Below the pieces are notes generated by a model. The model saw only the letters and a list, made by a program, of their open reading frames with translations, was not told the origin of the DNA and did not search any database. 64,000 nucleotides of DNA from Ischnura elegans (Eukaryota > Arthropoda > Insecta > Odonata > Coenagrionidae), in the NCBI RefSeq assembly GCF_921293095.1, contig NC_060257.1, positions 56,270,968-56,334,967 of the forward strand, in the 5' to 3' direction. Below are positions 1 to 64,000 of this stretch, piece by piece. Each line of letters starts with the position of its first letter. The first letter of the stretch is position 1. The translations under genes were made by a program, and so were the position numbers.

Positions 1-16
1 AATCTACGCGCCGTAG

Positions 17-213
17 GATAATAACCACGTCGTAGATTTAACGGAACCACCCTCGGTCCTCCATCAGCCAATGCCTCTGCCGTTTTTTTCCCTTTCCGAG
101 ACCCCACAGGAAAACATCAAGTTACAGGGGAACAATGGAAACGTGTTTCATCCCTACCCCGTTTCACCAACTGACCTTGATCGATCTCCCAGTTTCTGGA
201 GGCCAAATGCTAG
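17..213 (+). CDS. Probable internal coding exon of an unidentified gene (partial, left edge)
   Basis: The stretch ends in a canonical donor, AG|GTGAGT, at 214. One frame is open from 17 to 213 and looks protein-like, with motifs such as NVFHPYPVSP and SPSFWRPNAR; an AG just before base 17 could be the acceptor but has no pyrimidine tract. A second frame is also open over the last 80 bases. The good frame leaves two bases at the donor. Joined directly to the exon at 3410 it would read about 12 codons and stop, whereas the long open frame of that exon needs one leftover base. So either a small exon lies between them, splicing is alternative, or the other frame is used. The protein is not recognised. 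Confidence 0.4.
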
Positions 214-549
214 GTGAGTCATCAACTGAGCCCGAAGATATCTCGATAGCTTTCAATAATTGTATGACACGCGCGAGGTTCAAAAAAAGAAAGATATCTA
301 ACGAGACGCATATTTGACAGAATTTAAGTTTTTTAAGATCTAATTGTTTGACACAAAGATTTACAGTTACAGAAACAAGCGTAGCATAAGCGCACTCAAA
401 CAAGACGAGACGGACTGGAAACTTTATGCAACACAAACTGCATATATCACATTGCTGCTCCTTCGCCCCTTCGCTTTGAAGGCAACGACGTCAAATGCAA
501 GATCGGACGTGTTCTTCCCGTGCTCCTTCGCTCATAGCTTCGTAGCTTG

Positions 550-591
550 AAATACGGAGGGGAGGGAGCGCACACCTTCCCCTCCGTATTT
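550..591. repeat. Short perfect hairpin
   Basis: A 17 bp arm beginning AAATACGGAGGGGAGGG is followed after 8 bases by its reverse complement. It lies in a purine/pyrimidine-skewed segment (about 450-660) with repeated CTCCTTCG-type words. It looks like part of a degraded repeat. Confidence 0.6.
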
Positions 592-1216
592 CGTCGCTTG
601 CTTCGAAGACGGAGGGATCGCGCTCCTTCCCCTGGACCTCTCCTTCCGCGCTCTTCACTTACAAGCATTTCTGATTTCTACCATCCACAATTTAGTCCAA
701 CAATGAACACACTCGTTCGAATTTTTTAAAAACGCAGGTTTTGATACCAATATAATTTTCAGTTGCAATAATCGTCATATTTGCGTCTGAAGATGATTTT
801 TGGAAAATCAGGTCCTCAGCGTAATGGAAATTACTCGGCAAGACAGATATTGACTATTGACCAGGTATGTCATTCAAAAATACGCGTTTCTCTAAGTTTG
901 ATAAGCGATTACTATATGCAGTATAAATGGCGCGGGATGCCCACTCGTGGCAGTAAATTTAGCGCGCCCTCCGGAGCGAAAAACCCCCGCGCGATCTTTT
1001 CCATTTTCACCTCTGGGGTACCGACGTGACGGCGCGATGCTTACAAGAAAAGCAAACAGGGCATTTTAAAAATACGTCACTAAGGGAGAAACTCCCCTGC
1101 CTGCCGCTTGTTTTTGACCTAGGATTACAGATAACTGACTTACACTGAAAACCAAGGCCACTCAGTTCCCCTCAGACTTTCGACCGGTGAAGGGGAGGGG
1201 GGAAGATAAGAAGTTT

Positions 1217-1279
1217 GTGTAAGAGGCGCACCCTCATTTTCGGCTGCAATTTTTGGGAAAAAAGGTGCGCCTCTTACAC
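1217..1279. repeat. Small TIR hairpin (MITE-like)
   Basis: GTGTAAGAGGCGCACC at the left is matched by its reverse complement GGTGCGCCTCTTACAC at the right, with a ~31 bp spacer. This is the pattern of a very short MITE or a collapsed TIR pair. Confidence 0.6.
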
Positions 1280-1875
1280 GAGCTTATACGGTACCTCCTT
1301 GAGTTAGATGATGACCAGAGAGTTTTGAAGGCTTCTGCACTTTTTCCAAAACTATAGTACGTTTCTCAGAATTTAACATGCAATGATTTTAAATCCACTT
1401 GGGTTTTAATTGACTTTGTTAGAATTTTCATTGCCAACTCCTTCATCTGCCTCAGAAATATTGAGCTAAACAATTCAATTTATAATGAAGCCTTAAATTC
1501 TCAACTACTCCCTTTACCAGAGGTATGAAACACATGTGATCAGCTTCATCCTGAATCCTAAGATTGTTTTGATGCAGCCCTGCTTCTGACATATATACAA
1601 ATGAGGATTTTTTATAAATAATTTGCCAAGTAATTTTTCTGTTAATTATTTGGATAATATCTGATGATGAATTCAGAGAAATCATGGAATTTCCGAAAAG
1701 ATGTGGTTTTGATGTCCTATTTGTTCCATAAAATGTGATAGGTGTGTGTTTGTAAGAACTGATAATGAGCAAATCTGGTGGCCCATCATATAAAAATGTT
1801 GATGAAATTTCCAGGCAGTCCTTTTATAAGACAGACTATGCTGCGAAGTAATATGGTAATAAATAAATAAACTTG

Positions 1876-1965
1876 TACCAACTCATTAATAAATTTATAA
1901 TATTTAATTAATGAGTTGGTATTATTGATAATATTAAATTTATAATATTTATTAATGAGTTGGTG
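1876..1965. repeat. AT-rich inverted repeat
   Basis: ACCAACTCATTAATAAAT at the left recurs as its reverse complement at the right end. A third, inner copy of TAATGAGTTGGT lies in between, so the structure is an inverted repeat with an extra arm. Confidence 0.6.
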
Positions 1966-2000
1966 CAAGGAAAATTATTCTTTAATAACTATTTTATATA

Positions 2001-2586
2001 CAGTGGAACCTCGATAAAACGACACCCCACGGTGCACCAATAAACACTCGCTACAGCGAATTGTCGCTTTACCGGAGGTGGTGAAAATGATAGCCAATAT
2101 ACCTCATATTACTCCTTTATTTTTATTTTCTCGCTTGGACGTGTTTGGTGTTTTTTTGGCCACGGTGTGTTCCATCAAATGCTTTCTATTCATGCAACTC
2201 ATGGACGTACGGGTATGCTGACGACTGCTTTCTGCCGCCCGAGGAACAAAAGAAGATCAAGCATTCGCGAATGCTAATGCCACAATATTTTCACCAAAAT
2301 TAACTGCTTCTTTATCGAACGACAGTTTACCACATAAATTTGAGACTAAGCACTCCATTAACTTCGTTTCTAAGAGATCGCTAGCGATTACAGAGATTAA
2401 GGAGTCTTGGTGTAAGTTTTTCCGGCGGTGAAACCCTCGCTATGGCGAGAGCCAACACCAAAAGGGCCTCGTAAAAACGAAATTTTTAACATGCGTATTA
2501 TAGGATCAATTGACGGTGCATCGGCTATCTCTCGTAATAGCGGGGGTCTCGCTATAGCCCGTACTCGCTTTAACGAGGTTCCACTG
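2001..2586. mobile_element. Non-autonomous Tc1/mariner-pogo type element, 586 bp
   Basis: The ends are inverted: CAGTGGAACCTCG at the left and CGAGGTTCCACTG at the right, flanked by TA on both sides as expected for the Tc1/mariner-pogo superfamily. The interior shows no long reading frame. Words like GCTTTA and CGATAAAACGA next to the ends continue the TIR with mismatches. Confidence 0.75.
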
Positions 2587-2709
2587 TATTAAGACTTAAT
2601 TTTAAAAGCTCAGATTAAAGAAGTATACCATGTTAGAACCCTATTAAGAAATGTTTGTAGGTTCTAAGAATTAGAAACAGTTCAAGAATTCTTCTTGGGT
2701 TCTAGACCA

Positions 2710-2989
2710 GGTTTACTCTGTCATATCGACCAACGTTATGGAAAATGACTTGTCTTCCATTTTCAAGGCATGTTCCTGAATGTCCAATTTCACACTGAAC
2801 CGAATCGATTGTTTTGAGAGTACAACAATAAGGCTCAGGTGTCTTGCGATTGGCTGATGGTCTTTATTGTTGTACTCGCCAAACTGTCTATTCAGTCCAG
2901 TGAGAAATTGGATATTCAGGCAGTAACACACCTGAAAAATGGATGACAAGTCATTTTCCAGAACGTAGGTCAATACGACTGAGTTAACC
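2710..2989. mobile_element. Foldback MITE, ~280 bp
   Basis: The left arm, beginning GGTTTACTCTGTCATATCGACC, pairs with the right arm, whose reverse complement begins GGTTAACTCAGTCGTATTGACC. The shared inner words GGAAAATGACTTGTC and GAGTACAACAATAA show pairing over most of the length. No coding potential is seen. Confidence 0.7.
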
Positions 2990-3409
2990 GGGTGTTTAAC
3001 TCGTGAAGAATTCCAGAATGTTATTCATGAGGAAAAATTAAATTGGTTTGAAACTGTTTCATTGATAAGATTTGGCTACTAGGAAAATCAAAGTGAAATC
3101 TTTCAGGTGTTAGCCTATGTAAGGACTTATTTAATTTAATAAGAATTTAATAAGTGTTAGTTTTTTAGTGTCCAGTAGCAGCATAAACGGATGAGTTCCG
3201 AGGTACATGGCACATCCTTGAACTTTTGTATTTTTGGGGCTCTCCTATTCTGTGTGTATTCGGACTACTGAACAAAATATCCATTTTATGTAGTGTAAAT
3301 AAGATACCCCGGGGAGAGAAGGGGGGCTATATCCCCTTTAGACCCTCTCTGGATCTGCCACTCCACAGAATCAATTTGAATGTTAACAAATCTCGTCAAT
3401 TTCTTTTAG

Positions 3410-3666
3410 GCTCTTCATTCGTGAGGACCCGTGGAGGAAGTCTCGGTAGCTCCAACACAAATGGAGCCAACTTTACTCGATCACGGAGCAGCGGTCCATC
3501 GTGGTCGAACCACTCGGGAACTATGCAAGGCTCATCTTTGAAGGTAGCTCGTGGAACTCCTCCCCCTCCAAGGAAATCTGGAGTTGGACCAAGGGGTGGA
3601 TTAGATGATAGTGAGTCCTCCGACAGGGCTAATGGTCGGGATGAAGGGTCCGAGCGAGGAAGCTAG
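3410..3666 (+). CDS. Last coding exon of an unidentified gene (Ser/Gly/Arg-rich C-terminus)
   Basis: A pyrimidine-rich acceptor (TTTCTTTTAG) precedes an 85-codon open frame that ends in TAG at 3664-3666. The exon enters with two bases of a split codon. The protein tail is low complexity: GGSLGSSNTNG, then TRSRSSGPSW, a proline run in RGTPPPPRKSG, and an acidic/Ser end DDSESSDRAN. It has no recognisable fold and reads like a disordered tail, with RG and PPPP motifs such as RNA-binding or SH3-binding proteins carry. The parent gene is not recognised. Upstream exons lie outside the window or near its left edge. The 3' UTR follows directly. Confidence 0.6.
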
Positions 3667-5815
3667 GGGTGTCTCCGTACCCACCCATTATCCAGTTCAC
3701 TAGGACGGTGGTTGGGTCTATATGTGTGGCCTCAGTCATGGCTGGGAGTTGGTATTGGTTTGCATCAGTGATTACTGGTGACAAATCACTCCTACCGGAA
3801 TCACTGGATATGAAAATTAGTGCAAGGACTTACGCTGCGTACACAATGCAAATTATTATATGCATTGCGTGTGAGCAGCCCTAAATAATGTTGATAAATA
3901 AAGAAGAGTACCGGTTGAAGTGGTAGAATTTTATGACATTATTTTACAAACTTGAAGTTTCTTATCTGCTTCTGAAGTTGATGATGGAAAAAATGTGTGT
4001 ACTAGTGATCAAACTCACAAAGCTTGGTCCTATATCAAAGTCTCTGGGAATTAATGTCTAACAAATTAACAATCATGATGGATTTTAATGTTCGTAATCC
4101 TTATGGGAAAATTGATTTCTTGTAGGCTACTCAGACATGTAGTGCGTTTTGCAGAATTCAAACAAGAGTTAAGGAGAGGGATAGGATTCCCCTTTCATCA
4201 TAAATAAATTTTTTATTTGAAATTGCGAGAAATTTTCTATTGTTGTATTTATTGTGAGGTTCTAGGGCAGAATTTTCATTTTACTTTGTATTCATCCTGA
4301 AAAATGTCATCAGGTTAAGGCAAAGATCAACTCGCTAGGAGTTAGATTTCTTTGTACCTTTATATTACAAGCCATAAACGTTGATTGAATTATGCAATGC
4401 TAATTGAATCGTGAATTGCTTTGTTACTATACTGCCAGAAAACTGCCAATGTAGCTTATCATGATAGCTTCTCCCCCTTTGTGAGAAGCCATTTGTTGGA
4501 TCAACTTAAGCCGTTGTTGAGAAACTTAATTCAGGTTTAAGTGTTAGTACCCTGTGATAGTGACCCCTGTTGTGAAAATGTTTTTTTTTAATTAGATAGA
4601 TATTAGTTTTTCATAAAAATATCCTTTTATCTTTTTTGTGTTATGCTCTTAATTACCATCGCTTGATTTTTTAAAGATAGCTTTTCTCTGTATAAATACG
4701 GAATATCTCTGGTGATGATTGGCAAAATCTTATTATAATGTTTGTTTCCGTGATTGAATGTAATGTAAATGAATATTATTTTACAGATCAAAGTGAGGGA
4801 TATGCACCCTTGAATAAAATCAATGGTTTGCCATGATAACAAGAAAACATTAAGTCATGGTAATTCAGAACATCCAGAAATGATGTCTTCCTTTTTATTA
4901 TTAATGCATCTTCTTGAAGTTCTATTCCTGTCAATGGGAAAATGCATAGCATCTCTAAATTATTGCAAGAAAATTCTCAGAAAAGGCATTGAGGCATATG
5001 CATGTAATTGGTCTTGGATGGTATCTTAGGAACCTTTAACTTGCTTTTTTCAAAGGATTTACAAATGACAAGTTAAGTTTCCCTCAGAAATAGCTGCATC
5101 TTAAGTTTTATTTACTGTTGTAAAACAGTTTTTCATTTTTGGAGGATCTAAAATTGTGCTAGAAATATTTTTGCATTTTTTCAGACCGATGAAAATCCTT
5201 ATTTACAAACTAAGCTGTCATTGAATTCCTGACGTGATCAGGGAGATTTTGCCCTGAGAAACTGCAGACTAGGAAGAGGAGTGGTGTTTTAATCTTCTAT
5301 TTCATATTTATATTATTATTTCCCACAAAACCAAAAAATATTAATTAATAGGCTTGCCGATGGCCATGTATCATAAATTCCTTGGGATAACTTTTATTTT
5401 TTTTCTCCCTCTGTAGCTTATTGATGGTTAAATTTTCATAAACACCTACCTGCATAAATATGCTGCCATTTAAACTTTATTAATAAGCCAATCTTAAGGG
5501 ATGTGGGCAATTTTGTGTTACCTTGTGTGTGGTTACTTTGTGGCTTGACTTATTCGTTGAAAATTTCCATTTGGTTCCCTGTCATTAAAGTTTCATGCTA
5601 GTGTGATTCTGGTTGCCACAAGAATGAAAAAAAAGTTTCTTGGATCCCGTGGAATCATTTGTTTGAAAACAGTACATGGGCATCCTAAAATAAGTTGTAC
5701 TTCGTGTGAATGTGTGTTATTTTAGTTGGTATGTTTGTGTCATTACTAAAAACTTCATATTGTATATATAATATATTAGACTTTGTATAATAAATCTGTA
5801 AAGGCTGGTTGAGAT
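3667..5815 (+). other. Probable 3' UTR of the left-edge gene
   Basis: AT-rich sequence follows the stop with no convincing reading frame. Two candidate poly(A) signals are present: AATAAA at 3897-3902 and AATAAA at 5789-5794. The latter is followed by a GT-rich stretch (GGCTGGTTGAGATTGGTTT), so transcription probably ends near 5.8 kb. Confidence 0.45.
5789..5794 (+). terminator. Candidate distal poly(A) signal
   Basis: AATAAA followed within 10-30 bases by a G/T-rich downstream element, in the same direction as the gene ending at 3666. Confidence 0.45.
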
Positions 5816-8800
5816 TGGTTTATATGCCACTTTTGGTCTAGTTTTTTTCCTTTTTTTTTCAAATCTAGACGTCACCTTCCTCTGGTTCTATATCTCCGGG
5901 GGAGTGAAGGTATACTTCTTCAAAAGTTATTCTAACTTCATATGCATGCATCATATTTTACATGCAAAATGCACTCAAATTTATTATCCTTGGTTCAAAT
6001 ACTGAATTGTACAAATAGCATCCAATGTTTACTTAAAGCATTCTTAAACCTCAAAAAATCAATACATGAAAGCAATGTTGCTAATATGACATGACTCATG
6101 CATTTGTGATACATTGTCAGTAGTTGATATTTCCATTAACTGCCATCATGGATTTAGAGAAAGACTCACCGTACATGTGCATCATTCTTCATTGTTGATC
6201 AAATTTGTTGTGACGATAAAAGGTTCAAGATGGGGCTCCTGGAGTGGTTGACAGTTTTTTAGTTCATCTGGACAAATTACCCAATGCAATAGGTTCTTGT
6301 GGACATAAAACATTTTGCCAATATAGTGAAAAAATATGCTCATCTTGGCAGAACTATTTTTCTGAGTGATAATGTATTGTGAGAGTGCAAGGAAAAAAAG
6401 TGCTTTCATAACTTGATCATCTTGTCAGCAACATTACCACCATTTCAATCAGGAAAAATTATTTCCTATTCCTTTTGAGGTTCACCCTATGATTAAAGAT
6501 GAGTTGGATAAATATCCTCATTCCAAAGTGATCATATTATAATGTAAACATTTATGTATGGCATAACTATTTATGAGTGTTTCTGATGAATCAATGAGGG
6601 AAGTTATGATTATAGTTGTATGAGTAGTCAGTAGGCTATACTGCCAGGGCTGCCTTAAACTACTGACTTGTGATTGGGTTGCAGCGGCTTCATGAAAACA
6701 TATATCAGTGTACTTGTGTGTTATTATGTGTCTGCACGGATTTTAGCAGAGCCGCTCAGGGATAGGATGCAATCACAGTTTCCTTTCCTTGTATTTAGAA
6801 TGAATATACATTTTCCTATGAATATGCTCAATTATTTTAAGACATGATATTACCACCCTCAGTAGGTTGCTCCAAGACGAACAAAAATTATCAATTGCAA
6901 CATTTACTCGTGGAATGATGAAAAAAAAACCTTCCATGTAATGGTCATAAAAGATTCCCTATGAAACTTTGTCTGATGATGGGTCAGCCTTGCATTTGTG
7001 GAATACAGGAATCAGATACCTCAAAGTTTCTTTATTGATGTCATGCTTAAACTTATGTTGTTTAAAGGGTGGTGTTCTGTGGGAACCCTCCAAAACTTAA
7101 CTTCCTTCCCATCAGAACCAAATATTGCAGGTTGAGATGAATTATTGAATCTGATACACCCCTGGCTTAATGAGGGATGAGCTCTACCTTATTCGTGATG
7201 GTGGCCACGTTGATGTTAGAGGGTAATTCTCGACTCCTTCGGCTTCACAGAGCAGTGGTATGCCATTTTCAAATATAACCAAGATGAAATCTTGAGTTGG
7301 CCTCCTGGCATGCATATGACCTATCTGATGTGGTAATATCATGACTTTGGCTTTCTTTCACCTACATGAGTTTCACCTATCATTATATTTGGCAGAAAGA
7401 AACATAGTGGATGCATTTATAATGCATGTTATTACATTTTGATGTATACTTGAGAGAAATTCTATTCAGGATGATAGGTTTCGGTAAATAATGCTATAAT
7501 ATTATTTATCAGGATATAATGAAATAGCAGAAAAACTTATTCTTTAAATATTGAAATGAAGAATAGAATCAAGCATTTTTAATTTAAAAGTGAATGGCAA
7601 TTTTAACAAAAAATCAACAATATTACATTGTATAACAAAATATAGGTGATTCATCCTCATGAGGTAAATTAAAAATGAATGTGTTACTTTCAAAACCTAA
7701 CAGGTTTTTCAATTTCCTCCTTGAATGAGAGATGGTCAGAAAATCTTTACTTTTCTTTGTTACTTGATTATAGTTAACATTTCATAAGTATTCCAAGCAG
7801 CCAGTAATGAAAGGACTGTACTCATATGAGAATTTTACTTCTCAAAATCATATTTCATGCACAGCAGGTTATAGCATAATGCATTATTTTACCTAGCGAC
7901 TCAAAAAACACCTGTGAGCATTAAAGATTGCATAATTATTGATGTTATATACTTCTTACAGTATGAGGTTTTTCTTGGAATAATAAAAGCATAACAAAAT
8001 AGACCATCCTCAACATTTAACATACCAATCAGGAATGAGAGAAATCCATTCAAATAAAAGATTTGAAAGCAAAAATTTTAGGATAGAAAACAGAGTATAC
8101 AGAAATAGCAAATAGGAATACAAGTATTCAGTGAGCAGATAGAAATCCCTTCCATTAACTAAGGGCGCCTATAAGGCTTTATTAATTTTAATACTTAGTT
8201 AACAGCAATGTTATCATTCTCATCCATATTAACCATTCTTAACTTCTGCCCTGTTACTGTAAGTGCCCTTCACTATGATAAGCCAAGTGAAGGTGCATTA
8301 TACACAGCTTTTTCCAGTCCTGTTACAAACTTAGTTGGTTATTATGAACAAACCTATTTACATTTTTGAGTTTATTAGCAAACTTAATGATTCTCATGCA
8401 TACATCTGTACTACTCTCAGTCACTTAAAGATTAAATATGTATGTATAATAAAAATATTATTTAACGACATTGAATCCAGTGACCTAAATTCCTAATTAT
8501 GAGGTAAATAACTTAACTGATGATTTGAGCTCTTAATTTTTATTAAAAAGCTGAATGAATGATTGCATAATATTTTAGATGTTAGACCAAGTAATACAGG
8601 CCCTAATGCCTCCCGGGAAGTATTCTCCTTATAAAATCAGTTTTGGTTGCATTCCCAGAATGAAAAAAAATTAACCTTCTAAAATGGGTTTTTAAGTAAT
8701 TAACTGCTGCCTAAATGTCAAAATATAGACTTCACGGCATTGAGGTTGGCTGAATTAGTTGACATTAATTAATTGCATAAACATTTTTTTTTTTTTTTTA

Positions 8801-8890
8801 AATGGGACTTTGTTTCTCACTATGGGTCCTTAGACTGCAGCCTAGATAAAACATTCTCATAATGTAGCCCATATTTTATGTATCACAAAA
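5816..8890. other. Intergenic AT-rich stretch
   Basis: Lies between the plus-strand gene and the tail of the minus-strand METTL22-like gene. I see no exon-like frame or clear transposon ends in it. Confidence 0.4.
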
Positions 8891-8896
8891 TTTATT
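8891..8896 (-). terminator. Candidate poly(A) signal of the METTL22-like gene
   Basis: TTTATT on the plus strand, which is AATAAA on the minus strand. It is the first exact hexamer found downstream of the stop codon at 10006, about 1.1 kb away. Nothing else supports it. Confidence 0.25.
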
Positions 8897-10005
8897 ACAA
8901 CTATGAAAAGATTGATAGAATACTGACAACCTCAAACATAATTCACCCATATTTTACAACCAACTAATTTGCTTTTTTTACCCGTTAATTATAAATAAAT
9001 TTTGGTATTCCATGTGTTCAGAATTCATGCCGTATGAATGGGCATCTCTCATTATGTAAACAGAAGTATTTAACTTGGTTATTCACTTCTAGCATGAATC
9101 AACTAACCAATTAATAGCTAATGGCAGAAAGATTCAACTGCGCAATAACTACTGCAAATAAAATTATAAAATAAATTCAATTGCTTAAAAAATAAACCAA
9201 TAAATTAAGACATCTTCAAAAAAATAAAGACATTTCTCATATGTACAGGGCTCTACACTTTAAAAAAATAGTGACTAATCAATGAACTTCAATTCTTATC
9301 CAATAATAAACATAACCATGAATATAGTGAGGTGAATTCTGAGGTAAGTTCTGAACGTCTACTACCCAAGGATTTCATACCAATTAAATTCATGCTACCG
9401 AATTGCTGTTTGATAAGTAATCAACTGCCACAGCATTTTGCTGAGGATTGTGACTGGTTTTTATAATAAAATTTAATTTAATCCAGAAATCTACGGATTG
9501 TGGTCAAAACTCCAATAAATTACAACTGAAAATAATAAACCACTCATCTATACGAGCAATCTTCCTACTCACATTCTTTTTACAAATAGTGACCACCTCG
9601 AGGAATCATTAACAGTAAAAACTTGAGGGCATCATGTGAAGAGGAGAGAACATTCCTTAAATGTTATCACGAAGAACCAACCATTACATATCTAAAGATA
9701 CAACACCAACACACACGAGTGTGATTTGTAATTAGTATAATCATTGAGGGTGATCGGTAAAAAGAGGATATTCAAACTGGAAAATCAGGGAAGAACAAAT
9801 ACACTTTCATATACATAGGTACAAGGAAATTTCTCGATGTTTACAATTCTGTCATGAAAACGATCGATTTCCTTGGATCAGGCAACCAGGAATTGGATGC
9901 ACTAGGTCTCTACTTCTCGGACTCAATGAATTTCCATCTACACAAGGGATAAGGCATTTAGCATATGTGCTACAAAAGAGTGACCATAAGAAATGTTTCC
10001 CTGCC

Positions 10006-10183
10006 TTATGTCCCCACTATTTCCCACAAAACTAAATCCTTTCCTCGCTCATAGTTGAAATACTGAGGAAAATCAATTTTGAGGCGAGTGGAGTGAGACC
10101 ACAGGGGAGATCTCTGTAGGCAGGACAAGAAATGCTCATAGCAAGGAGCAACAGAATCCAAATCTGCTGTAGTGAAAACATAC
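10006..10183 (-). CDS. METTL22: METTL22-like exon 7 (last coding exon)
   Basis: 178 nt from acceptor TATTTTAG to TAA at 10008-10006. It encodes YVFTTADLDSVAPCYEHF, then FPQYFNYERGKDLVLWEI, matching the METTL22 C-terminus in order and spacing. It is separated from exon 6 by a 7.2 kb intron containing the satellite-bearing element. Confidence 0.85.
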
Positions 10184-13100
10184 CTAAAATAAATTGACAA
10201 GAATAAGTTATGCTCGTTCACTTCTGCATAATTTTGTAGGCTGCAGACCCACTCTAAAAGTCAAATCAGACAAAAACTCTTATGTATAACTGATAACTTC
10301 AAGCTTATCTACGTGAAAGATTTCCATTATTGAAAATAATGATAATAAATTATGCAAGGTTCACTTTATGCATTTTAACAGGCATGACCCATAGGTACAT
10401 TGTCACATAACTAAGTTCCAGTCTTGACAATTAATATTCATGGAGTGAATCTAACCAATTGTTATTATTTATTTTCCAAATACTAAATGGCTGGTGATTC
10501 AAGGAGTGTTAAGCATCCCAACATTTTCCCCTTCAGCAAGAATCTGTCAACCATTTATAATGGTAGAAAAAGGTTAACAAGAAAAACTGCAATTGCTACC
10601 AGTTTTCAAAACTGACTTGATTACATGACATTCGAAAAAGATATCTTGCTAGAAGATTTTTAAAAATTAAACCCTGTAGAGCATATGAAGAAATCCATGG
10701 TGCCATAAGAACACAGAAATTAGCTTGCAGTGAATCAGATTAAGCTGCATACAATTTCAAAAAACTGTTAATGTGTTTACCGTCAATCTAATGAGATTAA
10801 AGAGTCGACACTTACAGACAAGTTAGATGTGTGAGGAAGATTAATTTGCAATACGCTTACACACAAGCATTATTCACACCAACCTAAATAGTTATGAGAG
10901 AATGTATGTAATTGATTCTCTAGGCAACATATGGCTGATGGCCATAAAATTATGATCCTGACAAAGTGGAAAAACTATGACCGCAGAAAGGAAATGGAGG
11001 CCCATCTGGATGCTTCACATAGATTTGGATGCAACAGGAAATCTGTCCACCAACTTACTGATCCATCAGATGACAATGACGAATAAAACTATTTGAAGGA
11101 CTTCAGATTTATGCCAACAGAAAATTTCCTTCTGAGGAACTAAAGGAAGAGGTACTGCATGTAACAAGCAACTTTGCTTACAGTCACATTTATGGGCGTT
11201 AACACCCAGGAGGTCTGGGGTGATCGGGGGCCCTCAGCTGGGGCTTACGATGGGGCCCACCTTACCGTGGGATTCAGGGGTCCCACCCCGAAATTTAATT
11301 TTAGAAAATAACATGCCTGGAAACATATTTTGATGCTATTCTGGCTATTAAGTACTGGACAAGATTTAATAAAAAAATGTCAATTTCGAAAGAGAAAATA
11401 CCATGAAAATAGAGAATTTCACAGCTAATAAAATTCAAAAATGTATAACGGTTGTACTGTCTATTTAGTTAATAAAGTTCCTTAAAACTGCACTGAAATT
11501 AAAAATCCTCCAAAATAAACTTTTGGAATAACCCTTTCAAACATTATGTTCTCTAATCTTCTCACACCTTTATTTTATTAATTTTTCATATTACGCTATT
11601 TAAAGCTGGAAACTGATTCATTGATTGGGTGATTGATACAAATTAGCAGCCCAAACTGTGATAGGTGTGGGTATATGGAATATTGGACGTAAAAGTAAAA
11701 AAAAATTCATCGGGAGGAAAAATCTGAAAAGTTGAAAAAGTCGATTAGTTTTCGAGATATATCGACTTGAATTAACATGGGAGCCTTATGGGACTACAAC
11801 TTTATCGCTTTTATTTTGTACTTTTAAACGCCCGAGGAACATGATATTCAATGGACATGGACTAGATTTTTTGGTCGATTTTTTGGTGTGGTTGTCATAG
11901 CGACGAATTGATATTTAGTATTTTTTATTACTGTTTGAATGCTCTCAATGCTTTTCTTATGGGAAAACTTTAGGAATTTCTTTGACCAACTTGCAATAAT
12001 CGCACGACAAATTCCTTTGCCAAAAAGTTAGATAATTCTTTGGTTAATTTTTTGGCTATCTTAAAATTTTCGTACGTCGAAACAATTCCGAGGAATAAAC
12101 GATTTCGATTTTCCATTGTAGAGGTGGTCGAATTTTCAATCTTGGATTTCGGCGTTGAGACATGTGCCATATGAAAATTTGGAATCTCCAAGAAAAACCG
12201 TTAGAGGGTTCTCCGAACCCTCACGTTTGAGCTTACTTTCGCCGTATCCCTCTTGGTTAATTAATAATTAAATTCCGAAAAATGTCCTGCAAGCGAAAAA
12301 TCATTGTCGCCATTTTTTTGTGGAGCATGCAATCTTGAATATCTTAGCAACCGTTTAAGCTAGAGGAATGAAATTTTCAGATAAATAATATTATTAAAAT
12401 GGTCAACTTTTGCAATGATGATCATTCCGCTCGATCGATTCATGTGCGAGTTATATCGATACGAATCTCCTTGGATACGCTTTAATCGCTAATAACTTTT
12501 TTATTAATCAAGTTTTGAACATGAATGTCATACAAAATACGACTGAAAATGTCATTCATCCGACAAAAGTTAAATCAGGCGAATCGATTGATTAGACTCG
12601 AAGTTATGATCGCTACAAGGTTGTATTCGATTGAGCCATTTTTTGGGCTTATTTACATAGTTACGGAAATAAAAATTTTAACAATATGTAGGGAAAAAAA
12701 TGAATTATGCGCACACATAAATTATTTAGATGAATTATGTTTCCTAATGAAGATACATCGATTTGAATTTATATCTTTTTGTATTAGGCCCCCGTAAGAA
12801 ATACACGCATCCCGTCCAATTACGTCACCAATATAAGAACATAGGCTAAATTTTGAAAGCGGGGATATTAGAGAAGGCAGGGATAAGGGAGTGACCATAG
12901 AAGGGATATCAATAGGATTGCGGATTTTACAGTACAGATGTCAGCAGCGTCTAAAGTACGATTCGATTAGTATAGCAAATACGCAAATTGGCATAACTTG
13001 ATAAGTGTGTACGTTGGACCAATGAAACTTGGTAAACAGGTACATCTTGGTATTCCTCACGATACTCTATAGTAGTATGTTTTGTATTCAGTCTCACGTT

Positions 13101-16100
13101 CGATATATATCGAATCTACTTTTTCTTAAAATATATCGAATTGCTATAACATATAGGATTTTACATCCAAGGACATAGTTTACTAGGGATTAAATAGTAG
13201 ATACCCATTGACTGGATTTAAAACCAATAGCCTTGCGGATTTTACAGTACAGATGTCAGTATGATCGAAAAATCGATTCGATTATTATAGCAAATACGTA
13301 AATGGGCATAACTTCAATAGATTTACCGTTGGATCAATGAAATTTGGTGATTGGGTACATATTGGTATTCCTCACGATGCCCAATGAAAATTTGTTTTGT
13401 ACGTAGTCTCACATTCGATATATATCGAATCTACTTTTTCTTAAAATGTATCGAATTGCTATAACATGTAGGATTTTACATCCAAGGACATAGTTGACTA
13501 AGGATTAAATAGTAGATACCCATAGACTGGGTTTTAAACCTATAGGATCGCGGACTTTACCGTACAGATGTAAGTATGATCGAAAAATCGATTCGATTAT
13601 TATAGCAAATACGTAAATGGGCATAACTTCAATAGATTTACCGTTGGATCAATGAAATTTGGTGAATGGGTACATATTGGTATTCCTCACAATGCCCAAT
13701 GAAAATTTGTTCTGTACGTAGTCTCACATTCGATATATATCGAATCTACTTTTTCTTAAAGTATATCGAATTGCTATAACATGTAGGATTTTACATCCAC
13801 AGGCATAGTTGACCAGGTATTAAATAGTAGATACCCATAGACTGAAAATGAAACCAATGGGATTGCGGACTTTACCGTACAGATGTCAGTATGATCGAAA
13901 AATCGATTCGAATATTATAGCATATACACAAATTGGTATAACTTGAAAAGTATACCCGTTGGACCAATGAAATTTGGCGAATGTGCACATCTTGGTAATC
14001 CTCACACTGCCCAACAGAAATATGCTTTGTATGTTGTCTAACGTGCGATATATATCGAATATGCTTTTCCTTCAAATATATCGAACCGCTATAACATATA
14101 GGATTTTACATCCAAGGGCATAGTTGGCCAGGTATTGTATAGTAGACTGAAAATTAAACCAATAGCATTGCGGATTTTACAGTACAGATGGCAGTGTAAT
14201 CGCAAGATCGATTCGATTATTCTATCAAATACGCAAATTTGCAAAACTTGATTAGTTTATACGTTGGACCAATGAACTTTGGCAAATGGGTACATCTTGG
14301 TATTCCTCACAATGCCCAAATGAAACATATTTTGTGTATAGTCTCACGTTCGGTATTAATCGAATCTACTTTTTCTTAAAATATATCGTATTGCTATAAC
14401 ATATAGGATTTTACATCCAAGGACATAGTTGACCAATATAATTATGTGGAAGATAGCCATAGACTGTAAGTTAAATCAATAACATTGCGGATTCAACAGT
14501 ACAAATGCCATTATAATCGAAGAATGGATTCGATTATTATAACAAATACATAACATTGGCACAAGTTGAATAGTGTATCCGTTGGACCAATTAAATTTGG
14601 TGAATGGGTACATCTTGGTCTTCCTCACAATGCCCAATGGAAATAGGCTTTGCGTGTAGTCTCACGATCTATATATATTGAATATGCTTTTTCTTAAAAT
14701 ATATCGAATCGTTATTACATACAGGATTTTCTACCCACGTGCATAGTTGACCAGGAATTTTAGGGTTGATGATCGAAGACTGGAACAGGATTGCGAATTT
14801 TCAATACACGTGTCAGTATACTTGATAATTCGATACGATAATGATAGCAAATATGCCAAAGCTATTTTTTGAAATTGGAATATCTTGAGAATAACTATTT
14901 TTTAGTACCAAAGAAATTTGGGGAATCGTTACAATTTAGTATTTTACACACTGCATTATGGACATATGTTTTGCGAGTGGTATATCTTTATATATTTATC
15001 TAAGGAATCTGCGTTTCATTTTCAAGTTTCGCTTATCACAACGCTTTTGGACTTTAAGAGTTGAAAAGTAACCACAAAATCATCACTGTCTTGAAATTTT
15101 AAAAACCTTATTCCAATTATGTCTCAGTACTAAACTTAGCCTATTCAAATAATGAACTATCCGTCAAATGAAATCATATTGAAAATAACAAATAATTTCA
15201 AAAGTAAACAATTAAGTTCCTTACCCTTTCAAAAACCGGCAGGGAAATTTTTGAATATTTTAAACACTTATGGACACAATACTCGACAACACGTGACACA
15301 ACAATGTTCCCACCTTCCTAATTACCCGCTTGAAGAATTCAAGCACCCAATCGACTCGTTATCTTTTTCAACCGAGTGTGCTGTAAATAAAGCAATTAAT
15401 AAAAATGTAAAATTTTATTAACGCAAAATACTTAGGTTAAAATAATCTGAAAAAGTTTCTATTATGACTTTGATATGCGCTTAATGATAGAAGCGAGGGT
15501 TGTGTGGGCCCCGAAGCTCGGGGCCCTCGGCGATCGCCGACCAACCGACCTGGCCAGACCACCACTGTAAACACCGTTAATTGATAAAATTTGGTGGCGT
15601 ACCTAGTCTAAATAAGAGTACCTCTTTTCTGGATGTTAAAAATATCTGGCGTACCATAAATTGTTAAATGCAAGGAGTGTCATAATTGCAAGTGATATTA
15701 GTAGTTGAGCATTCAAGCAGTGGAGGATTAGGGGGGGCGGCTACCCCTCAAGGTAGCCCCTCATTATTTTTCGAAAAATTGAAAAGATTGAAATATTTAA
15801 TGTGGCTGCCCAGGGGCAGATCCACGATTTCCAGGGGGGGGGGGGGGGGGGGCACAAGGATACCTCGTAATACAAAATGAACACAATGATAATGGGACCG
15901 TATTAAAAATCTTGCATATTTTTTAAGGGTCTGGGGGGGCACGTGCCCCTGTGGCCCCCTTCCCCCCCCCCTAGATGCGCCTATGTATCTACATCCACAT
16001 AATACCCCGCAAGCCGCCTAAAAGGCATGTGACAGGGGGTGTTAGGATACCCGAGATCCGCCTATGTGGCTATCCAAAGATTTTATTTCACCCGCTCAAC

Positions 16101-19100
16101 AATGTTTAAAAATAATTCTTGAATATATTTTGAAATCAGTTGTCTATGCATATCAGAACTCCATCCAAAATCAAAATTGAGAGCAAAATCCATCTACATT
16201 GATAGGACATGTAGAACTTCAGCAATCAGAAATATCTAGGTGCACTCTGCATTACTGTTATGTAATACAATTCTCAATTGAATAGTTGTTAAAAAAAATA
16301 GATGCACTGAATACATACATATATGAAAATACCTTGAGGAAATGAGTGACATGCTGCATGTTAGGTTAACAATATTCTTTGATCTTGAGTAGCTGAAGAA
16401 ACAAATCCTAAACTACTGCTTAGATCAAGGTAGCCACTTGCCATTTATTTCTTATACAGTTACCTGTGTAACTATGAATAGAGGCATCAAAAACTTTGGC
16501 ATACAATCAGCTGCTGATGCATCCTTGAATAAACTTTAAATAAAATAAAAATTTGGAATAGTCTCCACCAAAATTTTTTGTAGCCAGGTATCAAATCTAA
16601 AGTACAAAGTTTCATTGAAAAAATACAATACCAACGAATACTAACCCAATAAATATATATGTATGCCAAACTATTGACCTCAGAGAGAGCAAAATTTGTT
16701 ATTAGTTTGCAGGAGATAGTGAAAAGGAGAACTTTGTCAATTGTTAATTATCATTTTTCAGTTGAATTCGATTTCCAGATAAGATGATTTCTTAGTTGTT
16801 CAACCCTCCCAAAATGTAATGCCACTCCAATATATCCCACACCTGAATTCTACGTAAACTGTTTCCTAATGAAAAATAAAATTTCAAAGTTTTATAATCT
16901 AGTTTGGAAACTGACCACTCTGGCTCCCAAAAGGAAGAAAATAGCAATAGGTTACTATTATGTAGCTGTTATGAAGAGCTGTATTGTTTCTAGGATATTT
17001 TCTATAGTTCCTATTACATTCCTCACAATGTAAGTATGGGAAAATTCAAACAATAGAATACTATTCTAAGAAATAAGAATGGAAAGCTCAATCATGAACA
17101 ATCACATATATTTAATGCATTAAGTACATAAGTTGCAAGTAAAAATAATCACAGCCATTCAATATGAAATGAAAAACATCACTGAATCTTTTTGTTTTAT
17201 GTTAATACTAACAAAAATTAAAAGTGTTTTGTATGAATTATTTCTATGTATAAATGATGAGATTCAAAAAACCAAAGCAACTTACTATGGTATGAACTTA
17301 AGAGCAACACAAAAGACAAAATATCAAATCCACCCAATATCATTACATTTCACAATGGTTTTTAAAAGAAGCAAAAAAAGGGTACAAATTCTAACCTCAC
17401 ATACTTACCTTTTTTCCATAGCTAAATATGCCTTCCTTTCTTTCCCATATCCCACCAAAAGGCGGCAAAGTGTGTCCAAAAACCCCTCTGAGACATCATT
17501 GTCATAAATAACTGAAATACATAAATATTATCAAAAAAATAATTTATTGTATGGGCAATGTAAAATTTATCACCAGAAGTACGTAAAAATCACTATAAAA
17601 AATTTCAGCCGCTACAACGCAAGGCCTATTACTTGATGGAATGCAATAAAAGTGAATGTGTGCATCATATTCAAGTTTTCAGTGCTTCTTCCCTTACGTC
17701 AAAATTTTTATGTGAACAATAACTTTCAACTAGGTACTTGACCAAATGACCCAAAAAGCAGTGTTGCAGTGTGAAGTTGACTGATGCGGTAAATGTTGCA
17801 AAGCTTAAGGGTTACTAAAAGAGTTGATAATGTAATCTTCACCAAAAGATATGGACAACACAATTGTTCAACATTTCTGCATCAAATTTTTACTATATTT
17901 CTGAGTCTCTATTTCATGCAAATCGAGATGGAATTACGAGAAGCTACTCCCCTCTCTCCCTACATCCTACATGGTATAAAAATCACTTGCTAAATAATTG
18001 ATTGAAGCCTATCAGGATGAACTGGGCATGCATTTGGCAACATATATGCCAAAATATTTCTCTTATTTTATCACTTCTGTCTGACTTGGAAATATAGTGA
18101 GGCTCTAATATGATGTTCTCAGTGCCACTATCAAAGATATCTATTCTCAATTGTTCAAGCAATCGAAGCCTTACTCTTTAGACGACAATGCTCCTTATTT
18201 ATATTTTTTATGTATGTATATCTAGGAAAAAATTATTGGCCCACTATGTATTTTTTTGCAGAGGATGTAATCGTTAGTGTGATTGACAATGTCATCCATC
18301 ATGGCATCAGAAATTAAAAAATGAAACACGTCATTTCCCGTGACTAGTCAAAGCATCTTCAATGACACACATCTATCAAGGTATTCATTCAGTGGAGAAC
18401 TGATAACTGATATAGGAAAAACTGTCACATTAACAATAGGGTGGTTTCCTTCATCAAAGAAAACGAAAGGCATTGATTGCGATTCGTTACCCACCATTAG
18501 TGTATTCATAATATACAAATTATTTCGTTTTAGAAATACCGGGTTAGACGAATGGCAATGGTCCATTTTTATCCTCATTTGAAAAGGGCCAGATTGGCGC
18601 CCATGCGATGCCACTCCACGTGACGTCACAGGGACCTAGTTTCTATATGAGAAGATAGGAGTTATACGTCGTCTGAGGTTACCATTGCATGCATGAGGCG
18701 CAGAGCTCAGGGAAACATGTCTTAACAATCACTTATTAAAACTGGCTAAGGTCGGAAAGTTTTCCTCGTTTGATAAGTTATTAATAATCCTTATTTAAGC
18801 CAAGCGCTACCAGCCAGCAGGGTACTAGGCTAGCCTGCGTCGTATCAGCGCTAAGCCTCGCCTCAAGGTCACCTCGCAGGGCGGGAGGGGGAACCAGAAA
18901 TACGTCACGCGGAGAGACTTCCCGACATTCATACTTAAGCATCGCGTTTTCGCGCGCTTGAAAATTTTCACTTTTCATTTAATTGCGAAAAATAGATATC
19001 GTCATTTAAAAATCTAAAAGCGTGAAATACGTACTCCAGGAGTAATAATCTTTCGATTTAGGCAATAAAAAAATAATAGGAAACCACCCTATTGAATACT

Positions 19101-22100
19101 TGAGGACTCAGACATAAAAGACAAATGCCACCAAATAAATAGCTAAGATACTAAAATAAGCATTCATTTGCAGAGGGCACAAAAAAACTGGAAGTGTGAA
19201 AAAAGTCATGCAAGGAAAAGCATATCCTCCACCATTCAAGAAAAAACTAAGGTTTTCATTTTTAACAGCTAGTTACAATGCAAGTAACTCCTAAATATCA
19301 TAGAAAAAAATTTACACAGTTTTCCTCTCTGGATTACAGATCAATAGGGTAGTTTCCTTCATCAAAGAAAATGAAATGCAATGATTGCGATTCCTTACCC
19401 ACTATTAGTATATTCATAATATATAAATTATATGGTTTTAGAAATCCCGATTTTAGACGAATGGTAAGGGTCAATTTTTATCCTCATTTGAAAAAGGCCA
19501 GATTGGCGATCATGCGGTGCCACTCCACGTGACGTCACAGGGACCTAGTTTCTATACGAGTAGATAGGAGTTTTACATCGTCTGAGATTACCAATGCATG
19601 CATGAGGCACAGAGCTCAGGGAAACATCTCTTAATAATCACACATTAAAAATACCTAAGTTCGGAAAGTTTTCTTCGTTTGATAGGGGAATAATATTCCT
19701 TATTTAAGCCAAGCGCTACCACCTAGCAGGGTACTCAGCTACCTGCTAGCAGCCTGCGTCGTATCAGCGCTCAAGCCTCGCCCCAAGGCCACCTTACAAA
19801 GCAGCAGGGGGAACCAGAAATACGTCACACGGACTGTTTCCCATCATTCCTACTTAGCTGTCGTATTTTCCCGCGCTTGAAATTTTTCACTTTTCGTTTA
19901 ATCCCAAAAAATAGATATCGTCATTAAAAAATCTATAAGTGTGAAATTCGTACTCCAGGTTAATAATCTTTCGATTTAGGCAATAAACAAATAATAGGAA
20001 ACCACCCTATTATTAAATTTAGTGATATTATCTCTATCCACAGATATCCGCTCTCTTCATGCACTTACAGTTTTATGTACAAGTCTCTTGTAAGACCAAT
20101 TTGGGAATATGGTTCCATTATATGGTCACCCTATCAGATAGGCCACGTTATAACCCTAAATGCTACACAGTTGAGGCTCATAAGACTCATAGGTTGTAAA
20201 CTGGATTTTGACTACTTTCAAGCCCATGTTGCAATGCTGGAGATCCTATTTGGATTGCAGCCACTGAAGATCAGCCATGACTTATCTGCCCTCATGTTCT
20301 CATTTAAAACAGTGAATGACATTATAGACTGCCCTGATCTTCTGAGGAAGGTTGATATCAAGATACCAGCAGGAACAAGTTACAGGAGAATTTTTACCAG
20401 AAAATACCAACCTGTCATCTATGCTTATAATGGTGGCTTCTCAAGACTCATTCGCATTGGTGAAGATACAGCATCACACTCAAACTTTTTCGGAATTAGT
20501 GCAGTCAAATTCAAGGGATTCTTCTTCTTAAATGATTGGCTTGATATTGATTGGGTGCATGTGTATTTAAACATACTAATTATTTTGCTATTTCCTATCT
20601 ATATACAGCCGGCGTGGTGACTGACTGACTCATGGATACAAATTCCCAGCCAATTCCAGAAGTGCTGGAGAGCTGAAATTTGGCACGCGTGCGGGGAACC
20701 CGAAATGATCCGGAGGAAAAATCCGAAAACCGGAAGTTTCCGCCACGTGTCGTCGCTAGGTCGACAAAATGGCCGAAATCGCGCCTTTTCCGGGGACCGT
20801 CTTTTGGTTTTTATTTTACTGCGCGTGGACTGTGCGTGCCACACGAATGATTAATGCATTTTTGTAAAGCTGATAAACGTGGCCATGTGACTGTGTAATG
20901 CTCTTAGTTTCATTTTAAGAAAATTGCTGCCAAAATGGCGTCCAAAAATTGGTTTTTCGAAAAATATTTCATAACTTCCGCTCCCCTAGTCGTAATTACA
21001 GGTGTAGGATATTGAAAATGATTATTATATATGCTCATAACATAGTCTACGAAATGTAGGTAACGTTTTTCTTTCATCGTCCTTGGTTACTGAGAATAAA
21101 ATTAAAATATTCCGAAAATCACCGAAAATTACGATTTTCAAAAGATTAACACAAGGTTTTGTCAATTTTAACTCAACCGATTTCTTTCAAACTTTGTAGT
21201 TACATACAACTATGCATTGGCTTTCAGAAAACATAAACATTTTAATAATTATTTAATGGATTTAATCGCGAAAAAATAAAAATGGCGGGCACTACACACT
21301 TTTTTCAGGGACTGGTTTGCTTTTTATTGTATTACTTTCGAAATATGGATGTCATAGGGCACAATTCTTTTAGACATGACAGTAAATGAATGTGACCATA
21401 TAGTACCGTCATCTTTTAACCCCCCAAAACCCCCTAAAAAATTAAAATTAGCATATAAGTAGCCTTGTCGGGAACCTTTCGTCACAATTCCGCCGCTTTT
21501 CCAATCCTTACCATTCATCGCTACGGAATTGATGTGGACGATTGAAGACCGCTGGCAGTAAAAACCTATAAACCACCGGTAAACCCACATACAGCCCCCC
21601 CCCAAAAAAAAATTTCAAATAAGTCTACTTTTTCGGTACTTTTCGTGACTATTCCACCGCCCCCAACGACTCATCCCCCCGAAATTTATGTGAATGGATG
21701 GTGACCGCCAGGAGTACACACATTTAAACCCCCGGTATCCCCGTGAAATCCCCCCCAAATGTAAAATGTGTCATTTTGTCTCCTATTTGGGAACTTCTCG
21801 CAAACATTACGCCGCACTACCCGTCCCCTCTGAGCTCTAGATCCGGAATATTTGGTGAGGGCGAGCCACCGTAAACCATACGGGAAAAAATACCAGAACA
21901 CCCCCGATTACCTCCTGGAACATCGCCGAAAAAAAATAAAACAATTTTAAACTCGCCTTTCCGAATAGTTTTCGACACAATTTAACCGGTGTCCCTACCA
22001 CTTATTAAAACCCCCGATAACCCCGTGAAACCTCCCAAAAAATTTCTAATAAATAGCCTCTCCAGGGAAAAGAATCGTAAGACCACTCTTCCGGTCCCCT

Positions 22101-25100
22101 AGGACTTATCGGCACGGAATTTATGAGAACTTTTAGTGACCACTGATTTAACACAAGTATAAAACCCCCGGTATTCCGTGAGCCCCCCGAAAAAAAAATG
22201 AAAAACTTGCCATTAAGTCTTCTTTTATGGGTACTTGTCGCCACTATTAATCCGTATTGCACTACCTTTTACAATCATCGCTACATGATCACTGTGCACT
22301 TTTGGTCACCGCATGCATAACACATTAAAATCCCCGAATCCCCCTGGGCTCCCCTCTCGGTGGGGAAGACCATTTATAAGGGCTAGGCGGAGCAGCCGCG
22401 GGGGGGCTCCTCAACCCCAAGGCGGCGAAGCCGCCCCACAACGAGGAACTGGCGTAGGCGAGGGGGAGCTTCAGCAACCCCCGGGCGGCGTAGCCGCCCC
22501 GATGTTCAAGCGGCGCAACCGCTGTGGACTCCCCCCACCTCTGGGCGGCGAAGCCGCCCCTTAAACGAATGACGGTGAAACAGTTCCGAAATGCCCTTGC
22601 CCTCTGGCACACTAAACCCCCAGGCGGCGAAGCCGCCCTTCAGCGAGGAACGGCGAAGCCGTTCCGAGGAATGAGTGGGGCACCTCCCTACCCCCTGGCC
22701 GGCGAAGCCGGCTCCTAGCCGTGTTGAGATTATTCGAACTTCAAAAGTCTTCGAACGACCACAAATGTAGACGGCGAAGCCGGAACCGGGGTTTTAAGGG
22801 GCGGAGCCCCTTAACGAGCGCGCGGAGCGTGCGAGTTGTTATTTATATAATTGTTTCTTATTTCAACTTTTTATTACTTCTTGAGTTCAATGTTTTATAA
22901 TTTTTTTGTGTTTTAACTATAGTTGCTGTATATACTTTGCCATCATGTTATGTTTCTTTATCTTAATATGCTGCTATGTAAATGGTGGATCCATTGAAAA
23001 TCTTCTATATTATTTCTACTGTATAGATACCTTTTTCTCAACTTATACGCAACCAAACTCTACAAATGAGGTGCCAAAATGCACAGAATTTATCAGAGAC
23101 CATGCGACGGCATATCTTACTTCCTGAATATTGCCACTGTTTCCTAAAATTAGTTTTTACATAATAAAAAAAAAACAACTAAATATTCCTGACGTTAACG
23201 GTGCACAAACTGATACATTTGTTCGTTTGCAACAATATCTCCCATTCTTTAAATAACTTTTACCAAAATGCGGCTGATTCCACATTCAAGTCTCCTGTTG
23301 ATACGTAAGTACGAGTCATCATGTGCGTTTAACAGAGGATAGTGTAATTACTCCCAATGTTGTGTTTAAAGAGGTCCTCTGACCTCAATTTGTACATGAG
23401 CATTCCAATTAATTTTGTACATAAGACCCTGCCTGTTTTGTCTACATTTTAAAATTAGAAACGCGCCTATCCCTCTGTGGACCTGCATTGAAAAGAGCGG
23501 GGGAAGCCCTCTGGGAGCGGGTGCAGTACGCTCGTAAATAAATAAATTAAAAATAATAACTTTCATCAATTTAAGAAATGAAACATCCAAAACAATTTTA
23601 ACTTACCATCAGCAGCAAAAATAACAGATACATTGCTGAGTTTTTTCTTAAGGGTTTCATTCCATTCTTTGTTGAGGAAATCAAGTTCTTCAACTAGAAT
23701 CTTTCCTGATTCTAACCCAAGAGAACATAAATTCCTCTTAGCATTTGAACGAATGAGGTCCAGTATGTGTCCTCTGTTTAAGTCTAGATAGTAAGAATAA
23801 ATTTTATTAAAAGTCAAAATAAAAAAAAACAGTTCAACATATGAATGGTTTTTTGCAAAACTTTGAAGAGACGACCTTGAGGCTAACATTAAATCTGTGT
23901 GCTTTCAAAACTATGCATCGGTTATTTTAAAAAATAATTATGTTAACTTGAAAATGATTAACGAAAATGAGCAAATGAAGGCATATGAGTGGCATACCTG
24001 TACAGATAACTTCAGAACAGAAAAGTGCAGAAACTATGCCTGACAGTCCTGTGCCAGAGCCTAATTCTAAAGCTATTTTATCCTTCAGCAAAGTAGATCC
24101 ATGATGCAACAAAAAATCAGCAAGCAATAAGGCACCTCTCCAAATTTGTTCACCCACTAGACTGAGGGTAGTTGATACACTATGCTCTGAAAGAAATACA
24201 ATTTTTATTGAATAAAGTCTGGACTACACAAAACTTAAAAAAAATAGAGTTACACTGGCAGAAATAACTTTTATCAAATATATATTAATCAAAGACTTCC
24301 CGAAAAACTTAGCAATATTAAACACAATTAGAGAATAAATAATACCATTCTTCCCTTTCTTGGTTTTGTTCTTTATCTCTGCCGCTGGATTTCTAGTAAC
24401 AAGTGTGAAACAGAGTGAAGCTTTTGATTCACTTTCATGGATGAGTGGTGAGAAATTACTTCTGGAGAAATAGTAACTAATCCTAAAACCCTTCTGCGGC
24501 CCACCAGATTCTAATATTTGCAAATTTCGAGGCACTACAAGTTAATTCTTAAGGCCGTTTTACACGGTACACGGAATTGCGCAGCCTGATGTACGTGTGA
24601 AGGCGCAATCTAAATTCCGTTGTGTAAAGCGGTGAATTGCTAGAACACATGTGAGAATGCGTGGATGCGAGACGGCAAAATAGCCCCTGTTCTAATTACG
24701 TTCAAGCATTTGCATAATTCCCCGCCTTTTTAGAAATTAATGCAGCTCTAACCTGCGCAATTCCGTGTACCGTGTAAAACGGCCTTTATAGATGGTATGA
24801 GTGCTGCCACAATATCAAATGCTAACAGATGAAACTGGGCATGTATAACACTCCTGCCCAGTGTACGTGTACACAGGCAATTCCTGAAAGTGAGAAATGT
24901 GGAAAGAGATGGGAATGAGAAAGAACTCGATTTTTCGGTGAACGAAAGAAAATGACTTGTTGCCATACACAGAGGTTGAGAGATAAAGGGAGTGCTCAGG
25001 GGTGAGACGAACAATTTCCTTCCTTCTGTGTGACCTTTAATTCCGCAGTAGAAGTAAGAAACCATGGTTATTATGAATGCCCATATATGATAAGAGACCC

Positions 25101-25711
25101 ACTTACTGTTTTTACCTAGCTTTTGAGAAAACTGAAATTCTAATTAAGTGTCAGGAGACGTATGAAGAGTAAGCCACAAAAAAGAAACTCTTAATGGTAT
25201 CAGGATTTATAGGAGCATTTATAACGGTGGGAAGGCCAATCATGTCAAAAGGTTATGCGACAAAACACGATAAAACGCCACAATTGGTCCTAAAAAATAT
25301 GTGGAATGGAATATATTAGGCAAACAGATTGCAAACAACGGAAGAGAACACAACACATACCGATTAAAAGACATTCTTCACGATTCACTTCACATCTACG
25401 GTGTACAAGATAATCTCCATCTTCATCCATAAAAGGCTCTTTGTGGTGATTATTCTTGAATTCAGCCGGAAACGTGAAGATAAACTTAGCTACGACATCT
25501 ATTTATGCGAGGAAAAAAATACCCAAGATATTACACACAGTTTGTCATTCATTGAATTGAATACATTATTCCATTGAAATATCTCAGAGAACTACTAACT
25601 TTGAGGATTCACAACCGGCTCGGCATTAGCTCTTTCAGTGAAAGGATGAACCTCAGACGTAATCAGGCAATCGGACATGTCAATGTAGCTCATCTGAAAT
25701 TTGAAGGCCAT
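10006..25711 (-). CDS. METTL22: METTL22-like protein-lysine methyltransferase, seven exons, 361 aa when joined
   Basis: Seven minus-strand exons join in phase: 25711-25600, 25498-25361, 24534-24346, 24186-23998, 23783-23607, 17511-17409 and 10183-10006 (1086 nt with stop). The protein has the seven-beta-strand methyltransferase signatures of the METTL21/22 branch: VGEQIWRGALLLADF ahead of motif I, motif I ALELGSGTGL (about residues 185-194), the acidic ICTD after strand beta-2, and FAADVIYD as the post-II motif. An N-terminal DEDGD stretch and the C-terminal tail with YVFTTADLD and FNYERG also fit METTL22. Human METTL22 is known to methylate a lysine of the DNA/RNA-binding protein Kin17; that substrate is inferred here. 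The first ATG (25711) is chosen because the frame is open and a second in-frame ATG follows at 25693. The gene is divergent from PDI. Confidence 0.85.
11203..15574. mobile_element. 4.4 kb TIR element carrying an internal satellite array
   Basis: Both ends are GC-rich and inverted relative to each other: the left has AGGTCTGG then GGGGGCCCTCAGCTGGGGC and GGGGCCCACC, while the right reads in reverse complement GTGGTCTGG, GGGCCCCGAGCTTCGGGGCCC and CCCACAC. CGTTAA flanks each side (11197-11202 and 15575-15580), consistent with a 6 bp target duplication. The interior has no transposase frame. It holds a conserved non-coding module near 11607-11760 and the ~315 bp array from 12920. It is a non-autonomous element of unknown superfamily. 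Confidence 0.55.
12920..15050. repeat. Satellite array, ~315 bp period, about 6.8 units
   Basis: The anchor GCGGATTTTACAGTACAGATG (with variants) begins units at 12920, 13235, 13550, 13865, 14170, 14487 and 14793, giving spacings of 315, 315, 315, 305, 317 and 306. Most units contain the near-palindrome TTCGATATATATCGAA and, about 200 bases after the anchor, TATAACATATAGGATTTTAC. Units at the right end are the most diverged. Confidence 0.9.
15834..15852 (+). repeat. Run of 19 G
   Basis: A homopolymer G tract in a degraded repeat with other G-rich and C-rich stretches (15930-15972). It is a possible quadruplex former and also a likely place for assembly length error. Confidence 0.7.
17409..17511 (-). 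CDS. METTL22: METTL22-like exon 6
   Basis: 103 nt, acceptor TATTTCAG and donor AG|GTAAGT. Joined to exon 5 it gives FAADVIYDND, the conserved post-II motif, then a helix (FLDTLCRLL) and AYLAMEKR, which corresponds to the SVEKR strand of METTL22. It lies about 6 kb from exon 5 across a repeat-filled intron. Confidence 0.85.
18434..19094. mobile_element. TIR element copy A, 661 bp, non-coding
   Basis: Ends are CAATAGGGTGGTTTCCT and its exact reverse complement AGGAAACCACCCTATTG. The interior contains CACGTGACGTCACAGGGACC and no transposase. A second copy lies 250 bp downstream. The target duplication is not clear, so the superfamily is not assigned. Confidence 0.8.
19342..20012. mobile_element. 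TIR element copy B, 671 bp
   Basis: Same orientation and content as copy A with many scattered substitutions and a few indels; ends CAATAGGGTAGTTTCCT and AGGAAACCACCCTATTA. The divergence suggests two old insertions or an old tandem duplication, not a recent one. Confidence 0.8.
20037..20620 (+). pseudogene. Non-LTR retrotransposon fragment, C-terminal part of reverse transcriptase region
   Basis: The open frame from 20075 encodes MYKSLVRPIWEYGSIIWSPY, the conserved stretch just after the RT palm/thumb in Jockey-like and related LINE ORF2 proteins. It continues with LRLIRLIGCKLDF and LMFSFKTVNDIIDCP, the usual C-terminal helices. The catalytic palm (YxDD) and endonuclease are absent, so this is a 5'-truncated remnant. 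It abuts TIR element copy B on the left and runs into another repeat on the right, near 20607. Confidence 0.75.
21410..22340. repeat. Degenerate tandem repeat, ~152 bp average period, ~6-7 units
   Basis: Units are marked by AAACCCCCGGTATCCCCGTGAAA-like words at about 21415, 21560, 21726, 21895, 22007, 22160 and 22326. Between them recur GGTACTTGTCGCnACTATT, CGGAATTTATGTG and GTGACCGCC. The copies are well diverged. Confidence 0.65.
22370..22840. repeat. Cluster of GC-rich palindromes, GGCGGCGAAGCCGCC family
   Basis: GGCGGCGAAGCCGCC or close variants (GGCGGCGTAGCCGCC, CGGCGCAACCG, GCCGGCGAAGCCGGC, GGGGCGGAGCCCC) occur about ten times in 470 bp, spaced roughly 20-80 bases. Stems change together with compensating bases while the loop stays AA, TA or A. 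Surrounding DNA is AT-rich, so the block stands out in composition. Confidence 0.8.
23607..23783 (-). CDS. METTL22: METTL22-like exon 5
   Basis: 177 nt, acceptor CTATCTAG and donor G|GTAAGT. Its first two bases complete the Asp of ICTD, then LNRGHILDLIRSNAKRN, matching the helix after the acidic loop. It ends in VIFAAD, the start of the post-II motif; the next residues come from exon 6. Confidence 0.88.
23998..24186 (-). CDS. METTL22: METTL22-like exon 4 (SAM-binding motif I)
   Basis: 189 nt with a strong acceptor (TTTCTTTCAG) and donor G|GTATGC. It encodes EHSVSTT, VGEQIWRGALLLADF and the SAM-binding motif I, ALELGSGTGLSGIV, ending in EVICT. This is the most diagnostic exon of the gene. Confidence 0.9.
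24346..24534 (-). CDS. METTL22: METTL22-like exon 3
   Basis: 189 nt encoding VPRNLQILESGGP through SKASLCFTLVTRNP to KKGKN, with donor G|GTATTA. The acceptor TTGTAG has almost no pyrimidine tract because a MITE ends only 17 bp upstream (element 24552-24785). Phase continues exactly into exon 4. Confidence 0.75.
24552..24785. mobile_element. Harbinger-type MITE, copy 1, 234 bp
   Basis: TIR AGGCCGTTTTACACGG at the left and CCGTGTAAAACGGCCT at the right, flanked by TTA on both sides (24549-24551 and 24786-24788); a 3 bp TWA duplication is the PIF/Harbinger pattern. It lies in METTL22-like intron 2, 17 bp upstream of the exon 3 acceptor. Confidence 0.8.
25361..25498 (-). CDS. METTL22: METTL22-like exon 2
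   Basis: 138 nt, preceded by a T-rich tract and AATAG acceptor and followed by donor G|GTATGT. It encodes KFIFTFPAEF, then MDEDGDYLVHRR; the DEDGD acidic patch matches the N-terminal part of METTL22. It enters with two bases and leaves one, in phase with both neighbours. Confidence 0.8.
25600..25711 (-). CDS. METTL22: METTL22-like exon 1 (start codon)
   Basis: 37 codons plus one base. It opens MAFKFQMSYIDMSD and includes SEVHPFT, resembling the SDVHLYT region of vertebrate METTL22. The donor is A|GTTAGT, and the split codon completes with the first two bases of exon 2. The start could instead be the second Met at 25693. Confidence 0.65.
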
Positions 25712-26092
25712 GCCCAATCGACGTCACTTAATTATAAGGTATATGTTTCGATGATGATAGATAGCATGCAATTTGACGGGTCTTACCTTCGCAGTTATTT
25801 TAATGACAAATTTGGGCACTAATATCTCATCTCAAAGACCCAATTCCAGAATATATTATGCTCCAATTCATTTATCTATTTTTGTGCATTCCGCCTGAAA
25901 CAGTTGCGAAACGATATCGAAATAGGTGAAAAAATGAACTGGTCGCTCGGCGCTAAAAGGAGGAGTTACACTTTTATTACTGGGATAAAATATATTTTAT
26001 ATTTTGATAATGTTTTCAGGAAGGTTGAAATGCATGAGAGACTATAGTCACATCAAAATGACATTTGGAAATAAAATGTGTTTTGACTGGGG

Positions 26093-26098
26093 CACGTG
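26093..26098. promoter_or_regulatory. CACGTG E-box in the divergent promoter
   Basis: Palindromic CACGTG, 10 bp before the ERSE. It could bind bHLH-Zip factors, and its ACGT core also fits bZIP sites. A single 6-mer is weak evidence on its own. Confidence 0.35.
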
Positions 26099-26108
26099 AT
26101 AATTTGTG

Positions 26109-26127
26109 CCAATAGGATCACACCACG
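26109..26127 (+). promoter_or_regulatory. ER stress response element (ERSE), CCAAT-N9-CCACG
   Basis: CCAAT at 26109-26113, exactly nine bases, then CCACG at 26123-26127. This is the ERSE consensus, bound by NF-Y on CCAAT and ATF6 (or XBP1) on CCACG in the unfolded protein response. It is 101 bp upstream of the PDI start codon and oriented toward PDI, an expected UPR target. It may fall within the 5' UTR if transcription starts further upstream. Confidence 0.75.
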
Positions 26128-26228
26128 AGTCGATGCTGCCACGTTATCCTGATTTTAGCAAAAAGCGGGGTCCTCATCGTAAGCCGCCTCTGTTGCACTC
26201 ATATCGCGGGGTTACACACACGGTCAAG

Positions 26229-26382
26229 ATGCAGGTGGTTTTCGCGGCACTTCTAATAATCGGCTTGTCAGCCAACGTTTGGAGCGACGAAGAAATCAAG
26301 CAAGAGGATGGCGTTCTTGTTCTGACGAAGGAGAATTTCAAGAAAGCCATTGCAGACAATGAATTTATTCTTGTCGAATTTT
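26229..26382 (+). CDS. Pdi: PDI exon 1 (signal peptide, start of domain a)
   Basis: ATG at 26229 in context CAAGATGC; the hydrophobic FAALLIIGL stretch and WSDEE suggest cleavage near residue 19. It then encodes [12 protein letters not shown] and ends FILVEF plus one base at donor T|GTAAGT. The upstream ATGs at 26106 and 26134 read in frame into a longer N-terminus that would bury the signal peptide, so 26229 is preferred. Confidence 0.9.
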
Positions 26383-29300
26383 GTAAGTTGGATTTAAGAA
26401 TTTTTTAAACTATTTTAGTTGTGCGGTTCGCATTCCGGATATACTTTCGATATTATTACGCCTTATTTTTCACTTTAGGCTGTGAATTACGCGTATCAAG
26501 GAAATTTGTTGTAGTAAACCCTTTAGAGTGGTCCACCTTTAGTTTGGTTCATAGGTGACGAAATTAACTGCTATCTTCAGCCGAGGACATTTATATTTGG
26601 TTAAAGGTCCTCATTTATAACAATAAGTTTCGTTAATGATTGGCTGAAGTCTATATTTTAGTTATTTCGCTAGATTGTTTTCTTTTCACCCGGTAGTAGT
26701 CGTCGATGGTATACCGGCATTTCTGCATATGTTCTTCTTTCAACAAATTATTCAAATGAGTAGTACATTCCCCTCATTGATAATCTCATGTATATTTTTT
26801 GCACCCTTCTGTACCCTCTATGACAGCGATAATTTTCCCAGTAATCGACAGGGGTGACGTGGGTCGACTCACTTGTAATGACCACGTTGCCACGTTTACC
26901 CCTTGATCCCAGTGAAAACCATGGCGCGGTCGTTGATCTCAACTGTGTTTATTCAGGCTCTACTTTATTCACATACTACTTTCATGATTCAGTAAATCTG
27001 CATAATGGACAGTTGGTGCTGTGTAATAATTTTAACCTACCAATTTTCTTAAGACGCTTCATGACTGCTGTTCTGTTTACACTTCCTCTTGAATGCTCAA
27101 GGTCACGGTTTTATTTTCATTTATGATAGTTGTTGCATTGATAATGGCGTTAAATCCTCTCTCATGTCAACAATAAATTCAACTTACTGTAGGGGGCACA
27201 TTTGGTGACCCTTGAGAAATTGCATCAATTGGTATGGTTTGATGCAACACTTCATGCTGACACCTTCTGTAGCCAAAATGGTACCCGTTCTCAAATCAGC
27301 TTCAATGTATCCTATACGTTAATTACATCTACATGTCACCTCGCAAACCATCTGCATGTTTGTCGAGGGTCTACATCTACGTAATACCCCACCAGCCACC
27401 TTTTGGCAGGTCAATGGTAGAAGGAATTCTCCATCGGTTTAGTTAGAGTTGTATGTTTAAGCGTCTATTTTCAATGCCGTGCAAAAATTGTACCGTATTG
27501 TATATTTTTTCGATCGAGTATTGTCAACATGTTGTGTTTTATCTCATTTTGGTGTAGTGGCATCGAGCAGCGTAGTCTATGAGGGATAGAGTCTGTGTCG
27601 TCTGTGATCATTACTCTTGTCTATTGTTGTTTAATTGATTGTTTAACATGTAGAAATGACATCTTTATCATAATTTGTCACAGATACCGTCGCAGTACGT
27701 TGCCGTTACTCTTACCATGGCTAAGGAATTGATTTTTAAGTTTAGTATGTAATACTTGTTGTGAAATTTCTTTTCATTCTCGCGGTCCCATGTAATCCGA
27801 ACGGAATGCGTTAAGTTCAACTTGGGGCACTTGTGTTTCTTGAATTCTAACTGCGAGAATTGGATCTAGCTCTGCCCTAGTTGGCATATACAATTTCACA
27901 GAATGTTATGTCATTCTTGTTCATTAATATGAAAGAATATCTCTTATTGAAAATCACGCATAACCCTGGCGGACCTTGATTCTTGACCAGTTCGTCTGGC
28001 CTTGACAGTGGGAAACTGGTTTTCAAAAAAATTTTGGGGCAAACACCTTTTCGTTTGTGACGTAAGCTACACGCTTTCCGTTTCATTGACCTCCCTAAAA
28101 CGTGTGCCCCTCCCCAGAATAGCTAATTTATCATCGGAGACAATCGGCGAATGCCTTAAGCCTAAAGATCTGTCAGTTTCTGCAAGTTCGGGCAATAGTG
28201 GTCCGAGTGCTCACACTGCTTTCCATACCTACTATACGATAAATTGCTAAAGAAATTCTTTTATCCTTAATCATATAAGTATGTGTTGCCGTATTATAAT
28301 CACTCACTTAATTGTACATTTTTCTCGTTCGAGGCGGTATCTATTTCTTGGAATTTATGTAATATCGCCGATGTTTTGTTGGCGGCAGACATAATAATCA
28401 TTTATCACAGGGAAACTCCTGTACTTTTGCCATAAGTGAGTGTTCATGACCTGTTAGTTTCCTCGAGTGAGAGTGACCTCGAGTTTCATCATCCTTTTTT
28501 ACTAGAAACGCACTCTGAGAGAAGTACGGCTAATGTCTTTGGCATATTTCCACTGGTCAATGGTTATTAAAGCTTCGAATGTGGTTTTATGGCCATTTAT
28601 GTTATTTCTTTTTTATTTAGGCGTGTTTAGACTCATCGGAATTATTAAGAATTTCACGCTTTATAGTTTTTTCTCAATATCGTGCATCCCAACTTCAGGG
28701 TATAAAAAGTGACACAAAAATGAAAATTTTGCACTGCACTGCAATTGTTTAAGTAATTTCTGCCAAGACGATGCTAAAGTCACGTATGCTGTTATGTGTT
28801 TTTTTATGTCCGTGTGGTTTGTATGTTAGGGATCCTGTTGCTTGCCGTTGATTGCCCCCTCCCCCCCTCCTGCCAAAAATCGTAGAGATCGTTCGAAGGA
28901 TGTTATGTGGATGTAAATTATTCAAATTTCTTATTTTTCGCAGTCGGGGATGTCTTCAATTTAGGTTTGAGGTGAAGAATGGAAAAGAAGAAACTTTGTG
29001 ATTTCACATGAAATATTTATTCACACATTTACACGACCAAGGTTTCAACGTAAGACACCATCATCGGGTCTTACGTTGAAACTATGGTCGTGTAAATTTA
29101 AAAATTATTCTTTTTCATTCTTCATAATGTATCGCTTTCACAAAGTTACGCCATCATTTTTAGGTTTAAGGATTAGTTACGAGGTAGTTAAATCTTTTCG
29201 AGGAAAATTCATCGTGCGTAATTGAGAAGTGACCGTATCTAGTGAAATTACCCACTTTAGTTTCATCCCGGAGAGATATATTGATGATATCATATAAAAA

Positions 29301-32300
29301 GTTGGGTATTCCTATGATGAGCACATCTTTGTGGCAGTTTTCAGGGTAATATATCGTTTATTCCAGAAATGAAGGCATCTAATGAGCAAGTTATTGTGAA
29401 TATTCGACACTCGAAGATCGAAATTTAAAACTTTATACTTCATTATAATCAATGAAGCACGGATAGAATTAAATTACTCCTGTATCCTCGTGCGTCTTGC
29501 GTAGAGGAACTCAATTTTTTACCTTATATGTAGGGAATCGCTTGCTGTTGACAGCGGAAGCGTTTTTTCTTACCCTTGTGGCCTTACGCGTCACGATGAC
29601 GTGATGTCATAGCTCCGTGTTGGCACGCGCAACAGCTGGAAATTATATTAAATCCTGGAGAATCCAAATCTGAAGATTTCTGTTTACCTCTCGTTATTCC
29701 GTGTAGAACTATATTTTGGAGCTTTAGATGATCTGAACTACGTCTCCTGCGCCTGTCAGTGTCGCCTATGTTTAAATGTCTGGGATTGGCGTGATTCATC
29801 TCCGATAGTCAGCTCTCAATACGTATTGGTGTTGGTTATACCGTAGCAGGTGAAACGCATTTACGCTTTGTATGTATACAATTATCCGTATACTTTGTTC
29901 CAGTATTTTTCATTGAGACCTTCCCCAATAGGTCGTAAAGGGCGTTTACAGAAATATGTTTTGGAGAAAGTGGTGAAATAAAATAATGTATATGAAATAA
30001 AAATAGTTGTGACTAAAATAATTCGACTTCTTCTGGATTTGAACCCGGACCCCCCAATTTTGTATAACACGTTTATACTTGTTACATCACCAAGTCGTCA
30101 ATATTCTCAGCGAATTTACGTGTAGCTGCTACTCTGCTGCCAAATCCGGATTCGAATCCCAGTCAAGTCGAATGATATTGTCACATTTATTATTCTATTG
30201 GTGGTATATCTGTAACCTCTACTACTTTCCTGGTCACATCATTGTCGAGGTGGTAACACTTCCGCCGTCGTCTTCTGGAGAAGGGTGGGAGTAGTTTCGA
30301 ATCACCGTTTATGTCACCTATGCAATATGTATCGTACAAGGCCTTGATCGGGAATAAAACTCGGTGGGGGGACAGTTGAAGAATAAGGAAATGAATTTTT
30401 AAAATTGCGGAGGTTTAATCGCTTCCTTGTTTAACTCCTAACCGGTGGAATACCGAGAATGATAAATGGTAATCCTCTCGTCCACGTTATTTTGCGAGCC
30501 CTATTCAAAGGGCGAGCCTTATTTAAATCTACTGGATAAATATTCATTCTTTTCCTGCAAGAAAATGTTCACTTTCTATTCTCAACCTTCAACCTATTCT
30601 GTAGCCGTATTCGTTTTCGTTTGCGGTGACTTTGACCCAGACCTAGCTCTTGGCGGGCTTGCCATATGGCCAGGGAAATTGGGTCTGCGGTGATCTCTAA
30701 GTGAATGGAAAATGTTCGATGTTCATTTCATCGTAATCCTTGTTTTTAATGTGAAAGTGATTTCATACCAGTCTCCTAATTTGAGCTGTATTAAAAACCC
30801 GTATTGCTCACCTTCGAAAACGGAGATAGCCCATTCTGCGGTGATCTCTTATGTGAATGGAAAATGTTCGATGTTCATTTCATCGTGATCCTTGTTTTTA
30901 ATGTGAAGGTGATTTCATACCAATCTCCTAATTTGAGCTGTATTACAAATCCGTACCGCTCGCCTTCGAAACCGTAGATCGCCGGTTCGAAGTCTACCGG
31001 GGTACCTAATAATAATGATGATGATGTCGTTTTTATTACGCATGGAATGAGGAATAGTTAATTTTTCCTTAAAACTCACTTGTTTGACAGTCACATGCAT
31101 TCATGCCCTGGTAAATCCATCCAAGCGGCATTTGAACCCACGACCTCTAGGTCGCCCCGGCGCGGCGCCACCGTTAAAAGCGCATTCATAAATACCTTCG
31201 ACTGTTCGGTATATGGCAAATAAAATTCTTTTCCTCAAGTGGAAGGCGACAGTACTCTTGAGGAAGCAATTTTTATGCTTAAGTTTTTTTTTCTTTTATC
31301 GTCGTGAGGTATTTACGCCTTCTTTGCACATGAAATTCAATAATTTAAGAGCGGAAATGTGTGCTTTAGTTTTGTCAATTTAAGTGTTTCTTTTAAATCT
31401 TTTATTAAAACGCTTTTGATACTGGAGGCATTCACATTATCGAATATTTAAATTTGCGACAGTCTTGCGGTCGAAATTGTCCGGTTTTTATCTCCGCGCT
31501 TTTAAGGAAATTGCAGATGAGGCTATAAAAAAAAATATTCATTTTATAAGTTCAAATGCGTTTTATCTCTAGCTTTTGGCAAGCTACAAGCTGAGTAGTT
31601 TTTTTTTTCTTTTTTTTACGCGCTTTTATTTTTTAAATTCAAGTTTGAGCTCCGGTTGAAAAAAAGTGATTAGATCAACTTGAAAGCGGACCTCGGTTGG
31701 CCAGCAAGGGTACTTATCAATAGGTGTCCATTGTGTTGGAGTGATTGAGTGAAAGGAAGCAAACCTGTTGAACACGGCAACCGGAAACGTTTAATGACTC
31801 CTTCAGTGAATACACTAGACCTTGTTATCTCGAGTGGCCAAACCTTTAACATCGATGATTCGATTTCGTTTCTTGTTAAACGTCACGTTCCATTAAGCGA
31901 ATCCGGTTAGTTTTTAATCCGTTACTTTCGCTAACGGTGCGCCAACAAATTAATTATTAACTTATCCTTGCAGTATTGGTGAAGTCATCTCAGTACAGCC
32001 AGGTTCAATGCTAATTATGGGAATTCAGTGGTAGCTCTGGTAAGGGGGGGCGTCCATTTATTACGTGAGGTGAGTTTGGCGATTTTTGGACCCCCCCTAA
32101 GTGAAATATCGTGAGATTTGGCTCGACCCCCTCCCTCTATTATCACGTGCGATTGTTCAAAACGCGTATTTTCAGTTGAAATACATTAATCTATGTCTCA
32201 TTGTGTTAGATTTGTCATTGGTTGTGTTATAATTTTTACTTAAGATTAGTTAAGGCTAGTATTTAAGATTACTAAAATCGTAATTTCATACTTTCTTTCG

Positions 32301-35300
32301 GAAAAATACGTTGTACTTGCCAAAATATTTGTCTTAAAGGGCAGTAACTATCTAAGGGCAGTCAATTTTTGCGATCCGCCCTACTGGAAAGCTCTCCAAA
32401 AACACTCTGATAGTATTCGTGAATACTTGCCATTGATTCAGGGGTTTGATTTTTCGGAATAAATATATATAATTGTTCCTCAAGGACCCCGAATTTTTTT
32501 CCGGTATGACGCTTCCCTTTTTGTGCGACGATATATGTCATAAAACAATAGTAATGGCGTCGCTGACAGGTTTTCATTTCACTCGAAAGTTATTTTCGAG
32601 CATCGTCCCAAATTATATATTCGAACAAGACCTCGTGTCAGAACTCGGGAGTCTGGGCTCTGTTTCGTGTGTATTCCTACGTTTACCCTAATAATTAACA
32701 TATTTGGGGGTGTTTTTTAGTGAAGAAATGACGTGCCATGTGTTAATTATTTCTATGAAATGTCAAAAAAAGTTCTTATGTGACCTTGAAACCCCCGAGC
32801 AATTTTCGACTTGGTTGGAAACTGGAGTTTCATCCCATTCATTTTCATAATAATCGGTTTTCAAGTATTCCACGATTAGTTTGCAGCGGTCTCCCACTCT
32901 CCACACGTACATACTCGTCTGTCTGCGGTCAAGAGTTGCTCCTTAATTTTTTTTGCCGGAGCGATATAATTTAGAGTTAATGGGATGATAGCTACTTCAT
33001 GCACGCTAAGTGGATGCCCGAAATCTGTTTGTGGAGGAAGGTTCACTTTCTATTTCAAAATTCACACGTAGTTTTATCATTGTCTTTTGGAACTTTGGCC
33101 GAGATGATTTGAAAACGTGTGCGAATTCACACGACTCAAATGATGTCAATCATCCAGCAAATATTGTTTGGAGGAAGGGGACTGTTTCGTATCATTACGA
33201 TGGGGTACTGTTGACGGTACTCCACAGTTCGCACCCGGTCGGATATTTTTTTATGTAAAAGTAGATTATGGCTTAGGCACAATACAGATGATTGCAGAAT
33301 CGTCTGGAGAAAAGAATCTCGTAATAAACTGTTAAGTGTCGTTAACCGTATATATCGTTCCGGTCCACCAAAATCGTTCACGCATCCATACATGAATTTG
33401 CACGCGTTCTTGTACCGCGTAAACAGGCCTATACACACGTGCATGTTCCGTTCCGGTCCATAAAAATCGTTCATGCAAACAGACATTAACTCGTACGTGT
33501 TAATGTATCGTGTAGACAGGCCTAACAGTATGCACTTATTGATTCAACCCTAATTTCAATCTCTCCTTTTATCTTCCTGGTTAATTTTTACGTAGTTAAC
33601 AAAGGTTTCTTCTGTTCCCTACTGAGCATGAACTTCCGAACTGCTATGTGGGCCTCAGGGGCATAAATCCAGTCCTGAGTTAATCAAGTACATATTTCTG
33701 ATGGCTTTTTCCTGAGTGGGTTTCTGAGATATTCGAAAGTTTCGACCGTTTCTAGGAAACTAGCCACGAGAGGGTATTTCGTTGGGCACGTTCACTTCGT
33801 CTTCCACTCACGGTTTTGCTCAGTCAACAACCCATTATGGCTCTTGTGTACACGATTATGTCCGTTCGTTGAGTCTGTCCCGCAAGCTTGGGTTGTCGTG
33901 GTATGCCGGAAGCCGGGTAGGGTGGGAGGGACTGATATAACTTGTGTTGTAAGCTAGAGCTGCGGGTTATACGTCCTCACAGCGCCGACTTTCGATTGCC
34001 TCAGTTGTGTGTGGTCTTGACATTTTTTTTCTCGTATCATTGCGAACCGAAAATGGCTGAAATTTATTTAGAAAATTATATCCTACCATTCAACAAGTAT
34101 CTTATCTGTACGAGTGGTACCCGTTGGGTGAGCCAGATTTGTCTCATTTTTGCCGTAATTAAGATGTAAAATCTTTTATTAACGAGTTTCAAATCTTGTT
34201 ATCTTTCGTTGTACGTTAATTTTCCTGCATGAAAAATGTGTGATCAAGTATCCGAGCTAAATTTTCAGTGATAAGAGATTTAGCTACTGATTAGGTTCAT
34301 AAGGCAGCAGTATTTTCGTACTCATTCATTACTTATCTCGAAAATTAAGCTTTTCAGCTCGGAGCACATAGATAAAGGTTGATGTAATCTTTTGGGTTAA
34401 TTAGTTTTCTGAACTCTGTAATAAGAAGCAAGATATCTCTGTTTATAAAGTTAGCCACTTGTAGTTTATCTTGTAATGCTGATAATTATGAGGTGTGTCT
34501 TTTTTCGAATTTTGGTGTGTGATTAATGCTTGGGGTCCCCCTCCCCCCTGTCGTGGAAATATTTTGGTGAATTTGGAAGAATGTCAAGATTCGGGGTTGG
34601 AGTATATTTGGGACCTATATTGCGACCAGTCATTTTCGTTGACGGAAGCTTGGAGATGGATCCACGATAAGTCACGCACACGTTTATAAAAAATTATTCC
34701 TTTTACATTGATTTTAATTTTCTTATGAGTTTCCACTATGGGTGCATCCATTAATTAATTGAGGTGTTTTGGGGGGGGGGGGGGGATGGGTCCGGCCGAT
34801 TGTCACCTACTCTCACGCATTATCATGGACTAAGATCTTAAAAAGTAATGAAATATTTTTTAAAAATCCAATGCAATGAAGCATAGGTGAACGTATTTAT
34901 ACAGAAAATGCTCATCTTGAACAATATTACGTGAGATTAGAGGTAGGGGATCGAGCCAAATCTCGCGATATCTCACTAAAGGAAGGAAAAGGATGGGTCT
35001 AAAAAGCGCCGAAGTCGTATCACGCAATTAATGGACGGCCCCTAATGAATGCTCTATGGCAAGGTTTCTAGAGTAATGAACGCTAGCTTGTTGTCGAGAT
35101 CATGAGCGGGAACATCCGCGGGATTCCGTTAGCTTGTAAAAAAATGTACCCAAGTCTCCGTTATGGTGCTTTATACGCTCCGCTAACCTTCGGTGTTTGT
35201 TTCGCCGGCTTGTCTCTTCAGAAGTATCTGCTTTTGTTGGAAAGGAGGTATTTCTATTTATCTAGACTCGTTTCATTTTATTTGTAATGCTTTTGTCGAT

Positions 35301-38300
35301 AAAGTTGACCTTTTGACCAAACGGGTAGATAAAAAAGTTCCGTTCCTCGAGATATATCGGGAAAATTTCAACTTGCTGTGACTAGTGTTGACTTTTCGTT
35401 CCTTTAATACGAAGGGCTTGGTGTATTTTCGTTGGAATTTTTGTGGGGTAAACAAGTTTATAAACGTCAATGTTAGGAGAACTCATACCACCTTCTCGGC
35501 CCCTCTTTTTTGGTGACGAATCACTACCTTAAAACTAAGGCTGTCTGCTTGAAATGTCGTGGTATATATAGTAGACCATTTTCAACATTTGTTTGTATCT
35601 CAAATAATATCTGATAATTTTATCTTTTACCTTATTATTATTATATCAAGTGTAATTTTTTTAAGCATTTGAGACACAGATACTTGTTGAACAATGTCTT
35701 CTCTGATTTTAGGATTGTTTAGAAAGTTAAATGTCTTAAATCAAAAATATTGGCCATTCGATGAAAGTATACTATTGTTACAATTTCAAGAATACAGGGT
35801 TATACGCGAATTTTCCATTGCTATTAAGACCGGTCGAGCAGTAGGTATGCGTCATCTCAAGACATGGAAATACAAAATTATGTCGGGGGAGGTGAATATG
35901 ACCTTCTTAGCTGGCATTCGAGCCAGCGATGTCCGATGTAGCCGGCGAAATTCACAGGCTTTTAATCGAGTTCCAAATGGGAGAATGGTATGAAATGACG
36001 TCGTATTAACGAAAGGGATTACGATTAATTGTGCGTCTAAATAACTTGCTATGATTAAAGAAAAAAACGTTAGTACGTGTAAAAATTGCTCCCTCAGGAG
36101 TTTTTTCGCTTTCCACTCTTGGAAAATAATTTTACTTTCTATATAACACCGAATAACCGATTGTATTTAAAAGGACGCATAGGTGCCCTGGCTAGCTGAG
36201 AGCAAGCGATCTCCGGTTTAGCAGGCGGGTGGTTCGGGCCCTTATTAGTGCTCCATTTAGGAGAATTTTATGAAATCACCTCGCATTACAAACACGGATT
36301 ACGATGAAATGACAGTAGAATATTTTCCATACACATAGAGACCACCGCAGACCCAATTTATCCGGCCATATGGTAAGCTCGCCAAGAGCTCGGTCTGGGT
36401 CAAAGTCATTGCAAATGAAAGTTGATGTGGTAACAGAATAGTTTAAGGGGCGGGAATAGAAAAATGGGCATATTCTGACAAAAAGGTATGAAGATTTTAC
36501 GCTGTCCATCCGTCACCAAAAAAAGATCGGCCGAGATGAAGCTGTAGGACCTCTCAACGTTGAGAATTCGTACTAGAGCCCACACCGTAAGTCTTAGCAT
36601 ATGAGCAAGTTGATATAAATGAGGACACCCCATGATTTTCACATTGAAAATATTTGTGACGGATACTGGAAGTACTACGATAACTCATAGCGGTGTGCGT
36701 TAGTTTAACTGACAGCAATTGGACTGCACCCCTCAAAAGTCACCCAGTGTCATGTCAATCGTTGGAGGGTGGTGATTATTTTAACTCAATGTACCAAGTA
36801 CGTCGCGTTTAGGATTTCGTGGCCGGCTTTTTGTTTTATGAGGTAGATTAAATTACTGTTATTTTGTGATAGTAATTGAAAAAAGCGGTTGAAATTGTTG
36901 CTAAGGAAACGTTTTCAGCTGTGTTACTACCTGCCACGCCCCACTGGGGGCATGATGGATCCCATTGGTTACTGAAAAATGTCGGTTGCTCCGGGCCTGA
37001 TCCTTGATTTTTTTCACGCTTAGCAAAAAATTTACCTGAAAATTAGAGGGTTCATTCCGAAGCTGTAAAGGCATGTGGGTAATTGATCCGAATTCGCCGG
37101 TGTTGAAGTTCCAGCATCGGAAGGACGCACGAGAAGCTTGAATTGGGAGAAGTCGATTTTGATACAACCAGAAGAGTTATCATTCAATTAATTCGTGGCG
37201 GAAATTTATCTATGTAGAGGCGATAATCAACCCCAATGAATGGAAGACCCTCTGCGTAATTAACTGAGATTAGAATGATAATAGACGTGGCAGCGTTGCG
37301 TCACGAAAGCGCTGAGTAGACAGCCGGTGGGCATGCGGTGGACTCTTCGCTCCCCCCTCCCCGACTCTCCGGCTCCTTTTTCGGCCGTCGGCAAAATCAC
37401 TCCCATCCCTTCAAGGTCACTGCCACTTCGCTTCCCCGCTCGTGTTGAAATTCGTATCGTCGATGGAGATAGCGAGTTTGGCGAATGTGTGAAAGTCAAT
37501 AGAAGTCTGTGGTCCATCTTCGTTGACGCTCATGTATATAATTACATAAGATTCCCTTATCCGTCATTCCGCGTATGCTCCGTTAATACTGCTCCTACAG
37601 AGGTAAATGAGGTGTCTTCTTAATCGTTAATTCACCGGCCTCTGACGAAAAATATAATCTCAATGTCGAATTTCATTATTTACCCCTCAGTTTGGCTTAA
37701 AATTGTCGATTACTTGCTTCACGTATGTCGACTTCACTCTTTTTTCTTTTAAACTTCAAAAAAAGGTTTAAAGAATCTGTTAAATCCATAACCGAACGAA
37801 AGGAACGTAACATAGTGTAGCAGGCAAAAATATTAAAAATAAAATCTAAGATGTATGAATTTTGTTAAATGTTCTCCAAAATAGACATCATGTGTAAGGA
37901 ACTTAAAAGATAATGCTTATCACGAATTAATAAAAATATCGTGCTGAAAGTGTTCAAGAATTATTATCAACATTTAAAACCCATTTAAGGAAACAATGTT
38001 TATAAATTAATCCATATGTCTTAAATTTACAAAGTGACAAAAAAATGCAGGAGCTTTTGGTAGCTTCAATGATTAACACCAGTGTGGATGCTCCAATCCT
38101 TAAATTTAAATTCAATGCTAGTCACACCAAATATTAATTTATATATTTAACAAAATATAAATTCATGCCAAATATAAATTGGGCATTATAATTAATATCA
38201 TTAAATTAAAAGTCAGATCAATTACCCACATGCCTTTATAGCTTGGGAATGACTCCGTCTAACTTTCAGGTAAATTTTTCACACAGGTGAAAAGTTGTTC

Positions 38301-41300
38301 TAACCAAATATAAATTATGCATTATAAACATGTATAAATAAATATGACACATGACAAAAAACTTATAAAAATATATACAAGGTAAACATAAAAGAAAATA
38401 TATTGCTTGTTAACTCTCTTTGCACTGAACTTATTCCTTGGGTATTAGTAAAAAAAAATGCCACAGGTAGTTTGATGTCATGTAGCACCTTGGGAAAATA
38501 AATTGTGAAGCTATATTGTGTGCATGTATTTGATTGTTTACATTATTATAGCTTAGCTAATAAAAATGAATACAAATATTTGCACTGTCTCAAAATAAAT
38601 GTAAGCAGTGAAATGTCATGAAATGTAGCAATATATTTAATATGAATAAATAGAAATAAAATGTAGGTATGACAATATGCTACTTCAGATGGCACCCTGG
38701 AACCAAAATTGGTAGTAGGTACTATTTCGAATTACATTCATTCATAGTTTGGCTGGATTTACCCAAAGTTATGCTAAAGGCACCTCTCCATTGAGCCCTC
38801 CTCACTAGTGGCCCCCCCTCCCCGATTTTTCTGATAAGGCATAGCCACTCACATGGGGTAAGGTTCGGAAAAAAGGAATAAACAGATATATGGCTGACAG
38901 CATAAGTTTATGCTTGAATTTTTATGCAGGGAAAGCATAGACAGTTCAATTAAATAAAAACAGCTTGGAGTAAAACTACATGGAACAGTTAAACTTTATG
39001 TCAATAAATCACTTGATGAATACCATTTCCAAAAATAATGTGTAGCCTTAATTCATACAATAAAAAAGACTGTTAACTTCAAAAATAAAAATGTTAAGTA
39101 CTGCTGTAATTGAATGAACTGCTGCTCTTTAAGGCGCCCCTTGGACTGCGATAACCCTAGGCACGTTCCTATTTTGCCTTACGGTTAATCCGGCCTTGCT
39201 AAAATTGATTTACTGTATTATCCTCCATATCTCCCTGTCCCACACCAGCTTTTTCAATTAAGAAGGGTAGTTATTAGTACTTAAAAGTACAGGAAGTACT
39301 TGTCCATTGGTCTTCCTGTGGGGACTTCTTCCTCAATTTATCCTTTTATCATATTTCTCACATAAATGCTGTCTCATTACATGGCCAATCGATTATGTTC
39401 TTCTTTGGTATAGAAAATTAAGTTTCATTACCAATTTTGGATCAAATCACACAATGGAATGAAACTTGAATTTGTTATTGGTGTGTATAAGAAATAAGAT
39501 TTTGAATTTAATCAAAGCTATGAATTCTTCACAAGCTTGTTATCAAGTTTGCCTCTTTTAGTACATATATTTTTCCTATCTTTTTAATTTTTGTAATCGT
39601 ATTTTATTTTTTTTTACAGATGCTCCATGGTGTACTCATTGCCAGGCATTGGCCCCAGAATATGTGAAGGCCGCAGCCATGTTGGAAGAGAAGGCTAAAG
39701 CTGAGGATGGAGTGAAGATTGTCCTCGCTAAGGTAGAGGCAACCGTGCAGACGGAACTGGCAGAAGAACACAATGTCAGAGGCTATCCTACACTCAAGTT
39801 TTTCAGGAGTGGAAGCTCAGTGGAGTATACTGGTGAGTTGATGAATTTTCGTATGAAGATATTGATGCTAACTACAAAGTATACGATTGTTGTGCTGATT
39901 ATACAGACTTATTTATGATAAATATTTTCTTAAGTTATGAAATTGCTTATATAAATGTATATGCACTAAAATTCAATCAAATGTCTGCTGTTAGTGTGGG
40001 TGGTAGTAATACACCTTAAATGTGTCAAATAATCAGTAGGAGGTGGGAGCTAATAGTCTATGGTTATAGATAAACTCTGTGGTATTTTCAAACGAAACAA
40101 TATTTTAGGTTATGAATGAAGATCTAAATTCTACCCAGAATTTTGGGTTGCCTAACCTTTTCACTAGTGACTGCACTCCAATGCCATTATTGCTGTAATG
40201 TTTATCCATTACAAATTTGTGCTAGTATTTAGTCATATGATTTATTTCATATTTTCTAAAATTCTCCTTTTTATAGGTGGTAGGTCTGCTGAAGATATTG
40301 TCAATTGGCTTATGAAGAAGATTGGACCACCTGCAAAGGACTTGACCAGTGTTGATGATGTTAAGGAATTCATCGAATCTTCAGAAGTGGCCATTGTTGG
40401 GTTTTTCAAGGTATAGTGCTACAATTGGTGATTCTTAACATGAAGGAAAAGTAAATTGATATTATTATGATTAGTCTTGATTCAATCTACTTATTGTTTT
40501 TATTTTGAATAATGCATTTTCACTGTACTCTATTCACTTAAGAAAGGAGTACATACCTACTTGTCTTAGTACATTAATTCAATGTTAGACTCATTATTCT
40601 TTATTTTTAATGTGTTAAATGAAATATTTTTTTGCATTTGCAACAGAGTAAAATTTAGATTTCATTTAAGGTGCTTTCTTATCAGTTTACTCATATTGAT
40701 TTTCTTTCTCTTCAGGATCAGACTACAGATTCTGCTAAGGCCTTCCTCCTTGCAGCAAGTAACATTGAATCTTATCCTTTCGGTATTGTTGCTGCCCCTG
40801 AAATTTTCAGCGAATACAATGTAGGAGAAGGAAAGGAAGCAGTCTTGCTCTTCAAGAAGTTTGATGAGGGCAGGAATGACCTGAATGTTGAGGTATGAAT
40901 ATTTTTTCTTAACTATTTACCTCCTTTCCAAATTTGTCATGATCTTGTAGCTGTCTGCTCTTTGCCAGAAATCATGGGAAAGAGCAGCTAGCAATTAATA
41001 AAGAAGAAAGAATTTAGATATCAGGGAATTAATTTGTCTTACTCCAGAAGGAGACCGAGAAATGGTGGAAAATTTGATTTTACAAGTGTTTACATTATTT
41101 GTGTTTTCATTTCAAACAATAATTGATACAGTTAATTTATGTCAATTTGTAGTTCAAGTTCAGTATTTCAGAGTTCATTTGTGTTTCAGTTTAACCGGCA
41201 CATCTCACAGTCTTACTGTCATAGTTTGTTGGTTTAAGTATTGCAAAAATTCAAGAATCTCTGGTAACATAGACTACAATTAATTTTTGTTTTTTTGAAT

Positions 41301-44300
41301 AAAATATATCGATCTCATGTGAAAAAAAATTTACTTTTTGTAAGTTAAGCACTAACAGCAACATTAGTACTGATGTACTCTTTAAATGTTAAGAATCATC
41401 AACTAATCTCATAGACAATTACAACAACCAATGACATTCTTAGAGGTTCATGTATATTGGAGATTTATTGTACCTAAATTTAATGAGCACTACTGTTACC
41501 TAGTGAACATCAGTTAATGACTTTAAAGGTTAGCGAAATACATAATACTCAATATAGACCTTTATATCAACTAATCCAGCCTCAAGCAAAGTAGTTGTTG
41601 CTAGTAGAATAGCCTGGAGATGTCATTGGTTATTATGTTGATGACTAGAAGCAGGTTTATGCCTATATACTGTCTTACTACCTATAGTGGTTGAAATCTT
41701 GATCTTATTTACATAACTTGGTGAAAATTTCATGGCAGTTATCTATTATCTCTCAGGGCATATAACAAAATCTTTGATACCGTGAGCACAGAGGTGTAGC
41801 CTCTGTTACAACCTCCCCTCCCCCCACCCATTCAGCCCAGATTATAACACCCTTTGCCTTGGAGTGTTTTCCAATCCCCCCGGAAGGGCCCCAAAATCTC
41901 TGGTTAAGCCCCCCATTCCAAAATCGTGGCTGCAGCACTGCATGAACGTCATTTTGAGTGCAAAAGATTGACATTTTCATGTCCTGATCGGAAGATATGA
42001 AAATTCTACGCATGGTTGTATAAGTTAACTTTTTTTATTCTCCTACTAATTACATTGGCCAAATAGTTTGTGTCATAATATATGAATTTTTTAAGAGTAC
42101 AGCTTCATTTATTAGTGTTTTTCCTTGTAGCACATGGTGTAGTTCATCATGCTCGTTCTTGTACCTCAAGATCTATGACTTAGTGATGTCTTATAATATC
42201 TATTGAATTTAAGTATGCCAGGACTAGCCACGGTGATAACTTTAGGGCAGTGCAAAAATTGTGTGAAAAATCCACAGGGAAAAAAATCATTTGCCTTGAC
42301 CGGGATTCAAACCCAAATCCCTCTGGTTCGAGTCCCGGTCAAGGAGAATGATTTTTTCTCTGTGCATTTTTCATATAATATCTATTGATTAAGTAATATT
42401 GCATTATTGTCAAGAAATTAATAATTTGCAATGATTAGGAAATTCTAGCATGTCATGTCGGAGACTACTAAAAGCACTTTTTTTTCCAGGATACACCCTT
42501 GACGGAGGAGGTTGTTAGGAGGTTTGTCGCCACGCAGTCCCTTCCCCTGGTCGTTGAGTTCAACCATGAGACTGCCCAGAAGATCTTCGGTGGTGAGGTC
42601 AGGACACACCTGCTCTTCTTTTTCTCCAAGGAAGGTGGACATTTTGAACAATACTTGGAAGATGCAAAGACTGCTGCCAAGCATTTCCGTGAAAAGGTCA
42701 GTGTGCAGTAAAAATTTTAATCAATTATACAACTTAATTTTTTAACAATTACACTATTCAAACTTAACCCTTTTTCTGCCACCGGGCCGATATATCGGTC
42801 CTTGCTGGTTGAGCGAAAACTGCCAGGGGCCGAATTATCGGTCTGAATTATTTCACTTTTTTTTTCGTGATTGTGGCCTTTTCAACAGCTGTAATTTATG
42901 TAAACCCCCATAATCTATCTATGGTTATAAGATGTAAATATATATTAAGAATTGCGGGGAAAAAATCTAGACTTATTAAATAAAATTAAGTAGCTGAAAA
43001 ATTTTTAAATCTGAAATGTTGCTAATTCCGGAAAATAGCCTTGGCAGTCTTCATACATCCCACCTGTAATGGGCTGGCAGTGAAATGGTTAATAAATCTG
43101 TAAATTCAGTTTTTTTCCTTTCTGAGTCATTCCTCTTGTCTTAACCCTTTTGAGGCAGTGGAGTTCTCGCCTTAGCATGACTGTTGTACAGAGCCCCAAG
43201 AGATCCCTCCGTGCCCTCCGTTTGGAGCATTTTCGCAGGACATTCGTTACAAAGGGTCTTGCTGATAATCACGCACTCTCAGCACCAACCTTTTTCCACC
43301 CCACCTATCAGGGACTCCGCATCATCTCGGATTCCGAAGATAGTTGGGTTCCCTCATTTAGGGGGCTTATAACCCTACCAGCGGCATAGTCACGGTCAAT
43401 CATGCTTCGTTTGTATTGATTAGCTATGTGGATAATTGTTGCTTGCACGAATATTGCAGGCTTCGAATTCAATCCCTTGTTTTATTCTGGGAAGTTCTAC
43501 CGTCAATATTAGTGCATTTAATGCAGCAACAATTTTCATATTTATGTTTATACTGAAATTGAGATATAAGTTAATATTTGTTGTACAATTTTGTTTTAAA
43601 AATTGTAAACGCAGCTCAAAAGACAAAGAATTCAATTCTTAGTTTATATTTTTTGAGAAAGGAAGAAATATTTATTTCAAAAACTGACTAAATGAGCAAT
43701 TGAATGAGCACGGTCCCTGCAATGGCAATGTAATAAGTTATCGCAAATTAAATAATGGACTACGTAAGAGCTGATATATTGTCCCACCACACTTTTCGCC
43801 CAAGCAGCAAAAGCCGATATATTGGCCTGCCACACTAAAAGAGTTGAATAACATTTTGTCTAGTCATGCTGCGGTATTTTGTGAACCACCACTTTTATTA
43901 ACACACCTTGATTGAATTAGGTTTTAGATCTTAAGATTGAATATGGTTTTTGAGTTTTTTTCATCTGAACTCGTCTTGAATTTGTTTGTACACTTCTGCT
44001 AATTTTTTGTTTTTATGTTACAGGTACTGTTTGTTACCATCAACTCTGATGAAGAAGACCACGGCCGCATCCTGGATTTCTTTGGAATGAAGAAGGAGGA
44101 GGTACCTGCCATGAGGTTAATCAATCTGTCCGAAGACATGATCAAGTACAAGCCAGCTGAGACTGAGATTTCAGCTAATGTTATGCAGCAGTTTGTCCAA
44201 GATTTCCTTGACGGCAAATTGAAGGTGAGAAAATTTTTGATACCATGAAACATAATTGCCTTTTTACACGGGGCATGTACTTGCACAATCTGACACGTGT

Positions 44301-47300
44301 ACGAAGGCGCAGTCAAAATTGTGTCGTGCAAAGTGGTGAATTGCTAGAACACATGCGAGAATGTGTGGACGTGAAATGGCAAAATAGCCCCTTTTCTAAT
44401 TTCGTCCATGTATTCGTGCAATTCCATGCCATTTTAGAAATCAATGAATGCAGTTCTAACCTGTGCAATTCTGTCCCCCGTGTAAAACGGCCTTAACAGT
44501 TGCTTCACATTCACAATTTTCAAAAGTCATCTTGCTGTTGGCTGGAACAATTTATTCTATATTTTGCTTAAATTTTAAATAAATTGGTGGTAGGGTGCGG
44601 TGTTGTGGCTATTGTGTTGCCTTCCCACCCAATGGGCCTGAACTCAAATACTGGTGTAGTCAAAGAATTTCAGATATCCGTGCTCAAGTGCTGTGTGGAA
44701 GCCACTTAAAGCACAGCACTCATCTGTATATTATCCGATATTAAACTGTGGTCCCTCTGGTGCCTTCTGTTAAGAGCAGGTTAATGCCGAAACGGGTTTT
44801 CACTCTGTCCTTCCTAAACTTGCCCTCATGGCACATAGCAGTCGATAACCTACTACTGTATGATTTTAATTTTTGTGGATCACTCATCTCCTTTGCTCCT
44901 CTATTTCAGTAAGCTATACAGTAGACTCTCCTTAATACGAACAACGTTATTACGAAGTTCTCGTTATTACGAAGCAAATCGTTGGTCCCGACGAAAAGGC
45001 ATATGCTAGCTATAGTAAAAGAAACGTTATTGCGAAATTTTCGTTTTTACGAAATTACGAACTTCAGTCCCGGTCCCGGCGTCTATAAAATGAACTTTAT
45101 TACGAAGTTCCCCGCATAAGCAACGGCATTTAGGTGCATATTCACTACGCTGAGTTATAATAATCGTGCCACGTTTAAGTTCTTCTCGTGAACTGAGCCC
45201 AAGAGCATCAATTATGGCTCTTTCTTCAGTGTACACGCAACATCATGTAATAAGTTTCATTCCTGTGGAGCCATGGTGACCCACTCGTAAATTGGACGTA
45301 CAGTAAGTGCCGATTCTTCCTACGCGCATTGGATTTACGAATTTTCAGAGATACGAGCATTCAAAAATTTTCAAATTTCGAATTTGGCGCCTTTCGATTT
45401 GGCCGATGCTTCGCGGTTTGGCTTGGCGTAGAGGAACTCTCACTTTGGGCACAATCTGAACAAAGTATCATTGAATCCAGTGTGAATTTAGGAACTGTTC
45501 AGCGTTTCGCCCGTTCATCCTTACCGCAAGTAGTGATTTTTTTCGGCTCCGGCTGCGTCGCACGCCCAGCTAGATCGTTCGTCATATCGTGAGCTACAGC
45601 ACGATTGTGATTCAGTGTTGCATTTTGTAGGACCGTATTTCTCATGATGTAATTTCATACAGTCCGGCCGGTGACAGTAGCCCGATGACGGCACAATAGG
45701 AGGTGCGGATAACCCTACGCCAGCACGGTTTACAGTCAATCGCTGTCCTCCAAAAGGACCCTTGCCTTGTCAACTGCATAAGGCGCACCGAAATATGGCT
45801 GATCATCAAAAAAATCCTTTCTTCGAATCACCAAAACAAGTGATTCTTCCTCTGGGTCCATTACGCGCGGCGTCCCTTCCGCATCCTTTCTTCGTGGAAC
45901 CCTTTGTAGGTGTTTCACTTTCTTAGCTGGCAACCCTGCCCCTACCCCGACCTAGACCATTCTGTGTGTCATCGGACATCTCACAGGGGCCGTGCTGTTG
46001 GTTTATCAACTTAGGAACAAGGTCTTGGAACGCAACCAGTGCGTATATCGGGCTTACTGTATTCGGGAAGATATCAACCCTCGATTGCGTCGTGCCGCAT
46101 TCCTCTGCTGAGAAACGAATGAATTTTCCTGTTTAAATAAATTTCCGCGTAATTTAATCGTGTTTATTAAATACGGTTTTTTTCCGATGATTCCTAAAAG
46201 AAACGTTGATACGAACTTCGTTATTACGAACCTCCAGATTTTCGGTCCCGCGAACTTCGTAATAACGAGAGTCTACTGTATTATTATTTTTATTCAAAGT
46301 GGGGTGGCTGTTGCAGGTTTTATTTCAGTGCATATTAGTAGTGATGAAATTCCAGTTTATAAAAAAAATCTCAGTTAAAGATCTAGTAGTAAATCAATGT
46401 TTGTGTGTTACGTTATTTTTGAGATGTGATTGTTGTTCCCTTGCACATTTCTTCATAAGTATGTATGATGTAATTAATAAAATTCAGAAATGTGGGTGAA
46501 CTTCTCTCAGGATTCCCACCGGGTTAAGAACTCAATTTCTGCCAGCGTTTTGAGCTCCAACTGGGGCTAATCCTCAAAATAAAACAACATTCAGCAGCCC
46601 TGAAGATTAGCCCGTGGTCGGAGCTCGAAACATCAGCAGAAATGGAGTTTTTAATCCGGAGGAATAAAGAGGGAAATTTACCCATATAATTTGCAGGGAA
46701 AGCATCAAATCTTATTTAATTCAGAATTCACAGGATGATATTTTGTTTACCTGAGCTAATCTGTTCTTGATATTTCGAATGGATTAACCCCTTCCAATTT
46801 GATTAATTTTCCGTATATCGTGCTCCTATTCTTTATTCATTTCTTTCTGTGGTTCTCTTTTAAATGGTATGTGATGAAATGATATTTTGTAATTTGTAAT
46901 AAACGTAGAACCATGAAATAAAATGTGATTATTAATCATGAAGAACACAGCTATTGCAACTCTAATAAAATCATTTTAATCCTTCCAATGCATAATGTTT
47001 CATGAAATATGAATTATTTATGTATACTATGTATGTTTTAACATAAGTTTTCAAAATAATTATATTGTTCCTCTAAATAGTGCTAAAATTGTGAAAATCC
47101 GATGACGAGATACACTTGTCATTGCGCAGTTTGGCATCGCAAGTTCATGATGAGATAGACTCGTCATTACAGCGCAAGGGGTTAATTTATAACCAGGTTG
47201 ACACGAGGAATATTGTGCTATATTGTATTGAGCTTATTTTCTCATATCAATCTTTTTTTTTTATTTTTTTTATTTTTAGCCTCACCTGCTCTCTCAGGAT

Positions 47301-50300
47301 CTTCCTGAGGATTGGGACAAGGAGCCGGTCAAGGTTCTTGTGGCCTCGAATTTCGAGGAGGTTGCTCTCAGCAAGGATAAGGATGTACTGGTCGAATTTT
47401 ATGCCCCTTGGTGTGGACACTGTAAGCAGCTTGCTCCTATCTATGAGAAGGTTAGTATGAGAGGTCTATACCAAGTAAATGTTCCTTTCTTACAAAACTG
47501 GTAATATTCCTATATCAGTGAAACCTCTTTTTTGCACCCCTCTATTTTATGATTTACATCATTTTGCAAAAATGTTATAAGTTCCCTGCTGGTACCTTGT
47601 ATGAAAATTATTCCTGAGTTTTACGCTCTCCTTGATGTAAATATTTTAGGTGGTTTCTTTGAAGGTTTTAGCATGGATGTGGTTCACTGTTATTTTTTGT
47701 GGATGGAGCTATTTTTATTATCATGTGATCTGAAATAATGAGAAGGGCCAAGTTGTATGTTGTGTCGACACATTCATTAATTATCCGGTTTTTGATTTTG
47801 GATGCCATAACGTTGCCTTAACTCAGTCTTGAAACCAGAGTGTAGATTTAGATTAAGTTAGCAAAGGTTTCCAACTTGGTGAGAGAATCCATCTTGTCAA
47901 GCATTTTGACATATGTCCAATTTGCCCTGGTGAAATATCATGGGTTGGGACTGTATTCAAACGAAAGTGAGCTATATTTATCAAGATTGAATACATTAAA
48001 ATAGGGGGTGCTTTATTCTCAGCATTATGGTATATTTTACTTTTATATGAGCTTTATTGTCCTTTGTCATTGCTACACAATGGGCAATCAATGCTATTAA
48101 TTAGGACTGAAGTTCTTTTAATCCACTTGAAGCTATTACATTTTTGCAACAAAGGGTCAGTTCAGTTCTCAGAGACAAATTTTCTTTATCTTTGAATTGG
48201 AATCAGAACCAAAGCAAATAGCATCCGTGTGGCAATAATTTCTGTTGACCTAGTGTGTGAAATTTTCTCTGGCACAATTTACATACTTAAGTAGTGTGAT
48301 TTTATGGAGCCAATCACTTTTGAGATATTTGATGTTATTTTAGACAGTTTTCAAAGTACCACAGCAAGTATCATTACTTACTATTTATTTTTACCTTTTT
48401 CCCCAAGGGAAAACACTTATACACCCATGTCTCGTATAGCGCAAGGGATGCGTTCCTTGGGGTCTTTGCGCTATACGAATTTGCGTTATACGAGAGCGTT
48501 TTAACATAGGGAAGATAGGGATGCGTTCCTGGTAGCATTGGTCTTGGGTATTGAATTTCCTCTAAAACATCTATATTCCCATAAAAAGCCTTAGAAAACA
48601 TTATTTCTATAAATATTTATAGTTTAAAACATCTTTAAAGATAGTATTCACGCATTCAAAGACTTTTATTCACGTTAAAAAAAATTCTTACGTGCTTTCG
48701 AAATTCCATCCTGTCGTGCGGGTGGGCTAACATCTGCTATCTCAGGGGATCGTAATGCGTTGCCGGCAGTTGATGATTTTTCAAACTAGTCTAAAAACAA
48801 CTATTGTGTCACCCAGGCCCTTTTGTCTCTCATCGAAATGACAGGAAAATGCTACTTTAAATGCCATTTCATAGCTAGCGGAGTTTATGAATGATAAATC
48901 ATTTTGATTTGAAGTCCTCCGAGTCATTAGCAGCTACGTGAAACAGTCTTTAAATGCCTTGAAACCTGACCCAGGTTTTCCTTCCCTGAAAATGAATGAA
49001 CGAGAATGCATTCTTTTCCAAAATAATATCGTCTCATCAACACTAAAAACTAGTTGAGGGGGAAAGGAGCCACTTTCAATAACAGCTTGGAGTTCATCAG
49101 AAAATGTTATGGTGGCTGCGCTATCAACACTTGCAGATTCACCTGATATCGCCGCACTGAAAATACCTGCTTGCCGTTTAAATTCTGGAACGAACCGGAG
49201 CTTTCACTTAATGTCTCGGAGCGATTACCACTCTCGTCTTTTTGTACTGATTCACCATGAACTTTCCGTATGTGTAGACCGCTTGGTTGAAGTTGGTGCG
49301 GCTGAGGTCACTGATATTTTAGCTTCGTCTTTATTCAGAATAAGGCATCGTGAGTTTAAACTTCCGCGCAATATCGCTTTGACGCTCTCCATTTTCAAAG
49401 CAATTGACCTCTCTCAAGTCCTCTTCTAGGTTAATGGTTTCTCTTGATAAATTCTTGATTTTTCTACACGCATTCCTATTTTTTGCCATATTCTCTTGGT
49501 TTTTACTCTGTATGGCTCTATCTAAATCACCTTCTTCTGCTGAACTGTATCCCTGAGACGCAGAAGGGCTATGACTGCGGGGAGGGAACGAAGCCATTGT
49601 GTTTAAGACTCTATAGCGGACCCTTTTATGTGTTGATGCTATTCATGCGCAACTCGGTCACCGCTCCATTTCTCCCCCGTGAATACCGATGACCTTGAAG
49701 GCTTTAGCGTAGACTCTCTACCTGGAAGTCAATCGCCCGGTAACCTACGACGGCAAAAATACGTCTCAAACCGTATTGCTGAAAAAAACTCATTTCCACT
49801 AGCCCCACGCTTAATTAACGATCTAAATTATTTATTATCATTCTGTTAAGGAGACGAGATAAATCTTCGGTAGGCCGGCTATCTAGACCCAATGACGAGT
49901 AATACTTTTGGAAATTGCGCAGCAATGAATTTCGATTAATATATAAACAAAAAAGAAGATTTGAGGCAAGAAATAATATCAATATGGGTAAATTGATAGA
50001 AATTTCGTGTGTACTTAGCGCAAGTTCACGTTTTATCACGAGAGCGTTTAAGATTTTTGATTAGGCTACACTGCGTTGCAATGTTTCCCCGAGGAACGAA
50101 TTTGCGCTATATCGAAATTGCGCTAATCGAAATTGCGCTATACGAGACATGGGTGTATAAAGCATTGATTTCAAATTAAATTAATTATTTCAAAATCATA
50201 GTGTTACAAAATTTAACAAAAAGAATTATTATGAAAAGCATCAAAGAAATATAACTATCTAAACAAATATAACTATAAAAAGAAGTATACATTTTTATTG

Positions 50301-53300
50301 CTTTGAACTAATTCAATGATTCTTCCAAACATAATATTAAATTCACGTAGAAGCAATGCATTTTTTGCAGGCTATTAATATATTTTGAAAATTTGTTAAT
50401 GAAAATTTAGCCCATTACTAAGAACCCTAGCTAGGAACAGTGCCCAGGAAACGAACTGTTATTACAACTGATTAAAATTGTGGACCAGCCCATCCTTATT
50501 TTTTTTAAATACACACATGGTAATGATAGAAAATTTTCTTTTTAACAGTTGGGAGAGAAGTACAAGGACCATCCTAGTATTATCATTGCCAAGATGGATG
50601 CCACGGTTAATGAACTGGAGCATGTAAAGATTGCCAACTACCCTACCATCATGTTGTACACCAAAGATAACAATAAGGTATGTTACTCCATTAGAATTTT
50701 TAAACCTCATAAGGTTAATGAAGTATCAGTGAAATTCCATAGCCTTAAGGGAATAATTTTTTGGTTTAATTTGACTAATTTCATTTTTCACTATTCATAC
50801 AATTAATTTAGTTCTCATTGGAAGCTTATCGACTACTGTCATTTTTCATACCATGGCTTTTCAGCTGAAGCATTCATAGATTGAATTCAGATTATTGTGT
50901 GAAGTTGCCGTGGTTATTATATCTCTATATTAAAATATATTCTCTTGTATCCAATTGAAATCAGTAAATACAGGTGGTCCTCAACCTTTATGCAATTCCT
51001 AATTTTGCTTGCCTATTGTTCACCTTTTGCTTGACCTATCTTCCTTATAATCAGGCTTGAAAATTTTTAATGGAAAATGAAATAATTTAAATATTGCACC
51101 TTTAAAAAGTTCAAAGTTTAAAAGTTCAATTTTCTTGTAAGTGCATTGGATACATGCCATTCAGTTAAACTTTTTGTGTTGTCTTCAATAAGAGCTCAAT
51201 GTCATTTTGTATTCTTGAATATTCAAGAGTAACATTAATGTTGCACCAAATTAGCATGGAACTTAAATGTTTGGCTTTTCTAAACATCTTCAGGAATTCT
51301 CTGTATGTATAAGTTGAGGTCTGCCTGTTCCAATATTCTTGTGTGAGAAATGCTGTCCATAAAATATGAGAAATCACTCATGACTGATCACACAGCAAAA
51401 ATGTTGATATTAATGTGTGTGCTGACCACTCACTAATGGCAATTAAAGCCAGGAATTCAATAAGCTCAAGTCAATTGAGCCATGAATTGAAAAGAAAAAA
51501 CTTTCGTTGCACACAGTTCAAGCTATCAAAGCAACAATTTAAAACTTGTTCTCATTAATAGTTATGTTACCCAAACTAATACCCATTCAAAGAAAATATT
51601 AAATCAACGGTTATAGAAGCCCCTTAAGCAATGAAAAATATACATTTGCAATTCCTACCTAGTGGACTTGTGCCATTTAGGAAATCATGGCTTCAATTTT
51701 TTCTTGGGCTTAAATCCCGTCGATATAAGAAAAAAACATTCTTTTTTCAGGGAGGTTCCGTTGTGGCTATGCATCCAAAACAAATACTTTTGGCCTATAT
51801 TTTTTGATAAAAACTTTGCTCCCCTAAATGGCATTCTTTGGTGTTATGAACCATTAATCAGGAGAGCCCTGGAATTTTTCATAATTGAATGCATTTATGT
51901 TTTAATAAACACTTATTTTTGCAGTGCAAGTGGACTTTTGTGCTGTTGTCATGTAACTATCTTGTTCTGGTCTCGAGCATTAGTATGCTTACAACTGGGA
52001 AAGTAGGAAAGTGAGGTGCCTAGATAGATTTTTGACAAGATTCTTACAATATATAGACCATATGTGTTTCTTTGGAAGCAAAATTTATGTTCCAGTTGTC
52101 ATTTAGATATTTTTGCCAATTTGAAAAGCCACACCATAACAGCACAGAGATTTTTTAAAAAATTTTTAAACACGCAATCCTAGAGGGCATTTTCAGTCAA
52201 GAACTGATCTAGAGGAATACGTACGAAGCTAAGGAGAAAGTATCAAAGTAAATTGTTTACTGTGTAATAGTTACAATTGCATCAATACAATCAACTTATG
52301 ATTAATTAACAATTTGTCTTCACAAAGAGTATTTCAGGGTATAATTGTGTCCTACCAGTAATGTAATAATTGTGTACGTGATTGGAATCGATTTGGAAAT
52401 CAAAGGTAAAATTCATTCCCTCTATAAGTGATAATCTCATCAACTAGTTTATTATGAATTACTGAAGACTTTGTTCTGTGAAGGACAACTTGCTTCAGTA
52501 CTCCTATTTTACATGGCCCTCCAATTCCACAGGTTTGGGAAGAAAAAGTATAGAAACATGCAACTTTTTGTCTGACTTACCCTTTCAGTTGAGAATAGTA
52601 ATATGTGATGCACAAAGTATTGTTCATGGTTATGGCAGTCCCAGTTTGTAAAAAAATTAATTTTAATTTGTTTTTAATCATTGCTATAAAACTGTGCATC
52701 TTATTTTGCTTTGCTGTGCTGAGTTATGAGGAACAATGAATCCCTAAAAAATTCCTTAAATAGTGAAGTTTTATAGGAAGGCCAAAACATATATGCAGTT
52801 CTTTTGTGGCAACCTTATGAGTTGAATTTTAATCCGGTTTCCATGTGGGTCAGGTATTCTACTGTCATTCAACTTGTTCTGATATCAGTTGGAGCATTAG
52901 TATGCAAATGATTGGAAAAAATAGGAAAGTGAGGTACCTAGATTAAATTTTTTACATGATTCTTACACTACATGATTTTTAAGTTCCCTTTTACATGATT
53001 CTTAAGTTCCCGTTCTCATTTACATATTTTTGCCACTCTGACAAGCCATACCATAAGAGCCTAGAGATTTTTTTTGTAATTTTTAAACACTCAATATGAA
53101 AACCTGACCCAGAAGAATTCATCTCAAGTCAAAACAAATTTTCCGATGACATTTCCATGCCTGTATAATGTTGAAAGCCAGTGTGTTGGGTTGCCTGAGC
53201 TGCATTATAACTAGTACGTTTGTTATTTAAAGGTTATTGTTTTTGTGTTGTAATTGTATTTTGCATATAATGTGTGCTCCCCTTGATTCCATTAATCTTG

Positions 53301-56300
53301 GCTTCATCTTTGACAGCACATGGTTTATCTTCCTCAAGTGTGTTGACCATTTGGACATGCAGCAGTGATTTTTAAAAACATTTTTCTTGAATTGTGGTCT
53401 ATGTTGTGATTTTTCAGGGTATTCAGTATGTTGGCGAAAGAACACTGGAGGGACTTACGAAATTTGTTGAAACTGGTGGAGATTACGGAAAAGAACCCAC
53501 CGAGGTAACTGAATGCGGATGGCATCATTTTATATAGGGGCTTGGTGTTTTTTTTTCTTTGCTGGAATGCCATCTATTTTTATTATTTATTTGGTGAATG
53601 CTCTCTTTACATGCCAATCCTTCTCTCCATGGGCAATATTTATCTTTAATCTATTTTTTCATAGTCTGGCTTGGTAGAATTTTCAAGCTGTAATTATGCT
53701 GCACTGCATAGCATTACCCTGCATAGCTCCGTAAGCTGTAAATTAAACTGTATGTAGCTCATGTACAATGGGATGGATATTCTTCTATTTTGTCCGGGTA
53801 TTTATTGCTCAGTCTGGAAGGCTTGGGTATGATTTTTTTCCCCAGGATATCCAGGAACCTTCATCATGCTCTTCGTCACCAGTTTTTTTAATGTAATACT
53901 TGCATGAAAATCCTGTTACTCACTTACTATTTTCTCTTTTTACTTTGCTGCCTTTTTATCCTACCTTTGCTGTACCTCTGTGATCTCGGAAATAATCTCT
54001 GGATGTGGGTCTTGTGAAAAGGCTTTGGTGTTTAAAGGCCAGCGAACATTGGAAGCTCTGTCTGACTTCGTTGAGGGAAAACCTGAGAAGGTGCAGGAGG
54101 TAAAAAGCCTTCTAGACCATAATTTGGTGAACTGTCTATTCTGAAGTGGATTTGTTTATGAAACTACTTTTTCTCTCAAAGGGACCATTGAAAATAAATT
54201 AGTAGAATTAGGAGTGGATTGCGATAATATGGTGAACCGTTTAACAGTTACATAATGACAGAAAACGTTTGTATGAAAAATCTTCTCGGGATTGCGCGCG
54301 GGTTAGATTATTTAAGAGCGCCGACATTTCGGGTACCGACTCGCTACCCATTCTCATGGCTACACGGAGTAGCCGTGAGAATGGGTAGCGAGTCGGTACC
54401 CGAAACGTCAGCGCTCTTAAATAATCTAACCCGCGCGCAATCCCGAGAAGATTTTTCTAAAGTTATTCGCCGGGAAAGTGTAAAATCATACGTAATGTTT
54501 GTATGGTCGATAAAATTTTATTATTTGATCACCTAGGTTTTGACAATTTTTTTCATATTTAAGTTATTGCCTGGTAATTGATATAATTTGTCAAAAACTA
54601 GGTTAGGTAATGGTAAAATTCTGAGGGTTATAGTGACGTCTTCTATCATTATGTTACAGAATAGGTATTTAATTGTATTTAGTTTTTGTTGATTTGAATA
54701 ATTAGGGCGGGGTCTTTGATTGTCTTAGGTCTGCTATGTTGCTCAGAGAAGTTTTTGGTCCCAACATCATTCTGTTTGATGAGAACATAGGCAGATCATT
54801 CGATGTGAAAAGATCATTTCACTTCTGGTGGTCATGTGTTTCAAGATGGAGCTAAGACCTTGCATATTGAACTTGATTTAATGGAATGAATAAGACAAGG
54901 ATTGGACTTAGCTAAAATACCTTTTTGTGTAACGTTAATACAAATGAAAACTATTCATGAAGAAGTAATGTAAACTAGGTTGCAGAAGGAATTTGATAGT
55001 AATAGTCTCTTTTTTGTGCTCATGTTACTTCTATAACTTTACAAATTGTAAGGCATTAGAAATTTCTAGGGAAGGAAGCCCACAAATCAATAATTGTTTA
55101 TTCACTATCACTTTTTGTAGGCATGTATTCTTTGAATTGGAAATCAATTGTAGTTTTGAATCAAGGTGTTACTGTTCCTTCAGTAATATTCTAAAATATG
55201 AGAAATACTTGAACAATTTTAATGCTTTTGTTGGTATTTATACAAGCAATCATGATCTTTATGTATCCTTAATAAAGCCAGGAAGAATATAGTTGTGCAG
55301 TGGTAACTGTTAACGTTTTCATCAGAAATCCTCTTGGAAATCCAGTCATGTTAAATGTCTCCAGTACTTAAGCTTTGTTGAATCTAATGATCTGAATGAT
55401 GTTGTGACCAATGCTTCACTATACACTATATACTATGTAGCAACATATCTGATGCCAACAACAATTGAAGGTATGGGATGGTATTTCATTCACGGTTTCT
55501 GACATTTCAATTTTTTGGCCATTATCAGTCATGTTGGCCTTCATTGCAAAGTGATCATGTTAGTTTTCATTTTACTGGATGGGTTTTTAGATGCAGCTGC
55601 TATTTTCTGTTTGCTGTGAAAGAAAAGAATGGGCTTATATTGGAAATGATTAAGTCTTGAATTCTTATAAAGATAATCTTTAGCTACAGGGTGTGTCCTG
55701 AAAGTAGTAGGACTAAGTCGAGAACAAAAAATGTATTTCTCATATAGGTACGTCGCTTCAAAAATCTTCAAAGTAGCCCCCTTGGGCATCGACACAACGC
55801 TGCCAGTGAGTTTTCCACGCAGCATACGCTTCCTGGAAGGCTGACTCCGGGATGTCCTTTACAGCGCGCGTCACGGCCTTTTGGAGAGCTTCCACCGATC
55901 CGTGGTGACGCACTTTCAGAGGGGTCTTGAGCTTGGGAAAGAGAAAGAAGTCCGGGGGGGCAATATCCGGGCTTTAGGGTGGGTTTCCACGCCGTGTTTT
56001 GCCAGTTAGTCAACGACAATGAACGCGGTGTGGGCCGGCGCATTGTCATGATGAAGGATCCACGAAGCGGCGATGGCTGGTCGGACGCGGAAGATACGTT
56101 TTCGCAGTCTTTCCAGTACTTGCACGTAAAAAGCTGCATTAACGGTTTGCCCTGGTGGCACAAACTCACTGTGGATGACACCTTTCGAATCGAAAAAGCA
56201 CATGAGCATGGATTTTTGCTTCGATTTGGACATGCGAGCTTTTTTGGGTTTCGGAGATGTCGCTGTGTGCCATTCTGCACTTTGCCGCTTCGTTTCTGGG

Positions 56301-59300
56301 TCGTATTCAAACGTTGAGCGGTTGTTCTGCTCATGGCACTATCCCTGTAAGCTGCCTTGATGAGTTCATGGGTCTCCTTGCCGCTTTTCTCGAGTTTAAC
56401 GCAGAATTTCACTGCGTAACGCTGCTCCACTAAACGTTCCATGACGCACCGTGACGAGGTCACTTGACAGAGGTCTGGAAGAAATACGATTTACACTCCG
56501 CAAGAGCTCAGAGCCGACTGCCGCGTGTTCGCAGCGCTTTGTTAGAGTCCCTTCCACCACCTACAACCCAGAAAACTCCCGTCCGACCGTCCGCGTGTGT
56601 GGGAAAAAATCAGTCCTACTACTTTCAGGACACACCCTGTATCATGGGATCTCTGGGAGGCGACTTCTCATCATCATGGGGTAACAGAGAATGTTTCTAC
56701 TCAAACCCACTTATCTTTTATGTTAAACATTGTAGTAATTTTTGTTTATATTAATCATTATTATGCAATATTTGTTTTTAACATAAAGTCATTCTTCATA
56801 AATGAATCATTCATATTCACATTTTATCTTCTCAGAAACTATTTACCTATAATTTTCCCATTCCATTTAACTTTAAAATGAAACCTATGGTTAGGCTGAG
56901 GCTGATGCAATAAATCAAGTGTAATTATTTAATTTTCCTCAGCTATGAAAGTGTTGGAAGTTTCAGATACCTCTTAGTTAGGGAGGGTTTAGTTTACCAA
57001 AACTCCTAGCCTTTTTGCCTGTGTAGGTGAGCATAAGTTGGGACCAAGGTTGTGGAATAAATTAGGTCTCGGGTTTGATGAGTGAAAACTAGGGAAGTGA
57101 GATTTGTATGAAACAGGATGTAGTTTCCTGTGACAGACTTAAATTAGAAGAATTTATTTACTTGTTGTGAGTTTGACTTCCTTACTTGTAATTCTACAGT
57201 ACTTATCTGGAGTTTAAGAGGTGTTAGAGTATGTTCTACTAACTGAGCAATTTCCAATTTGTTTATTTGTACACCAAAGGATGATGAAAAAATATTTGAT
57301 TTAGTTGGGATTAGAACCCGGATCTCTCAATAGCCGGTCAGTTGTGTAGCCAGTTACACCACCAAGCAATTTTCTCAGAGCAGACTTTGGATGGGTTTTT
57401 CCTTCTTGTTCAGTAAAACCCATCTTGAAGTTCGCTTTGAGAAAATGGCTTGGTAGTGTAACCAGCTAACACACCTGACCGGCAACCAGGAGATCCGGGT
57501 TCAAAACCCGGATAAGTCAAATATTTTATCATGCCTAACTTCATCCTTTGGTGTAATTAACTTTGCACCCGCGCACATGACTGCGTGCAAAATCACTTTT
57601 TTCTGCAGTGCTTTGTTTATTTATGCTCCAAGCAAAACTGTTGTGGAAATTACTAAGGTAGTATGAGAGATTTTCCTCCGAGTTGTATCTCTAGCAAGCC
57701 AATTTGTTTTAGAATACTGAGAGGAGATAACCGATCTCAAGTGCAGGCCTTGTCATGGAGGCAGGTGACCTGTGGTACTTAATATTTAACATGCTTCGCT
57801 TAAATGAATAACTTTTTGAACCCTTTAAAACTCTTAAAATGTGTGAATGAGGAGTTTACCAGAGGCTCAGGGTAGCAAGTTTTTCTTTCGTAATTTAACA
57901 AATTAAAAAATCTCAGTCAGCCTACTGGTGTGCTTTATTAGCGGTATGTTGCACTTTGAAGCTAAAGTTATTTAAAAATCGATTTATAACTTTAAACTTC
58001 ATTCTTGTATTATCTTCTTTCCGGTGATGTTTCCCTTACAAGTCAATTGCATTTATTTTTTTAATTAATGGTCAATTATTGCTCATACTGGATATATAGG
58101 CAGGGATTCAAGTAAAATACTTCGACTGCCATACTCAGTAATTTAAATGCACATGGCATCTTTTAGCCTATTTCATATGTTGCTGTTGTGCCTATTCAAT
58201 CAAAATTGTGATGCATCTGAGATGATTAGGAAAGACAGGTGTACTTCATTATTTAAACAATAAATTGCTTTAGAGTACTCTGTTAATTCATTGAGGTAAT
58301 ACATAAATCATGTCATAATACTATCCTTGCCATCAAGCAAACTGGTGTATTCTGTAATTAAATAGAAACTTCATTTGTTAATGTATATAACCTTGGAATT
58401 GGCGTACTTAAATGTTGTTGTTGAATTAACTAACATCAAAGGTGGTTGGTTTACTTGGTGTAAACATTCAGGTTATCTGTCAAATTATTGATCATTATTT
58501 TTACTTGTTGGTGCTTTTAACGTGAGTTAACAACAGATGCCTCTTTCTCTTGTGGCTCTTATCATAGAGAGCTGTCAGATTTTCAGAGATCCTTATGTCC
58601 TCTCCCTTTCCTATATTTGTAATTTGTAAATAACTTTTTATCCATTTATTCATGAGTCTAACCTCCTCAATATGTAGATTTTTTAAAAACGTCTTATTAA
58701 CTTCTTTTAAATATGCATGCTCCTATTTTATTGTGTACTTTCATATGTTCTAATCAAAAGATGAGCATTGTAGTGAATTGAAATTATTTGTTGCTAAAAC
58801 TTGGTTCGTAGTTTATCTTGTATTGGTGTTAGATGTTTTGTGTAAACATGTTATAGATTGGTATTTGTCCTTACAAATACATACATATAAGGATAAATGT
58901 ATATGAAAATGATAAGATTGCATGCTTATTCTTGAATCAAAAAGGCTATTTAATTTGAAAACATGAAAGAAAATTACTGGGAGTCAATTAAATGGAAGAA
59001 AATCTTTCCATTCTATTCGGTTTTTTAAAGACAACAGTTTCGCTGGTGTTACAGTCAGCGTCTTCAGGTCGAAGGTATGACCTTACCTTCGACCTGAAGA
59101 CGCTGACTGTAACGCCAGTGAAACTGTTGTCTTTAAAAAACAACAAACGCTGTGAAAAACCCGAATAGAATGGAAAGATCATCTAACCAACGCCACGAAA
59201 ATCTTCGAACCTACATTACTTGGAAGAAAGGTCGGAATACTGGTGTTTTGATTAGCTTGGATACTGACTACTCGGAAGCAAATTTTTGTGTGCAAGCTTG

Positions 59301-60488
59301 CAAAAAGTAGGGTGTTTTGCTCAGTATTTTGAGGCTTGCCCTTGATAATTCTCTTACCAATGGTTAAACTTCTAGCAAAAGGAATCCAGTATTACAGATC
59401 TTATTTCCATTTCTTTCACCTCTAGGGTTTCTCTTTCCTTAAAGAAATTCAATTTTGTTGAACTATGATTTTTCAAGTTTTACCAATCTTGTAAGTTGAG
59501 CTATAGAAAATCTTCTCATTCTTTTGTTCTAATAACAAAGCTTTTGCCTAAATTATTGTTCTCTGCTGTAGCTTTTCAATGTTGTTTTTTCTCCTAAGAC
59601 TTAGCCTCAGTAGCCTGTATTAAGAAAAGCTGATTGGATATTAAAGTTAGCAGTTGACTGAATAGTTAATCACACTTAGGTTGAATTGACCAATTGTTAG
59701 ACTCTGGGAGAAGTAGCCTAGTTTTTTTCATTTAAACTAGTTTTAAACATATGTTTTCGGTGACTTATACCATTTTCATTGTATGAACTACAAAGTAGGC
59801 TAAGTAGGGAGAGAACATAGATTGAGCTAGGTAAAACTGAAATTTATCAGCTGTCAATGATTCTTGCTAGGAGATTTTTAATTTTGATGGGAGCTCAAAG
59901 CTGAATAACATTCTATAATTGACAGCGTAGAAGGAGAGCCCTGATTGAGTTGACATAAGTTAAATTCATATTTTTCCTATGGTTCTCAACCCACACAGCA
60001 CACTCAAAACTTATACCATATTTAAGTTCCATAAACGGATTCTTTAAATTGTAAATAATGCATAAAATCATAGTTTATGTACGCAACATGTGAATAATAT
60101 ACAAGTGGTATAAATGTATATACATAATAAGTAACATAATAGGTGGAAATATATGGTGTAATGTACTCATAAATTGCATTTTTGTTTGCATATGTTATGC
60201 CTTTCAATTCAGTGCATATATTCTGCATATAATGCACATATATTGCAATGTATGGGGACATTATACCATTTATATGCACATTTGATACCACTTACGTAGC
60301 ATGATATTTTTTAAATATTATGTACGTATTATTCTCTTTGTGCTGTGTGGGTTCATTTTATTTGGAGAAGTTTCATATTAGGTGATCAATAAATTGTCTT
60401 GGCCTAAAAAAAGTTTTTAAAATTTTATTTCCCAAAGGAGGAGGAAGAGGATGAGGATGATGATGCTCCCAAGAAGGACGAACTTTAA
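26229..60488 (+). CDS. Pdi: Protein disulfide isomerase (PDI / P4HB type), ten exon positions, 507 aa with exon 9a
   Basis: Exons 26229-26382, 39620-39832, 40277-40410, 40716-40892, 42490-42696, 44024-44224, 47280-47450, 50549-50677, 53418-53504 (9a) or 54022-54099 (9b), and 60438-60488 join in phase to 507 aa (504 with 9b), against 508 for human P4HB. Order: signal peptide (about 1-19), thioredoxin domain a with WCTHC (Cys56, Cys59), domains b and b', domain a' with WCGHC (Cys407, Cys410), acidic tail and KDEL. It oxidises, reduces and isomerises disulfides in the ER and is the beta subunit of prolyl 4-hydroxylase in animals. The first active site is unusual (Thr for Gly). The cis-Pro motif YPT is present in both catalytic domains. 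The promoter has an ERSE. Confidence 0.95.
29027..29097. repeat. Foldback with hammerhead-like GAAAC-NNNN-GTC core
   Basis: Arms begin ATTTACACGACC and end GGTCGTGTAAAT. The plus strand has GAAAC-TATG-GTC at 29078-29089 and the minus strand GAAAC-CTTG-GTC. The minus strand also has CCGATGA upstream of GAAAC, one base from the ribozyme box CTGATGA. It may derive from a Penelope-like element. Confidence 0.6.
30010..30184. repeat. tRNA-like foldback, copy 1
   Basis: GTGACTAAAATAATTCGACTT at the left pairs with AAGTCGAATGATATTGTCAC at the right. Each arm contains a pol III B-box-like word (GGATTTGAACCC and GGATTCGAATCCC), so the element looks like two tRNA-derived SINE heads fused head-to-head. 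Neither half folds into a full, standard tRNA by eye. Confidence 0.6.
30684..30985 (+). repeat. Tandem duplication, two ~151 bp units
   Basis: TCTGCGGTGATCTCT begins units at 30684 and 30835. Both share AATGGAAAATGTTCGATG and TTTCATACCA then TCTCCTAATTTGAGCTGTATT. The second copy ends in GCCGGTTCGAAGTCTACCGG, a B-box-like word, suggesting a tRNA-derived SINE tail. Confidence 0.7.
32045..32195 (+). repeat. GGGGCGTCCATT-type repeat end (partial element)
   Basis: Starts GGGGGGCGTCCATTTATTACGTGAG and runs through CGTGAGATTTGGCTCGACCCCC. The reverse complement of 34890-35042 has the same words in the same order, so this is one end of the same MITE family without its partner end. Confidence 0.65.
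33356..33525. repeat. Direct repeat, 93 bp offset
   Basis: CGTTCCGGTCC starts at 33356 and 33449, each followed by AAAATCGTTCA and ending CGTGTA/CGCGTA-A/GACAGGCCTA. Two diverged tandem units. Confidence 0.65.
34740..35042. mobile_element. MITE with GGnCnTCCATTAATT ends, ~303 bp
   Basis: Left end GGGTGCATCCATTAATTAATTGAGG; right end, in reverse complement, AGGGGCCGTCCATTAATTGCGTG. A run of 15 G sits near the left end. A partial relative is at 32045. The superfamily is not assigned because no clean target duplication is seen. Confidence 0.65.
36258..36480 (-). repeat. Inverted relative of the 30560-30780 repeat
   Basis: The reverse complement of this segment resembles 30560-30780: both contain words for FDPDxALGxLxIWPxKLGLR in the same reading frame, and TTTCATCGTAATCC. 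This is a dispersed repeat family seen in both orientations, about 6 kb apart. Confidence 0.6.
39620..39832 (+). CDS. Pdi: PDI exon 2 (first active site, WCTHC)
   Basis: 213 nt after a T-rich tract and TTTACAG, with donor G|GTGAGT. It completes [15 protein letters not shown], where the usual PDI sequence has WCGHCK, then [14 protein letters not shown] with the cis-proline, and SVEYTG. It carries most of the catalytic a domain; Thr57 replaces the usual Gly between the active-site cysteines. Confidence 0.95.
40277..40410 (+). CDS. Pdi: PDI exon 3 (end of a, start of b)
   Basis: 134 nt, acceptor TTTTTATAG, donor AAG|GTATAG. It encodes [19 protein letters not shown], the classic end of the a domain, then [12 protein letters not shown] and VAIVGFFK, the first strand of the b domain. 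Ends in phase 0. Confidence 0.95.
40716..40892 (+). CDS. Pdi: PDI exon 4 (domain b)
   Basis: 59 codons, phase 0 at both ends; acceptor TCTTCAG, donor GAG|GTATGA. It includes [17 protein letters not shown] and [12 protein letters not shown], both typical of the PDI b domain, which has the thioredoxin fold without redox cysteines. Confidence 0.95.
42264..42373. repeat. tRNA-like foldback, copy 2 (110 bp, in PDI intron 4)
   Basis: Left arm TGAAAAATCCACAGGGAAAA pairs with the right arm ending TCTGTGCATTTTTCA. Both arms contain CCTTGACCGGGA-TTCAAACCC or its relative, a B-box-like word. It is the same architecture as 30010-30184 and 57271-57554, shorter. Confidence 0.7.
42490..42696 (+). CDS. Pdi: PDI exon 5 (end of b, start of b')
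   Basis: 69 codons, phase 0; acceptor TTTTTTTTCCAG, donor AAG|GTCAGT. It includes [18 protein letters not shown] and THLLFFF, the b' domain that forms the main peptide-binding site in PDI. Confidence 0.95.
44024..44224 (+). CDS. Pdi: PDI exon 6 (domain b')
   Basis: 67 codons, phase 0; acceptor TTACAG, donor AAG|GTGAGA. It encodes [22 protein letters not shown] and [17 protein letters not shown], then [11 protein letters not shown] leading to the x-linker. Confidence 0.95.
44256..44493. mobile_element. Harbinger-type MITE, copy 2, 238 bp
   Basis: Same family as 24552-24785: shared words include GTGAATTGCTAGAACACATG and GGCAAAATAGCCCC. Right end CCGTGTAAAACGGCCT, left end degraded (TTGCCTTTTTACACGG). 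TAA flanks both sides. It sits 31 bp inside PDI intron 6. Confidence 0.8.
44919..46278. mobile_element. Tigger/pogo-like DNA element, 1360 bp, decayed
   Basis: Ends CAGTAGACTCTC and GAGAGTCTACTG, with TTATTACGAA-type subterminal repeats on both sides and flanking TA. Short minus-strand frames (such as 45933-45736) are all that is left of any coding capacity, and no catalytic motif is recognisable. It lies in PDI intron 6. Confidence 0.75.
46519..46659. repeat. Foldback with CTGAAGA and GAAAC boxes
   Basis: CCGGGTTAAGAACTCAATTTCT pairs with AAATGGAGTTTTTAATCCGG at the right. The right arm carries CTGAAGA (46600-46606), a stem-forming AGCC...GAGCT, and CGAAAC-ATC (46627-46634), the order of hammerhead ribozyme boxes. 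Confidence 0.6.
47280..47450 (+). CDS. Pdi: PDI exon 7 (x-linker and second active site, WCGHC)
   Basis: 57 codons, phase 0; strong T-rich acceptor (TATTTTTAG) and donor AAG|GTTAGT. It encodes [22 protein letters not shown] and [18 protein letters not shown]. This is the a' catalytic site with the standard CGHC, in contrast to CTHC in exon 2. Confidence 0.97.
48422..50155 (-). mobile_element. Tigger-like transposon, 1734 bp, with broken transposase
   Basis: Ends CACCCATGTCTCGTATAGCG and its reverse complement, with flanking TA. On the minus strand, 49597-49331 encodes a CENPB/pogo-type helix-turn-helix ([15 protein letters not shown]). Further along, near 49000, [13 protein letters not shown] shows the first catalytic Asp of the DDE domain, then GFKAFKD. 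Stops and frameshifts interrupt it, and the rest of the catalytic domain is missing. It lies in PDI intron 7. Confidence 0.85.
50549..50677 (+). CDS. Pdi: PDI exon 8 (domain a', cis-proline)
   Basis: 43 codons, phase 0; acceptor TTTTTAACAG, donor AAG|GTATGT. It encodes [25 protein letters not shown] and [14 protein letters not shown], with the cis-Pro of the a' domain. Its end is the junction to either version of exon 9. Confidence 0.95.
51920..53130 (+). repeat. Direct duplication within PDI intron 8, ~920 bp offset
   Basis: Segments near 51945-52160 and 52865-53090 share, in order, GAGCATTAGTATGC, AGGAAAGTGAGGT-CCTAGAT, GATTCTTACA, and CCATA or CACCATAA then AGAGATTTTTT. These are diverged duplicates upstream of exon 9a. 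Confidence 0.65.
53418..53504 (+). CDS. Pdi: PDI exon 9a (last strand and helix of a', alternative version 1)
   Basis: 29 codons, phase 0; acceptor GATTTTTCAG, donor GAG|GTAACT. It encodes [20 protein letters not shown] then GDYGKEPTE. It matches the usual PDI sequence YxGERTLxGxxKFxExGG, so this is the canonical version. Confidence 0.93.
54022..54099 (+). CDS. Pdi: PDI exon 9b (alternative version of exon 9)
   Basis: 26 codons, phase 0 at both ends, donor GAG|GTAAAA. It encodes [19 protein letters not shown] then KPEKVQE. Aligned with 9a over 20 residues about nine are identical (G-RTLE-L--FVE), so it is a duplicated exon and not chance. The acceptor AAAAG is unusual: its pyrimidine tract (53941-53980) is some 40-80 bases upstream, with no AG between. 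Use instead of 9a gives a 504 aa protein; use of both would also stay in frame. Confidence 0.75.
54276..54456. repeat. Long near-perfect foldback (88 bp arms, 5 nt loop)
   Basis: Arms 54276-54363 and 54369-54456 are reverse complements with three mismatches and a loop ACGGA. The words GCGCGCGGGTTAGATTATT and GGGTACCGACTCGC mark each arm. GGGTA...TACCC-GAAAC-GTC in the right arm resembles hammerhead stem II plus core. It starts 177 nt after the donor of exon 9b. Confidence 0.95.
55687..56639 (-). mobile_element. Mariner element, 953 bp, internally deleted
   Basis: 28 bp perfect TIRs (CAGGGTGTGTCCTGAAAGTA...), flanked by TA. The minus strand encodes mariner transposase: the N-terminal helix-turn-helix part ([18 protein letters not shown]), then, after a jump, [26 protein letters not shown] and [10 protein letters not shown], which holds the second catalytic Asp. 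The segment with the first Asp is missing and the halves are in different frames, so it is inactive. It lies in the PDI intron between exon 9b and exon 10. Confidence 0.92.
55757..56463 (-). pseudogene. Broken mariner transposase
   Basis: Reading starts near 56463 ([14 protein letters not shown] shortly after), loses the linker and first DDE Asp by deletion, then shifts frame before the [10 protein letters not shown] motif near 56030. The C-terminal end near 55757 is again in another frame. At least two frame breaks plus the deletion preclude a working enzyme. Confidence 0.85.
57271..57554. repeat. tRNA-like foldback, copy 3 (284 bp)
   Basis: ACACCAAAGGATGATGAA at the left is matched by TTCATCCTTTGGTGT at the right. 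Inner arms contain GGGATTAGAACCCGGATC and GATCCGGGTTCAAAACCCGG, both B-box-like. GGCTTGGTAGTGTAACCAGCTAA in the right half resembles a tRNA D-arm/A-box region, so a tRNA-derived head is likely. Confidence 0.75.
59002..59179. repeat. Foldback with hammerhead-like boxes on both strands
   Basis: Outer arms ATCTTTCCATTCTATTCGG and CCGAATAGAATGGAAAGAT; inner arms pair over ~50 bp. The plus strand has CTGAAGA (59094-59100), CGCTG/CAGTG stem, GAAAC-TGTT-GTC (59120-59131). The minus strand has CTGAAGA, a perfect CGCTG/CAGCG stem and GAAAC-TGTT-GTC. Confidence 0.75.
59988..60353. mobile_element. MITE with AACCCACACAGCACA ends, 366 bp
   Basis: 15 bp perfect TIRs (AACCCACACAGCACA and TGTGCTGTGTGGGTT); the interior is AT-rich with many CATATA/TATGCAC words. 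No clear target duplication. It ends 84 bp before the acceptor of the last PDI exon. Confidence 0.8.
60438..60488 (+). CDS. Pdi: PDI exon 10 (acidic tail and KDEL)
   Basis: 16 codons plus [19 protein letters not shown]. Acceptor TTTCCCAAAG, phase 0. The acidic run is the low-affinity Ca-binding c region of PDI, and KDEL is the ER retrieval signal. Both versions of exon 9 end in phase 0 and join here in frame. Confidence 0.95.
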   Translation, partial: EEEEDEDDDAPKKDEL

Positions 60489-62080
60489 ATGAGCAGACGT
60501 TGATTGCGCTAGTGAGCTTTAAAAGGCTTGCTTGTCTGACCAACTTGAGCAAGGTGTGTGCGCGCGTGTGTGAATGACTTCGTGGATGTTGGGGACTGCT
60601 CTTGAGGAGAGGGAGCAGAGGGGGGACATAGGTGGGTGGTGGTGGTTGAACGTCAATGTCTTTTCTGGGATGTGCTGCCTCCAAAAAAGACTGAGAAGGA
60701 AGGGTCCTTCAGCACTGGCTCATCCCCCATTAAGAGACAATCTGTGAGGAGTGACACCTTCGGTGCACCCCATCCTGGACAGATGTGCATTGCTGGATGG
60801 TGAAGTGGAAGAGTTGTGCCACGAGGAAGGAGATCCCCGATTCGAAGAGTGGTTTTTGACCAGGATGGATGTACTGCATGCAAGAGAAAGAGAAATCTCT
60901 GAAAATTTACAATGTTGGCAATGAATATGGTGGCAGATGTCATTTTGTACCCATTTTTAGTGGATGTTGGAATCAATGTCCTAGGCGTTAAACCGTTAAA
61001 AAAAAAGAAACTGACTAGCTAATGGTGTGCAGTTGAAAGCCTCCCGTGATGGAGTTATTTAAAATCTGTCAATTTTTAAATTAGAGTTTGGAATTTTTTC
61101 CAGGCTGTATTCCATGGCATTTAAATCAAGTAATTCAGCGTCTGTCCCTGTATGTTTTGTGCATTAGGGATTGATTATTTTCAATGTTGAAGAACTGAAA
61201 GAATTAAGAAATGCACCATGTTAACTGCGATTGTGGCTGTATAGCTCTACAGTGATCATGTTGGCCAGCATGAGTGTTTTTTGTGTAATGCATTCCAGTA
61301 AGCATTTTTTCCACACCTTTGTCTTAAGCCCCCAACTGGCCAACATTTTTTTATGGACAGTGGCACAAATGGGAGAGGGAAAGAGTTGAATTGATCCTTA
61401 ATAGCATGCACAATTTGCAGTATCTCTTTCTCCTCTCGTTTCTTCGTTAGTGATTCAATGGGAAAAATAACCTTTGTCACCTTGCCATTAATGTTGAATT
61501 TCATTAGCAAAACCTCCCTTATTGAGCTATGGGGCATTTAAGTTTTATTAATTGTGCCTTGGTGCTTTGAATACATCGAATGCACCTTCAATTACTTAAT
61601 CACCTGATTTTGCTTTCTGGAATTCACATGTTTTCGGTTGTGGGTATTAAATTTTGTCTAATCGTTCCTTGTTCCCTTCCCAGTTATGGATGTTGTCAAA
61701 TTGACAATTGTGATGAATCATTGTGTTTGTATGGGAGAGCAATTCCTTCTTTTGTATTTTACTTGCTGTCAATTATGTGTTCTGTGCTCAACCATTTATT
61801 TAGCTGTTGCCAAATAGTTTTGTGGCTGATCCTCTCTTTGGATCATCACTAGTTGAAATGTTCTAAATTTATATCAGTTTTAATTACTAATTGTGTCATT
61901 GTTTCTCGTCATGTCTTAATCTGCAACTCATGAATGAATATTGAAACCTTACCTGTGGCAGTTGTCAGAAGAAAAATTGTCCCTTCATGGGATTGGCCAA
62001 TGAATTTGTAAATTGTCTGTGAATTTGGGTTGCTCTCGTGTTCCATGTGTAATAAATGGTTCACAAATGTAGTCTGTTGT
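60489..62080 (+). other. PDI 3' UTR
   Basis: About 1.6 kb without credible coding frames. It includes a GTGTGTGCGCGCGTGTGTG microsatellite near 60555. AATAAA at 62051-62056 is followed by a GT-rich stretch (TGTAGTCTGTTGTTTTC), a good cleavage/polyadenylation context. Confidence 0.65.
62051..62056 (+). terminator. Pdi: Poly(A) signal of the PDI gene
   Basis: AATAAA with a G/T-rich downstream element about 15-30 bases later. A further AATAAA at 62473-62478 could serve a longer form. Confidence 0.6.
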
Positions 62081-62606
62081 TTTCATTGATCCAGAAATTG
62101 AATTTTTCCCTCGGTCAACTACTAAGCTTGTGATTTACGATGGAAACCTATGTATGGTGATAAGCATCATAATTTTCTACCTTGACTTGTGAAATTTTAG
62201 GCCTTCCTCCTCTCTATGTATTAGTTGAAAAGTGTTCCCTGTGATTCTGTCATTGTCTGAAAAGTTTACTTGGGAAGCATTTCCCCAGGCTGCATTAATA
62301 CTATAGTCCTGAAATCATTAAGACTACTCATGGGTAATATATCTGGTGTAGATGCTTAACACTAGAATGATCGTGGGTGGGCAGTTGGCTGCTCATGTTT
62401 TCATTCATACCCTACTTCATTATCTTCCCATTTAGGAAGCTCAGTTTGTCAATCGTTTTTTGTTTTGCACCAAATAAATCAAAAATGAAGTTAATTTTAG
62501 GGAGAATGTTTCAGGTCACGGGTGATGACAGCTTTTGCCTATGATGACAGTCTGGTCATTGCATTGTACTTATATTTCATAGTTCAATTTGGATCACTTT
62601 GTAGCT

Positions 62607-62725
62607 CTGACAAATATTTCTCGGGTTTGCATCCAGGTTAAAGCTTTTATGTAAAAAAAGGCTTAACCTTTTTAGGCTTACATAAAAGCTTTAACCTGGA
62701 TGCAAACCTGAGAAATATTTGTCAG
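62607..62725. repeat. Perfect-type palindrome, 119 bp, downstream of PDI
   Basis: CTGACAAATATTTCTCGGGTTT at the left pairs with AAACCTGAGAAATATTTGTCAG at the right, through GCATCCAGGTTAAAGCTTTTATGTAA. ACTTTGTAGCTC occurs on each side (about 62597 and 62757). Confidence 0.85.
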
Positions 62726-64000
62726 AAGTATTCACCAGGAAAAACTTAAATCGTTTACTTTGTAGCTCGTTTGTATGCATCATGCCAAATATAGCATGTA
62801 TGTACCTTATCACACACTCAAATAGTATAATTATCACCATCATGTCCTCAATACTGTTTCTGCATACTTCATCGTTTATGTGAGGGGAAAGGGCAAAACT
62901 ACAGTATGTTGCATCATGTAGTTTCTCCACTAAATATTTCATGTACTGTGACGATTGCTCCTAAAGTTGAAATGTGCTGGCCAGGATTGTGAGTAGCTAC
63001 TTGCACCCAAGCTATGCACTTACGCACCTCGGCTACCTCTGCCTGCCGTTTAGCCTGCAGAGCTGCCTAAGTATAGATATTTCCAACAGAAGCATGGCTT
63101 CTGCAGGAGAGGGTGGAGGGGAAGCATCTATTAGAGGAAGTAAATGGTATGGGCCATCTTGGTGGCTTCACAGAGTATGATATTGCTTTAAGGGTAAGGA
63201 TTGTATTTTGGTGGACCATATCTGTTAAACGATCATATATGTATTGAAACAAACGAAATTTTGGCTTCATTTTCACGGTCTTCAAAAGGGTAGACTTAAA
63301 GTCCTGAAAAACTTATTTGGGTCCTTGATACATAAAACATTTTTTCAAATGAAGCAAATATTACCACATGAATATCAACTTCATTTTGGTAATTTAAAGA
63401 CTAAAAAAACACATGTATAAATAATGCTCTTCCTAACGAATTTATAATAAGAAGTTATAAATTCATAATCAGAAGAGAAAAAGGAATGAAGACAGGAAAG
63501 TTAAAATACATATCGAAGTGGATGTACCCAAAATGGAGGGTACATGCTATCAGCATGAATACTATAAGATAAGGGGTAAAGTAGGAACAAAAGAAGAACA
63601 GTCGCTAGAGCATGAATCATAAATACTCTACTAACCCTACGGCATGAATCCAGATTTTTTGTGGAAGTAGCAGCACTCATTTTGTGTAAAAAAGAGATAA
63701 ACTATAGAGGTGTAAATTTCATCATCTATAAAAAATAATGGTTTGGACCAAAGCCTAGTATAAAATTTATGGTTTAAGCCATGACACGGAGTTTATTTTT
63801 TTAAAGACGAAAGAGACATTGGATTACATAGAAACATAGCTGTGACTGCTGCTGGATGGAAATCAATTTATGCTTATTTCAAATGCAACCGCTTCTGAAT
63901 GAGAAATTTTCAAATTCAAAAATTGCGCGCAATCAATCGATAGTTACGCAATGCGTGTTTCATTGTTTTAATGGTGTTTTGTCGATTTTGAATTTCTTGA
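62726..64000. other. Intergenic right end
   Basis: AT-rich; no exon-like frame, TIR pair or RNA gene recognised. Confidence 0.4.

Follow-up and report, generated by a model that had tools for sequence, protein, structure and literature searches.

Each PDI gene is commonly held to make a single constitutive protein, and diversity is attributed to gene families. The locus described here lies in a 64,000-nt stretch of Ischnura elegans DNA (the window, whose first letter is position 1), and it raises the question of whether one PDI gene holds two versions of the exon that closes its a′ domain and, if so, whether the second is a working exon. The gene lies on the + strand and begins, as far as placed, with an a domain (WCTHC); pieces resembling b and b′ domains come next, and the a′ domain (WCGHC) and a KDEL end complete it; the exons that we placed run from 39620 onwards. 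With a′ aligned to human PDI, exon 7 (47280–47450, + strand, its end taken from the codon count of the translation) starts the domain with WCGHC and ends in “APIYEK”; exon 8 (50549–50677, + strand) supplies its middle and ends in “YTKDNNK,” phase 0; and the coding part of exon 10 (60438–60488, + strand) carries the acidic tail, KDEL, and the stop. Exon 9, in between, occurs twice, as 9a and 9b.

Among solved structures, the top match of the predicted a′ part with 9a is human PDI 6i7s at 228.4 bits, and for this part alone the best entry of any other family is TXNDC5, at 166.5 bits. Judged from its a′ domain, the order of its parts, and KDEL, the gene is of the PDIA1 (P4HB) type: PDIA1 is the best structural match, WCGHC is present in the a′ domain, and the protein ends in KDEL. 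The a domain departs from PDIA1, having WCTHC where CGHC would be expected. This active site, at 39620–39642, would usually read WCGHC, and the change could alter its redox behavior. A genome search with the a′ domain as query found no second PDIA1 gene (14 matches, best 21 candidates scored). The closest a′ match outside the gene, among the best 21 candidates scored and with 9 of 37 loci inspected, is 59% identical over residues 3–57 and belongs to what is presumably ERp57. Another gene in the window as the owner of 9b is ruled out, both of the only two + strand WCxxC matches belonging to the PDI gene.

Exon 9a (53418–53504, + strand) has 87 nt and 29 residues, supplies the final strand and helix of a′ in their canonical PDI form, and ends at the donor GAG/gtaact. 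Exon 9b (54022–54099, + strand), the alternative version, has 78 nt and 26 residues, and lies downstream of 9a across an intron of 517 nt. Both are preceded by AG and followed by GT, and both lengths are divisible by three. The earlier note had proposed a duplicated exon 9, phase 0 at both ends, in which 9b has a donor of its own, and on each of these points it is supported: the donor is a GT after GAG (GAG/gtaaaa), and either exon joins in frame, at phase 0, both to exon 8 and to the KDEL exon that starts at 60438. The 18-residue cores align without a gap, with identities at 9 of 18 positions; at the nucleotide level 31 of 54 positions are alike, and 8 of the 18 third positions are equal. Against 9a, the core of 9b scores 47, with a runner-up of 25 among all six-frame 18-mers of the window. 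The top score in 30 mononucleotide-shuffled windows was 31; scoring there was restricted to 18-mers that lacked a stop and carried two or more of seven chosen core residues. By these controls on the translated DNA, the likeness of the two cores is well above chance.

The likeness is found at the level of protein. Local alignment of 53200–53800 with 53850–54400 gave a score of 33, against a mean of 30.6 (sd 4.5) in 200 shuffles, and since these stretches include both exons, the exons themselves are inconspicuous as nucleotide sequence. In the whole genome (1.72 Gb, E ≤ 10), the 9a peptide found only itself and the 9b peptide only itself; as neither search recovered the sister exon, similarly diverged copies elsewhere could escape such a search.

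The two exons are adjacent, homologous, and of the same phase, and have the same boundaries, as is the case for tandem-duplicated exons. The likeness could, however, have another source, in that 9b may have been imported from another PDI-family gene, for example a TXNDC5-like one; this would concern only the origin of the exon and would be compatible with its use as described below. Against the segment STKFKGARDLDSLTSFVE of a TXNDC5-like gene, 9b scores 45, near its 47 against 9a, and the nucleotide identity of 9b with the third TXNDC5-like segment is 32/54, as against 31/54 for 9a with 9b. Nevertheless, 9b stands next to 9a, on the same strand, in the same phase, and with the same two exon boundaries, while two of the three TXNDC5-like segments sit, by eye, in exons that start further upstream (the second segment starts at the same place). 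We consider import quite unlikely, and because of the position and shared boundaries of 9a and 9b we infer an origin by tandem duplication.

What would the exchange do to the protein? By alignment to human PDI, exon 9 supplies the strand and helix that close a′, the elements being named after the thioredoxin fold in general, and the earlier suggestion that 9b replaces these elements is supported by the alignments. The alignment of isoform b with human PDI 4ekz still extends as far as FVEG of the a′ domain, at 149.8 bits as against 163.3 for isoform a; with the fungal-type PDI domain 2djj the scores are 95.7 and 103.5. For PDILT the order is reversed (110.6 for b, 103.0 for a), and the scores lie close together for PDIA3 3f8u (149.4 and 151.2) and for TXNDC5 domains 1 (47.3 and 49.0), 2 (62.2 and 59.8), and 3 (53.0 and 54.2). 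Lower scores for b against PDI, with near equality against PDILT, PDIA3, and TXNDC5, mean that the residues of the fold have been kept and that the PDI-specific likeness has gone down.

One of the residues kept is close to catalysis. The R of GERT/GQRT has index 464 in 4ekz and, by our own count, the first cysteine of CGHC has index 400; this cysteine is Cys397 (PMC9676403), so the arginine is Arg461. Arg461, which lies within the swapped exon, tunes the active-site cysteine. In 9b, Arg461 is retained and its neighbor Glu460 becomes glutamine. Movement of Arg120 is described as modulating the second oxidation step (PMC9598436). The contacts described for prolyl hydroxylase on a′ are the CGHC loop and the cis-proline (PMC9676403); they lie outside exon 9, and loss of the complex is therefore not predicted. 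The spacer before the acidic tail also changes, from a net charge of −2 in 9a to 0 in 9b (GKPEKVQE), and the charge of the whole exon from −3 to −1 (own counts). The “basic KPEK” of the earlier note thus goes too far: with a net charge of 0, the 9b spacer is less acidic than that of 9a but not basic.

The acceptor of 9b also stands out. It is preceded by an AG-free zone of 137 nt (53883–54019, + strand), compared with 13–67 nt at the other nine of the ten acceptors placed in the gene; only 5 of the 3288 AG-to-AG gaps in the window are that long or longer. Within the zone lies a pyrimidine-rich run of 61 nt (53911–53971), counted so that single purines are tolerated when two pyrimidines follow, and this is the longest run on either strand of the window, the next having 36. 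Near its 5′ end is TACTCAC (53917–53923), a branch-point-like motif matching TACTAAC at six of seven positions, with its A (53922) 100 nt before exon 9b. The run stops 48 nt before the AG of 9b, and the last 20 nt before that AG contain only 8 pyrimidines, the lowest number among the acceptors placed (12–18 at the others). The elements of a distant-branch-point layout, a long AG-free zone, a long tract, and a candidate branch point far from the AG, are thus all present at 9b. A zone of at least 100 together with a run of at least 40 occurs a single time on the two strands of the window, although these thresholds were chosen after the site was seen; “longest run” needs no threshold. The alternative of an upstream acceptor for 9b, with its AG at 53881, gives an exon of 217 nt that is out of frame. 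The accessibility of the tract is unremarkable: in the RNA fold, mean unpairedness is 0.33 for the 9b tract and 0.40 before 9a.

Values for comparable acceptors are given in PMC5224494. Repressed exons there include TPM2 6b (AG-free zone 131, tract 106), TPM1 6b (88 and 67), and U2AF1 Ab, with a zone of just 31 and a tract of 25; FYN 7a has 61 and 43, and TPM1 6a, which is activated by U2AF, has 104 and 6. Across the values in this source, repression tracks the length of the tract better than that of the AG-free zone, with one exception. The source also describes repressed acceptors as less paired, and in this the fold of the 9b tract is unlike them. By analogy, 9b is probably a regulated exon that is off by default. 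Its acceptor, pyrimidine-poor beside the AG, appears to depend on the distant branch point and the long pyrimidine tract, and PTB-type or U2AF-competing proteins could, again by analogy, switch it.

Is 9b maintained, or could it be a decaying relic of a duplication, disused and open by luck? Chance alone leaves 16% of random 78-nt stretches open at the composition used, and the few pyrimidines beside the AG (8 of 20) would suit a disused exon. Yet the AG and GT of 9b are intact, and with the thresholds chosen the window contains its acceptor layout just once. We simulated two branches in which 9b evolved neutrally and 9a took silent changes only (12,000 runs at seven divergences). A run counted when 9b kept its frame open and its splice dinucleotides intact while showing 9/18 or more identities and no more than 8/18 third positions equal. 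This joint outcome arose in ≤0.375% of runs at any divergence, and in ≤1.5% when the splice-site condition was dropped; a simpler one-branch model, leaving aside splice sites and the last eight codons, gave ≤0.39% of 20,000. The neutral simulations, whose base is 18 codons and a simple model, support constraint on 9b, and we regard a relic as unlikely.

The frame stays open through the 9b donor, and if this donor were left unused, 14 codons would lead to a TGA, with an AATAAA (54193–54198, + strand) about 50 nt beyond it. 9b could then be an alternative last exon, with polyadenylation after the AATAAA at 54193 yielding a PDI lacking KDEL and possibly secreted. But the GT that follows GAG in 9b matches the 9a donor in place and phase; read-through of the 9a donor likewise soon meets a stop; and the 6338-nt intron after 9b contains six AATAAA, so one nearby is unremarkable. 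We think this use of 9b improbable.

Whether 9a and 9b exclude each other is a separate matter. Together they add up to 165 nt, in frame, so the reading frame does not enforce exclusivity, and the 517-nt intron between them, long enough to splice and of ordinary length, presents no steric barrier. Both facts would also suit a cassette exon that is added to 9a and does not replace it. A doubled strand and helix would, however, be expected to disturb the a′ fold, and the fold residues retained in 9b fit replacement; addition is accordingly very unlikely in our estimation. Mutual exclusivity is plausible, the argument being that a single domain would have no room for this strand and helix twice over.

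Known mechanical causes of exclusivity were also considered. No U12-type signal was found, CCTTAA being absent from the AG-free zone before 9b and the intron having GT–AG ends; given this and the 517-nt intron, steric exclusion and a U2/U12 mismatch are both unsupported. Pairing of the 9a–9b intron with its two neighbor introns was no better than in shuffles, 27 of 60 of which reached the observed score for each of the two partner introns, in a test that was ungapped, crude, and limited to one species, and so weak (four repeat stretches were masked in one intron). Docking/selector pairing for 9a and 9b was thus not detected in the ungapped intron pairing test.

The surrounding introns have features of their own. 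Intron 8 contains a duplicated segment of ~320 nt, with copies at 51947–52272 and 52863–53172 (both + strand) that are 76% identical and separated by some 917 nt; when 251 nt of the segment was searched against the genome, these two places alone came back. As the neighboring sequence has no such likeness, either a short duplication or an intronic element under constraint may be at hand. The duplication suggested that intron 8 might hold a third exon 9, now decayed, and this was rejected: beyond the duplicated stretch the score was 29, against a mean of 34.6 (sd 4.5) in shuffles. A foldback repeat lies 176 nt 3′ of 9b (54275–54457), with 89-nt arms that are 97% complementary and a 5-nt loop. 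It is multi-copy, with at least 82 match rows on both strands of the genome among the best 40 of 1550 candidates scored, and it could affect splicing or editing. Further into the intron after 9b, an element at 55685–56641 has perfect terminal inverted repeats of 30 nt and, on the − strand, mariner-like pieces of a transposase spread over more than one frame; more inverted-repeat stretches follow at 57284–57532 and 58997–59184. Another inverted repeat is seen by eye at about 62600–62730, downstream of the gene.

Taken together, we consider it likely that 9b is a genuine, old, and selectively maintained alternative exon 9 of a PDIA1-type gene, probably off by default. The homology, frame, splice dinucleotides, acceptor layout, and retained fold residues are read directly from the DNA. 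Putting 9b in place of 9a would give a′ a new last strand and helix, with a new spacer before the acidic KDEL tail. The likeliest effect would be that fold and ER retention stay unchanged, with the active site of a′ or its partner surface adjusted to particular cells or conditions. The use of 9b in mRNA, the mutual exclusivity, the regulator, and the biochemical effect are what we infer. A bolder extension, possible but doubtful, is that in odonates, and perhaps more widely, splicing swaps the Arg461 module, so that one gene yields two ER PDIs whose a′ domains differ in their partners or redox kinetics, and a distant-branch-point switch selects between the two according to tissue, stage, or ER stress. 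If true, a basic ER enzyme would be tunable by splicing, and the two isoforms would form a natural pair for probing the surface beside the catalytic arginine with fold and ER retention kept.

In the open literature, as far as titles and abstract openings go, we found no published description of a swapped PDI exon, and no equivalent of 9b in other animals; subscription papers and database annotations fall outside this search, and an annotated isoform may exist. For Drosophila l(2)01289, PMC3827500 lists an unclassified sex-biased event.

Several known systems resemble this locus in part. With human P4HB/PDIA1 the gene shares an a′ domain with Arg461 and an acidic tail, 9a giving the canonical form. 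A parallel in layout is found in the tropomyosin exons 6a/6b of TPM1 and TPM2, which, as presented in PMC5224494, are likewise tandem homologous exons with a long AG-free zone and tract at 6b. The protein is unrelated, though, the zone of the activated TPM1 6a is also long (though its tract is only 6), and the regulation of 9b is a prediction. U2AF1 Ab/3 is similar in another respect, since there too homologous exons, arisen by duplication, exchange a short piece of a housekeeping protein (PMC5224494), but the zone and tract reported for Ab are far shorter than those of 9b. In insects, the docking/selector exons of Dscam, 14-3-3zeta, Mhc, and MRP1 are also described as tandem homologous exons (PMC6071210); they differ in the competing intron pairing, which was undetected at 9a/9b. 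Set beside these systems, 9a and 9b are a fresh case of a known phenomenon, alternative exons duplicated in tandem, and the gene is one in which it was not expected.
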